A DNA stretch of 64,000 nucleotides from Lyophyllum atratum (lineage: Eukaryota > Basidiomycota > Agaricomycetes > Agaricales > Lyophyllaceae), in contig JACGCN010000041.1 of the NCBI GenBank assembly GCA_014905825.1, positions 1-64,000 on the forward strand, given 5' to 3'. The translations under genes were made by a program, and so were the position numbers. Positions within the stretch are counted from its first letter, which is position 1. Each line of letters opens with the position of its first letter. Below the pieces are notes generated by a model, which worked only from the letters and a program-made list of their open reading frames with translations, was not told where the DNA came from and did no database searches. This document shows positions 1 through 64,000 of the stretch, piece by piece.

Positions 1-2733
1 TCTACTGGCAAGAAAAGTATGTCCACAAAACCTAATCTAATATTTTCGATGACTTGAGTAACGTCAAAAACAGGAAATGGCCACAGCCTCAAGGATTTTA
101 TGTACGTCACATCTCTGGATCCCTACCTGTAGCTCTAGCTCATTCAATGTTATAGATGGGAATCTACGCGTTCTTGGGTGTTTCTCAAGCCGTGGCATTC
201 TTTATCATGGGAAGCATGTTTGCCTTGCTTACCTACTTCGCTTCGCAAAGCTTGCACAAGGTTAGCCCCTACATTGGTTTGAAGTGAGCGCCTCAAATGA
301 TGCCATAATGCAGAGTGCTATCGAACGCGTTATGCATGCTCCGATGTCCTTCTTTGAGACTACAGTGAGTATATGACGGTCATATCATGTTCCAGAAGCC
401 CTGACGAGTGTTTATAGCCCCTTGGTCGCATCATGAATCGTTTTTCTAAAGGTAAGAAGCCGTCCTCCCGGATATCGAGGAAAGGTGTTGATTTGATGTA
501 GACATTGATACCATTGACAACATGCTCGGAGGTGTGTCGCGGTTCGCCCATGTTCTGTCTCCCATTAGCTGATCAGAAACCCAATATCAGACTCTCTACG
601 CATGTTTGCGGGTACAACGTCTTCTATCATCGGAGCGATCATCTTGATATCCATCGTCTTGCCCTGGTTCCTCATTGGCGTAGCGTGTATCATCATCCTA
701 TATCTCTATGCGGCGGCGTTCTATCGTGCAAGTGCTCGTGAGCTAAAGGTGCGTCCACTCCCTCGTCATATTAGATTTCTGGCTAATGGCTCAATCTAGC
801 GATTGGGTAAAACACATGTCACCATATCCTACCTTTTACTAATAACCCTCTCAGACGCTGTGTTGCGGTCTTCTTTATATTCTACTTTCTCCGAAAGTCT
901 CTCCGGATTGGCCACCATTCGAGCGTACGGCGAATCGGAAAGGTTTCGCCTTGACAACGAAAGGCGGTTGATGTGGAAAACCGGTATGTCAGAACGTGCT
1001 CTCGTGGGTGTATGCGCTAATCTATGCTTTCGTGCAGCGCATATTGGTTGACTGTGACAAACCAGGTTCGTGTTCTTTACTATTCAACCTCGTATCAAGC
1101 TAACCTCTTATTCTCGCCACCAGAGATGGCTCGGAATCCGCCTAGACTTCCTAGGAGCGCTATTGAACATTCATCGTCTCGTTGCTTGCTGTTGGCACGC
1201 GATTCACGATCTCACCAGCTCAGACCGGTCTCGTACTTTCTTACATTCTGAGTGTCCAACAAGCGTTTGTTTATTCGCTTACTTTTACGTTGACTTGTCT
1301 AATCATGGTGTCTTCAGGTTCGGATGGCTTGTTCGACAAAGCGCAGAGGTGGAAAAACAATATGAATTCCGTGGAGCGTATCGTCCACTACGCGACGGCC
1401 GTAGAGCAAGAAGCGCCTCATGAACTACCCGACGCAAAACCACCGTCCGAATGGCCCGCACATGGTCGCGTCGAGCTGACAGACATCGTGTTGAGTTATA
1501 GACCTGAGCTTCCTCCTGTGCTGAAAGGTATGCCTGGCCTTCCTATCGAATGTATCGTCTCTCAACTTCACTTCAAGGGATATCCATGACCGTGGAAGCC
1601 GGGAAAAGATAGGAATCGTTGGAAAGAACCGGCGCCGGAAAGAGCTCTATCATGACAGGTATGTCAATGTTCGTCAGTATTTCACCCAATTCCTTTTGTC
1701 AATATACTATTTTGTTTAGCGCTTTATCGACTGGTGGAACTGACGAGTGGGTCGATCAAGATCGATGGAGTTGACATCTCCAAAGTTGGTCTGGCAGATT
1801 TGCGGAGCGGGCTTGCGATTATTCCTCAGGATCCAGTAAGTTCTGTACGTTCCTCGTTGTGGAAAACCTTGACCGACGTTTTTCTCCTCAGCTTCTCTGT
1901 AAGGTTTTACCTCACTTGTGTAGACCGCCTAATTGATGTCTTTCAAGTCTCTGGAACTCTGCGCTCCAACCTGGATCCATTCGACCTCCATGACGATGCC
2001 ACTCTTTGGGATGCACTGAAACGGGCCTACCTCGTGGAGAATACCTCGAAACGTAACTCGCTGGCGCTTCAGGATGACGAAGTTCCGAGCGGTGCGCACA
2101 CACCGATGAACCGGTTCACGCTGGATACCGTCATCGAAGACGAAGGTGGGAACCTGTCGATCGGCCAGGTGAGCCTAATCTTTCCAAAATAAACCAGGCA
2201 CGCCTCTGAACATCTTCCCATCCTTAGCGGTCTTTAGTGTCACTCGCGCGAGCGCTGGTAAAGGACGCCAAAGTGATCATCCTCGATGAAGCTACAGGTA
2301 TGACTGTTTTCTCCATGACTGATCGCTTGTAGTAATCTTTCCCTCCTCAGCTTCCGTGGATTATGAAACCGATAGGAACATTCAGGATACCATTGCGTAT
2401 GAATTCAAGGATAGAACGATATTGTGCATTGCTCGTTCGTCCCTGTTCGTCTATTTTCGCAGTTCAATCGTCTGATACTTTGGAGCAGACCGATTACGAA
2501 CCATCATCGGTTATGACAGGATATGTGTCCTTGACGCAGGAGAAATTGCGGTCAGTGACACTTCGTGCTCACTTGTTCGGCGAAAACTGACGTTATCTGT
2601 CTAGGAATTTGACACTCCTGTCCAGCTGTATCACATTCCCAACGGAATATTCAGGGGGATGTGTGAACGCTCGTCCATTACTTTAGAAGACCTTCGACTC
2701 GCGGCCAAAATAATGGCCAACGACGAGGCTTGA
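1..2733 (+). CDS. ABCC-type (Yor1/MRP-like) ABC transporter, C-terminal half, 5' truncated, frame-disrupted
   Basis: This is the 3' part of a full-size ABC exporter of the MRP/Yor1 class, which pumps organic anions or drugs across a membrane using ATP. The visible part is the second membrane domain (PLGRIMNRFSKD, LSGLATIRAYGESERF, QRWLGIRLDFLG) followed by the second ATPase domain. That domain has a Walker A GRTGAGKSS (about 1621-1652), a Q-loop IIPQDP, the phrase FSGTLRSNLDPF, a signature GGNLSIGQ, a Walker B VIILDEAT and a switch IAHRLRT split by an intron. The protein ends in MANDEA before TGA at 2731. More than ten short introns fit, including a 7-nt exon at 1892-1898. The frame is broken near 1169, at the A-run 1353-1357, at 1604-1607 and at 1623-1625, and the join near 1036 does not close. 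The gene is either a pseudogene or carries base errors. The first half lies outside the window. Confidence 0.85.
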
Positions 2734-3036
2734 TTTATCAAAAGGACAGGTCCACGGCGTTTTATACCACCAATAGACATGATCACTGGTCCTGACTTCT
2801 TTTTCTTTCGGATTACTATCATTTCATGTTCTTACTACACTCTACTACACGGCCACATAATGTGCATAAATTAGCGTTTTCCTTGATGAAAATCTCCATA
2901 GTTCGGCAACTTTCAGACTTGTTTGACTGGCAGAAGAGGCGATGTGTCGTACATACGCCTAACCGGAGACGTTTAGGGTGGTATACATAAACTAACGTAT
3001 TCGAAGAATTACAACACGATGGTACTTGTAGTTGAA
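2734..3036. other. Convergent 3' flank
   Basis: This is the tail-to-tail spacer between the ABC transporter and the carboxypeptidase. It is A/T-rich and must carry both 3' ends. I see no gene or clear hairpin in it. Confidence 0.5.
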
Positions 3037-5302
3037 TCACATAAATAAGTTAAGGGATATAAGAGCAATGGCGGGTATCAATGTCATGAATGAGAGTGTC
3101 TGAAAGTGTCCAGAACGCGCCGAGGAATCCTTGGTCGCCTGGGTTGGAGTAGACGCAAGACTTTGATTTGCCATGATTTGAGTGAACATCTGTGCAGCCG
3201 CTTGCCCTATCTCTAGATTTCCAAACTGCAAAGCACCCCATGTTATCACTGGTCAACTGTCAGCTCAAAGAACAAAACGAACCTTGTAGGCAGGAACCTC
3301 ATGTCCGGCTCCGAACACGCGGAGGTAGGAGAACGTGCCAGCGTTCTTAAACTGGCCAGCTGTCTGGTCCGCAACCTTGTAGGTGGCGAACTGTTGTTGC
3401 TGGTATGAGGAAGTGAATTTGGTGGAAAGGGCATCGACTAGAATGGTGTAAGCTATTGCGGCATCCACAGACAATATCGGTAAATTACCATAGCTTCCAC
3501 CCAACGTAATTTAAAAATATAGTCCTGAACATCAAATCTCAGTTTTCGTGACAATTAAGGGGATGAACGGTTGCTCACAGCGTCTCCGTCGAATATGATG
3601 GTTCTGACCTGGTCAAATATTAACATGGGCCAGGCGGGTCAAGAATGGCAAAGCACGTACTCCGGCGTTGATTACGCTCTCTAGATCTGGCCTTGAGGTC
3701 CTCATCCAATCTCCTGTGACCACGCTGAGTCGGACGATCACATAACATGATGCGGCACAAACCAGTCTTTGCAAAGTTGGAATACACATCCGTGTTGGTG
3801 TCTTGCCACTCTTTCTCTGCGCCAACTTTTGACGCAATTGATTGCAGGTAGTTATCAAACGGGGGTGGATATGGGTCGGGATTAGTTGATGGGACGTAGT
3901 AAACCTTCACAGTCGATTAGCAGAAAGGTCTTGCAACAGAAGACAGCATCTTACATCGAACTTCCCGGCTAATGGTGACAAAATGAAACGATTGCAGTAG
4001 TTCTGCGCGGAGCTGCATATTGTATCATTTCCTCCGTTGTTGCAAGCGGTTATCTGTGGTAGGTGATGTCAGTAGAGGATCGATCATGTAGTACCAATAC
4101 TATGACCTGAGCACGACATCCATTCGGAGCCTCCATGCTCGTATTTACGGTAGAGATCACTGACTGGGATACTAACGGATGGTATGGATTCGTTTCAGCG
4201 TAGGTGGCATAGGCTGGATATTGAAGGAGGGGATCCTAGAAATTCTGTGTTCGCAAATTATGGGTGAAGCAAGATTTCAGACTAACCGTGATGCCATTGC
4301 CAATTCCAAGTACTTTGAGATTGAGAGTTTCTCCCTGAACAGTTCCTGCAGAGATAGCAGCATTTTGCGCCAAGAAATGGCTGATTGATGGTCGTTACGA
4401 ACTCGATGACACGTAAGTAGAGCTCAACACTTACGCTGCGAATGCGGGTCCATAATGACCACCATAGCTGTGCATTTGGAAGTATCAGTAAAGGCGTAGT
4501 GTAATGGATGATGAGACTCGTACGATTCGGTCCAGAGGGCCAGGTCATTCTTCCGATACTTGGAAAACCTCGAGTCGCTCAAAAATATCTGCATGAAGAT
4601 CCAGATATCAGCGGCGGCCTGCTGGGATGTTCCAACTTTCAGATCCCCATGGGAAAAACCAACTCCAACAGGTTGGTCGATGTAGAGCACGTTAGCTTCG
4701 TTGTTCCAGGAGTGGGGATTGCGGGTGACCGAGGAACTATCGTTGGTGATGCGGCATGGCCCATGCTCTTGGAACAGACCGAACATGCTAGAGCTTCCTG
4801 GCTAATGAGAAAGATTGACTTTTTGGTTCGGGAGAGTCCACAAAATAAGAACGAACCCCTCCATTGAACCAGAGTGCCAACGGAGCATTGTCTGGATCCT
4901 TTCGAGACGCGAAGAACCAGAACCTGGATCGAAGGGTAAGCGTCTTACGTATCATCGCTCAGACGATGCTTCAGCTCACCAAATGCTTTGGTTCGCAGCT
5001 ATGTCCCCATACCCAGACGCCTGGTAAACGCCTTGTGTGGTTTCTGAAAAGGGACCTGGGTAAACTCGAGAACTCAATCCTGAGTGGAGGCGGTGCTTAC
5101 CACAAACTCCAGAGTTTTCAACCACTCGAAGCTTTCCAGGAGTGGTAGTGACATTGGTAGCAGCGTTGCTGAGAATCTTGGTTTCGAAGGATTTGGCGTG
5201 AGATGAAGCTGTCACACCGCCAATTATTCCGTCGATGACCGGCATCTGACCACCAAGCACCTCAACGATGGGCAACGCGAGGGCAAGGTGAAGTAACAGC
5301 AT
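3037..5302 (-). CDS. Secreted S10 serine carboxypeptidase (possible indels)
   Basis: This is a serine carboxypeptidase of peptidase family S10, which removes C-terminal residues from peptides in the vacuole or outside the cell. It begins with a signal peptide ([19 protein letters not shown]). The oxyanion-hole block [10 protein letters not shown] follows near 4870. The catalytic Ser block ESYGGHYGP is split by an intron at about 4440-4530. The catalytic Asp region is FDGDADYIF near 3520-3600 and the His region is [10 protein letters not shown] near 3300. A Ser/Thr-rich stretch and a hydrophobic tail ending LISLNLFM suggest a GPI anchor or a membrane tail. The block after DYIF reads KLRW instead of the family-like NYVG because of two compensating one-base shifts, and the next exon join (3487-3491) is one base short. 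The start was chosen for its signal peptide. Confidence 0.85.
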
Positions 5303-6156
5303 GACGGCGACAAGTCCGGGGGTAAGGATGGACGGCCGGTGTCATTGTACGTATTCTTATATCCCATTTTCCCCACTATTATCACTGCCACTGGCAACAA
5401 TTTGCCGACGTACAAGGGGTCTAAATTTAGATAAGCGCAGCCAGAGCGCATCTTGATGGCTTCTCTTGAGAGTTTACGTCGCGTGTCGTCATGGGATGAA
5501 GACCCAGGCTCGGGGGGTCAGGCTGCACCTGTATGTTTGCACTCAAAAAGTTGGGCAGCCCGCAGGATTCAGATATTCCATTTAATTTGCATGGCGTCAG
5601 CCGCAAGTGTGCCGCACAATCTGAGTCAACGTGGGTAATGAAAATATTCAGCCAGGGGCGCTTTGGACTGCGAAAAGTGAATCATTATCAAACTGATCAA
5701 GAACAACCATCACCGCTGGGTGAGGCAACAGCTCGCACCTGTACTTAGTTGGGTCTGAATTTACAAGTCATAGTGATATTTGGAATAGTGGACTGGCCGT
5801 AGAGTAAGGAAACGCGTAGGGACGCCCGAGATATCTTGGCTAGTAGATGTACCAGCACCAATTTGAACGTAGGTCCTGGAACGCCACTGCGAGAGCTTGA
5901 TCAACAAGTTACCCCGAGTCCACAGCGCCCAAGCACTTCGCCCGCTGGACACTGAGTTGTCCACTGCTATCTTTCAAGTTCGTTTATCATCCATTACATC
6001 AGATGAACGGTGTTGGCAGGCGAGAAGTAGGACTGCTGAACGTCATGAACGGAGAGCGCAGTAACGCGCGCACAGAAAGCTTAGTTTCTGGTAGGCATAA
6101 GATCTTACACGACGCTCGGCTTCACTTGAGAGGGGGTGAAGCGCAGCCCATGGCCA
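5303..6156. other. Intergenic, no gene recognised
   Basis: This stretch lies upstream of the carboxypeptidase and downstream of ATG17. It holds only short unsupported reading frames on both strands. It presumably contains the carboxypeptidase promoter. Confidence 0.4.
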
Positions 6157-8198
6157 TCATAAACTCTCTTTGCCCAACCCACCAGCCACCTTCTCCAACT
6201 CAGCATGAATCTGGTCCTTCGCCTAAGTAACAGCCAATTCACATTAACATCATGCAAGACAAATAAATACCATACTTACCTGCGTAATGAGATCACTGTC
6301 GATGATAGGCAGAAATTCCAGCGTGTCGCCCGTCCAGGGAACGACCTCCCATCGCGTCGGCGCATTACCGACGCAGAGGCATATGTCCTCCGGGAGACTG
6401 GTCCCGTACTCTGAGTTGAAGTGACTTCGCACTTGGTTCTCCTCTGCAGATGCGAAGGCAAACCGTTTACCATGAGATAAGCGTATAAATCGATTGTAAG
6501 CCGTACCTTCCGTCATGGCCTCGAGCTGCGACATCATCCCCCGCACGATGTTTTTCCGCCGCTTCACGGTACTGCCTGCGGCGTGCAAGCTCAAGGATGA
6601 GCTTGTTGAACGCGGTCTGATACGACACGTAGCGGTCACGAAGGTGCTCGATCGTGAGAAGATGGTTCTGCAACCCGCTAAGCTCCTCTTCGCATTTCGT
6701 CTATATGGCTCATAAATCAGAGGATCACGAACGAGTGGAGAAGGCCAAGGACAGACCTCCACCTCTTCCTGGGTTTGCAACATCTCTAGCATAATGTCAC
6801 CTAGTTCGTCGAGGTCGTCCAGGATGTGGTTTAGGAGAGATAAGTGTGTCTGTGACAACTCTTTCGTAGCCTGAAGCTTCTCACTGAACACCTTGTAAGG
6901 ATAACGGGACTATCCTTGTGTAGAACACGTACCGATGTTCTTCAATAGTATCTGTACCCTCTTCTAGTTCAGCCATAATTGAAGGGAGTTCGTTAGTGTC
7001 GCGGTTCATATCTGAATAACCCCGAAATTAATACGTTTCGGAAAGGGTTCTGAGATGGATTGCCTTGAAGGTCGTCGTCGCTAAATGCTTCTCCGGCTTC
7101 ACTCTCCTCTAGGGCATTGGCCATCTGTCCATAGTGTGACGTCAAACTCTCGAGGTGTGCTGCCATGGTAGTTATTGTCACATCCTGAACGGCGAGAATT
7201 TCTTCAATATGTTTCATGGGTGGGTCCGATGTAAGCTCAGGCAGCGAGTCACGAATGGATGCTATTGTGGTAGCAAGAGTCTCTGGGTATTCATCCGTCT
7301 TGCTCATGATATACTATACAGCAGATACTAAGTTCAACTCGCTATCTGAGGTGAAATGTAAGAAGAGACTTACATCGAGGCCCAACCGGTCATTTTCCAT
7401 GGATTCCAGCACATCCTCGATAGCTTGTTCATCCACAAAATCACGCAACGTCTTCCAAGATCTCTTATCTGCCTCATTCCGCCCCTCGCTCTCGCGTTCA
7501 TGCTCTCTCTGCAAGCCGTTCTGCAAGCCGCCCCGTAGTGTCGAAGAGGGGCTATGGCTGACCGCCGATAGCATGCCTCCGGAGCCATTTGGTTTATGTC
7601 CACTATCGACACGTTCCTTTCGGTCGTCAGAATGCTGGCTCCCAAAGAGAGACGAGTCCGCGGAGGGGCTTTCGTGGAAGTCGGGCGGCACCAGCTGGGA
7701 CCCAAGTGACTCAAGTACATCGTCCAGCGCGTCGGAGTGTTTGACGCGAAGTTTATCCCATTGCTAAGAGCATCAGATAGGACCGCGGTATGAGGATACC
7801 TGAGAACTGTGGCGGAGATATACCCACCTGGACCTGTTTCTCCAGATACGCGCGTTTCTCCTCGATACTCTTAGCTACACTTGCGACGAGCTGCCATTCG
7901 CGACCTTAATACACTTCTCAAGATAACCTAGGTGTAGAAGTACCTTGAGTTGCTCTGCGACGGCCTCCGTCACCCACCGGACTTTGGCATCCAGGGCGAC
8001 GACGTCGATCGAGGTGTTGGCAGACACGTTGGAGATGGCATTAGCGCGTGAGCAGAGCTGCTCGCCGTTCTGAAGGGCCTTCTTGGACTGTAGAACGAGC
8101 GAGACGAGATGCGGTTGGGTCGGTGATGATGACATCTCAGTCGATGTGGCCGTGAGACGCGTCCGCAGGCCGCAGCGCCACTTGAATTCATGCTCCAT
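6157..8198 (-). CDS. ATG17: Autophagy-related protein 17
   Basis: Atg17 is the elongated, mostly helical scaffold of the Atg1 kinase complex that organises the phagophore assembly site. The N-terminus carries the typical PHLVSLVLQSKKALQ helix. The middle is coiled-coil rich, with HLESLTSHYGQMANALEE near 7090-7170 and LSQTHLSLLNHILDDLDEL near 6800-6860. The C-terminus has the APG17 block FNSEYGTSLPEDIC followed by NAPTRWEVVPW near 6330-6420. The last exon (6157-6226) closes the frame after a 60-nt intron. Two in-frame starts are possible: 8198 (A at -3, G at +4) and 8135 (MSSSPTQPHL), which fits the family length better. The gene is head-to-head with the LysM gene, with only 66 bp between start codons. 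Confidence 0.85.
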
Positions 8199-8264
8199 TC
8201 TTGATTTCTTATTCTACTTCAGTTCTACGGTCATTTTCTACCTACCTACATAATACCAGTGTCG

Positions 8265-9479
8265 ATGCCCCCGCTATTCCTCACATCCGTAGTGAGAGCT
8301 GATATTGAGAAGAATACGACGCTCTGTCTCGCATGCGCTTCCTCACTCCCACCTCTCAAGAAATCCAGCACAGCAGCGACTGGCCTCTTCACTACACCAT
8401 GCTGCCAGCGACCCATATGTCCAAGTTGCATTGCTACAAACCCCCGACTCCTGAGGTACGACCCCTGTTTGGCATGTCTTGAAGGCGTAAATGTCGTGCG
8501 CACTCCTTCGATGGCAGGGTCCACCCCTCATTCGGCAGCCCGGTCCAATGTTGATGGGTTTGTCAGGGATGAGGATACGTTCGTATTAGGTGATGAAGAA
8601 GATGACTCTGACTTGGAGGATGAAATATGCGAGAAGCCAACGGTCACCACGAATGCTTCTCCCTTAATAGAGGATGTCACGTCTCCCATCGCTTCTCAGG
8701 AGACGCTTCAGAATGATAATACATATACCCCGGCTGCCTCGGAAAACACGACACTGGGAGCATTGGCGGCAGAGGAGCAGACCCTGGCCGGAAGGGAGAC
8801 TGAGTCCACGCCCGTAAAATATTATATCACTCGATCCGACACCCTCCAGGGCATCGTCTTGCGTTATGGCCTCGACGTAGGTACCCCTTAAATCCTCTGC
8901 AGCATTTTATGCCAACTTCCTATTAGGGCTACGAGCTCTGCCGGCTCAATAACCTCCCTCCCAGCACCCTCAGGACCACCCCACACCTCTTGCACACCCG
9001 GCGTTTCCTTCTCCTCCCGCCCAACGTGCGGAAAACTGAAGTGCCGCTCAACCCCGAGTCACCGGAGCAGGCGAGAGAACGAGAGGCTAGCCATGGCAAA
9101 GAGCGAGCAGAGAAGCGATTGCAGATGCTGACCAAGGAAGTCGATTGGCGGGTTGCGAAAGCCTACGTAGCACTGGCGGACGATCCGGATGAGGCGGCGG
9201 AGGAAAGAGAAGAGTGGGACCGCAAAAGGAAGGAGTCTTCGGGGGAGGGAGTAGGTGCAGGGCCGTCAAATTTGGAAGAGAGGGCAATTAGGAAGTATTT
9301 GGATGATGAGGAATGGGAGGAGAGGTGAACAGTGCTTATGACTGCATGATACCCGCTACTGAACATATGCTCTCAGGCAACGGAGGGAGGGAGTCAAAGT
9401 AGACACCGCGGTGAATAGGACGGGGCAGAGCGAGAAGGATGAAAGCCATGGCCGCTGGTCGTGGAAATGGGGAAATTGA
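8265..9479 (+). CDS. LysM-domain protein with N-terminal Cys-rich zinc-binding-like region
   Basis: Three exons (8265-8876, 8927-9324, 9377-9479) give 370 residues. Residues 18-75 hold paired cysteines (CLAC, CC, CPSC, CLAC) resembling a zinc ribbon. An acidic, low-complexity linker follows. A single LysM motif spans the first intron (KYYITRSDTLQGIVLRYGLD then GYELCRLNNLP, residues about 185-225). The charged C-terminal helix is rich in Glu and Arg and ends in WSWKWGN. There is no signal peptide, so this looks like an intracellular LysM protein rather than a secreted chitin-binding effector. The second intron is inferred: without it the frame stops at 9328. With it the last exon reads on naturally and the total length is divisible by three. 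The ligand is unknown. Confidence 0.75.
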
Positions 9480-9643
9480 GTTGCAATACTAAGTGCAGCG
9501 GATAAATAGTACCTTTGTAAAGTTGTCAGAATGGGGTAGGGTTGTAGGTTGCAGAATCACGTACCATGCACCCGGTCAAGGTCAGGCGTTGAAACAGGAT
9601 CTGTATGCCATACTCTTGCATCCTAACCAGTCAATTTCCAGGT

Positions 9644-10192
9644 TCAAGGGCCCTTTTCCATTTCCATTTGTTTTCTGAACCAAGGCTTCAGCCCTAACGC
9701 GTCCAACGCGTCAACAAGGGCCCTCATATTGACAACCTCGTGCAATCCGATCTTCGATTGAGCCAAATTCCCCTGCACATTGGCATCCAAAGGCCGGATG
9801 TCAACATGCTGGAACTGGAGATAACGAAGCGCTATATTGATCCCAGTCAATGAAAGATAGATTCTGCTTAAATAAACGCGTACTTACCTCGCGCATTCTC
9901 GATGAACGTCGAGATCGAATCCTTGTTCCCCTCGAACACGAGGACACCGGGTTTTCCTGTCTTCGTCATTCAGGATTTAAGTCCCTTCCCATAGGTGCAG
10001 TGAGTAGGTTATGCACCTTGACGAGACCCGATACTTTGGCGTGTAGAGCGTGCCGTTTGAGCCTCCGAAATTTAGCGGGATTGCTGATATCTGAGGACTG
10101 GTGAGGTTCTAAAACATGATATTACTATTCAGACACTACGTACGGTGCATTCTGGCTATGGATGAATCTGTGAGGCTGGAGCATCCCTCCAT
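9644..10192 (-). CDS. Small DUF1115/Prp3_C-like domain protein (RWDD2-like C-terminal half)
   Basis: Four exons (10192-10144, 10108-10017, 9960-9888, 9831-9644) join in frame to 133 residues. The core has a basic helix with the phrase RRLKRHALHAKVSGLVK, then KPGVLVFEG, then FIENARALRYLQFQ. This resembles the C-terminal DUF1115 domain of RWD-domain proteins of the RWDD2 type, also found at the end of the splicing factor Prp3. The RWD domain that usually precedes it is absent, and there is no room for it before the Gut2 gene starts at 10405. Function is unknown. The family assignment rests on pattern memory only. Confidence 0.6.
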
Positions 10193-10404
10193 CACCAGTG
10201 GTTCAACCGTGGTTGAGAGAGGTTGAGAGTCGTTGATGATGGCAGGAAAAGGATAAACCCGTGCCTAAATGACGGGCCTGGCGGGCCGTGTGCTCCAAAG
10301 ACTTTTCCATCATGTCTGGACTCTGGAGTAACCAATCTTGTCCTTGTGCTCGGTCAACGATACTGACCGCGCCAGTTGTGCTGCGCAATTGACTCTGAGA
10401 CGAT
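10193..10404. promoter_or_regulatory. Bidirectional promoter, DUF1115 gene / GUT2
   Basis: These 212 bp separate the two divergent start codons and must hold both promoters. I see no clear TATA box. Confidence 0.5.
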
Positions 10405-13030
10405 ATGTCGTCTCTTCTCCGAACAGTGTTCTCCCGTAAAGCACTGGCCATCGCCACTGGTGGTACGGCCGTAGCAGCTGGAGGCGGATACTGGTACTTG
10501 AACTCTGGTCCTGCCTATCCCCAATCTACCAGAGAGACCCGGCGCGCTCCGCCCCCATGGACGCCGCCGAGCAGAACGGAGATGCTCGCATCGCTCAAGG
10601 CATCCAGACCACTCAAAGCGGGAGCCGACGCGGAGGGCGAGGTGTTTGATTTGCTCATTGTTGGCGGAGGTGCCACCGGTGCAGGTGTAGCCGTCGACGC
10701 CGCCAGCCGTGGACTGAAGGTTGCGTTGGTTGAACGAGATGATTTTGCTGCAGGTATAATTCTCAGCGAGTCTTTTAACTAGCCGTAGCTGACTTTCTAC
10801 TTGCAGGGACTTCTTCGAAATCAACGAAACTGGTCCATGGTGGCGTGCGCTACCTCCAGAAAGCCGTTTTCGAACTCGATTATGATCAATACAAGCTTGT
10901 CAGGGAGGCTCTTCACGAACGCAAAATTTTCCTGCAAACTGCGCCGTACCTCTCCCATATGTTGCCCATCATGTTACCGATCTACCAGTATGTCTGAATT
11001 TCCCCTTCTCAGGATCTATGTTGATGTCTCGTCAGATACTGGCAGGTCCCTTACTACTGGGCCGGATGCAAGATGTACGATATTTTGGCTGGCAAGGAGA
11101 ACATGGAAAGCTCGTACCTTATGAGCAAAGGCAAGGCTATCGAGACGTTCCCTATGCTCAAAACGGATGGTCTCGTCGGTGCACTGGTATATTATGACGG
11201 TAGGCACACATTATCATTTCTGAGTCCTTTGCTCATCCATTTGCAGGACAACACAATGACTCACGGATGAATATTGCACTCATAATGACTGCCGTCAAGC
11301 TCGGCGCGGTTGTCGCCAATTATTGTGAAGTCTCTGACCTTCATAAGGACGAATCTGGCAAAATTAGCGGCGCAAGAGTCAAGGATAACCTGACAGGCGA
11401 AGAGTGGAACATTCGCGCCAAGGGCGTCATCAACGCAACTGGCCCCTTCTCCGACACACTCCTCAAGCTAGACAACCCATCGCACACACCGATAGTTCAA
11501 CCTTCGTCCGGAATCCACATCACCCTGCCCAATTACTACTCCCCGCGCAAGATGGGGCTGCTGGACCCATCGACCTCGGATGGCCGCGTGATCTTCTTCC
11601 TCCCCTGGCAAGGCAACACCATCGCAGGCACCACAGACACTCCGGCATCCGTCGAGCGCAACCCTGTCGCGGCTGAAGAGGAAATCCGCTGGGTGCTCGA
11701 GGAAGTGCGCAGGTACCTCTCCCCGGATATCAAGGTTCGCCGCGGTGATGTTCTGAGTGCATGGAGCGGCCTGCGACCGTTGGTCAGGAATCCGGCCGCG
11801 GCGAGCACGGAGGGGCTAGTGCGGAACCATATGATCTACGTCAGTGATAGTGGGCTGTTGACTATTGCTGGTGGTAAATGGACGACGTACCGCGAGATGG
11901 CGAAGGAAACTGTCGACACGGCGATCAAGACATTCTGCCTTGAGAATAGGGTTAAGAGCGAATGCATCACCGAGAACCTTAGGCTGGTAGGAAGCGAAGG
12001 ATGGAGCCGGAACATGTTCATCGGTCTAATTCAACGTGTAAGTCTATGTGTCATGCTTTGGTGATGAGAGATTGAACAAGGGGGTACTACAGTATGGCTT
12101 GGAGACGGAAATTGCGAAGCATCTCTCAGAAAGCTATGGTGATCGCGCTTGGACAGTCTGTTCACTTGCGGAGCCGACAGGGAAGAGCTGGCCCCTACAT
12201 GGGAAACGTATTGACTCGCAGTACCCTTGTACGTCCATATAGCCGCCGCACTCTGCCCAACACTACTTACCCACCGCCCTAAAGACATCGAAGCCGAAGT
12301 CCGATACGCTGTGAAGCACGAGTACGCGCAGACCGCCGTCGACGTCCTCGCTCGGCGCACACGCCTCTGCTTCCTCAACGTCCAAGCTGCCCTCGACGCA
12401 CTCCCTCGGGTCGTGGACATCATGGCTGACGAGCTGCACTGGTCATATGCCGAGCGCAAGAAGCAGATTGCCCATGCCGTCGAATTTTTCTCCTCCATGG
12501 GTCTGCCACGTACCGCTGTGACAGTCCTCCCGCATCCTATTCCCCGCAGCTTCTTCGAGCGCGCATGCGCCTGGGTCTGCGGCGGCGTTCATGGGCGTAG
12601 CGGCTCTGGGAAAGGCGCAAGAGCCATCAGTCACAGCCGTGCGCGCTTTGACCCCCGGGAATTGTCAGCGCTGACGGCGGCCTTTGACCGACATGCGCGA
12701 AGCGCGGTGGTGGAAGGTCGGCCGGAGGAGTTGCTTGCGCTGGGGCTGTTGGGTATGGCGGTGAAGGAGGTGGGTGGGTTTGAGGGAGTGTCGGGGAAAG
12801 ACTTCGATTACGTATTGGAGGAGGCTGGGCTGGAGAAAGCGAAGGATCTTGATTTTGATCAGTTCATTGAGGTATGTGAAGGTTTCTTTCGAGATGTAGT
12901 GAGGTCTGATGATATTATTTTCGCGGCATTCCAGATCTGTGGAAATCTGAAGGAAGTCTCTCTTGCGCCTGCACTCACTAAACACGAGAGGCTCAGGATA
13001 CCGGTGGAGAAGAGTGGTGGGGGTGTTTAA
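10405..13030 (+). CDS. GUT2: Mitochondrial FAD-dependent glycerol-3-phosphate dehydrogenase
   Basis: The enzyme oxidises glycerol-3-phosphate to dihydroxyacetone phosphate at the inner mitochondrial membrane and passes electrons to ubiquinone. The N-terminus is a presequence ([17 protein letters not shown]) with a short hydrophobic stretch. The FAD fold begins with [12 protein letters not shown] (residue about 85). Family blocks follow: [50 protein letters not shown] and [13 protein letters not shown]. The C-terminus has the helical DAO_C region and weak EF-hand-like helices (DFDQFIE). Several introns are evident (near 10753-10806, 10991-11037, 11201-11247, 12037-12091 and 12231-12287). A 63-nt intron at 12872-12934 is a multiple of three and free of stops, so retention would add 21 residues without a frameshift. 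The frame appears intact. Confidence 0.93.
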
Positions 13031-13628
13031 AGAATGTCTCATTCTGAGCCAGTGGCACCAATTCATCCGGAGCTATTCAGATGATCAAGCGCCTTGATAT
13101 TTTCAGTAGATATTATTACAGAATTCCATGTATGTTGATCTGCCAGTGCGACTATATATTGACCAACTCACCTGAGGCTATCAGATGTCAATCGAAGACT
13201 GCTATTTAGCAATTTAGCCTGTGAGGGTTCATCTCTTGTATTCTTTCTCGAGCTCTTCCCCGGTCAGAGCTATTCATGTGATCATGAGTGCTTGCACTCG
13301 ACCATCATGAATCATGATCCAGTGGAGGCACAAACCAAGGTCCAAGCTCGGGAGTCGGAGATCTGAATTATGGTAAACACGCGGTCACATGTCTGCGACA
13401 CGTCCAATTCCCAGACGCGAACTCGCGTTCCTCCCAGAGCTTCCAAGTTCCAGCGGTGTATCCTCGCGTTTCGTCAGAGTGGGCAACACACACATGCTTT
13501 CGAGAGGACGATTCCTTGCATATCCTAGGCTGGAGACCCATACTTCTAACCCCGAACTGCAAAATCATTGGTCGAGAAGTGCATTGGAATTCTGACTGGC
13601 GTCAAAGCGGAACAAACAAGGCTACCTG

Positions 13629-13635
13629 TATATAA
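13629..13635 (+). promoter_or_regulatory. TATA box-like TATATAA
   Basis: TATATAA is followed about 25-40 bp downstream by a C/T-rich initiator-like stretch with CACTACAACC. This resembles a fungal pol II core promoter, but no protein gene follows for 3 kb. Confidence 0.4.
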
Positions 13636-15123
13636 CCTCGCCAGCCGCTCCTATCGTTCTCTCTTCACTACAACCACCATCCTCACCCCCGGCCCCTCTC
13701 CGTTTTCCCTCGTTTCTTCGGTCATCCCCTCCTTACTCTATATCCATTAGCCTCATCGATAATTCTCTCTACGACTTCCTACAACGGCTCGCTGGTATTA
13801 AAAGTAAGCCAGTGTTCAGTCTCGTCCCCGCCTTCGCCGATGTCTTGGTACGCCGTCAGCCACCCCGCCGTGTATCATTCTTTCCGTCTAAGCGATTTCT
13901 CTACGACACCGACAACACCTCCTCGACATTGCCGCCACATCGCCCTGCTAAGTCTCTCTCCACTACCCCGCCATTACCAATACTAATCGAGTTCGAAGGC
14001 CACTGTTCAGCCGAGTCTCCTTTATCGCCGTAGGTTCCCCGCCACCTATTCACGTCGCCATTTATGATTCTGCTCACTCCCCCCAAGCACCTTGTGGCAC
14101 GTCGTCAGCATCCATTACATCATACAATCTTTACTCGCCATCCCCGCCGTCGCCGACTTCCTCTACGCCACCCCCCACCGTGACCTCCCTCTTCTGTTAG
14201 CCAGTCGTTCATCTTCGGTTCTTGCTTTGGAGGCTGAGATTTGTTGCGCCTGTACTACCTCAGTTGTCAAGTACCCCTTCGATGTTTGGGAGCTGCGGCG
14301 CTGTCGGCCTGCGCCACCAATATCAGGTGAACCATCTTTCTCCATCTTAAATGTTCACATCGCCTTCCTTGTTTGCTCCAGCTATCGTCGTCTTCGACGA
14401 AATTCTCTCCGTACTCGAGTACGTCAACAGTCTCTTCTTGTTTGCTGCTTTGCTATCCGTTTGCTGTAATTTGCCTGCACCACCGCATCTCGTAAGTTAT
14501 ACACTCCAGTCATCATTCACCTACTCATGGTATGTATTCGCATCCACATCCAGCTTTGGCCTTCGCCGTCCGCCGATACCGTATTTTCTTCTTTCCCGGT
14601 CACGATCCGCGATTGCTTCCGTTGCTTTTGATGTTGCTCCCCCCCACCTCCATGTCATCTCCGATCATTGTTCCCTTCATCCTCTATTCTCGGACGCCTT
14701 GATTCACATGTTGCTTGCTCTCGCATGTGCTCGATCCGTTGTCCTTCCCCCTGTCGGTTTCCCCATGTTGTCCCCGTTTCTTCACATGGCTGAACCTCTC
14801 ACTGTTCTCTGTGCTCGGCACCGGCCCTCCGCACTCACTCGGTGTCTCGTACGTACGCAGTGTTTTATTGCCTGTGCCGCGTTTTCCTTTGTGCGTCGAG
14901 TGGCGGGAGTGATGTGCTCCTAGCCAGCCCTAGGTCGTTTGTTTTTGGGCCTTGCGTCATGTCGCTCCCATCTTCATGTGGATTGCCCGCGATGTTGTTC
15001 AAGTCCCCATAGGATCAACACTCGAGCCATCCTCGTCAACCTGACTTTGACGATCCTGGAGTTCATCGACATTACTGGGCTTGAACGATCACTGCGAAGG
15101 ACTCTAAGCGACGGGCCTGGACC

Positions 15124-16282
15124 TGGCGCAGCGCTCCTCGCCAATGCGGCTTCCAGAAGACCTTGATACTCGCCGCTTGGCGTGCTCGCTATCCAACTCT
15201 GAGCCTGCCACGGACACCTGGCCGTGTCCTTTTGTATTTTCCAGCTATTGTTGGCTGCGTACATGTATCGCCATGATTCCTATGTTTGTCGTGTGTCGTG
15301 TGTTGCGTTCGGTCTTGTGTCCTTCGTTTGGTCATGTCCCTCCCCAGTGTTTCGTCCTTCGTCCAGGATCATGTTCCTCTCCTGGTGCCTCGTCCCTCAT
15401 TCGATGGTGCGCTGCGTGTCCCGGTTTGTACGTCCCGGCTGCGGTTACGCGACGCGACGGCCGATCAGCATCTCCCTTCATAACTTTGTCTTTCGTTTGT
15501 CGTTTATGCTGCTCCCCGAGCTCTCATCCGTCCGGTGGTGTGGCCCGTCTACCGATTGGGGTTTCCTGGCTATGGTCATGCGACGCGACTTTTGATCAAG
15601 ATCGCCCTTCAAAACCTCCGTCGTTCCTGGAGTTCGTTACCAGATACGCCCCACTGATGTAGACCCCATGTCGGTGATCCTCATCATGTCCATCACTGCG
15701 CTGTCGGCAGCTTCTCGTATCTGCTCATATCCTGTTTGTTTCGTTTGTTGGCGGTTTGTGCCAGTATCGCTTCTTGTGTTCCCGCATTCCCCTAGCGCCC
15801 GTGGCATCGCGGCTTCATCAACATTTGGCTGGAGACGGCGCAGCGAGGCTCCTCGCCAACGCGGCTTTCTGTGACAATATGTGACCCAGGTTGCGTCTCT
15901 ACCGCGGTAGTGGTCGAGTTTTCCAGCTGTCTTTGTTGCATCTTTTGCCAAGCGTACTGACCAAATTTCTTTGCAGGCAAGGGTTCGTTCTTGGCGTACA
16001 TGGGAGGGTAAAACTTCGTTAACCATCGTGATATATCTGACGACTTCCTTACAATAGTTCGTATCTGTCAGGTCGATCCAAGACTGCAACGTGGCGCAGC
16101 GCTCCTCGCCAATGCGGCTTCCACAACAGATCGGTTTCGTTCGCGGATGCTTCGTGGTAAGAAGTTCGGACCTGGCGAAGCGCTCCTCGCCAACGCGGCT
16201 TCTGCAACACATCGCTTTTTTATGGTTTCTTCGCGGTGGGACGCTATTTATCTGGCGCAGCACTCCTCTCCAACGCGGCTTC
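15124..16282 (+). repeat. Five copies of a ~31-bp direct repeat, last three in ~80-bp tandem spacing
   Basis: The core begins TGGCGCAGCGCTCCTCGCC and continues AAYGCGGCTTC. Copies lie at 15124-15154, about 15836-15869 (2-bp insertion), 16092-16122, 16173-16202 and 16253-16282. The last three start 81 and 80 bp apart and share some flanking similarity (CAACA-ATCG), so they look like degenerate 80-bp tandem units. The variable positions are mostly C/T transitions. On the minus strand the core would encode repeated CRSRVGEER-like peptides, but no surrounding gene supports translation. Confidence 0.8.
15449..15615 (+). repeat. Imperfect 36-bp direct repeat pair
   Basis: GCGACGCGAC, four variable bases, GATCA and then a CCCTTCA-containing end occur at 15449-15484 and again at 15580-15615, 131 bp apart. 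The spacing and divergence suggest an old tandem duplication. Confidence 0.65.
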
Positions 16283-16542
16283 TATGATTTCCATTTATGT
16301 CCTAGCACTCGCCTATTCGGTTTCACTGGTGCGGCGCGTCTCCTTGGGATCGTAGAACGCTGAAAGATCCAGCTATTTATGTAAGCGCGTTGGAACACAT
16401 CCTGAGGCCCCACCATTTCCTTGAAGCCTGGTCGTTCAAGTTGAACGTCCGTCAGAGCTTCCATGACCATGGTAAGTCAGTTTGCAACGGCAGCAGAGTC
16501 CTACCGTGTTTCTGGTCCAACTTGGAGATGTACGCGTCATAC

Positions 16543-16550
16543 TATATATA
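16543..16550 (+). promoter_or_regulatory. TATATATA upstream of the Rieske/AIF-like gene
   Basis: This alternating TATA element lies 158 bp upstream of the first in-frame ATG of the oxidoreductase gene and is a plausible core promoter. Confidence 0.4.
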
Positions 16551-16707
16551 GTGATAGTGATACGTTCATGATGTAACGAAACTGATGGTTCACAGACCTT
16601 TCCGGGCCGAAATCCCGGTGTGATGATTTCATCATCGTCTCACAATCGCTCGTCGCCAATTGGCCGATCTGGCTCTCTTTACAGTATCGACACCCATTCG
16701 GTGACGG

Positions 16708-19295
16708 ATGCGAATTTTGTTCTTTCCATTCATACGCCTCCACCGTCCACGAACCCAGAAGTACCTCTCTTCAACACCCAAGTTTCCAACGCGCAGAATG
16801 TCTACCAAAACAATCGCTGTTCTCGACGATGCTGAGCTTCAAGACGGCCAGATGTATGCAGGGAAATGTCTCTTACTGATTATGTCTAAGGTTTTGGTTT
16901 CGCAGGAAGGAAGTTTCCTTCGAGGAAGGGAAAGTACTGCTCTCGCGAATTGGAGACAAGATCCATGCAACAAGCGCATTTTGTACTCACTATGGAGCCC
17001 CATTGGCCAAGGGTGTCCTGACATCCGACGGACGGGTAGTTTGGTACGTACCTTTGAGAAAAGTTCAGAAGGCAATTTCGTTCATACCGTTCCGCATTTT
17101 CGTCATCAACAGCCCTTGGCACGGAGGTCAGTTAGCGTGGTTTACTCAACTCTAGCTGCCACTGACAGCTAGGTTTATTTAGCTTGCTTCAATATCGACA
17201 CCGGAGATATCGGTAAGTGTCAGATCTTTGGATCCATCCACCACTGAACTTGAAATAACAGAGGACGCCCCTGCTCCAAGCGCCCTCCATTCTTTCAAGG
17301 CCCATGTCACGGATGGCAAAATTCACGTAACAGCCAACCCGACCAACACGCTCAAGGAGAACAAATCTAGGCAGCCCAAGCTTCTGAGCAGCGGTAGCGA
17401 TTCTGTTGGAAAAGGCGTCATCATCATCGGAGGTGGTTCCGGAGCATTCCATACAGTCGAGAGTCTTAGAGAGGTTCGTTTCCATGCTTTTCCTTTGTCA
17501 CTATAAGCTTACAGTGCCTCAAAGCATGGGTACAAGGCACCCATCACAATCCTTTCGAAGGAGACATACACGCCAATCGACAGGTCTGTTATTTCCACGC
17601 GCATATTTGGTGTTTCTCTTTCACACAGTTACCCACTGGCAGAACGAAGCTCAGCAAAGCTCTCATTACTGATCCCACTAAGGTGGAGTGGAGGACTGCA
17701 GGCGAACTCAAGATCAAATACGGCACTACCATCCGTTTAGGTGCTGTAAGTTTCCTCATATATGATTCGATCTAGTCTCACAGGAACAACAGGAAGTCAC
17801 ATCTGTCGATTTGGCCAAGAAGCAAGTCAGCCTCGAGGGTGGCAAAGATATCCTAAGTTACGAGAAACTCGTTCTAGCCACCGGAGGAACTCCCCGCCGA
17901 CTTCCCATCGAAGGAGCTCAACTCGAGAATGTGTATACGTTCAGAGGAATTGATGATGCGAGCAAGGTCGACGCTGGTATGTCATTTATACTACCATAGA
18001 CATTGTAAATTGACTGAACCATGGGCATCGTGGTTCAGCGGCGAAGGAAGGAAAGCGAATGGTAGTAATCGGGAGTTCGTTCATCAGCATGGAAATTGTA
18101 GCCGCTGTTGCGAAGCGGAAACTCGCGTCCATCGACGTCATCGGTATGGAAGCATGCCCCTTCGAACTCATCCTCGGCAAAGAGGTCGGTGAAGGAATCC
18201 AAAAGGTACAGTTTTTCACATAGCTATAAACACCGACGAAGGCTAATCCATGGCAAAAGTACCACGAATCTCAGGGCGTCAAGTTCCACATGCAAAGCAA
18301 GGTTGAGAAGATCGTGGCGCAAGAGGGGAACGCGAACCTCGCTGGTGGTGTGGTAGTAAACGGGACCACGATCCCCGCCGACTTTGTCATCATGGGTGTA
18401 GGCGTCGCCCCCGCGACCGAGTTCTTGAAAGGGAGTGGAATTGACCTCGAAAAGGATGGGGCTGTCAAAGTTGATAAATACCTGCACGTCCAAAGTGGCC
18501 CGGACAAGAAAGATGTATATGCCATCGGTCCGTTGTTTTCTCCTGCACAAGACTCAACTGAGGTCCCTGATCTCGTCATCTATGCAGGTGATATTGCCTT
18601 CTATCCCCAGATCGCCGGGGACTACACTCGCATTGAACACTGGAATGTGTGTATTCCCAGATATTCCGTTGCTGACACTTTCCCTGACAAGCTCTGCTCT
18701 TTTTAAAGGTCGCTGGGAATCATGGACGTGCCATTGGAAAAACGATTGCTGGAAGCCCACAACCATTTGTCAAGATCCCCATTTTCTGGAGTGCCCGTGC
18801 GTCGTCATCTAGGAGCCTTTCTAGTGGGTGCTAGCCTAAACTGTCGTTTTTTCTTAGAGGGACAGCAGCTGAGATACTGCGGTGTCGGTCATAATTATGA
18901 TGATACTTTCATCACTGGAGATCCGGGTGAGATGAAGGTAAGCACTCTAGTATGATCTCATGGAGCTCAACGCGAATGACGACTCCACCTAGTTCATCGC
19001 GTACTATGGGAAAGGCGGAAGGGTCGTTGCTGTTTGCAGGTGAGCATTATATTTCTTTCTTCAAAGTCGTTTTGTTTCTCAGAGATGCAAATTTTATAGC
19101 ATGCAAAATGACCCCGTTGTCAGCAAGGCGTCCGAGCTTTTGCGACTGGGGCTGATGCCATCGCTCGAGGAGCTACGAGGCGGGAAGGTCAGTCTGAGTG
19201 GGCATAATCTCTCCGTGATTTCTCTGACCCCCTATTTTCAGGATCTGATGTCGGTGGATATTAGCACCGCAAGTACCGTGAAAGTTGTCGCCTAA
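16708..19295 (+). CDS. Rieske/AIF-like (AIFM3 type) FAD-NAD oxidoreductase, mitochondrial
   Basis: The protein joins an N-terminal Rieske [2Fe-2S] domain to a pyridine nucleotide-disulfide type oxidoreductase, as in AIFM3. Cluster ligands are visible as FCTHYGAP and CPWHGACF; the second is cut by two introns. The FAD Rossmann motif is VIIIGGGSGAFH (about 17415-17455). The NAD domain begins MVVIGSSFISMEI near 18058. The second FAD block is YAIGDIAFYP, made by skipping an intron at about 18530-18586. The upstream ATG at 16708 adds an Arg-rich, acid-free presequence (MRILFFPFIRLHRPRTQKYL) typical of mitochondrial import. An internal ATG at 16798 would give a cytosolic form. The frame is intact to TAA at 19293. 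Confidence 0.9.
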
Positions 19296-19566
19296 AGGCC
19301 TAAATCACAAACAAACGGACACGAGATGGATGGTTATATTGTGTAACTCACTGAACTTGTACTTTTAGCTGTATTTGTGACTGTTATTGTATACGCTGTA
19401 TTTGAGCTTTGTCGAGACGTTGAATCTGATGAAGGACCATGGTAAACGCGTCGCGTGAAGGTCACGTGAAAATAACATGACTCGGACTTCGTTGCACTTG
19501 GTTTTGTCTCAATTTATACCAGTTTCATTGTCAACGACCACTTCATGTAGATCGAGCGGTGGACAG

Positions 19567-22132
19567 ATGTCACTCTCCGCACATATACAGACACACTGGA
19601 AAGGGAAGGGGAAGGCCGCCGACCCAGACTTCGAGGATCTCAATCCCACCATCACCTATCGGCATCTCTATGCCCAGAATCTCGGGATCCGCGACCCCTT
19701 ACGCGTCATTGCCCTCTGCGACAGCGATGCCTTCTACGCTGCCTGTGAGATGGTCCGCCTCGGAACGGACAAGAACACGCCACTTGTCGTGCTACAGTGG
19801 GACGCGATGATCGCTATAAACTACCCCGCAAGGAAGTTCGGAATCTCAAGGATGAAGAAGTACAACCTCAAGGAACTCCAGGAGAAGCACCCGGAACTGA
19901 TAATTGTGCATGTTGCGACGTATAAGGAGGGGCAAAGCGAGCCTGGGTATTGGGATGATGTGGATACGATGACACATAAGGTCGGTCTGGTTTATGCGTC
20001 GCGATATTGTACTCATCCCTCATTCATGTCTGTTGCTGCAGGTGTCTTTAGATTATTATCGGAGAGAGAGCTTGAAGATTGCTGCTATGTTCAAGGAGTG
20101 TTTGCCTGGTTGCGAAATCGGTGAGTGCGTCTTTGTCGTTCCTTACCTCACGTCGAAAGCTCACTTTGCGGTGTTCAGAGAAAGCTTCCATTGACGAGGC
20201 CTTTTTTGACTTTACGAAACTCGTCCGCGAAATTATTTTGGAGAGATACCCGTATCTCGCACAGGTCCCATCAGATGCACCGAACGGCGTCGATACCCCT
20301 TTACCTCCACCGCCGCCTATATTATGGGACGACGTGGGGTATGTGATACCTGTCAACCCAGCTCCACCTGAGGAAGAGCAGGTGGAAGGCGCCTCTGCCA
20401 ATCAGGAAGTTTCACTTCCGGCAGAGGTTCAAGAGGAAGATCCACCCACAACATGGCACGATGTCGCATTATCCATTGGCGCAGAGATAATCGGTAAGGC
20501 AAGGAAGCATGTTCTAGAAGAACTTGGCTACTCGACATCCGCGGTAAGATAACCTGGTTGCTCTTGCGATTGGTCCTCATATAGGCATAGGGCATTGCGA
20601 GAAACAAATTCTTAGCAAAGGTACATTTTCATTCTGCTTTGCTGGGATTTTCGTTGAACCATTGGTGTAGTTAACAGCGTCATACAAAAAACCAAATAGT
20701 CAGGTACGAAGCAGGCAACGCAGGCATCTCCATGACCTCACATCCGTTCAGAGTATCCTAAGAAATGCTGCTATTCCGAGGTATTTGCGGCCTCTGCCTT
20801 TTCAGAAGGTATGTATACTCTGCATATGATGTTCATAATGCCAAACGCCCTTCCAGATCAGGTTTTTAGGTGGAAAACTTGGCACTGCTATCGGGAAAGA
20901 ATTCGAAGCATCCACTGTTGGAGACCTACTGTATGTCTGATATCGTGATTCATTTCATATGACAGCTGAAGCCATTCCTAAGATCTATTAGTCTAGGTAT
21001 GCGAAACCCGGATCTCTCGTTGCCTTCGGCCTGACAGTGTCGCAGAGGAAATGCAACGCAAATTTGGAGAGGATTCAATCTGGATATATGAAGTTCTTCG
21101 GTATGACATATCTCCTTCGTTAAATGTTCTTATCTTACCTGTCATTCATCTGGCAGTGGGATTGACAGATCGGAAGGTCAGTCCATGCACCACTTAGAAT
21201 ACCATGTCCCTCAGCTGACCTCAGGTTCCAAGTGAAAGAGAAAAAATCGACTCTGAATAAGAGCATGTTGGCGTCCAAAAACCTTCCGAAACCAATCACA
21301 AATGCCTCCGACGGCTTCCATTGGATACGAGTCTTGGCTGCCGAGCTTGCGCTTCGGCTCAACGAAGCACGGGAGACAAGTCCCAATCTGTGGCCTAAGT
21401 CTATTGTGCTGCATGCCCGGAAAGGTATATCTACTTTCTTTACTCACAGTAACGTCATACATCAATGTTCGCCCAGGTTACGAGCCAGGTCGTTCAAAGC
21501 AGGCTCCCTTTCCTTACATGCGCGAGATCACGGTCGACACGATAGCCGCGGCTGGCTCCAAACTTTGGAAGGAACTTGTGGGTAAAGAACTAGCTATGAA
21601 TGTTACAAACGTTCAGCTAGCATTCACTGGCGTCGAGGGTGCCGAAGTCGGTCAAAGGAGCATTGAGGGTTTTTTGAAATCTGGTCAGCCTGCCAAGCGA
21701 CAACGCGGTGAAGATGGCGACGTTGAGGACGTTCGACGCATATCTATTGATGGCAGCCTACCCGATGAGAGGAACGTCATTTCCGCGACTACTATTAACA
21801 TGGTACCGCCGGCAGATCAGTCACCCGATGCACACGGCCACTCTTTCGTCTGCTCCAGATGCGGTAAGACAATCACCATACCTTCTCCGACGACATCATC
21901 TATCGATGGCGAGGAGCAACTAGCGGCTCTGCGGCTTGAACATGATGACTTCCATTTTGCTCGAGACTTAGCGAAAGAATCCGCTGGTGGCCTAGTTATA
22001 TCTGGTCCTTCAAAAGGCACGACAATTAGTGCAAAGCCTATTTCGGGGGCGTCGAGGGGATCTCCTAAAAAGAAGAGACGGAAAGAACAGCCAGGTTCGG
22101 GTATCGAGAAATTCTTCGGCAAGAAAACATAG
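19567..22132 (+). CDS. RAD30: DNA polymerase eta (Y family translesion polymerase)
   Basis: This polymerase inserts bases opposite UV damage. The N-terminal catalytic core shows CDSDAFYAACEMVRLG with the first metal-binding Asp, then AINYPARKFGISR, then KASIDEAFFDF with the catalytic D-E pair (about 20182-20215). The little-finger region reads LASKNLPKPI near 21270. The C-terminus carries a UBZ-type ubiquitin-binding zinc finger (CSRCGK then HDDFHFA, about 21850-21960), a basic stretch KKKRRKEQ that may act as nuclear signal, and a terminal PIP box (GIEKFFGKKT) for PCNA. The start MSLSAHIQTHW was preferred over an upstream in-frame ATG at 19477 because the extra N-terminus is not family-like. 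At the 21180-21225 intron the upstream acceptor must be used to keep frame. Confidence 0.93.
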
Positions 22133-22614
22133 GCTGGGCATTTGGGGGGGGACACATGCAGATGGACTCCGAGCCATTCGTCAGTGCTTCCTGTGAACAT
22201 GATGGTCGTGAGGATATATATGCAGAAGCGAATACTCATGTCAATGGGTTTCAAATTTTAATAACATCTGTCGGTGTCGTCCATGCACATCATTGATAGC
22301 ACCAGGTCCACAAGGCTGCCCAAGGACTTGGCAATAGGATGGCCAGTAAATACACGTAAACATGCATCTTCTTGAATCAACTGATCATGGTGCATCTGTC
22401 GTGGACGCCTCTCTTCCTTGAGTCCCTTGACGTTCCCCCAGTCAGGCCGTTCCTCGCCTCTTTCGTTCTTTCTGGACTGGTTCCCTGTGTGTCTCCAGCA
22501 GATACAGCATTTATTCAAGACCCCAGCGCAGGACGGCATCTCATTTACGCTCCAGCAGCGTTCTTTCAGTTTAACGACTCCACTTTCATTAATTTCGCGT
22601 TCTCTTAATCAAGA
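22133..22614. other. Intergenic, no gene recognised
   Basis: This is the spacer between polymerase eta and the seven-helix protein. Only short unsupported frames are present. The right part must hold the promoter of the next gene. Confidence 0.4.
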
Positions 22615-24911
22615 ATGTCCGAGCCACGCTTTGTGCCATTACTTAAGAGTGAACTTGGAGGAGCAGTTGTACGTGTGATTCGTCAATTGTTGCTTTCGCT
22701 AACAGTTTCTAATCTATGATTTAGGCGGTTAACGTGTTCGCTCTGCTTTCTACGTTCGCTCTTGTCTCTGTTGCATGCCGCGCAATCTGGATAGGCATCC
22801 GCCAGAAGCTGTCGCCCAGATCTTCTGAGCCTCGAGAGTATATCTTTTTCAACACACAACTAGGTCATTATGCCGCGTGTTTGCTCATCGCGAATACCTT
22901 CGTTGGCATAGCTGGTTTGATTGGGATTCGCTGGACCGCCGAAAAAGGTATTACTGAAGGTTAGTCACGTCGTCTTTCAATTGAAAACGCCCATCTAACA
23001 TCAGCTAAGGTGGACTATGTACACTGCAAGGTAGCACTGAAATACCTCGGTCTTAATGTTTTGATTAATAGACTCTAACAACTACAGCCGTCGTGATGCA
23101 AATCGGCAACTGGTCTACTGCTTACTTCACCGTCAGTATTGCGGTCCATACATTCAATTCTCTGGTGTTACAACGACGGCAATCTGTTCTCGTTGCTGGG
23201 ATTACCATCAGCATTGGCTGGATATCTGCCGCGATTCTAGGTAATAGTGACCTTGTCTTCGATACTACCTGTGCTGATATACCTCCGAACCCCACTAGCC
23301 GCGGGCCCTTTCGTTGACCCCAAGCAGTATAAATTTGGGCCCGCTTACGGCGCAGCCGGCCTCTCCTGTGGCGTCACTCCGGTCTACCTGAAGGCGCAGT
23401 TCTTTTTCCATCTTTTCCCGGTATACTCTCTCAGGCTTCTTGACCGTATTTTTCTGATTCCGAGACACAGATCTTTGTGGCTTCGGTGTTCTCGGCCATT
23501 CTGTACTCGCTCATTTTCCTCGTTCTCCGGGGTACATTGAATATCAGGGGTGGGATTAAGCTCACTTTGGATCCTCATCAGCGCTGGGTGTCTGGAAAAG
23601 TGACAGAAAATTACCATCGCTTTGTTGCTCGTATTGCAAGGAGCATGTTGTGGTAAAGCACATCCCTTCCTACATGCCTGATTTAAGACTGATCAATCTT
23701 GATTATAGGTATCCCATTGGTCAGTAGCACAAGTGTTAGCCAGTTCATGAACCGAATCTGAATCTTGATCTGAATCTTGTTTAGCTTATATCGCTCTCCT
23801 TATCCCATACTCTGTGATGCGTTTGCTCGTCATCTCCGGATTCTCGGTGGCCTTTGAATCCATGATATTTGCCTATACATGCTGGTTTTTGCTTGGTACG
23901 CTCTCATCACTTTTTGCCCATTCTTATCTCACCCACATTTGCTTAGGCGTCGTTAATGTCCTCCTGCTCTATAACACCTTCCGAGTTTTGGAGCCTGCAT
24001 TCGACACACCATCGCAAAGGGAAAGTTCGTTGAGCTCTGGATCAGGGGGAATGTTCGTGCGGTATGAACCCTCTCAATCCGTGGAACAAAAACGAACATT
24101 AGAGGAAAAGATTGACCGATATCGCTACCCGACCCCTTCGTACCGATCGCCTACCATTGAATCTTTCGGTCAACTTAGCCCCCAGTCATCTATACGACCA
24201 TTACTCCCCGCCCATCAGGAGCGAACCGCAAGCGTGCAGAGCTTCTATAGCTATCCGAGCTCGCCATCGATCGGACGTGCGATCACCCCAGTGAATGAAC
24301 TTCAGCGAACGGTCACACCGCTTGAACCAGCACATCAGAAGTTCTTGCCGTCTACAGCACGAGCCCTGGGTGATCATGCTCGTCAAGGTTCGATGGAGTC
24401 GTTGGGCCTCTCTGCTGCTCCCCGTCGCATGCGCTCTCCCGTACTCCATCAGCCTAGCCTAGAGCAGATGCGCATTGTTCACGGTACCTGGTCACCTGTA
24501 CAGAAGGAGCTGCCACGACCACCTTCGACTCAGACTTTTGGCAGGCGTGATAGCGGCAGTCCAAGGAGCCGCGTCAATGAATTGACTGTAGATTATGACC
24601 CAACTAACTGGGATTCCCGGCGCGCCACTCAGGGATCAATGTCACCGAACAATTACGGTCGCCCATTGCTCAGCGCTATAAACTCTGGCTTTCCATCCCC
24701 AGGTACCCCGGGATCACCCAGCTCTCCTAGGGCACTTCCCGCCCTTCCGCGCCACAGTCGCTCGTTCTCGGCCGTTCCCGTCATTTCCTCTCCCCCTACA
24801 GGTCGTCAACGAGCTGTGCTAGTATCAAGGCACGGCTCGATCGGCAACACGTCTGAGTTCGTCCATAATCGCCAGGGCTCCAGCCCAGCCCAGGTATATC
24901 ATGCTTCTTAG
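22615..24911 (+). CDS. Seven-transmembrane receptor-like protein with long Ser/Pro-rich tail
   Basis: About seven hydrophobic helices can be counted: VNVFALLSTFALVSVACRA, YAACLLIANTFVGIAGLIG, the helix after VVMQIGNWSTAYF, VLVAGITISIGWISAAIL, one around FHLFPIFVASVF, YPIAYIALLIPYSV, and one at ESMIFAYTCWFLLGVVNVL. A conserved-looking loop (GTLNIRGGIKL) lies between helices 5 and 6. The 300-residue cytoplasmic tail is rich in Ser, Pro and Arg and may be phosphorylated. This topology fits a fungal GPCR of the Git3/cAMP-receptor-like kind. The ligand is unknown and a non-receptor role is possible. The first exon is short (MSEPRFVPLLKSELGGA) and several introns interrupt the membrane part; the tail is a single exon. 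Confidence 0.7.
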
Positions 24912-26784
24912 AGAATGCCGATCCCGGGGCTCCAGGGATATTCCGTTTAAGTTCTTCATGTCCCGCTTTGGTCCAGCTTACGACATACATGGATTTACAT
25001 GATTGATCTTGAAAATGTAGGCTTACTTCCACGGACTGGACAACATTGGACTTCATTTCGACAATAATGGACACTAAGCTTACAGTATGTTACTTGGACT
25101 GTTCCCTATGTACCGACTTGAAACCCTCTTCTACTGGGCTAGAAAGGCGTCAAAACGAGGGACTGGTTTGTATCATGTAGTAGTATTCAATATATTTGGA
25201 TATGCTAGGCTCAGTATGGATGACACCCACCTGGTGGCGCATCTCGAGGTTCAAACATACCGTCGCATATGATTAGCGATCCTCGGTTGTTTAATGGGAG
25301 TGATATGGTTTCTATATGAAGGCTTGAATGCCTTGCAGTTTCAATGATTCCATACCATGTAGCTCCTGGCCACTGCCGTCAGCAAACCCTTGCCGAGTTC
25401 ACGATAAAAGGAAGTCAAGTTATTTCCGAGACTAACCTTGAACCCTTACTGGTACTGGCAGGCTCGGAAAGCTAGAATTCCGATGATTTGCTGCTTCAGG
25501 TCTAAATCACACCATTGCCACCTCCGAAACTAGGACCTCTTGATAGACACCCGCGTGTGCTGTCCGTTTTCCAACCCTGATATCAATGGTATAAAACTTA
25601 TAAAAGCTCACAGCACACGTTGTGGCTGTGCTGGCGGAGCAAGCCGAGCGGAGCCTGGACCAGACTTAGCATGCTTTCGGGTGTAGACAGACACCAGACA
25701 TACCATATACAGCACTTCACCCATCGTTCCTACGAGATCCCTCGAGACCCCCGACGGCGGAGACCAGCCGTCTCCAACGTCATTCCAATGCACCCTGCCT
25801 CCATACATAATTACCAGTGAGCGTTGTAGATTCATATTTCTTGAAACTTTTGAACACACCTTTCGTCTCATATCATAGCATTGGTCTAGTGTTATGCGTC
25901 TCATACAACCGGTCATGGGTAGCATCTTGACCTTCGCCGCCCTTGCCTCCCTTATCCCCCATCGGGCAAATCTCACGTCCTCGGAATTTTGCGATTATAG
26001 AGGCTCGTGAATTCTAGGGCAAGAAACAGATTTTATGTCATTTTCTCTTTTCTTGCCTATCTCGGTGACTCTGTGGCGCTAGGCCGCCACACAGATGCGC
26101 ATGGTAGAATAGCAGGACGAAGGTATTCGATGTCATGAAGGCTCAGCGTGAAAATACCAATGGCCCGTACAGGTCGTGGTCCGATGGGAGAAACTTGTCT
26201 TCGCGGTGGCGCCAGGCTAAGTGCCGAATCTCTTGGACCATGATCTTGAGTCTTCAGCGATCTGGCAATGAGGTCGATTTCATTTCGTTTTTTCCCGCCT
26301 CAGACGGCGCCCTAAACCAGCCTAAGTCTCGCGCTCAATCGTGATGAACCTAGTCCGGTATTCTTATCCTGCAGCGCGTCCCGTGCCGCATAGATTGCAA
26401 GCCCCTAGGAGTAGATTGGTTGAAATACAAGGCCAGAACAATTGGAACCTTGGGTGGTCCGCCCCTCGACTTAGGTCGTCACCCTAGATGAGTAGTATCC
26501 AAACTTGATCCTCGAAAGGAACTCCGAGTCGAAGGTAAGTGTTTCTCGCTATTTCTCGCTGCCATTTGCGGTCCAGGTATTCTTGCGCTTTTCATAGTTT
26601 TACTGAGACACTGGCCGCTGTGGTCCTGGAGAGTCCTGGTGGAGGAATTTCAGAAGCCCTTTTAGTATTACAGACTGAGGCTGAGAGAAAGATTCGGTTG
26701 TAGGTTGCTCAGGCTCATGTGATCTTGACGTCAAGGCGCGATTTCACGACGGATTCCACTTCCGCTCCCTCTGTCACCTCAACC
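24912..26784. other. Intergenic region, no confident gene
   Basis: These 1.9 kb hold two TATA-like elements (25590-25596 and 25599-25605) followed by a hairpin-forming CAGCACA/TGTGCTG pair near 25610. Small frames at 25608-25976 on either strand have no recognisable similarity. A short spliced gene starting near 25670 is conceivable but its exon joins do not hold frame. Confidence 0.4.
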
Positions 26785-27806
26785 ATGTCACATCTATCTC
26801 AATATCTCAACAGGACGAGCCAAGTATTCCGGGACAATGCCTCCAGAAGTAATTAGTATCCAGTTCCTCTGGTGGCACGAAAATTTCAGGGCTGACCGAC
26901 GTATGAACCTAGTGCTACGAATGCAAGGGGCAGACGCCGTTCCTCGCGCGCCGCGCACACTCTTCACCTTTAACTCTCCGGAGGATATAAACCAGTTTGC
27001 GACTGGCTGTGATGCCGACATTGGTGGGACCTCAACAGTCCATTTGGACCTGGAAGAGTCGCCCCAAATCAATGAGAGCATCGGACGGCGTGCTACTGGT
27101 AAGTTCTGGGGCGAGATGCGGCTAGGAGTTAGGTCTGGCCTGGAGGGGAAGCTGCGCGGTGGGTATGCTGGATTCCGGAACAAGGTACATCGCGTTCTCG
27201 TGCTTATGTTTATGTCACGTCTTGGCAACTGACTATCCTGTGCAAGTCGAGACCAACGTTGTTTGGAGATATCATGGACGACGTATCCAACCATGAATAT
27301 CTCGCATTGCGAGTACGGATAGCTGGGGACCCTCGGACGCGTACCTCCTATTTTGCGAATATACAAACAGACGGGCCGATCTCTACTGACCTCTGGCAAC
27401 ACCGTCTGTACTTCCAGCGGCACGATAACTCATGGGAAGACTTGTTTGTAAGCCTTACGGCAACTTGAGAGTGTAGTTTTCACCCTGACGCATGGACACT
27501 TTAGATCCCATTTGATAACTTCGTTCGAACGAACTCTGGGGAGTTGTCTGAAGACCAGATCGAGATGTACCGCGAGAGGATCCGTAGCATTGGCATATCC
27601 CTTCTAGGTGGTAACAGCGGTGTCACTGGCCACTATGAGTTGGGTATCGACTCTATCCGGATTGTCAACGAAGAAGATGTGATCAGAACACCTCCAGGTG
27701 AGCCCAGAGCTTTTCCTCTTATCTAGGTTCTAAGTGATTATTCCTTGCAGGAGAGAAATTGCCACCACTACAACATGACACACCAGAGGATGAGAAGTCG
27801 AACTGA
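26785..27806 (+). CDS. CIA30 family protein (complex I intermediate-associated protein 30 / NDUFAF1-like)
   Basis: CIA30 proteins help assemble mitochondrial NADH:ubiquinone oxidoreductase. The first exon reads MSHLSQYLNRTSQVFRDNAS. After an intron at 26849-26912 the frame continues RMLRMQGADAVP, so the apparent longer frame starting at 26837 is wrong. Domain blocks are TLFTFNSPEDINQFATGCD, GLRGGYAGFR-like KLRGGYAGFRNK, YLALRVRIAGDPRT, YFANIQTDGP, LWQHRLYFQ, and the C-terminal SIGISLLGG with FELGIDSIRI-like YELGIDSIRI. The end is hydrophilic (EDEKSN). No strong mitochondrial presequence is visible, so import could rely on an internal signal. The frame is intact over at least five exons. Confidence 0.88.
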
Positions 27807-28192
27807 GGACTCTGCATCGCACTAGTGGAAGATGGGACGAGTAGGATGTATATCGCTCGACTAATGTACCTATTCACAATAAGACCATTTTATATCCTTA
27901 TGTCTAGTTCGCCATTCATTCGGAATGGCTCGGCACGAGAAAAGAGAGAAGAATGAACAAGATATCCAGAGGACTGGGAAGGGGAATTGAACAGAAAGTC
28001 GTAATCATGAAATGTGGACACGTTCTAAAGTATATATACATAAAATTCTTTCTGTTCCGACGAAACCTTTCCGTAATTGTGCAGAAACGAGAGAATGAAT
28101 ACCGCTGAGCTAGATGTGAGGGAGGAGAAATGAAGCATGGACGGGGTACGAGGATAATGTGGAAACTAAAAGAAGGAATGGTGACAGCATCA
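27807..28192. other. Convergent 3' flank CIA30 / Ras
   Basis: This A/T-rich spacer between the two stop codons is expected to hold both 3' ends. No gene is seen. Confidence 0.4.
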
Positions 28193-29299
<1,107 letters not shown>

Positions 29300-30658
29300 A
29301 TCTGACCTAGTATGAATAGGAAGAAAAGGATATAGGTATAGAAGAGAACGGGAAAAGGGGACACGGAGGAAAGGGAGGGGGCGCGTGGAGATGCGAAGGA
29401 CAGGTCAATAAACAGGCACTCTATATTGACCCGATGCAAATGGCCAAGCCACACCAAACAAAACGATCACCTTTCCCGAATGCGCACTATCCTTGAATCA
29501 GAATGGCTCATGCATGTTCTCTTTCGCTAGAAGGCTGTGGTTTTTCGACTGCAATATCTCTGCCATATATCCCTGACATACAGCTCTTGTGCAGCTCGAA
29601 CTGAATCCTGCGGGACCGACCCTACTTTCCTTGTGTTTCCCAATCGGCACCACAATCTCGTGCTCCTCTGATACAGCTGGCCATCACAATGATTGATGTG
29701 GATGTCGTTTGAGAGCATAGCTCTTCTGCTGTGGAAAAACTGGCCATCTTGTGATGGTTTCATGCTACTTCAAGCTCAACAGGCACGTCAAATATCCTGC
29801 AGCTGCCATGCGCCTGAAGTCGTGAGAGGCTTTCCTCGTTCATCGACGTCGACGCCGACACAGCCCAGGGTGCGCTTGGGTACGCGCTCTTCGTTGGGCG
29901 AAGCTAATCACTACCCCACATCAGCTTAGATGCTAAATATCTATTTATCATGGGACATAAATGGAATCTTTAGGCTGTGTATGTCGCTTCTTTTCCCAAT
30001 TACAGTGGTATTTGGTTTCCATTTGCGGTTCCCCTGATTTTATTATCATCTAGCAGCCACCCATCCATCGTTTGACTCCAGAGATTAGGGGGTCAGGTCC
30101 TCATCAGTCGCCGTTACTTGCACAGGTTCGCACGCCGCCCAGATGTTGACCTGACTCAGCGTGACTTCTGTGTTAATGGTTCGCGCTTGTTCAGGTTGTA
30201 TATTTTATTAGCCCATATCAACACAGTTATGTGGGACTTCACACAGTACGATGATCCATGATCTAGTTGTCGCATGGGTCGCCAACTTTACGCTGCGCGT
30301 ACTCTTGATATACGGGTTCTACGTAGGGGCGTACTCTGCAAAAGGCGATACGCGTCCAGAAATGTCACAATGATGCAGGAGTCAAAGGAATAGTAGGGAA
30401 TAAGACGCGGAATCCAGGAGTTTGGAAGCGAAAGTAAGAGTATCCACGTCCCAAAAGCCTAGAGTACATGACCAGGTGTCCGCACTACTCTTAATGCATT
30501 CAAAATCCAACTATCGAGCTCAAAAGGTTGTAGCAGATGGGAAGACCAAACGTCTACACCGCTTCCCATCTGAACGTGGCGGGCGGTATATGGATATGAC
30601 TGAAGTTCAACCCGCCCCACTGGGTGGCGTCGAATTTCATAGAAAGGACATCCATTTA
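29300..30658. other. Intergenic region, no gene recognised
   Basis: These 1.36 kb lie upstream of Ras and downstream of the RS-tailed membrane protein. Only short frames are present. The Ras promoter lies at the left end, next to A/G-rich leader-like sequence at 29320-29400. Confidence 0.4.
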
Positions 30659-32484
30659 TTAGCGCTTGTGTTCCGAGTCACTGTCAGGCGGACGGCGTGA
30701 TCTTCTCGACGAGTGGGCCGCGGATGATTTTGAAGAACGGGGTGTATGCATCGGGGAGCTGGACCTGCGGCTGTCATGTGAAGAGTGCCGCGATCTGTCG
30801 GGCCTCTCGGAATCGCGGGACCGTGGGGCTGGTGAACGTTGGCGCTCTGAATGAAGAGACCTAGGTGTGCGGCTCTCAGGGTAGGATGGCTGTGATCTAT
30901 GCGTATCCCGTATCTCGCGTGACTGGCGATCTGACTGATGATTGGGGTCACGGCCGGAGCGGCTGGACTCGCGGCGGCTATATCCATGCGACGGATGTTC
31001 GTATGCCTTGTCGGAGCTGCTCGAAGAAGTGGAACGCGAGCCTGCAGATCTCGAGCGCGATCGCCGATTTGTGTGACAGGGTGGAGATAAAAGACCGTCC
31101 GAGCTGGGGCAGATGGTAGAGTACGCGGCTGAGGCGTCAGTCTCCCGGTGCTTCAAGGCATTTTGGCGTCGGAGAGTCACTTCAGATGAAGGTGAAAATG
31201 GCGACGGGATGTCTGCATGAGGGGCCACCTCTGTGGAGGAGATTGACGGCGAAGCGTTCAGTCGCCGGGGAGCATACAGTTTCAGCCTCTTCAACTGGAA
31301 TCACAAGAGGATTAGGTGTAGATTCAAGTCAGGACTTAAAGACCAGTAATTTACCTTGGTGGAGTAATCGAGTTGAGATTTTCCTGTTTCCTCGCAAGAT
31401 CTCCTGATGGTACTCAGCCCAAGTCCCGGATACTTAGCGCTTTGAAGTTCGTCTATGCGATCCACGATTATCTCCAGGTTAGTCTCCACCCGGCTCCAGT
31501 ACTCTGCAAAAGCATCATTGAATGTGCCCAGTTTCTCTAACCCTTCTGCGGTATGTTCCAACAGGGCAATCGCTTCCCGGACCTCGTAGATCTTCTTTTC
31601 TCGTCCTAGAAGCAGGTCGTCAGCATGAGTATGCATGAGTATCATGGAATGTACTCACTTTCGTTCTTCTTTGCGATGTGTATTTCCCTCGCCTCGAAGA
31701 CCAGGGAGAGAAGTGGAAGCACGACAGGTAAAAATAATAGTGCCGGTGGGAAGGCAACTATGGAAACACCGGCGACAACTGCAGCACCAGCGGCGGCGCA
31801 TGCCTTGGCTACTTTCAGGTTACGAATTTCCTTTTTGGCTGTTGCCAGTTTCTTGATATTTTGCTCCTCCTCCTGTGCAAGAGCGGAGACCTCCGTCGGA
31901 ATCCGGTTGGTAACCTGATTATACATGGGCGTCATTAACGCTTGGTGTTATGCCAGAGGAAGTGAATGAGTACTCACCCTATATATTTCTCTCCTTGTTG
32001 AAGAGAATAATTCGCTGACTCGCTGCGCATGCCTGTGTGCCCGTGCAGCAACCTCGATCATGCCATAGATAAGCTCCCGCAACTCATCCGCACCAGTTTT
32101 CTTGTCCTGGATATGGACAAAGAACGTGGACAAGTCTTGAGAGAGTCTGAATCCGTTCATAGCAGCCTCTCTACTGACGTCAATAGCGCTGTAGAACACA
32201 TCTCCTATATTCTGGACTTGGGCAATTATGTCTTTCACAGGAGCATGATCCGAGCTAGAAGACCACCAGTGTCGGCGTCACGCAGATGATAGATGAGATA
32301 AATCAGCATACGTTGCTTTGTACCATGGTTCAATCAAGGCTGTAGTGTCGCATACAGCTGTAGCAAGTGAATCGGCATCAACAGTAGGACGTTCTGAGAA
32401 GACTGATAGGGCATCGACTTGAGACGCGTGGGTCATGGCTGGACGGAAGTGAGGTGCAAGCGAGGCGCTAGAGTCGAACGCCAT
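30659..32484 (-). CDS. Helical protein with central hydrophobic hairpin and Arg/Ser-rich tail (HBL/ClyA-like architecture)
   Basis: Five exons join in frame to about 525 residues. Long amphipathic helices (FYSAIDVSREAAMNGF, HRHAQRVSELFSSTRREIYR) lead into a charged helix and then a hydrophobic hairpin of two segments (about AACAAAGAAVVAGVSIVAF-like and PALLFLPVVLPLLSLVF, near 31690-31800). Further helices follow, including FAEYWSRVETNLEIIVDRID. This order of long helices around one hairpin resembles alpha-helical pore-forming proteins of the HBL/ClyA type, known mainly from bacteria. The last exon is different: about 200 residues of RS/SR, Ser and Pro repeats like an RS domain. No signal peptide is seen. 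Function is unknown; a SNARE-like or other membrane-remodelling protein is an alternative. It lies head-to-head with a related gene at 33418. Confidence 0.6.
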
Positions 32485-33417
32485 TCACTGAGGGAGCCTT
32501 TATACGAGGCACTCGAGCTGAGGCAAATAGCTCAGGTAGACTTGCAGTGCAGAATCCGCTGCACGGTCAAACTAATCAGTACTGCAATCTTCAGGCAACC
32601 GCGTGAGCGCAAGCTTCTGGCATCATCGATGAGATTCCAGTACACCTTCTCATACGCTATCCCCAACTTTGTCTGTCAGCTGAAGCTGTACACAGCCAAC
32701 AGACTGAAGGTAGCGCCCGTCAAGCAGTCCAATTTGGCTTAAACTTCCCAGAAACTTCCTAACGGTGTAAGAGTCAGATTATCCAGGAGATAGGTGCAAG
32801 GTCTGAACCTTACATTAAACCCTTTCACTTCATGTAGCCCTGTGGTTGAGGATCCCCTCCTTTGAGTAATGAAATTGAAAGTACAAGATCTGTCGCTGAG
32901 AGGCTCAGTCTCAGAAAACATTGCGAGTGATCGGAATCTAAACTCCGCTGTCGCGAACACGTGACGGATTCGGACATCTCCTCCACTCAACTTCCACCCA
33001 TGCAATGGCATGCATAGCTTCCACGACCACAATATGACTTTTAGGAAGCGAGGCGGTACTCTCCACCGCACGATTACTATACGCAGTCTTCGGATTAGCA
33101 TGCGATAAAGACCATGCCGAAGAGTAAGGAAGTCATGGAATCATGCTGAACCCATCCTCATATAGTATTCTCGCACTGCCAGGTGCCTTGACATGCACAA
33201 ACGGTACAGCACGGCGCATTCCATTAAGAAGGCGGAGGATGCAAGTGTCACTGCCTCGCAGGGAACAGATTGACCCTAGCCTACATCTTAAGGCGTTCTT
33301 TATCTTCTACTCTCCTGCGCGCTGGATTCCCCCCATCTCCTGCCGCCCACTTGCTACACCTCCTGATTGTAAGTCGACACCATCTATTTCCCACCACTGT
33401 TTACCTATGTCAAACAG
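32485..33417. promoter_or_regulatory. Shared upstream region of the divergent helical-protein pair
   Basis: These 933 bp separate the two divergent start codons. A GTAAGT...CAG pair ending directly before ATG 33418 suggests a 5' UTR intron for the + gene. Frames inside (such as 32739-33101 minus) look spurious. Confidence 0.4.
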
Positions 33418-34533
33418 ATGGACAACCATATTCCGCGTAATTTCTCAATTGAGACACCGCTCTCCAGGTCGTCTTCACCTCACAATATCGCTGCTTTTAC
33501 GCATCCGCATCCCCAACATACTCCTTCCCGACCTAGTCCCGCGCTGCATCTCTCGGCATATATTTCAGTCTCCCAGTCTAGTGTCAGTGCAAACAATCTA
33601 GCATTAGCCCTTGCTACTCTCTCCTCAGGCGTCCAAAGTACAATGACATCTCTACATAGTCTACAAACCGCGACACTCAATGCAATCGGCGGAAATAAAA
33701 CTCCTGAGACCTGCGATATGTTTACGCAGATTCGGCAGTCTCTCCATCGCGAGTGGGAAGGCATCATCCAAGTCTTACGCAGGTGCTGTGACTTCAGTGG
33801 CAAGGCCACCTGCATTCTCGAGAGTCGAGACTCCTTCGGCGATGAAGAATTCGCCCACTACATACGAGAGCTTATCACATTGGCGGGCGAGCTACTCTCA
33901 AGCTCCCAGGCCATGCTTTCGCTGCACCGCCGCATCACAAGCGAGGTCATACACTTGACACCGCACATTACGTCTTTTCTGCAACACTCCGGCAAAGCGC
34001 CTCAGCTTTCTGTTTCGCAGAGTCGTCTGCAGCAATTGAAGGCCACACATATGCTGGAAAAACCGGACGTACGCGACTTCGTCCAATCTAACCTCCAAGC
34101 CGCGTATCCAAACGGACTCGTAGCTCTAGGGACGACCACGGCGGCGCTTCACGAAACATCCCTTGGTCTCTCCATGGTGTCTCAATTTTGGTCTTCGATC
34201 CATGAAGATCACAAGTACCTCATGCGTGACGATTCTCAGCCGCTTAACTTCACGCAAGACCTTCAGTTGCTGAATGGATGGACCGAAAATACGGAACTCT
34301 TAATCTCCACTGTTTCTCACCTCAAAAAGATGTGCGACGCGATCACTATTGAAGCTGTGGGCGCGCATCCGCATACTGGCAGTCGGCAGTCATCTCGTAC
34401 ATCAAGCTATGCTTCCGAATGCTTGCCTGCTCATCCTCGGACGGACATGCAGAGGAGAAGCACTGCATCGAGCTGGGAAGATGGTGTACCTAATTGTTGG
34501 GGCTTACTTTCTGGTGCTCGATGGAGACGTTGA
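33418..34533 (+). CDS. Helical protein related to the divergent neighbour, without hydrophobic hairpin
   Basis: A single long frame gives 371 residues. After a Ser/Pro/His-rich N-terminus come helices with heptad-like spacing (LALALATLSSGVQSTMTSL, HYIRELITLAGELLSSSQAM, RRITSEVIHLTPHITSFLQ). A late block SQFWSSIHEDHKYL resembles EYWSRVETNLEII of the divergent gene, and the segment around GDEEFAHYIRELI matches GADELRELIYGMI there. The two are probably paralogues. No transmembrane hairpin and no RS tail are present. The 3' end is uncertain: a GTGTAC donor at about 34484 could instead splice to a tail ending at 34603. Function is unknown. Confidence 0.65.
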   Translation: MDNHIPRNFSIETPLSRSSSPHNIAAFTHPHPQHTPSRPSPALHLSAYISVSQSSVSANNLALALATLSSGVQSTMTSLHSLQTATLNAIGGNKTPETCDMFTQIRQSLHREWEGIIQVLRRCCDFSGKATCILESRDSFGDEEFAHYIRELITLAGELLSSSQAMLSLHRRITSEVIHLTPHITSFLQHSGKAPQLSVSQSRLQQLKATHMLEKPDVRDFVQSNLQAAYPNGLVALGTTTAALHETSLGLSMVSQFWSSIHEDHKYLMRDDSQPLNFTQDLQLLNGWTENTELLISTVSHLKKMCDAITIEAVGAHPHTGSRQSSRTSSYASECLPAHPRTDMQRRSTASSWEDGVPNCWGLLSGARWRR

Positions 34534-34715
34534 AGAGGCTCGAGTGACCCAACGGTGGGCTGTGTGGCAGTTGAATCGCTTTTACGTGAGGTCGAGTGCG
34601 TAGACAGATCCACTAACGCTCCTTTAGATACAGGCTGGACATAGCAATAGGTTCCGGACATTAGATAAATACACTCCTGTATCGATTTTTGGTCCCCCTC
34701 ATCATAATGATGGGT

Positions 34716-35886
34716 TTACTTCCTGCCCTTTCGCCTCCTGGCCTCAGTTCCGCTGAGCTCGCTTCCACTGCGTTCATCCTCACTAGGTCCACTAGCGGCC
34801 CCACTAGCAGCACCCTTCTTGGTCTTCCTGAGGTGGTGCTCGGGAATCCATTCCTCTTGATAGCCTCCAGCGCCAGTAGCAGTTACGGTACCAACCGGGG
34901 AAGAGACCGACGGGGCAGAAGTTTTCTTAGAACGGGTCTTCTTAGCCTGCGGAACGAAGTTCAGGTACGCTAGGTACGAGAGGCCACCGAAGATGGCTGC
35001 GACCATCAAGTACGTAGAGATGCTGGGAAAGGATTGAGCATGAAGTGGGGCTTTTCATGACATTTCTGGGACAACTTACAGCTTGAAGTCCAGGATGGAA
35101 AGTTCGGGCTCTACAATAGTGACCACTGAGTCGTAGGCGGGGACCCGGTATTTCGCGCCCTGTATAACGCGTAAGCCGACGTTAACGCGGGAGGAATGAA
35201 AGGAAGAGACACACATCATCAGCAGCGTGTTCCAGCCATACATTCAGACGGATATCTCCAGGCTAGAAAAGAAGAATGTCAGTGCTTCTATAAGAGACGC
35301 GGGCTTGCCATCATTGATACCTTGAATCTGTGATGAGATAACCATGTCAATCAATGAACTTGAGCGATTAAACATGAGGACGAACTCGCTAAAGAACGCA
35401 TAAGGAACCTCCATTTTGACACCCTCCGCGAGGGGGACGCCAAATTTCGTGGTGGTAAGCTATACAATTTGTCAGTCATTCCGACTTCAAGCAAAGTTCG
35501 TTCGTTGCTGACATACGTTTTTAACCAGACGATCGGTTTCAGGCTGGTGTACGGAGCCCGCAACACTGACCAACGTAAGGTTACGGCCCGACTTATTCTC
35601 AACGCTGAGAAGCAGCGTGTTCTTCTCCCCGTTCACGACATCTGCAATAGAACGGGTTAGACACGGGAGTCAGGAACATTCGACAGCACGGTGACGCACG
35701 TCCGAATAGATTAGTCTCCGCGAAAGTCGCTGTAACGGCGACATCGGGATCTGCGACGCCCTCTGTGGAGGCTGAGGAGAATAAGGCGTTCAACGGGGAT
35801 TCCATTCCATATCGGAGCGCTGAAGACTTACTTGACGCAACCGAAAGGACGAAGGCAGCAATGGAGAGTAGAGCGTTAAAACGCAT
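34716..35886 (-). CDS. Translocon-associated protein alpha subunit (TRAP-alpha / Irc22-like)
   Basis: TRAP-alpha is a single-pass ER membrane protein beside the Sec61 channel that assists translocation of some secretory proteins. The signal peptide is MRFNALLSIAAFVLSVASS. The lumenal domain shows VVNGEKNTLLLSVENKSG, LVSVAGSVH and VPYAFFSEFKPGDIRLNVWL. The transmembrane helix is LMVAAIFGGLSYLAYLNF near 34955-35010. A cytosolic basic tail (KKTRSKK and ARRRKGRK) follows. Five or six short introns fit GT-AG. The frame is intact. Confidence 0.88.
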
Positions 35887-36797
35887 CGTGGCCGGTGAGC
35901 AGAGAGAACCGCGAATGAATGTCTAGGAGAGTTTTGAACAAAGTTGTAGCGGGATCTTGTCGAAAGAAAGAACTTGCACGCTCGTCAATCCCTTGCCACG
36001 TCTCCAAAACTCGGGTGTAACATATCACATGATCAGGCACAGTGTAGTCACGTGGCTCTTGGCACCGATCAGGACGCGTTCGAAGATCGTGCTCCGACTC
36101 GCGTCCGTCGTGGAATGCCAATGGAGTTCGGTTCGAGTATTGGAGGATCAGTCACAGAGATGTTCAGATACGTCTTTTGTTTCATATAGGCACACATCCC
36201 TGGGTATGGAAGTTACAGATTCCCCGCTCGTCCATGACCCCGAGAAATGACTTCATTGTCGCGGAATGGAGGGCTTGATGAGTCACTTTGGTTACTGCTG
36301 ACTCTGCATATCGGTAAACGTCTTCCGAGTTCCCTGATCGTATCCTGCAAAGCAGAGTCTGACAAAGATCTGCTCGCCAGATCCAAAACTGATTATAATA
36401 AATCTCGTTTCAGTGTCTGTTTCTGCTTATGGCCAGCCTTGTGGCGCTGTGACCGCGAGCGACCTGGCTCAGGCCGGCAAGAGAGTCGTATCAGTACGAC
36501 AAGTGCACGAGGAAGAAGCTCACGTAGAAGATGGGCTTCTCGCGCCGTGGTCTCCGTCTCGAGCCACCCAATAGCAGGCCAAAGCAGGTCCCGTAAACCG
36601 CCCAAGCCGGTTCTCGAAACACAGAGATCACAAATTATTGTCAAGGCCAGATCAAGCCCGTGATCGGAAGTATCTATCCCGTCTCGGAATGATATCATTG
36701 TGTGTACCGCTCCACGCCGCCGTTAGGTCGTGAAAATTAAGATTATGCACATAAAACATGCAGAGTGAACATGTGTAGATACCTATAATACATTGGA
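35887..36797. other. Intergenic region, no gene recognised
   Basis: This stretch holds the TRAP-alpha promoter at the left and the Swd2 3' flank at the right. Overlapping short frames near 36247-36698 on both strands lack any recognisable domain. Confidence 0.4.
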
Positions 36798-38105
36798 TCA
36801 AGTGGGCCGAATCCCTTTCAGCAATCCCCGAGCAATCTCATCTGGATCCCCTGACGTATCAGGTAACCAAAACGCCTGTATAGCACGATAAGAAACAAGG
36901 ATATGCAACATGAGCGTTCTTCCACGAACCAGTTCAGATCCTGCTGTGCACAGCATGGCGACACGGGGATTAAACTTTACGCATCTCGATGGCCCTGGAT
37001 GGCCGTCTAGCGACACAAGAGGTTGTATTCTCGTTGGCGGAGCTTTGAGATCGATTGGGCCAGTCTTGGTCTGCAGAGATTGCACATCCCATACCAACAC
37101 TTTTCCGTCTAGGCTACCGCCTACCACGTACTTACTATCAGGTGTCCAGCTGACTTCCTCGCCGCTGCTCCCCTTCGCTGGTTCGATACTGGGGGGCGCC
37201 GATATTGATCGTCGCTCTAGTCCGACATGACCTTCAAGTTTCGCAAGTAGATGCCCCTCGTACGCGTCCATGATATAATGTGCATCGCCGGAGCAGCCCA
37301 CCAGAAGGAATTTCCCATTGGACGAAAAGGACATAGATGTCATGTAGATCGGTCTCGGGGGGTAACTGATAAGGGACAATGTAGGATCTTCGAGGGTTAT
37401 TGTAAGGAACGGCGCTTTATCGTAGTTATTTTGGTCATACAGCAGGATGCGCGAGTAATGATTGACCGCAACCGCGAAGACAATGCCCGTCGCGTCATAA
37501 GCGATGATTGGAATAGAAGGAACAGTCAGAAGACCCCTGCAAGTTGGCGCACGAAGATCCCATAGTCGGACTGTTTTATCCAGCGACCCAGACATGAAGC
37601 CATCATCGATAGGCGCGACCTCCAGGGAGATCACTTTGGCCTTGTGGCCTTTGAAGTATTGTAGATACTTGTTGTCGTGTAGTGAGTGGTATCGGATAGT
37701 GTCGTCTTCTTTGGTGGATGCGTGGACGATGGCCGTGTTCCTGTGAGTGAATCTAGGAAGGTCTACACCATACTTCTTAGAATGCAGAGTCTTGATGAAC
37801 CTAGAACAGCAGGTTAGCCTCAGAAGAACCCTAAGGAAAGAGAGAACTCGCTTGCCGGATTTGCAGCTGTACAATCGAAACGTCTCGTCTTCTCCGGCAG
37901 TAATGAGGTTATCCCCTTTATCATCGAAACTGATCCCGGTAATATGCCGGGGCCCCGCGTTCGGAGATCTTTGAGAGTAGTTTCCAGCTGCTGGTGTTGA
38001 CACTGGTTCCAATGCATTCTTGAATATTTTGGCTGGCTTCAGCTTGGTCTGAGGTTGGTTAGGTCAGGGAATGTGCCAACAGAATTACGGTCACTCCCGT
38101 ACCAT
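36798..38105 (-). CDS. SWD2: WD40 protein Swd2/WDR82, COMPASS and CPF subunit
   Basis: Swd2 is a beta-propeller shared by the Set1/COMPASS histone H3K4 methyltransferase and the cleavage and polyadenylation factor. The protein starts M-TKLKPAKIFKNALEP, with an intron immediately after the ATG (38054-38102). Repeats show ITGISFDDKGDNLITAGEDETFRLY-type blades, SKKYGVDLPRFTH, IRYHSLHDNKYLQYFKGH, FMSGSLDKTVRLWDLR, and the C-terminal LAFWLPDTSGDP made by removing a 54-nt in-frame intron. A second in-frame intron (37801-37851, 51 nt) uses a GC donor and separates SGK from FIKTL. Both small introns are free of stops, so the gene also reads as one long frame. The gene is divergent from Rpb5 with 154 bp between start codons. 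Confidence 0.9.
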
Positions 38106-38259
38106 TATCGTATTCGTCAGCGCCAGCGTCGTAGTATTGGCCTGAGGGGCCATGAGTGAGAGAGTCACGGATGAGACTGTGTGAGTGGACGTGGAGGGAA
38201 TTAATAAATTACTGCATGGAGGCGTCGGAGTTTCAATACTTTTCTGCGCCTTACACTTC
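38106..38259. promoter_or_regulatory. Bidirectional promoter SWD2 / RPB5
   Basis: These 154 bp lie between the start codons of two general transcription-machinery genes. No TATA box is evident, as is usual for constitutive divergent fungal promoters. Confidence 0.55.
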
Positions 38260-39166
38260 ATGGGAGACGTCGACGAGTCAGCAAGACTATGGAAGGTCAA
38301 CAGGACTATCCATGAGCTCGTGAAGGATAGGGTCAGCGATCTTTGAATCCCAATATACTCTGGTTCTTACCTTCAAGTGCAACTAGGGCTTCTTGGTATC
38401 CGACGATGAAATTCACCTCGATCTACCAACATTCAGGTTGACTTACGCGTCTGAGAGTGGCGTTGTAGAGTGAATACTCTTTAGGCCATACCCTTGCTTT
38501 CGAAGCTGAAATCTTGTTCCTCAAATAGCCGTAACAAGTTGAATTTCTACACATCCTCCAGGGCCAACCCGAGCGATCAAATATTCGTGTTTTTTACGGA
38601 GGAAAAAAGCGTTGGTGTGAAGACAATGAGAAAGTGTGCAACAGCCCCCGTGGTCTTGGATTCTTGACTGATTTCCGTTGTCATTTTGTCCTCCAGGCTC
38701 CTTGGGATTCTAGAAGAAAAGTCCATTCAACGAGGCATCATTGTGTTCCCCGGAAATATGACACCTTCCGCCCGAAAAGTGAGATCCTCCCGTTTGCCGC
38801 TACATCTTGCAATCTCGATCGTGTTTCCAATAGGTTATTGTGGCTATGGCGGCCCAGTATCGACTGGAGGAGTTCTCTGAATCAGATCTTCTCGTCAACA
38901 TTGTTCACCACACCCTAGTGCCGCGCCACGACGTCCTGTCACCAGAAGAGAAGAAAGTCCTCCTGGAAAAATAGTGCGTCGCAGATTTTCTCCTCCTGAC
39001 TCGCGACTTACGTCCGGATAGCCGCCTCAAGGAAACCCAGCTACCACGCATCCAATTAGCGGATCCTGTTGCGCGATACTACGGCCTTCGTCGAGGACAG
39101 GTAGTCAAGATCACGAGACCAAGCGAAACCAGCGGACGTTACGCGAGCTATCGCATATGCTTTTAA
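38260..39166 (+). CDS. RPB5: RNA polymerases I, II and III shared subunit Rpb5 (RPABC1)
   Basis: This subunit forms part of the lower jaw of all three nuclear RNA polymerases. Six exons were joined by eye. The first is [21 protein letters not shown] (72 nt), then [13 protein letters not shown], then [20 protein letters not shown] and [10 protein letters not shown], then [20 protein letters not shown], then [20 protein letters not shown], and finally [19 protein letters not shown] ending [11 protein letters not shown]. The C-terminal assembly domain is very conserved. Because the exons are short, a six-frame view shows almost none of this gene; it was recovered from splice sites and motif order. 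All joins keep frame. Confidence 0.92.
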
Positions 39167-42016
39167 GCCCTTGCATTTCGTTTCGGTCTTTCCCAGCATA
39201 GTCCATCGACCTTGGGGCTTCCTGTCGCACTCCTTATATCCTGTCGTACCACTGATTCCTTGTTATAATCTTATTCGCCTAGATGCAAATTGTATAAACT
39301 AACATTTCGCTCGTTCCATCCCCTTACCTTTGAATCTGTCGGCCCTCCAAACACCACCGGTTCACTCTTCCGAGGACTCCACGGTTTGCGAGCTCGTTAT
39401 TAAGGTCTTTAGGCATCATTCCTGGAGCTTTCTTGACATAACGATGGGGACACATCAACGGTGGACATGTGCCCCAGGCCTATTTTTCTAGCGTCAAGAA
39501 TCGCAAGTGAGTCGCCAATGTAGCTTCTCGTTTATATTAAATAACTTACAATTCTGACACATGCAAGCCGGCAGGTCGGCACAGTCCTCTTTCCTGACCT
39601 GCAAGCAGAACATGCCCCGTTTCAAGTGGTTCTCAGGATTTCTTTGTCTAGATTGGCTAGCTGTCGTGTTCCCACCGTCTTAACCACAGATGTCGCAGAC
39701 CCATGCACACACCCTCATGTGTGGACCGGTCAAAGATAGATTTCACATGCAAACCCTTAGCGTGGGGCTGTCCGCTCTCGTTGTCGTTGTCTTCTCGCCT
39801 CGCATGCCTACTCACAAACGAGGAGCAGCTTAACTGACTAATAGACGTATATTTTACATATTGAAGGCGGACGCAACATCAAGGCCGATGATGTGGGCCA
39901 TCTAGACCTTGCCTTATGTCACTCAAAAGCCGATTCACCAAGATGGCCATACCCTCGGCTGGCGCCTTTCGGCCGTCCTTCCCAAGATATAATCACTCAT
40001 CATGAGGTACGTAACGAAGAGTTATTACTCTCGACCACACGACTTATATGTTCGTTATCTATCGTGCAGAGTGGAGCATCCGGTCCGCGGAATTTCTGAA
40101 CTCGAATCCTCTGCTCACGCTGTTTGACCACGCACACGTACGTTATGTTGTCTTGATGCCAGGTACGAGGTGTAACTCGTTGTACAATATTTGACTTCTC
40201 CACTTTATGTACACCGAAGTTCTGCAGGCAAATTGACCCCTGGTACAGGCGGTCAAGAAAGGCTGGCTACTACGGCTGCCATGCGAAATCTCCAACATAT
40301 TTTAATTTCAATTCAGTTCATCGTGTTCTCGAGTTGGCAGTACCTAACCCGATTCAATATTTCAGCTGAGCCGCTGCCTCTTGACAGTACAACACGAATA
40401 CATGCTTGACCATCATCGGCAGACATGTACCGCCTACTCCAGCGCTTAGATGCCATTCTTGTCTTCGCTGTGCCGCATGGGAACGCGCCCGGCCCCTGTT
40501 TTATCAGATCCCAGTAGGTTCCGTATCGGCCCATCTCCATATTTTCGATGCTCATCAATCTCCCGGCGTTTACGGCCTAAAGGTGCTACCCCAGTCGTCC
40601 TATCTTGGCTTACGGCTACGTTCTTTCCGGTGGCGTCTCCTTGATGCACAAGACGTGAGTTCCTTCCCGTCTGCTGATTTTTTTGGTCATCGACAAGAAA
40701 CTTATCTTAGTGGCTTTCGTTCAACAGTTCTATCTGTAGACTGGCGCTCAATGGAGCACCCAACACCAGATAACTGTCTTTCATTTGACTAGATTATGTG
40801 GACGAAGGCAGACTTGGATTACAACAAGCGTTTTGGGCCCGGATTGGTTAGAATTTTAGTCGAGTAAAATACCGACTCCTAGCTACTAATTCTGCCCCCC
40901 AGCCTCCAGGCCAAAATGAAAATCCCAGCCTGCGGCAAGCGACACATCTTGCTTCGCGCCTCACTTTGCACTAAACCGAATTATCAGGCACTCCATCTCA
41001 GGTGGGCACTGTCCATGTCCATTTGAACGTGGGCATCAGAGGTTAGAACAGCTATAGACGGTTGCCTACAAAGTCCATCTCTGGTGCATAGCTTGACAAT
41101 GATGTAAGGTATGGTGAGCCATCTTATCGGCTCGCATAAATTTATTTTACCCATGACGATATGTTTAGTAGCCGTCGCCAACCTTTTGCCCATAAGGGCG
41201 CTAGGATAGCGTGTTTGTTACGGTTCAGGTGCAGGTGTTCAAGCAGAAGGTTTAATGCCCGAGCATGCGTGCTGCGCACCTTGAACGACGCCGCGGAGAG
41301 AAGTGAGCTGTGTTACGGGATGGAGAAGATCGCAGCGAAAGGAGTCATAATGGGTTTTCCTTGCCGTGAGGAAACGGAGCACCCGGAGGCATTGCTCCTC
41401 CGGTGTATGTTCATCCTCATAGACCTCTAACTAGCACTTGTTTCAACTCAGCGAAAACGGTTTTCTCGGGCCGTAATTTCCTGGATGTTTTGAGGATTCT
41501 TGAAAACATCATATCGACAACCGGATCGTTCGGAACAGGGCCCTAGTCCATGACTCGATCCTCAGTCACCGATATCCATGAGTGCACGATACTGGCGCGA
41601 CTCACAGCAAACCTATGTTCTATCAGCTTCAGTAACTGCACTGGATTTGGGTCGATTCTCGAAGCACCAAATAGGCACAAAGCCGGTTGGAGTGGCATGT
41701 ACACGTTACATCAGTGAGAGATTCACTTATAGACGCTCTCGACTATTCTTAATCCGCCGTGCATCCCGTTCTTCTATCCCCTTGGGCACATGAGACGTCG
41801 ACGAGTCATCGAGATTCGGCACCAGATCCCTTCGTGGACCTCTCGATGCGGAAATCGTCGCCACTCTGTGAATCATCGGCCCTTGCGCAATAAATCTACA
41901 GATTCGTCATACAAGCTGCAATAATTTTCCCTCTCTACTGCTGAGATGAGATCGGGTCGCGTTGTGATTTTCCCGATGCTCTGAGTCTCCGGTGGGATAT
42001 GCCCCTCATCGTTATG
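39167..42016. other. Gene-poor 2.9-kb region
   Basis: No frame here shows a recognisable domain or a convincing chain of exons. Short frames at 40406-40792 and 41161-41430 look random. Base composition is near that of intergenic DNA elsewhere. It may hold decayed sequence, and the right end carries the terpene synthase promoter. Confidence 0.4.
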
Positions 42017-42024
42017 TATAAAAG
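42017..42024 (+). promoter_or_regulatory. TATA box of the terpene synthase gene
   Basis: TATAAAAG lies 66 bp before ATG 42090 and is followed by a CA-rich leader (CACACACACCCACC) fitting transcription start. A strong TATA box fits a regulated secondary-metabolite gene. Confidence 0.7.
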
Positions 42025-42089
42025 CACCTCCGGGTTTCGTCCAAACTCATCACACACACCCACCACTACTTCTGCATTCTATCTCCCAC

Positions 42090-43341
42090 ATGGCTCTCGC
42101 ATCCAACCAATTTTCTCTTCCTGACCTCTTGGCGACCTGTCACTTCGAAGGAGGTGTCAACCCACACTACGAGAAGGGAGCCGCCGAGTCTCGCGCCTGG
42201 ATTAACAGCTACAATGTTTTCACCGATAGGAAACGTGCCTTCTTCGTGCTCGGATCGAACGAGTTACTGGTCTCTCATGTTTACAACTATGCCGGTTATG
42301 AAGAATTCAGAACCTGCTGCGACTTCGTACGTATTGGTCTACGGTTGGTTCAAGCACATCTGACAGTTCCACTTGTTCTAGGTCAACGTTCTGTTCGTCT
42401 TTGACGAACTTAGCGACGAGCAAGACGGCAAGGACGCTCTCGCGACAGGCAACATCTTCCTCAACGCCATGAAAGATCCAAACTGGGATGACCGCTCCCT
42501 CTTCTCCCAGATGACCAAAGAGTACGTGACCTACTCTTCCTATATAACGCAATACTCATTAATATCGTATAGGTTTAGAGAGCGTTTTCTCCGGCTATCT
42601 GGACCTAGAGCGGCAGCTCGCTTCGTGAAGCACTGGGAAACCTACTGTGCTGCTGTTATTCAGGAGGCTGAACTCCGCGAACGAGGCGAGATCCTCGACC
42701 TAGATGCATTCATCACATTGCGCAGAGAGAACAGCGCTGTCCGCCTTTGTTACGGCCTCATTGAATTCTGCTGCGGGACAGACCTCCCTGACGAAGTATT
42801 CGAAGACCCAGCGTTCGTGGACATCTACTGGGCAGCTGTAGACCTTGTTTGCTGGGCTAACGTAAGATTCTTACCCTCTTTCCTCCTTGAATGACTGCTG
42901 AACATTGAGGTTTTCTAGGACGTATACTCTTACGACATGGAACAGAGCAAGGGGATCAGTGGAAATAACATTGTCACCGTTCTTATGGTGAACAAAAACA
43001 TGACTCTCCAGGAGGCATCAGATCACGTTGGTGCCGTTTCTAAAGAGCTCATGGACCGCTTCACGTCGGCGCAAGCTCGCCTTCCCTCCTGGGGCGTCTC
43101 CGTTGATTCCGAGGTGGCGCGTTTCATTCAAGGATTGGGTTGTTGGGTAAAAGGCAATCTTGAGTAAGTTCTCTCATTAGAAACAAAAATCCTCTTGCTC
43201 ATACTTTTTTGGTTTAGCTGGAGCTTTGAAACCCAGAGATACTTCGGCGTTAAACACCAAGAGATCAAAGAAACTCGCCTTGTGACTCTCCGGCCACGCG
43301 AGCAACCCGAGGAATCCGACGTAGAGTCGGACATTGAGTGA
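42090..43341 (+). CDS. Sesquiterpene synthase (class I terpene cyclase)
   Basis: This enzyme ionises farnesyl diphosphate and cyclises it to a sesquiterpene. The Asp-rich metal motif is [11 protein letters not shown] (D-E-x-x-D, about 42385-42425). The NSE triad is [13 protein letters not shown] (about 42918-42955), split by an intron after N-D. A C-terminal RY pair ([11 protein letters not shown]) contacts the diphosphate. The size, about 345 residues in five exons, is normal for basidiomycete STS proteins. There is no signal or targeting peptide, so it is cytosolic. It lies tail-to-tail with mevalonate kinase. The product cannot be told from sequence alone. Confidence 0.92.
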
Positions 43342-44032
43342 CTCACTCCACCAAAAGCTATCGCCATCTGCTCTCCTGGGGCCCTCGCAAAGTAAATATC
43401 CAAGCTTCAAGCTCTCATCTACGCTATCATTTGCTATTATCTTAGATCTGATACATAATTTACCTCCTTTCCCCACACCTATCTCGTTATCTCGCTCACA
43501 CTCCCCACTATCGCTGTATTTTCTAGATACTGTGTCACAAACCTGTTGTATCAACCATCTACCTTTTCGTATATACGCCTAATCGAGCTTCCAAAGATTA
43601 GGTTGCCGATATTGTTCCTAATCTTGACGCAATGGACGATCAGACTCGAAGAGAAGATTAACTTGTAGATCAGGGTCGCACTGAGTTACTAATTTGGTAC
43701 TTCCAAGTCTACCAACACAGTGACGTCAACAGCAAGGCATACATGTAAAATGTGTAAGGTCAAATGCTGCTCTGTGCCATGTTTAACCTGCACGAGGCAA
43801 GGTCGGCTACTGGTAGTAAGAATCATCGACAATGTCTCAATGCCTCGAGCAGAGAGTTGTCGTCCTCATGCAAAGTAGGAAGACCTGGGAAATCAAGAGC
43901 CTTCAAAACAAAGTCGGTTGATGATAAATACAATGTGAAGAGTCTATTATATTCAATACAAACATCCAAAATTTCTATACCTTGTACAAATGCGACCTAA
44001 AATTTACGTACGTGCTTGGACTGCACGCACAC
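43342..44032. other. Convergent 3' flank, terpene synthase / mevalonate kinase
   Basis: This A/T-rich spacer separates two convergent stop codons. Frames inside are short and unsupported. No cytochrome P450 or other tailoring gene is present here. Confidence 0.45.
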
Positions 44033-45950
44033 TCAGACGTACAACCAGCGCCCAAGGCTGTCTGCCCACCCGGTAAGCTCAGATATCGAGCTCATCTCAA
44101 AGGACGGGCGAAGCGGCTCACGCTCGCCAGCATCATCCCCTTGCGTAGGTTCTAAGTGCGACTCTGATGCGTCATTAGGGTTCGGCGTTTCTGGAGGAGT
44201 GATTTGACCGGGGACCTGAACTGCGCGGCGAGGAGCAGTAGATCCCTGCTTTGAATGATAGCCATATGGCGACAAGATCCCGAGTCCACTTCCCCCCACA
44301 GATGTGAGATATGGCTCGAAGCCCTCGCGGATCAACTGGTGTATCAGATTTTGAAGGTCCTGTGCCTTGAAATCTGGGGTGAACGTTGCACTGTGAGATC
44401 GATGCCGGTGCTGAATGAAGTCCCCATACGCACCATCCGGCACTAGAGTGACCGCGCACCCTCCTCCGCCGGCACCAGTCAGCTTGGTCGCCAAGCGATA
44501 AGGTTCCGCGGCCGTTGTGCTCTTGATGAATTCGAGCGACTGGTGCGAAACGCCCAGGGTAACGAGATGACCATGGTTTTCATGGATCAGGGCCTTAATG
44601 ACACGTATAAAGTCAACCAGCGTACATAAGATAGCGGCAAGATAACAGCTTACCGACAAGGCGGATAATAATGAATCACGAGGCAGCTCCGGATCCGCCA
44701 AAGCCCTCCTAGCTTCGTCGCTAATGCTCTGGATGGAGTTCATGATACTATTAACCAACTCGGGTTCCTGAGAATACGGCGTACAGTCAGCACCTCAATT
44801 CGCCGTCACCCCTGCCAGCACAAGAACTGCTTACATTGGCCTTTTTCTCGCCCACACCTGCGACCAACTTCTTGGTATCTCGCGGTACCTTGGAATTGGT
44901 CAACAGGAATCTCAAAGACTTGAATCTAGGGAGTAGGTAATCCGTCAGGTACAAGTTCTCAGGGGAAAGTGACGGAAGGAGCTCACCCTTGTATGGCTTC
45001 CATGCCGCTCTTCCTCTCAAATCCAGCACGAGTATACGCTAAGGCACCACCGAAAACTGCGACACTGTTGTCGACCCCACTGGGGTTGCCGTGGAGAACC
45101 TTCTCGGCCACAAAGGCCCAACGATTGACCTCCTCTGCCAGGGCTGGCGGAATAGCTCGGCGGCCTTGGTGTGATATGTGGATGTGCCCTGAGCTCGGTG
45201 ACGTTGGGGCCGGGGGTGCGGGGATACTGATCCGACGTTGGAGCAATAATATGGTTGTTGCCGCACAGGTAGAGAAAGACGCCGAAGACCCGAGGCCAGC
45301 ACCAACTGGAAGTGTTGATCGCGCGGTAAAGTTGAATGACGGCCTTTAATCGAGGGGGTGAGTCTTAGCTAGGTCCGCGGGCAACGAAACTGAACATACC
45401 GCTCTCCCTCGATTGAGAGGATCAAATACATGTAGAGGAATGCCAACGACGCAGCATGGGCAGCCTTCTTGCTTTCCTCGAGCCCTTTCAGCGCCCTTTC
45501 ATTGACAGCGTTAATCAGTTTCTGATCGAGGACCTCCGGGTGTTCGTCGCCCGCAGGCACGGGAGTCACAGCGTCCCACGGCAACGCTTCGATGTCCCAT
45601 TCATGGTAGAAGTTGTCGATGTCGTGGAAATGCACCGATAGTTTGCCGTCATTCCTAGGGGTCGTGAGCCCATAACACCGGAGATCCACTGAGGCTGCAA
45701 TTGCGGTCTAGGGAAAGAGGTAAGTAAGTGATAATTCCCAGGTACGAACAGAAAGGTAAAAAGCAGGTCGCCGACTCTTATGAGGTCAGGAGGCACATGG
45801 AATCGTGCTAATATCCGAGCACTTGAAGTCACTTGATAGAAGAAGATGACTTACCACACCATGAACGACAGCATGCTCCCCAAACAAGATGACTTTCCCG
45901 GGTGCGCTCACGAACCACTCTCTATCCTCCGACAAATGAGCACCGTCGAG
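44033..45950 (-). other. ERG12: Mevalonate kinase module (GHMP kinase)
   Basis: Mevalonate kinase phosphorylates mevalonate to 5-phosphomevalonate in sterol and terpene precursor synthesis. Blocks present are APGKVILFGEHAVVHG, then TAIAASVDLRCYG after a roughly 150-nt intron, then the ATP-binding loop LPVGAGLGSSASFS, then HGNPSGVDNSVAVFGG, and the C-terminal KLTGAGGGGCAVTLV. A tail of about 70 polar residues follows SGLGILSPYGYH and is longer than in most homologues. All catalytic motifs look intact. Confidence 0.9.
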
Positions 45951-47434
45951 TGCCAATTTCTCAACAGCTCGGCTAATTGCCTGGCCAGCCTCATGACCAG
46001 GGACCCGGATGTACCTACTCTGCACAGCATTATACTCGATGGCGCCCGCGTCGACGAGGGCGTGTTCAAGGTCGTCGAGAAGATCATGGACATCTTCGAT
46101 ACCAACGCACAGACGAATAAGGTCTTCGGGCAGGCCACGAGCCGCCCGTGTCGCGGGATCGATGGACGCATGTCTATTCACTCTCATCAGCGATGGTATG
46201 GGACTAGACGGGAAGACAATACGCACGACATGACGCAAGGCATACTGATCAAGCTGTTTACGCAGCCAAAGCTCACACTGATTCCCCAAAGCCTCGTTCC
46301 GCCCACGATTCGCTCGCTGAGAGTTTTGCTCCCAGTCTCGAAGCTGAGCACGGCCCCATTTCCATCGGCAATGCGTTCGTGGATGTCTCGTCCTGGATGA
46401 TCGGCCAGACCGGGATAGTTCACATGGAATCCAAGAGTGTTAAGGTAGTCTGCAACAACGTTCGCGGTGGCTTGCTGCCGGTCCATGCGGAGGGCAAGAG
46501 TCTTAATTCCACGGAGGAGAAGGAAAGAGTCGACAGGTGCGAGGGCGTTGCCAACAGAGTTGATGGTAAACGCCATTTGCTATGCGCACACTTGGCGTGA
46601 ATATAGCGGGTGCGGCATAGTCTCAATTACATACCTTGGCTAAATCGTCCCGGTTGCATGTTATAACTCCAGCCATGAGGTCATGGTGTCCACTAAGATA
46701 CTTTGTAGCGCTGTCATACACAATATCCGCGCCATGCTCTAGGGGGCGTTGTAGGTATGGGCTCATCATAGTATTGTCCACGATGACGATGGCATTTGGG
46801 GCGCGTTCTTTGACATCCTTGCTAATCGTAGCCAGGTCCGCGATTTTTAGCAAGGGATTAGTGGGAGATTCTAGGAGAACCATGGCAGTCTTTGTGGGGT
46901 GGATTAACGCATGCAGGCTCTCGGGATTGGTTGTGTCAACATGGTGAACGGTGACGCCGACATGGCTGCGGATGTAAGTAAGTAGGCGGTTGGTACCACC
47001 GTAAAGATCGTCTCCTGCGATGACTTCGTCACCAGGCTTCAGGATGCGCAGGATAACGTCAAGCGCCGCCATGCCGGATGAAACGACAAACGCATGTTCC
47101 GCGGAGGAGATTTTGGCGATATGGTGCTCTTCATGAAACGTGAGTCAAAAATATCGCAGATCGCGAGGCTTTTCGGCGTACCAAGGTGACTACGAGTAGG
47201 GTTCCCACTTCTGGAATAATCGTACTCGTTGCCGACTCCCTTGAAAGTGGCCGATTGATAAATCGGTACGGAACTACTGCCGTACTGATCTTTCATGTCC
47301 GGGTTCTCTACTGTCGCACACAAAGTCGAGAACCGGTACGGTTTCCTTGACCTCATGGGCGACTCAGGTTCTGGTGTAGGCAGATCATGAATGGGGAGTT
47401 TTGAAGCCGTTTTGGGGTCGATTGAGGGTCCCAT
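44033..47434 (-). CDS. Fused cystathionine beta-lyase / mevalonate kinase gene
   Basis: One continuous spliced frame encodes a PLP-dependent cystathionine beta-lyase followed by mevalonate kinase, about 960 residues in all. Exon 4 (about 46246 to 45930) contains both the end of the lyase (LPEDLIRLCVGIEDV, DLEHALVDAGAI) and the start of the kinase (DREWFVSAPGKVILFGEHAV) with no stop and no Met between them. Only about 40 linker residues separate the two domains. The kinase therefore has no ATG of its own near its conserved N-terminus. Upstream, 197 bp separate the start (47434) from divergent Vps71. Either the cell makes a bifunctional protein, or a base error or unseen alternative first exon hides a gene boundary. 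The two activities belong to unrelated pathways (methionine and isoprenoid synthesis). Confidence 0.75.
45993..47434 (-). other. STR3: Cystathionine beta-lyase module (Cys/Met metabolism PLP enzyme)
   Basis: This enzyme cleaves cystathionine to homocysteine, pyruvate and ammonia. The N-terminus reads FSTLCATVENPDMKDQYGSS and PIYQSATFKG. Cofactor and substrate blocks are SSGMAALDVILRILKPGDE, VLLESPTNPLLKIAD, VDNTMMSPYLQRPL and the Schiff-base lysine in DSATKYLSGHHD. The late block RLWGISVSFGCVNSLISMP followed by SHASI is typical of beta-lyases rather than gamma-synthases. Introns lie near 47182-47131, 46635-46574 and 46294-46247. It looks complete in every conserved block. Confidence 0.88.
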
Positions 47435-47631
47435 GTCGTGATAGGGTTGAAACGAGGCCAGGTGGCTAGCAGCACAGAGATCGCGGCCTGTAAGCAGATA
47501 GCAGAGAGAACAAGTTTAATGGAAGGGAGCCAAGAATGATGGGAGGAAGTGAGGTGATGTGCAAATATTGGCCTGGAGGCGATTGCGTGCTCTGTTATTA
47601 CGGGTCGGCCGATCAAAACACATTTCATTTT
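47435..47631. promoter_or_regulatory. Bidirectional promoter, lyase-kinase fusion / VPS71
   Basis: These 197 bp separate two divergent ATGs. No TATA box is evident. Confidence 0.5.
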
Positions 47632-48325
47632 ATGCCACCAAAGAAAACAAGAGAACATCGTAAGAATCTACCGTTCTCCTCTCTCGGAGTTGCTGATTGC
47701 AATCTCGACGCGCACAGACGCTCGGCAAGCCAATACTGTCGCCGCAGTGGGCCTTGCACCCGAAGTCATCGCTAAACGGACCAAGCGACATCTCGACGAA
47801 CTTGAGGTACGCCTCATGTGCATCCTGCCCTTTGCCTGACAACGCATTACACTTTCGAAGCGATCTAATTATGCCGAGCCTACCCTTCTCGCTGGCGAGG
47901 ACGACGAGGAGGGAGGGAAATCTGCTAAAGGACGCGCACGTCAAACCATCTCCGACAAACGCAACCTCAGCATTGCGGGCAGCTCCGCGGCGGCGAAGAA
48001 GAAGAAGTCAACCATGAATGTGCGAACTGCTTTACTTTACCGCAAAAGCCTCGCAACCCTCATTGACGAATCGGTACGGGTGTCTCCTGCTCCTTGTATG
48101 CTTTGTTAAGCTCCTTCTGGCCTGTAGAATATCGCGTCTCTTCCTGCGTCAATTCCAACGTATCTAACTGCACTCACGGCACCCTCGCCATACCCTTCCC
48201 GAAGCCTTTGTTCCGTTTGTGGATACTGGGGGGCGTACAAATGCCGACGGTGTGCCATGCCTTATTGTGATCACAACTGTGAAAGTGTTCACGCTGAAGC
48301 GCGTTGCGAAAGAAGGGTCGCCTGA
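47632..48325 (+). CDS. VPS71: SWR1 complex subunit Vps71/Swc6 (zinc finger HIT)
   Basis: This subunit of the SWR1 remodeller helps exchange H2A for H2A.Z. Four exons join in frame: MPPKKTREH, then HARQANTVAAVGLAPEV with RTKRHLDELE, then a central exon with SDKRNLSIAG and LLYRKSLATLIDES, then the zf-HIT exon. The zinc finger is SLCSVCGYWGAYKCRRC with AMPYCDHNCESVHAEARC, giving the expected paired Cys/His ligands (about 48205-48315). The protein is about 180 residues and ends RVA. The exons are short and lie in different frames, so the gene is easy to miss. Confidence 0.88.
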
Positions 48326-48698
48326 ACCTCAGCGGAATGCTGCACGCTCCCAGTATCTCGGATCCGTCTACCACTGCATCCAGTTCCTTCATGGAACATA
48401 CCGAACGTATGCTTGACGGCGCGGCCGCCCCCAACAACCAACGGCCCCTCCTGAACAAATACATCGTGCACCAGGTCACACACCTCTCGAGGAGTAGACA
48501 TGTGTAGCCAGGCCCGCCGTGTTTCTATCTGGATGTCTCACTTAACGCCACATGTAAACCAAAAGACGGAATTTCATTCCTGTTAACGGTACGTATGTAA
48601 TGAAGGAAAATGGCATTACGATTTAGCTACTCGAGCTCAGTTACGATGTGATTACCGTATCTCCAACTTCCGACTTCTCATGAAGTACTCAAACAGAC
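48326..48698. other. Convergent 3' flank VPS71 / aspartic protease
   Basis: Frames here on both strands are shadows without domain signal. The spacer holds both 3' ends. Confidence 0.4.
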
Positions 48699-50635
48699 TC
48701 AAACGAGTTTGGCCAAGTTGAGCTTGTTCTTGGTGACGTCTGTCGAGAAGTACGCGTTCTTCAAGAACACGTCGCCGACCTAAGTAAGCACACAGAGAAT
48801 AAGCAAACCTCTTGCCACTACATAGCAAAAGGAACACATACCAGCCACTCAGTTGCACCTCCAATATTACCTGGTGAAATACCCGAAATGCAGTCACCCG
48901 TCGGGTCAGCAGGGTCAATGGGCTGGAACGCAATATCCCTCGGGTCAATTGAAAACGCCGCGCCCCCAAACGTCAACGCAACGCTCGCGGTCGTCGTGCA
49001 CGGGACCGTGAATCCGCCTTGACCGTCCGACTTCGCGCCCTCGATGTTCTGGTGGACAGCCGCTACGTCGGCGGCGGGTGCGATGATGAGGGTCGTACCG
49101 GTGTCGAGGATGGCTGTGCGGCCCTGCAGGCCGACGTCGGTTCCATCGACAGAGACGGCGTCCATGGCACCTTCCCAGAAGCCTTGCTTGCTGACGTTGT
49201 CTAGAGTGACGAGGGTCTTGGGGTCGAATTTAGTGGTGTCGAGGCCGCTGTGAAGTTAGGATGAGTGAACGAAAGAGCTGCTTTGCAGGTAAAGGGCCTA
49301 CCCGAAGGTGATTTCGCCGTCGTTCTTGTTGTCAGCGACACGAGAAATCTTGTATGACGTGATGGCTTCTTTCACCAAGCCCGCTTTTGCCATCGCCTCG
49401 ATCGGTGTCAGGGTTTGTTGCTGAGAGAGCGTCTATATAATCGTTGTCAGTCTCACCGATGACCAAGGTAATTGAAGTGTAGATTCACCGATTGTGCAAG
49501 TCCCATGAGCCCGTCGAAAGAGGTTGAGTCATCCGAGAATTCAACACTCTCCGTGGTCGCAACGCCAAAAGTGTGGGCCTTGAGTGCAATACCTGCGACC
49601 ACAATATCGTCCGTAATAATGCTTCCCGAGACCTGGCCAGTTCCGTATGTAACTTGAAAGGGCGTTTGAGCGTCCTGGAAAGAGCTTGAGCCCTGGGGAC
49701 CGAGGAATTTGTGATTTCCCTACGAGCGAGGTTGATTAGCTCTTGGCCATTCTTACGTATGTGCAGAACGTACGCATCCACCGCCAGCGTCCGATTTGCA
49801 ATTTTCAGCTCCAACCCACAAGTCAGCTGATCCTGAATCCATCAGGATCGAGAAGTCCTGGGGTGGCGTGCCCATCTGGACAGTTGCGAGGTAGCCAAGG
49901 TCATTTGCTCTGTCATGCAAGATCAGCTAAGGGGAGCTATGGTTGAGGCAAATTTCTTACTCAATGTCAAGCCCCAGCGAATTGTCCGCAGCTGGCTTGT
50001 TGGCGACGGTTACATCGGGAACGGCGGCACTGAAAACATGGGTCGTGAGTTCATGAAATAGTAACGAACAATGGAATGAATACCCAGCAGCACCTGCACC
50101 GGCACCTGCACCTGCACCTGCACCTACACCAGCACCAGCACCAGCACCTTTGCCTTTGCCGTTACCCTTAGCCTTGCCATGACCTTGTATGTTTCCGTTT
50201 CTATCCTTTGCAGCAGCTGAAGCCAACACAGCGCCCGAGCCTGCGGTTTTAGACTTTGACTTCGGCTTGGGGACACCGATACGGTTATACCGTCTCTCAA
50301 GGCCGTCCTCGCCTTCGACGGCAAGGACCCGCTTGCGGAGGTTTTCGCGCAGCTCTTCCGTGGTGGGCGCACGTCGACCTGTCATACGGGCGTAGCGCCG
50401 TTGGCTGCGGTTGATGTTCTGTTGGTGTGCCTGCCCAAACTATTATTAGTATTGAGATTGAATTCGGAAACATAAAGGTGCGCACAATAAGAGGGTGGGC
50501 AGTGGACCGTTGCTCAGCCCGCTTGAGCGGGAGGGTTACCATGCCAGGCATTGGGTTTGAGTTCGCAGCGGGCAAGGCATCGACGGCAAGGGCAAGCAGA
50601 ACACCTGCAAGAAGTGCGGAGAATTGGATTTGCAT
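48699..50635 (-). CDS. Secreted pepsin-like aspartic protease (A1 family)
   Basis: The signal peptide is MQIQFSALLAGVLLALAVDA. A basic propeptide (INRSQRRYARM, RENLRKRVL) follows. Next comes a low-complexity Gly/Ala/Lys linker encoded by GGTGCA-type hexanucleotides (about 50090-50160). The catalytic domain begins near LGLDIEANDLGYLATVQMG. The two active-site aspartates are in MDSGSADLWVG and LDTGTTLI. The protein ends STDVTKNKLNLAKLV. A first frame start at 50653 is TTG, so the ATG at 50635 is used. At least seven exons join in frame. The enzyme is expected to be secreted, and the Gly/Ala linker may be removed with the propeptide. Confidence 0.92.
50090..50165. repeat. GCACCT/GCACCA short tandem repeat inside the protease gene
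   Basis: Imperfect 6-bp units (GCACCT, GCACCA and variants) run for about 70 bp and encode alternating Gly-Ala on the minus strand. Unit number probably varies between strains. Confidence 0.8.
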
Positions 50636-51328
50636 GTTGGAGAATAGTCGCAAGAAATAAGCTCTAGAATGAGAGTACCGTTAATCTGCCAGAGAAAAAG
50701 AGAGGAAGCGGGTGGGAAAGGGAGGAAGGGGAAGCAGAAGAGCCCAGCCTGTGGCAAGAGAAATGGGGGAAGGGAAAGAGAATAGTCCGCATCTGGTCTG
50801 AACGCGTTATATACTTCGCGCGGCTGTCACCAGCCGAATGTCCGTCCAACACACCCATCTCCACACTACAAAGGCCTCGACACGCATGTCGCCTCATGTT
50901 GTCCCGATCATGTGATGGTGCAAAAATAGCAGTACCTGCGGAGCTGAGGACAGATGGGAATGGGCGGTCATGATTGTTATGATTGTTGCTGAATGGTTTC
51001 TAAGGTGTTTAGCACTTCTGGATTCGCCCTAATAATAATCCTATGTGACTCAAAATGCTTCTATCTTTCATCAAAAGATTCGAAAACATTGTGCATCCAA
51101 ACGCACCTTGTACATTTTTGGCCCTCCTGGGTAACATTATTGAAGTGTGAGCGTTGCAGGTCCAGCGATGTCAACCCTGATGTCAACATTACAATCTGGT
51201 GTCTCGTCTGTGGAACTGCTTTGGTCAAGATTAGTGGGGCGGGAGGCATAGTCATGGAGAAAGATATCGATGATATTGTGTCTGGATATGGGGCGATTAT
51301 GCGTACAGGGTGGAATGCATCATTACAA
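50636..51328. other. Intergenic region, no gene recognised
   Basis: The left part is a purine-rich leader and promoter for the protease. A frame at 50993-51340 on the + strand has paired cysteines but no family resemblance and overlaps the end of the isomerase gene. Confidence 0.4.
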
Positions 51329-52479
51329 TTACAACCTTGAACGTGCAGCGGCATCATCAATGGCAGCGTTGGTAGGCCTCAAGTCCATCCGTATTGTAGT
51401 CAACGTATCGCGATACAGATCAGTCTAAAAAAACGCCCATTTAGCCATGCTCATGGTCTAGTTTAGAAATCGTACCTTGATCAATCCCCAAACGCCAGCC
51501 TGTGCGTTGGCGCTGAACTTGTCAGCAACCTCTACGGCCTTTTCCAAGACTTCAGCAGTCTTTCCGTCAACGAGATGGTCCAATAGGCCGTCCTGGTGTG
51601 CTTCCTTGGCGCTAAATTTGTGGCCTTCGAGGGCAATCTTGCGCTGTAGACGATGATCGCCTACTTTTGCTCGGAGGATGGCGGCAAAAGATAATGGCCA
51701 CACAGCACCGAAGTGAACCTTCATAGTAACGAGTTATAAATGGATCTCGAATACCGCGTCGTGTACTTACCTCGTTCATGCATAGCCAAGCGTTGCGTTT
51801 ATTCCCATCGGTCATTACGCGATAGTCGCATGCCAACGATAGCAGAAATGCACCGGCGTAGCAGTGCCCATTGATCGCGGCAATTGTTGGAACTGCATGC
51901 CGCGTTAATATGCGGAAAAGATACGTCTGCTTCAATAGGTTGGGCGCTCACTAGGAAATGCCAGAAGACGCGCTAAAAGCGGGTTAAATGTAGCTATAAA
52001 TGAAAGGTAAGGATGAGCTTCGGAACGCGTCTGTCCTTACTCACAAGGAAAGAAATTCGGGTCGGATACGACGTTTGCGAAGTCGAGTCCTTGGAGTGAG
52101 CATAATGAGCCCAAAGTGGTCGAAGTCTGCCGAGTGTGGACAGCCAACACGCACCGTTGCTGAAGAACTTGTCCTGGTCCCGTTTTCCCACAATGATTAG
52201 CGCACCTTTTCCACCTTCCTTATCCTTGGCCTTCTGTGCAGCCCTCCACTGCCCACGCCAGTCTCTTTCAACCGCGTCAAGTGCAGGCTTGAGTCCGCCA
52301 TCCACGAGGTCAACAGTCAACCGACTGTCCTGCCCATTGTGTAGCTCAATGATCCAGAGTGACGGTTTGGCTTGAAATGCAGGTGATGAAGATGCCTGTT
52401 GACATGGACCTAATCACAACTTACGGTGGGTGAGGGTGACAAGAGGTGCGTCGGTAGGGAGCCTGAGAGGGTACGACAT
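51329..52479 (-). CDS. Peroxisomal enoyl-CoA hydratase/isomerase family protein (ECI1-like)
   Basis: This crotonase-fold protein is likely a delta3,delta2-enoyl-CoA isomerase for beta-oxidation of unsaturated fatty acids. The N-terminus reads MSYPLRLPTDAPLVTL, then IIELHNGQDSRLTVDLV. The oxyanion-hole blocks are FFSNGLDF and the motif TIAAINGHCYAGAFLLSLACD. The next block is WLCMNEVHFGAVWPL. The C-terminus ends ARSRL, and SRL is a good type 1 peroxisomal targeting signal. About six exons join in frame with GT-AG introns. Confidence 0.87.
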
Positions 52480-52804
52480 CGTTTCTTTTGTGGGAGACTG
52501 GAAGCTAACGCCCCAAGTGAAAGGCGGGGTCAAAAATAGCGAGCTAACCCGGTCCCGGTCCGATGCAGTCTTGGAGACATGTGATTGGTTGCGTGAAACG
52601 GGATTTTGAACGCCGGGACATACAATCTAGCAAGAAAATACAGCCACGTTTAGCACCTAAAGTATATACATGTCCATGTGAGCTTACCGTCTTATATAGT
52701 AAAAATAGTATAGGGGAGGCCAGAGTAGACCTCGGGTGGGAAGTGGTGAGAGAGGAAATGCAAACAAAACGCAACAAAAGCCATATTCACTACCACCAAC
52801 GACG
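52480..52804. promoter_or_regulatory. Divergent upstream region, isomerase / complex I subunit
   Basis: These 325 bp separate the two divergent start codons. No gene is seen inside. Confidence 0.45.
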
Positions 52805-53154
52805 ATGAGTCTGAACCAGGCCCGGGCTGAAGAGATCAAAGGTTTTCGTGCTACTCTTCTAGCGAAAAACGCCAGCTGACCTCGTGCTGGATACCTATAG
52901 CCAGATTCCAGGAGCGTGACGACCACCTCCGGGAGTCCGTGGGTGCGGGCCATGGAAGCTCGTTTGGTGCGCGACGAGCTGGATAAGTGTCAGAGGGGCG
53001 AGGGCGTGAACCATTACGAGAATTGCAAGTGGCTCTCGGAAAAATACCTGAACATGCTCAAGGAAAGCAGGGTACGTATGATGAGGCCATCACTTCTCAC
53101 TACGCGCTGACTTCGGGCGTGCAGGTGCAAGGCTATAAACGCATAGACGTCTAG
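52805..53154 (+). CDS. NADH:ubiquinone oxidoreductase 12 kDa subunit (NDUFB10/NUXM-like), one frame break
   Basis: This is a small accessory subunit of mitochondrial complex I. Exon 1 gives MSLNQARAEEIK. After an intron the frame reads ARFQERDDHLRES and should continue WVRAMEARLVRDELDKCQ, but one extra base near 52939 puts the two halves in different frames. Later blocks GEGVNHYENCKWLSEKYLNML and RVQGYKRIDV complete the protein, about 95 residues. The Cys pair in DKCQ and ENCK fits the twin-cysteine pattern of this subunit. The match on both sides of the break suggests a base error rather than a lost gene. Confidence 0.75.
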
Positions 53155-53408
53155 TGACAATATTGAAGCCATGGATTGACTGCAGATAACTTTTATTTGA
53201 GTTCGACACGCGAAAGGTGTAAGGCGTTGCTCATCACGATTTTGTCACCTACGCCGGTCATGGACTGGATACAAACATTCGCATCGAACACAGTCGTTTC
53301 ATAAACAGCAATCACCACATGACGGCTGCTCAGGCCTCCGACGGAACTCATTCGACGATTACTCACACCCTGGACCTATATATCAGCTACATGAACCGAC
53401 TCTGGGCT

Positions 53409-54985
53409 TCAGCTAGCATCGCCGTTGCCACCAAATGATCGTGAATTGGTATCATTATCCGTTCGTTCGACGAAAAACAGTGTCCATGCATCCTTCAAAG
53501 AGTCGGGAAAAAACTGTACATATCCTACAAGAAGCGCAATGATTGTGACGGCCCCGGCGGCGACTGTCGGAAGCATCGTGCCGGATGACCTGAACATCCC
53601 AAAAATGAGTCCGTTTTATTTCTAGTGCAAGGTGCTGACCCGGCTCACTGATCTGTGTTCGCCGGAGCTGCTCCACCCTTCGTTGAAGACGCCGACGTAC
53701 TGGCGGCGGTATTTCGGGAGTTACCAACAAGCGCAGACGAGTTCATTGCCCGCGTGGTATTGCTCTGCAATGTCCAAGATATGCCTCCCAAGATGTGAGA
53801 TAGGAAAGCGTCATCCTACAGGTACATCGAGGTGGGCTTTAGTTGATCTGACAGGAAGGGCTGGAGGACAAACCTGCCAAGTTTCGTTCAAGTGGCCCAG
53901 GCTCGTATAGAAGCTTCGCCCAGCAACAGACTTGTTCGCGTCGTCCACGCCACTACCATGAGTTTGGAACCAAGCTACAGAACAAGAGATAGCCCTGAGA
54001 AAATCAGAGCAAGGGAGAAATACAGCAAAAGGCGCACCGAGGGGATGAGGAGTGCCTTGGTCGAATTTCCGTATTCCGTTGTCTATGGCCAGTTTTCTGA
54101 GCATGAGCTCTATGGTGGATGAAGACAATGCTGAGACGTGCCGACATAACTAGACTCGTTCGCGGCAAGGACGACCGTAGCACGAGCGCTCTGGGATCCG
54201 ACTTGAAGTTATAGCTAGTAGTAGATCATGTTGGTACAGAAATCTGCATGACGAGCCGGGGGCTCCTCACATTTCGTCGCGAATATGCCATTCGGCTGGC
54301 AACTTGCTTGTGCTTGGATGCGACGGGCCCACTACATCCACAATCTAGCCGATTGTGATATTGAGAATGTCGAAACGTGAAAAACGGGTTGGGCTTACAG
54401 CGTCTTGGAGTTCAGGGTGGTAGTCGAAGAAGGCCCCTATCCGAACGCGGTGAATCAGATGAACAGCGCCACCCAGAATACGATCTAGGAGCGGCGTACC
54501 AACTTCACGGCCAAAGAATGTCGTGTTAACAAGGGAGTCAGAGGACGAGTGTATCCCAACGAAGTTTCCACCGAGGTTGAGATACGTTTGGAATGCCGCC
54601 TTCCCCGCGTCGTCAAGAACTGCTTGGCACACATTCAGAGACTAGGTCAGCGTCGTGGGCCCACGTCCCGCTCATGTATTCCATGAGAGTGTTTAAAATG
54701 GGGCGTACCTTCTCCAGTAGTGCTCAAAAACAAGACTGCATCGAACCCCGCGAGGATCGAGTCTGTAAACTGGGCCTTATCCTCCGTCGCATCGAACTCA
54801 ACATTAATTGACGCCTCCCTGGCCTTCAGCGCGGCAATTGCAATGGGAATGGAATCATGCCTAAATCCAGCCGTGGCGGAGTATAGCAGGATGCGTGCGG
54901 GGACGGATTGCTGTCGGGCCATGGCAGCAATCAGGAGGGAGATAAGAAGAAAGAGGTACAACGGGACTGAGATGTTGGGCAGCAT
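53409..54985 (-). CDS. ThuA-like domain protein with signal peptide and C-terminal membrane anchor, one frame break
   Basis: ThuA-like proteins have a class I glutamine amidotransferase-like fold and are linked to sugar metabolism; their activity is mostly unknown. The signal peptide is MLPNISVPLYLFLLISLLIA. Domain blocks are ILLYSATAGFRHDSIP, GFDAVLFLSTTGEVL, FQTYLNLGGNFVGIHSSSD, VDVVGPSHPSTSKLP, FDQGTPHPLAWFQ and GRSFYTSLGHLNETWQ followed by FLSHILGGISWTL. A Ser/Thr/Ala-rich stalk and one transmembrane helix (VAAGAVTIIALLVGYVQFF) follow, then a short tail. At first sight the two ends look like separate genes. Near 54180-54190 one base is missing between SDPRAL and TVVLAANES, so the frame is broken there. 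Confidence 0.78.
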
Positions 54986-55330
54986 TACTTTACAGTCCAG
55001 TAAAACTGGCTGCGAGAGACTGATGGTACATGGTTCATGGTCATCCCACCCACCTGCGTCATCGTTGTGATGGGCAACGCGGGCCGCCAACAAGGCACGC
55101 CGGCTATCCAGCTACTTGGCTTCTCAAGCTACATACCAAGGCCGAATACAAAGCCCCGGGACTGAACAGATGTCCATCGGTGAAGAGGGTATTATTAGTA
55201 TTAGGGAATATAATCTCAATGCAAGTCAAGTTGTTGGGAGTGAAAAGGAATGTGTTGACGATAGATGGTGCCAAGAGATAAGAAATGATGCAAAATGGCC
55301 ATGAAGAAGGAATACCGAAGCAATTGTGGA

Positions 55331-57181
55331 CTATTGCTGCCGACATTCGGGGTCTGGTCCCCCTCCGTGCCCGTGCCCGTACTCATACTCATCGTCCTCG
55401 TCCTCGTCTTCCCAATCATCGTCTTCACCACCGAACTGCGGATTAAAACCGTCAAAGAAGCTTGGGCTAGCCGGGAAAGACCGGGCACGCACTTCCAGAA
55501 TGTCACTTTCCTCGAACTCAGCGTGATCCACCGTCTCAGGTAAAGGCTCTGGGTTGCTCCTTTTCGGCGGAAGAAGGGACTCCAGCGCCTGGTGGGAATG
55601 GTCTGAAAACGCATGAGAAGGAATTGGGATTGAGCAGCATACCTTTGCATCGATGGTTTTTGACCACTGATCGTCAGGCATCTCGACGGACAGAGTGACG
55701 TAGAGATCACCCTTCGCATTTGGTTTCTTATAAACGGGCATTCCTTCCCCTCGTAACACTATGCAGTCGTCGGGTTTGATGATTTTACCAGGAGGACTCG
55801 ACACTTCGATGCCGCGGCCGTCAAGATGCGTAACAAGGATCCTCGAGAAGCCAAAGAGGGCCTCAGAGAGGGTAATTTTGACTTGCGTGACAAGATCATT
55901 GGCGTTACGTTCGAACGAATCGTGTGGGACCGCTTTGAGAACGAAAACGACGTCACCAGCAGGGACACCGGGCTTATACCTCATAAGATCATGAGGACAG
56001 GGAATAAGGTAGCAGGCGTACCTCCTCATCACCAGCCCCAGGCAAAACAATTCTCTGTCCATTCGACATGCCCTTCTCAATGACGATCTCCTGACGTTTC
56101 TTCTCCGTCATGGTTTTTTCGCCCTTGCACTTCTTACATCTGGTATTTCTTTGAGTTAACGCAGACGGTGAAGCGACGGAGTTGGCTCACCTGTCCTTGT
56201 CCTTCAACTTTTCGCCACTGCCATGACATGAATGGCACGCAACTCTTGACGAGCCAATTCGAGAGGGCCCGAGCTGTGCGATTGAGTGAATGGGAGCTCC
56301 ACTTCTTGACTTCTACAAACGAACCTGGGAATGCACGATGGTAAACCCTTTCCCATCACAGGTTGCGCAAGGCTTCGGTTTTGCGTTGCCCTTTGCGCCA
56401 GAGCTTTTAGATTAGGGATATTAGGGGCGACATGAAGATGAACAGCACATGTTACGCACCCTTTGCATTGAGTACATAAAGCCTCCCTCTCCATGTTCAT
56501 CTTCACAGTCTTCCCGTTATACAAGTCTTCCAGCGTCACTTCGTGAGGTATCACTTCTGGACCACTCGCTCGGCGTCCAGGGCCAGGACCGGCAGTATCA
56601 AAGAACATGCCTGCGTTGAAGAACTGTGCGAAAATATCCGCCGGGTCGTATCCCGCTCCGCCACCACTTCCTTTCAGTCCATCCATGCCCCGTATATCGT
56701 AGGCTTCTCGCGAATCAGGATCATTGAGGATCTCGTAGCTGAAGAAACCATCATCATCAGAATCAACATAAGGCTCTAATAGAAGAGAAACAGAGAGAAC
56801 GTACGCAGCAGCCATCTCTTGAAACTTCGCATGAGCATCCGGGTTATTAGGATTCTTATCCTGTCAATGCCTCTTTATGACTAACTGGTTAGGCTGGACA
56901 AGACGTAACACGAACTGGGTGGTGCTCTTTCGCCTGGGAAGAATTCAGAACGTGTAAGAATCTTTATTCATGTTGATTCAACTACCTTTTTCATGTAAGC
57001 CTTCCTGATTTCGGCTTGAAACATAATGAGCGACAGTATCTTCCTTGCGAATGAGAATGATAGGTACCTTCGCTGGCAGTCGAGGAAACGCCCAGTAAGT
57101 CATACAGCTCTGTTTCTACGGCCACTAGATGGTAATAGGCTTCAGTTCAGAGTAAGGAAGCGTTCGTGTGGGCTACTCACT
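55331..57181 (-). CDS. Type I (class A) DnaJ/Hsp40 co-chaperone
   Basis: The J domain reads MAVETELYDLLGVSSTASE, AEIRKAYMKKAKEHHPDKNP with the HPD motif, and AAAYEILNDPDSREAYD. A Gly-rich stretch (GLKGSGGGAG) leads to four zinc-binding CxxCxGxG-type repeats: CTQCKGSG, CATCDGKG, CHSCHGSG and CKKCKGEK. The substrate-binding domains have GDVVFVLKAVPHDSFER and ILVTHLDGRGIEV. The end is very acidic (EDDDWEDEDEDDE) and finishes ...ECRQQ, leaving a Cys four residues from the end. The start codon is split by an intron: A at 57181, TG after the acceptor at 57125. No other ATG gives a normal J-domain start. The frame is intact. Confidence 0.9.
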
Positions 57182-57653
57182 TTCGATAACTTGTTTGAGA
57201 AGGGACCAGAGCCCAGCCACGGTCCAAGACGCGTGGTGTAAATCCGAGTCTACGCCACAAACGTGAAATTTTTGAATCGGAGCCCGAAAGTCTGTTTAAA
57301 TTTCACGGTTGATTTTCTTCAACGCCGTGTCAACAATTTGCGACGACCCGTCCAGTCCTGATCACGTCGACGAGTACGTCCTGTTTCTGCCCTCTTCTCA
57401 TGATGCCCAAATATTTTATCTACATTGTCCGACTGGGTCTCCCCAGCTATGACGATCATCATAACCTGATTCTTCTCTTCCAATTTGCGATCGCACCCAC
57501 AACTGACTCTATCCTTCTTCCCTCAGGTATGCTCCAGAGGGTGTGCAGGGCGTAATCTATCTGCATTGTGGAGAATGTACAATTCAATTGCATAGGGTCT
57601 CGTTGTAAACCTGATATGCTTCCTCGTGTCTAGTGCTAAGCGTTACGACGAAC
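57182..57653. promoter_or_regulatory. Divergent promoter region DnaJ / NSUN5
   Basis: This region holds the DnaJ 5' UTR and promoter and the NSUN5 promoter. Pairs such as GAAATTTTTGAATCGG near 57260 are A/T-rich. No heat-shock element (repeated nGAAn) is clear to me. Confidence 0.4.
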
Positions 57654-59555
57654 ATGAACTTTTACTTCGAGGCTGCTAAGACGTTGGACCGCTTGGATGC
57701 GAAACAAGGCTCGATAAAGGGTGTCCTCGCTACGCTCCCTGAGAAAGATAGGAAACGAACTGCTGCACTTGTGATTGAGACGCTAAAGTGTAAGACGGGA
57801 AATCGCCCTGCGGACAACCGGCCTGAAAATTTGTTACAGACAAAGCTGTCCTCGCCGATATCATCGGCCAAGCAAAGCTCCTGAAGGAAGAGAAGAAGAA
57901 AATAACCTCTTTCAACTTGGCCTTGGTTCTCGTCCATGACTTGTTGTTATCTGGGGGCATACAAGCTGGAGATGGACCTATAAAACAAGCTATCCTCCGC
58001 CATAAAACTCGTTTGCATGGAGAGTTCCAGAAAATAAAGATAAAGCGAGGCGTGCGATTGAACACAGAATTAGCACTGACTGGTGATCAGCGGGCAGGTG
58101 GATCTTCCGCGCTCGCTTGGAAATAAAATGACATTTGACTGATCGCCGTCAACAGCACGGATACCTCGTTATGTCCGCGTCAACACCCTGGCCTGGTCTA
58201 CTGGTGAAGCCGTCGAGTCATTAATATCCCGAGGGTTCACTGCCTCGAGTCCCCTGGAATCCTCGTATGTTTTTGTTTCGTCCAACGAGATTTGGGGTTT
58301 CTATCCTCCTTTGACCCTCTTTTTATAACAGGAATGGTTTTGTGATCGATGAGCATATACCTGATCTTCTTAGCTTCTCCCCTCAAACCACCTTCAACGA
58401 GGACCCGTTCTATAAGGCTGGGAAATTTATTTTACAGGATAAAGCCTCATGTTTCCCCGCGGTAGTTCTAGCACCACCTGCCAGTGATGATAGCTTCGTC
58501 ATCGACGCTACCTCTGCTCCAGGCAACAAGACCTCCCACTTAAGTGCGCTCATGAAGAACAAGGGAAAGGTCGGCGACCTTAATTTCGACTAATGCACTA
58601 CAAGCTTCTAACGGCTGTACCTGATGTAGCTGTTCGCATTCGAGAGAGATAAGAAACGGTTTTCTACGCTTACGACAATGCTGTCCAGGGCGGGCTGTAA
58701 AAACGTGGAGCCTTTGAACGTGGACTTCTTGACGGTCGATCCGTTAGATCCAAAGTATCATCGAGTCACGCATATGTCAGTCGTTTACGATACATCCACA
58801 TGGGCGTAGCGCTAATCCGATTTTATGATTCAGACTTTTGGACCCTTCTTGCAGTGGCTCAGGGATAGTGAACCGATTGGACCATCTGCTCGAGACAGGT
58901 ACCTACTTCTCCATTGGCGTGTGCTGTGCTCTGTAATGCGGCCGCTAAACGGTTTCTAGAAATTGAAGATGAAGGCGACCAAGACGATCGCCTCAAACGG
59001 CTTGCCGCCTTTCAACTCCTGATGGTGAAACACGCTATGCGTTGTGAGTTGCCCATCGCTATCTATTATGATCACCCGCGAGTGCTGAACGTCTCGGTCT
59101 TCTTTCAACCCCATTTTACAGTTCCCGGTGTGCAAAAAATCGTGTATTCGACATGTAGTGTCCACGCGACGGAAAATGAACACGTTGTGCGAGAGTCTCT
59201 CAACTCCGATGAGGCAAAGACTGGACTATTCTCTCTGGCAAGCCCGAAAGAGGTTTTACCCCAGTGGCATCGCCGGGGATTACCCGACGAATTGGAACGT
59301 CCGAGTAAGCCGCCCTCGTAAAGTTTGATACCTTACCTGAACTATGGATCTTTAGGTCAAGCAGCGTCCCTAGTGCGATGCTCCCCTGGTGATGACGCCA
59401 CCAATGGCTTCTTCGTCTCATGCTTCGTCCGCAATGGGCAGCCCAATGACAAGAGGAAGGTGGACGCCATTGACAGCCACGACCACGAGGCCGAGGCTGA
59501 GCTTATGCCGAAAAAGAACAAAAAGAAAAGAAAACGGAACAAGTCTGATATATGA
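57654..59555 (+). CDS. RCM1: 25S rRNA cytosine-5 methyltransferase (Rcm1/NSUN5)
   Basis: This NOL1/NOP2/Sun family enzyme methylates a cytosine of large-subunit rRNA in the nucleolus. The N-terminus reads MNFYFEAAKTLDRLDAKQGS, then KKITSFNLALVLVHDLLLS. The PUA-like part has RIPRYVRVNT. SAM-binding blocks are VIDATSAPGNKTSHL, LFAFERDKKRF and VDFLTVDP. The catalytic cysteine motifs are LLDPSCSGSG and VYSTCSVHATENE. The C-terminus has GFFVSCFVRN and a Lys-rich nucleolar-type tail (PKKNKKKRKRNKSDI). The GTG in frame at 57633 is not used. All joins keep frame. Confidence 0.92.
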
Positions 59556-59882
59556 CGGCGATTGAAAGTCATGGCATTTCTTAGTTCGGTAGTTTGGCTC
59601 GAAGTCAGGCTGTATAAAATCTATGCTAGGGAAAAACAGTATTTACAAGGATTCTTTGCTGGTTTCGTCAGTCGTCCATTCGGGCCAAATGCGAACGATA
59701 TGTGAATACTTGCAATCCATTACCTCCCACGATCCCCAGCATCCCCTAACGGTGCTAGAATGCGATTGCGATGAAGAATGAAGGAGTAGAGATCAATGAA
59801 ATCATAAAAGGTGAAGCCTGTGAGAATGTTATGGCGCTACCGAGTGTTAGAGGTGAATAATGGAGATCTGAAGGTGATTCGA
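59556..59882. other. Convergent 3' flank NSUN5 / branchpoint-binding protein
   Basis: This spacer lies between two convergent stop codons. No gene is visible. Confidence 0.4.
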
Positions 59883-61750
59883 TTAGCTGGGCTGTTGTTG
59901 AGCATATTGGCCTTGGTAGTACGATGCGTAGTTATAGTCTTGAGGTTGTTGATAACCGGCTGCGCCTTGATAACCTGCCCACTGCCCTCCTGCCCCATAG
60001 CCAGCTGCGGGAGCGCCCCCATAGCCTGCTCCGTATCCAGGTTGAGGTGGGCGATAACCACCTTGTGACTGCTGGGTGTTAGAAGGTTGTATCCAAGATT
60101 CAGGACGACGCCAAGGTGGAATGTTAGACCCGCCAGCGGTAATGTCGTGCCCCATGCTCGGCGCAGACCATGAGGCGTTGGCATCACTGGATACTCCGCC
60201 CCCTCCCTCCCCAAGCTCCGCCATCAGACTCGCATACTCCGAATCGAATCCAGTCCTATTACCGGCCGGCGGAGACGATTCACCGAGCGGCATGGGAGCA
60301 TTCGGGTCTTTGTTGACAGTGCAATCGCGAGCCATATGTCCCGCGCTGCCGCAAACACGACAAATGATGTTAGCAGTAAAGTTTCGCTGTTCAGGGCAGT
60401 CGTATTTGCGATGCCCTACGCCACCACAGTTCTGGCAGATTTGATTTTCGTCATCGCGCAGGGTACCATTCAGAGCAGCAAGCTCTCGCAGCTGGTTACG
60501 CTTGTGGTCGTTCTGGCCTTCAGGAGTCGACGCAGCCTGCAACGCGCTGTAAGCAAAAGGAAAGATGTCTTGATTGAAGGAGATATTCACCGTTTCGATC
60601 ACCTTATTGATCATTCTGACGCAGGCTGCAACTTTCTCCTCAGTTTCAGCAAGGACCAGACAATGAAGATCTTCCTCCGCGTCATCCGCGAACTGATCCG
60701 GTCGAGCTTTTCCTTCTTTGACGCTGCCCTTGCCTCGAATGCTAATCTTGGCGCCACTCTCACGTTCCATCTTCTTCAGACTGTTACCACGGGGACCAAC
60801 GAGCAAACCGAAGAAGTTGATTTCGGGGAACTCTTTGACGGGGATGTAGACTTTGTCAGAGGGGCGCTGGGAGCGTTTCTGTTGGTGGTATTCAACGGGC
60901 GGACGGAAGTTGGGGTCATTCTTCATTGCTCGGTCGACGAGTCGGATGCGCTCGTCCTCGAGTTTTTTGCGGTAGCGCACTTCACGGGTATTGGTTCGGC
61001 GACCATGAGCGTCGTACGTAGGAGGAGGGGATGGAGATCTGATACTCCAGGTGAGTATATGCGTTACGCCGAGAACGACAACGCACCTTTCTCTTTCGGG
61101 AGGAATAAAGTCATTCAACCTTAACTTGCGGTTAATTTCCTCCAAGCGGAGATGAATGGCATAGTTGTCAAGCTGAGCCTGAGATACACCAGCAGCAGAT
61201 ATAGCCGTCGGTAAGCCAGGGATGTCAGTCTTAGCATCTCCCCAACGACTACGCCGTTTACGAGGGGCATTGGGATCAACTGAGGTGAGTAATAAACAGG
61301 AATGGGTCAGGGTTAGTACAATAGTCAGTATTGGCTTGAGAGTTAGGTGCCATCCACGTCAAAATTACGCGAGCTGCAAGAAGTTTCGAAAAGTAGTGAA
61401 AGTTACTCCGGAAGCAACGGGAAGAAACGGGGGCGTAAGGATCGTGGTTTTTAGAGTGTTCGGCTTACCTTTGGGATCTCCATTGATTGGAGAGTCGTCT
61501 CTACCCCGTTTGCCGGGGCTTTCGTCGTCTTGATTCATGTGACGAGGATATGCCGATGGAGAAGGTTGCGCGAGTTGAGGCGGAGCTGCTTCCTCTGCGG
61601 GCGCAGGGCCAAAGCGACGACGTTGCCCGAGGGGTACTGGATACCGAAAAGGGAAAAAAGATTGAAGGTCATGGAAGCGAAAAACAGCGATATCCTATGG
61701 TACGTACCGTCATTTGTACCAGTAATTTGACGAGTTGCAGGTCTCCACAT
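59883..61750 (-). CDS. MSL5: Branchpoint-binding protein (SF1/Msl5)
   Basis: BBP recognises the intron branch site in the early spliceosome. The start exon reads MWRPATRQITGTND. A proline-rich linker and a helix-hairpin segment follow (RKRRSRWGDAKTDIPG with a U2AF65-binding Trp). Next comes LEEINRKLRLNDFIPP, then the KH-QUA2 domain with KVYIPVKEFPEINFFGLLVG and the GPRGNSLKKMERESGAKI loop. Two CCHC zinc knuckles are present: CQNCGGVGHRKYDC and CRVCGSAGHMARDC. The tail is rich in Pro, Gly, Tyr and Gln. The KH and knuckle parts are one long exon. The gene is divergent from XPB, with 219 bp between start codons. Confidence 0.93.
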
Positions 61751-61969
61751 CGTGGTTTATTCAAGAAATAAGGTGCAGTGAACGAGATCGAGATGATGGT
61801 GGTTGGAGGACAACGAGCAAGGATGACAAATCCCACGGTGCCCCTGTTTCGGCTCCGCTTGAATTTGCTTACTGTTCTTGAGAGACGTTTCCGATGCTCA
61901 CCTATCTCTTACTCGTTTGTCATTGACCCAGACCTCCAGTCCGCCAGAGCCCCTCGCAGAGCGTAGAAA
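61751..61969. promoter_or_regulatory. Bidirectional promoter MSL5 / SSL2
   Basis: These 219 bp separate two divergent start codons of housekeeping genes. No TATA box was seen. Confidence 0.5.

Positions 61970-64000
<2,031 letters not shown>

What the first reader, a model, noticed from the sequence alone, without database searches (positions are those of the whole stretch)
44033..47434. In-frame fusion of cystathionine beta-lyase and mevalonate kinase
Seen: exon 4 of the minus-strand gene runs from the last conserved block of the lyase into the first conserved block of mevalonate kinase without a stop, frameshift or any Met; the gap is only about 130 nt. Known: these enzymes act in methionine and isoprenoid synthesis and are separate in model fungi. 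Inference: a bifunctional protein, or a polycistron-like arrangement processed later. It could link sulfur amino-acid and isoprenoid flux. To my knowledge this is not a standard architecture.
Basis: partly seen in the sequence, partly recalled or inferred. Interest (0 to 1): 0.85.

Follow-up and report, generated by a model that had tools for sequence, protein, structure and literature searches.

The report
Known basidiomycete lyase–kinase fusion gene
One mushroom gene really does encode a methionine-pathway enzyme fused to an isoprenoid-pathway enzyme, but this fusion is widespread in basidiomycete fungi and was described in 2012, so it is ordinary for this group.

Summary
A 9-exon minus-strand gene (47434-44033) encodes one 949-aa chain: cystathionine beta-lyase (CBL), a linker of about 50 aa, then mevalonate kinase (MVK), with no stop, frameshift or in-frame Met between the modules. 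The other haplotype keeps the same frame. A protein search of the genome found MVK only at these two alleles. Catalytic residues of both halves are nearly invariant in 231 aligned fused relatives.

The claim that this is not a standard architecture is wrong. Searches list the same fusion in many Agaricomycotina, Ustilaginomycotina and Pucciniomycotina. Of the 120 kinase-sized proteins listed, those with the first kinase motif, no lyase tail and an organism name are not basidiomycetes. Two 2012 papers reported the fusion: 'metC-MVK' (PMC3342255) and STR3 with a mevalonate kinase domain (PMC3468542). Two later papers repeat it (PMC3720577, PMC4129116).

Most likely it is a bifunctional protein with two independent active sites on a variable tether, fixed once early in Basidiomycota. 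Coupling of sulfur and isoprenoid flux is untested. Already known; low interest. In passing: a terpene synthase gene lies tail-to-tail beside it.

The parts
44033..47434 (-). CBL-MVK fusion gene, 9 exons: 47434-47182, 47128-46635, 46579-46227, 46173-45855, 45707-45400, 45343-44987, 44925-44835, 44767-44654, 44593-44033
   Evidence: spliced CDS of 2850 nt, 949 aa plus stop; same frame in the C97 allele
46056..47311 (-). cystathionine beta-lyase module, residues 42-406 (exons 1-4, introns included)
   Evidence: TIGR01329 543.5 bits against cut-off 487.5, residues 42-410; PF01053 E 8.8e-130; best solved chain 1ibj, E 6.8e-107
45909..46055 (-). in-frame linker inside exon 4, residues 407-455, no Met
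   Evidence: linker 36-136 aa (median 50) in 232 aligned sequences, lowest mean identity of the five segments measured
44036..45908 (-). mevalonate kinase module, residues 456-949 (exons 4-9, introns included)
   Evidence: PF00288 29.5 bits against cut-off 22.3; best solved chain 1kvk mevalonate kinase, E 2.2e-60; GHMP motifs near-invariant in 232 sequences
45855..46173 (-). exon 4, which joins the two modules

Best explanation
This is the basidiomycete CBL-MVK ('metC-MVK', STR3-ERG12) fusion gene. One mRNA is translated into one chain of about 102 kDa. The N-terminal half is a PLP-dependent cystathionine beta-lyase (cystathionine to homocysteine, pyruvate and ammonia). The C-terminal half is a GHMP-type mevalonate kinase (mevalonate plus ATP to phosphomevalonate). 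The two active sites most likely work independently on a flexible tether. The fusion arose once, early in Basidiomycota, and replaced the separate genes, so the organism depends on it for mevalonate kinase. Shown here: the continuous frame in two haplotypes, conserved catalytic residues, no second MVK found, wide occurrence. Inferred: both activities, one uncleaved product in this organism, single origin. A regulatory benefit is unknown.
For: Continuous 949-aa spliced frame, kept in the second haplotype with 26 synonymous and 8 non-synonymous codon differences. TIGR01329 eukaryotic CBL equivalog above its cut-off. Both halves match solved CBL and MVK chains. In 232 aligned sequences the PLP lysine K227, MVK K460 and E656 are in 232; MVK S595 and D667 are in 231. 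The MVK protein search of the genome at E up to 1 gave 12 matches, all at the two alleles. In one search the 120 listed of 604 are 815-939 aa, all carry the CBL domain and 117 carry PF00288. (120 listed of 1630) shows the fusion in named Ustilaginomycotina, Pucciniomycotina, Tremellomycetes, Dacrymycetes and Bartheletia (class names recalled except Bartheletia). In an MVK tree, 32 fused and 20 stand-alone sequences, both chosen by hand, separate with support 0.994. CBL and MVK pairwise distances correlate at r = 0.90 over 232 sequences, as shared descent predicts. A transcript from a relative: a Pleurocybella porrigens mycelium unigene holds both domains (PMC3720577, passages).
Against: There is no RNA or protein evidence from this organism. 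The 231 aligned relatives were picked up by full-length fused queries, so their being fused is partly by selection; one search was the search that allowed shorter proteins. An ATG inside intron 3 (46187) could start a kinase-only transcript, and with any GT-AG pair 91 alternative splices inside exon 4 would reach the kinase frame, so sequence alone cannot exclude one. 87 of 232 sequences have a Met in the linker region. The PF00288 search of the genome did not list the window copy itself and found its allele only at E 8e-4, so that search is weak on intron-split genes; only bears on the absence of a second MVK. AlphaFold gives pTM 0.55 for the whole chain, so domain packing is unresolved. The 50 rows of the Foldseek listing were CBL-family chains only.
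Confidence: 0.94

Rival explanations
1. The kinase is also, or mainly, made from its own transcript, starting at the ATG in intron 3 (46187) or through another splice.
For: The ATG inside intron 3 reads in frame into the kinase, and three spliced versions with consensus-like donors also stay open. With any GT-AG pair, 91 open alternatives exist in exon 4; no chance expectation was computed, and I do not count this as evidence by itself.
Against: No in-frame ATG lies in exon 4. Of 19 kinase-sized models inspected, 17 are fragments of the fusion: 9 begin in the CBL tail or linker and 8 begin downstream of the first kinase motif; P0201 is unclear and P0209 looks stand-alone but is unnamed. A fused transcript is reported for a relative (PMC3720577).
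Confidence: 0.04
2. The protein is made fused and then cleaved in the linker, as a processed polyprotein.
For: The linker has the lowest mean identity to the window (0.40, against 0.79 for CBL and 0.65 for MVK), and 3 of the 8 amino-acid differences between haplotypes fall in it.
Against: No shared cleavage motif or 2A-like motif was seen by eye in the 20 linkers printed; no systematic motif search was run. Variable linkers are equally expected of a simple tether.
Confidence: 0.03
3. An assembly or sequencing error joined two neighbouring genes.
For: None found.
Against: The frame is intact in a second, differing haplotype contig and in the independent genomes behind.
Confidence: 0.005

Closest known systems
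metC-MVK fusion of basidiomycetes (Liu et al. 2012, PMC3342255; section 10 and passages seen; the author name is from the passage of PMC4129116)
   Same: CBL at the N terminus, MVK at the C terminus, about 886 aa on average, only MVK-like gene in the basidiomycetes analysed.
   Different: Nothing found. The paper excepts Laccaria bicolor (not checked here) and places the origin in the ancestor of Basidiomycota.
Basidiomycete STR3 orthologues with a C-terminal mevalonate kinase domain (PMC3468542; passages seen)
   Same: Same architecture; MVK not found as a stand-alone protein in basidiomycetes.
   Different: That paper excepts Postia placenta; one search lists a 909-aa fused protein from Postia placenta (P0113), so the exception was probably a gene-model problem.
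Arabidopsis cystathionine beta-lyase, 1ibj
   Same: CBL sequence and fold (E 6.8e-107; Foldseek rank 1, 48% identity for the Lyophyllum model).
   Different: The chain holds a lyase only.
Mevalonate kinase, 1kvk
   Same: Residues 3-367 of the 430-residue kinase half match (E 2.2e-60).
   Different: The chain holds a kinase only; the fused kinase has extra residues before the motif RRAIPPALAEEVN.

Membership tests
Eukaryotic cystathionine beta-lyase (TIGR01329) | Score above the curated equivalog cut-off | tested here: met
   543.5 bits against 487.5
Eukaryotic cystathionine beta-lyase (TIGR01329) | PLP-binding lysine in S-A-T-K and neighbouring conserved residues (roles recalled) | tested here: met
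   K227, Y127, N175, D202, S224, T226, R387 in 232 of 232; Y73 and R75 in 228 of 232, the other 4 gaps; Y71 is F in 51
Eukaryotic cystathionine beta-lyase (TIGR01329) | Cleaves cystathionine to homocysteine | not testable with these tools
   needs an enzyme assay
Mevalonate kinase (GHMP kinase superfamily) | GHMP motifs and catalytic Lys, Ser, Glu, Asp (roles recalled) | tested here: met
   K460 and E656 in 232 of 232; S595 and D667 in 231 of 232; PF00288 above cut-off, PF08544 at its cut-off, 21 of 21 bits
Mevalonate kinase (GHMP kinase superfamily) | Closest to mevalonate kinases rather than other GHMP kinases | tested here: met
   of 19 solved sequences matched, the best 10 are named mevalonate kinase; the other 9 are 8 galactokinases and one more mevalonate kinase
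Mevalonate kinase (GHMP kinase superfamily) | Phosphorylates mevalonate | not testable with these tools
   needs an enzyme assay or rescue of a yeast erg12 mutant
Basidiomycete metC-MVK fusion | CBL and MVK in one continuous chain of about 900 aa | tested here: met
   949 aa; relatives of 815-939 aa
Basidiomycete metC-MVK fusion | Only mevalonate kinase in the genome | tested here: met
   12 matches at E up to 1, all at the two alleles; the tool scores only its best candidates, 7 of 7 here
Basidiomycete metC-MVK fusion | 16-aa insertion in the kinase half, in 7 of 12 species of the paper | tested here: inconclusive
   an insertion relative to 1kvk is visible, but the paper's sequence is only in a figure that was not held

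The most novel reading that the evidence does not exclude
The fusion is kept across the phylum because it couples the two pathways physically or through regulation: for example a CBL tetramer that sets the assembly, amount or feedback response of mevalonate kinase, tying isoprenoid and sterol supply to methionine and methyl-donor supply.
Probability: 0.12. Interest if true: 0.55.

Novelty: already known. Interest (0 to 1): 0.18.

Why it matters
The fusion looks like a shared character of Basidiomycota, seen in the three large subphyla sampled. The biological reason is still open: the 2012 Ganoderma paper said its reason and function were under study, and the listings of seven paper searches (two searches showed 20 of 149 and 20 of 110 papers) showed no title or abstract start reporting a functional study of it. 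Because the only mevalonate kinase found is fused to a methionine-pathway enzyme, genetics on either activity in these fungi must take account of the other.

Tried and rejected
Rejected: gene-model artefact (second haplotype and relatives keep the frame). Rejected: a separate MVK elsewhere in the genome. The other GHMP places are homoserine kinase (L001) and diphosphomevalonate decarboxylase (L003) above cut-off (L002 and L004 look like their allelic pairs by score and were not scanned). A third group (L005-L007) gave an 83-aa exon that scored slightly better to a mevalonate kinase model (29.4 bits, cut-off 163) than to galactokinase (26.8 bits), which spoke against my reading; the neighbouring frame of L005 carries the galactokinase signature above cut-off (PF10509, 34 against 23.1 bits; weak TIGR00131), so I take it as galactokinase.

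Stand-alone basidiomycete MVKs: by a motif script over all 120 listed, 62 hold the first kinase motif, 27 of them with lyase tail upstream and 35 without. Of the 35, P0126, P0161 and P0187 are linker fragments; the rows with organism names are Mucoromycota or Ascomycota (phyla recalled, Umbelopsis checked); the rest, including P0201 and P0209, are unnamed, so a stand-alone basidiomycete kinase among them is not excluded. The script's lyase-tail test is a crude pattern.

Short contigs (P0007, P0010, P0011, P0089, P0111: frames of 877-925 aa on contigs of 2.9-3.1 kb) look like spliced transcript assemblies, because eight introns of about 50 nt or more would not fit.

Led nowhere: Foldseek and AlphaFold domain orientation (model of P0001, 62 fused and 5 stand-alone sequences in the alignment). 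A C-terminal two-tryptophan tail is in 227 of 232 fusions and 1 of 19 stand-alone kinases by a loose pattern, but many of the stand-alone kinases printed there end in a similar W-x-F/Y-W stretch, so no claim is made. In one search the fused clade showed support 0.398, a label misplaced by re-rooting; the split in the original tree is 0.994. The X. dendrorhous genome paper (PMC4393869, passages) lists ERG12 and its main text has no hit for 'cystathionine' or 'fused'.

Full report
What is there. The minus-strand gene 47434-44033 has nine exons and eight GT-AG introns. Its spliced CDS is 2850 nt and gives 949 aa, 102.5 kDa. Residues 42-410 match the eukaryotic cystathionine beta-lyase equivalog TIGR01329 above its cut-off. 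The kinase half matches PF00288 and, in the Protein Data Bank, mevalonate kinases first. Exon 4 (46173-45855) contains the lyase end, a 49-residue linker and the first kinase motif in one frame. There is no Met between residues 366 and 566. Exon 4 holds five ATGs before the kinase motif, none in its frame; the only ATG of 46634-45908 that reads straight in lies inside intron 3.

Is it real. The assembly holds a second copy, C97:1673810-1677209, 98% identical, with flanks in the same order at 96% and 98%; I read these as two haplotypes. The second copy has the same 949-aa frame. The coding sequences differ at 35 of 2850 bases: 26 codons synonymous and 8 non-synonymous. Three of the 8 are in the linker, beside 4 synonymous ones there, so the excess of synonymous changes comes from the modules, not the linker. 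A protein search of the genome with the kinase half at E up to 1 gave 12 matches, all exons of these two alleles. The family search with PF00288 is a weaker test: it missed the window copy itself and found its allele only at E 8e-4. It did find homoserine kinase, diphosphomevalonate decarboxylase and a galactokinase. The lyase half found weaker relatives elsewhere at 32-40% identity, so other Cys/Met-metabolism paralogs exist.

How widespread. Searching with the full chain (candidates limited by the tool to 0.55-1.75 times its length), 604 proteins passed E 0.001 and 120 were listed. All 120 carry the CBL domain and are 815-939 aa; 117 also carry PF00288. The named ones are, by recalled taxonomy, Agaricomycetes of several orders. 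The top hit is Lyophyllum shimeji, 88% identical (family Lyophyllaceae), so this genome is probably from that family or near it. A search from a more distant fusion listed 120 of 1630 and adds Ustilaginomycotina (Ustilago, Malassezia, Tilletia, Exobasidium), Pucciniomycotina (Rhodotorula, Sporobolomyces, Microbotryum, Mixia, Atractiella), Tremellomycetes (Cryptococcus, Kwoniella), Dacrymycetes (Calocera, Dacryopinax) and Bartheletia (classes recalled except Bartheletia). These two searches could hardly show stand-alone kinases. A third search with the kinase half alone, which excludes the full fusion by length, listed 120 of 5908. Its top rows are fragments of fusions; the first full-length stand-alone kinase with a name is Umbelopsis (Mucoromycota), followed by Ascomycota and more Mucoromycota. 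Of 35 rows with the first kinase motif and no lyase tail, none with a name is a basidiomycete, but about a dozen have no name. In an MVK tree of 32 fused and 20 stand-alone sequences chosen by hand, the two sets separate with support 0.994. The simplest account is one fusion early in Basidiomycota. I did not test every class.

How it likely works. In 232 aligned sequences (the window, all 120 and the 111 new ones) both halves are present in every row, partly by selection. The PLP lysine and the kinase lysine and glutamate are in 232 of 232; the kinase serine and aspartate are in 231. The linker varies from 36 to 136 aa and has the lowest mean identity of the five segments measured; 87 of 232 have a Met in it. 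AlphaFold on the Lyophyllum protein (67 sequences, 5 of them stand-alone kinases) gives two confident domains (mean pLDDT 82.5) with overall pTM 0.55, as expected of two modules on a loose tether. The two reactions share no intermediate (established biochemistry), so substrate channelling is unlikely. I infer independent catalysis on one chain, made in fixed equal amounts. Coupling between the pathways is possible but unsupported.

What is known. PMC3342255 (2012; section 10 and passages seen) described metC-MVK in 12 basidiomycetes but not L. bicolor, noted that it is the only MVK there, and placed its origin in the ancestor of Basidiomycota. PMC3468542 (2012, rice blast; passages seen) found the mevalonate kinase domain on basidiomycete STR3 orthologues and no stand-alone MVK in basidiomycetes. 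PMC3720577 reports a fused unigene in Pleurocybella mycelium (passages), and PMC4129116 a 918-aa fused gene in Lignosus (passages). Two metagenome proteins (P0262, P0325) carry the name 'cystathionine beta-lyase/mevalonate kinase'. The finding is therefore already known. One small point on print: Postia placenta, an exception in PMC3468542, has a 909-aa fused protein.

Verdict. Observation confirmed; 'bifunctional fusion' supported at sequence level; 'unusual architecture' not supported. Low interest as a discovery; the reason for the fusion remains an open, testable question.

Noticed in passing
window about 42090-43341 (+): A terpene synthase gene (PF19086, E 1.5e-30 for 42382-42891; motif-like DELSDE and NDVYSYDMEQ, motif roles recalled) lies tail-to-tail with the fusion gene, roughly 0.7-0.9 kb from its stop. 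Exon ends were not worked out, and whether the neighbourhood is conserved was not testable here.
   Followed up: partly
window 48128-48322 (+): zf-HIT domain fragment (PF04438) of a gene that runs away from the fusion gene on the other strand.
   Followed up: no
window 48821-49255 (-): Aspartyl protease fragment (PF00026).
   Followed up: no
window 46187 (-), inside intron 3: An ATG within the intron reads in frame into the lyase tail, linker and kinase; it could start a shorter isoform if the intron were retained or a promoter lay nearby.
   Followed up: partly
P0132, P0140, P0141, P0146 (listing): Lentinula detonsa, L. aff. detonsa and L. guzmanii have shorter lyase-kinase or kinase models only 52-58% identical to the window kinase, perhaps a second diverged copy in that genus.
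   Followed up: no
P0143: A database entry called mevalonate kinase of Inonotus obliquus (308 aa) starts just before the equivalent of exon 5 and lacks the first kinase motif; it is probably a fragment of the fusion.
   Followed up: partly
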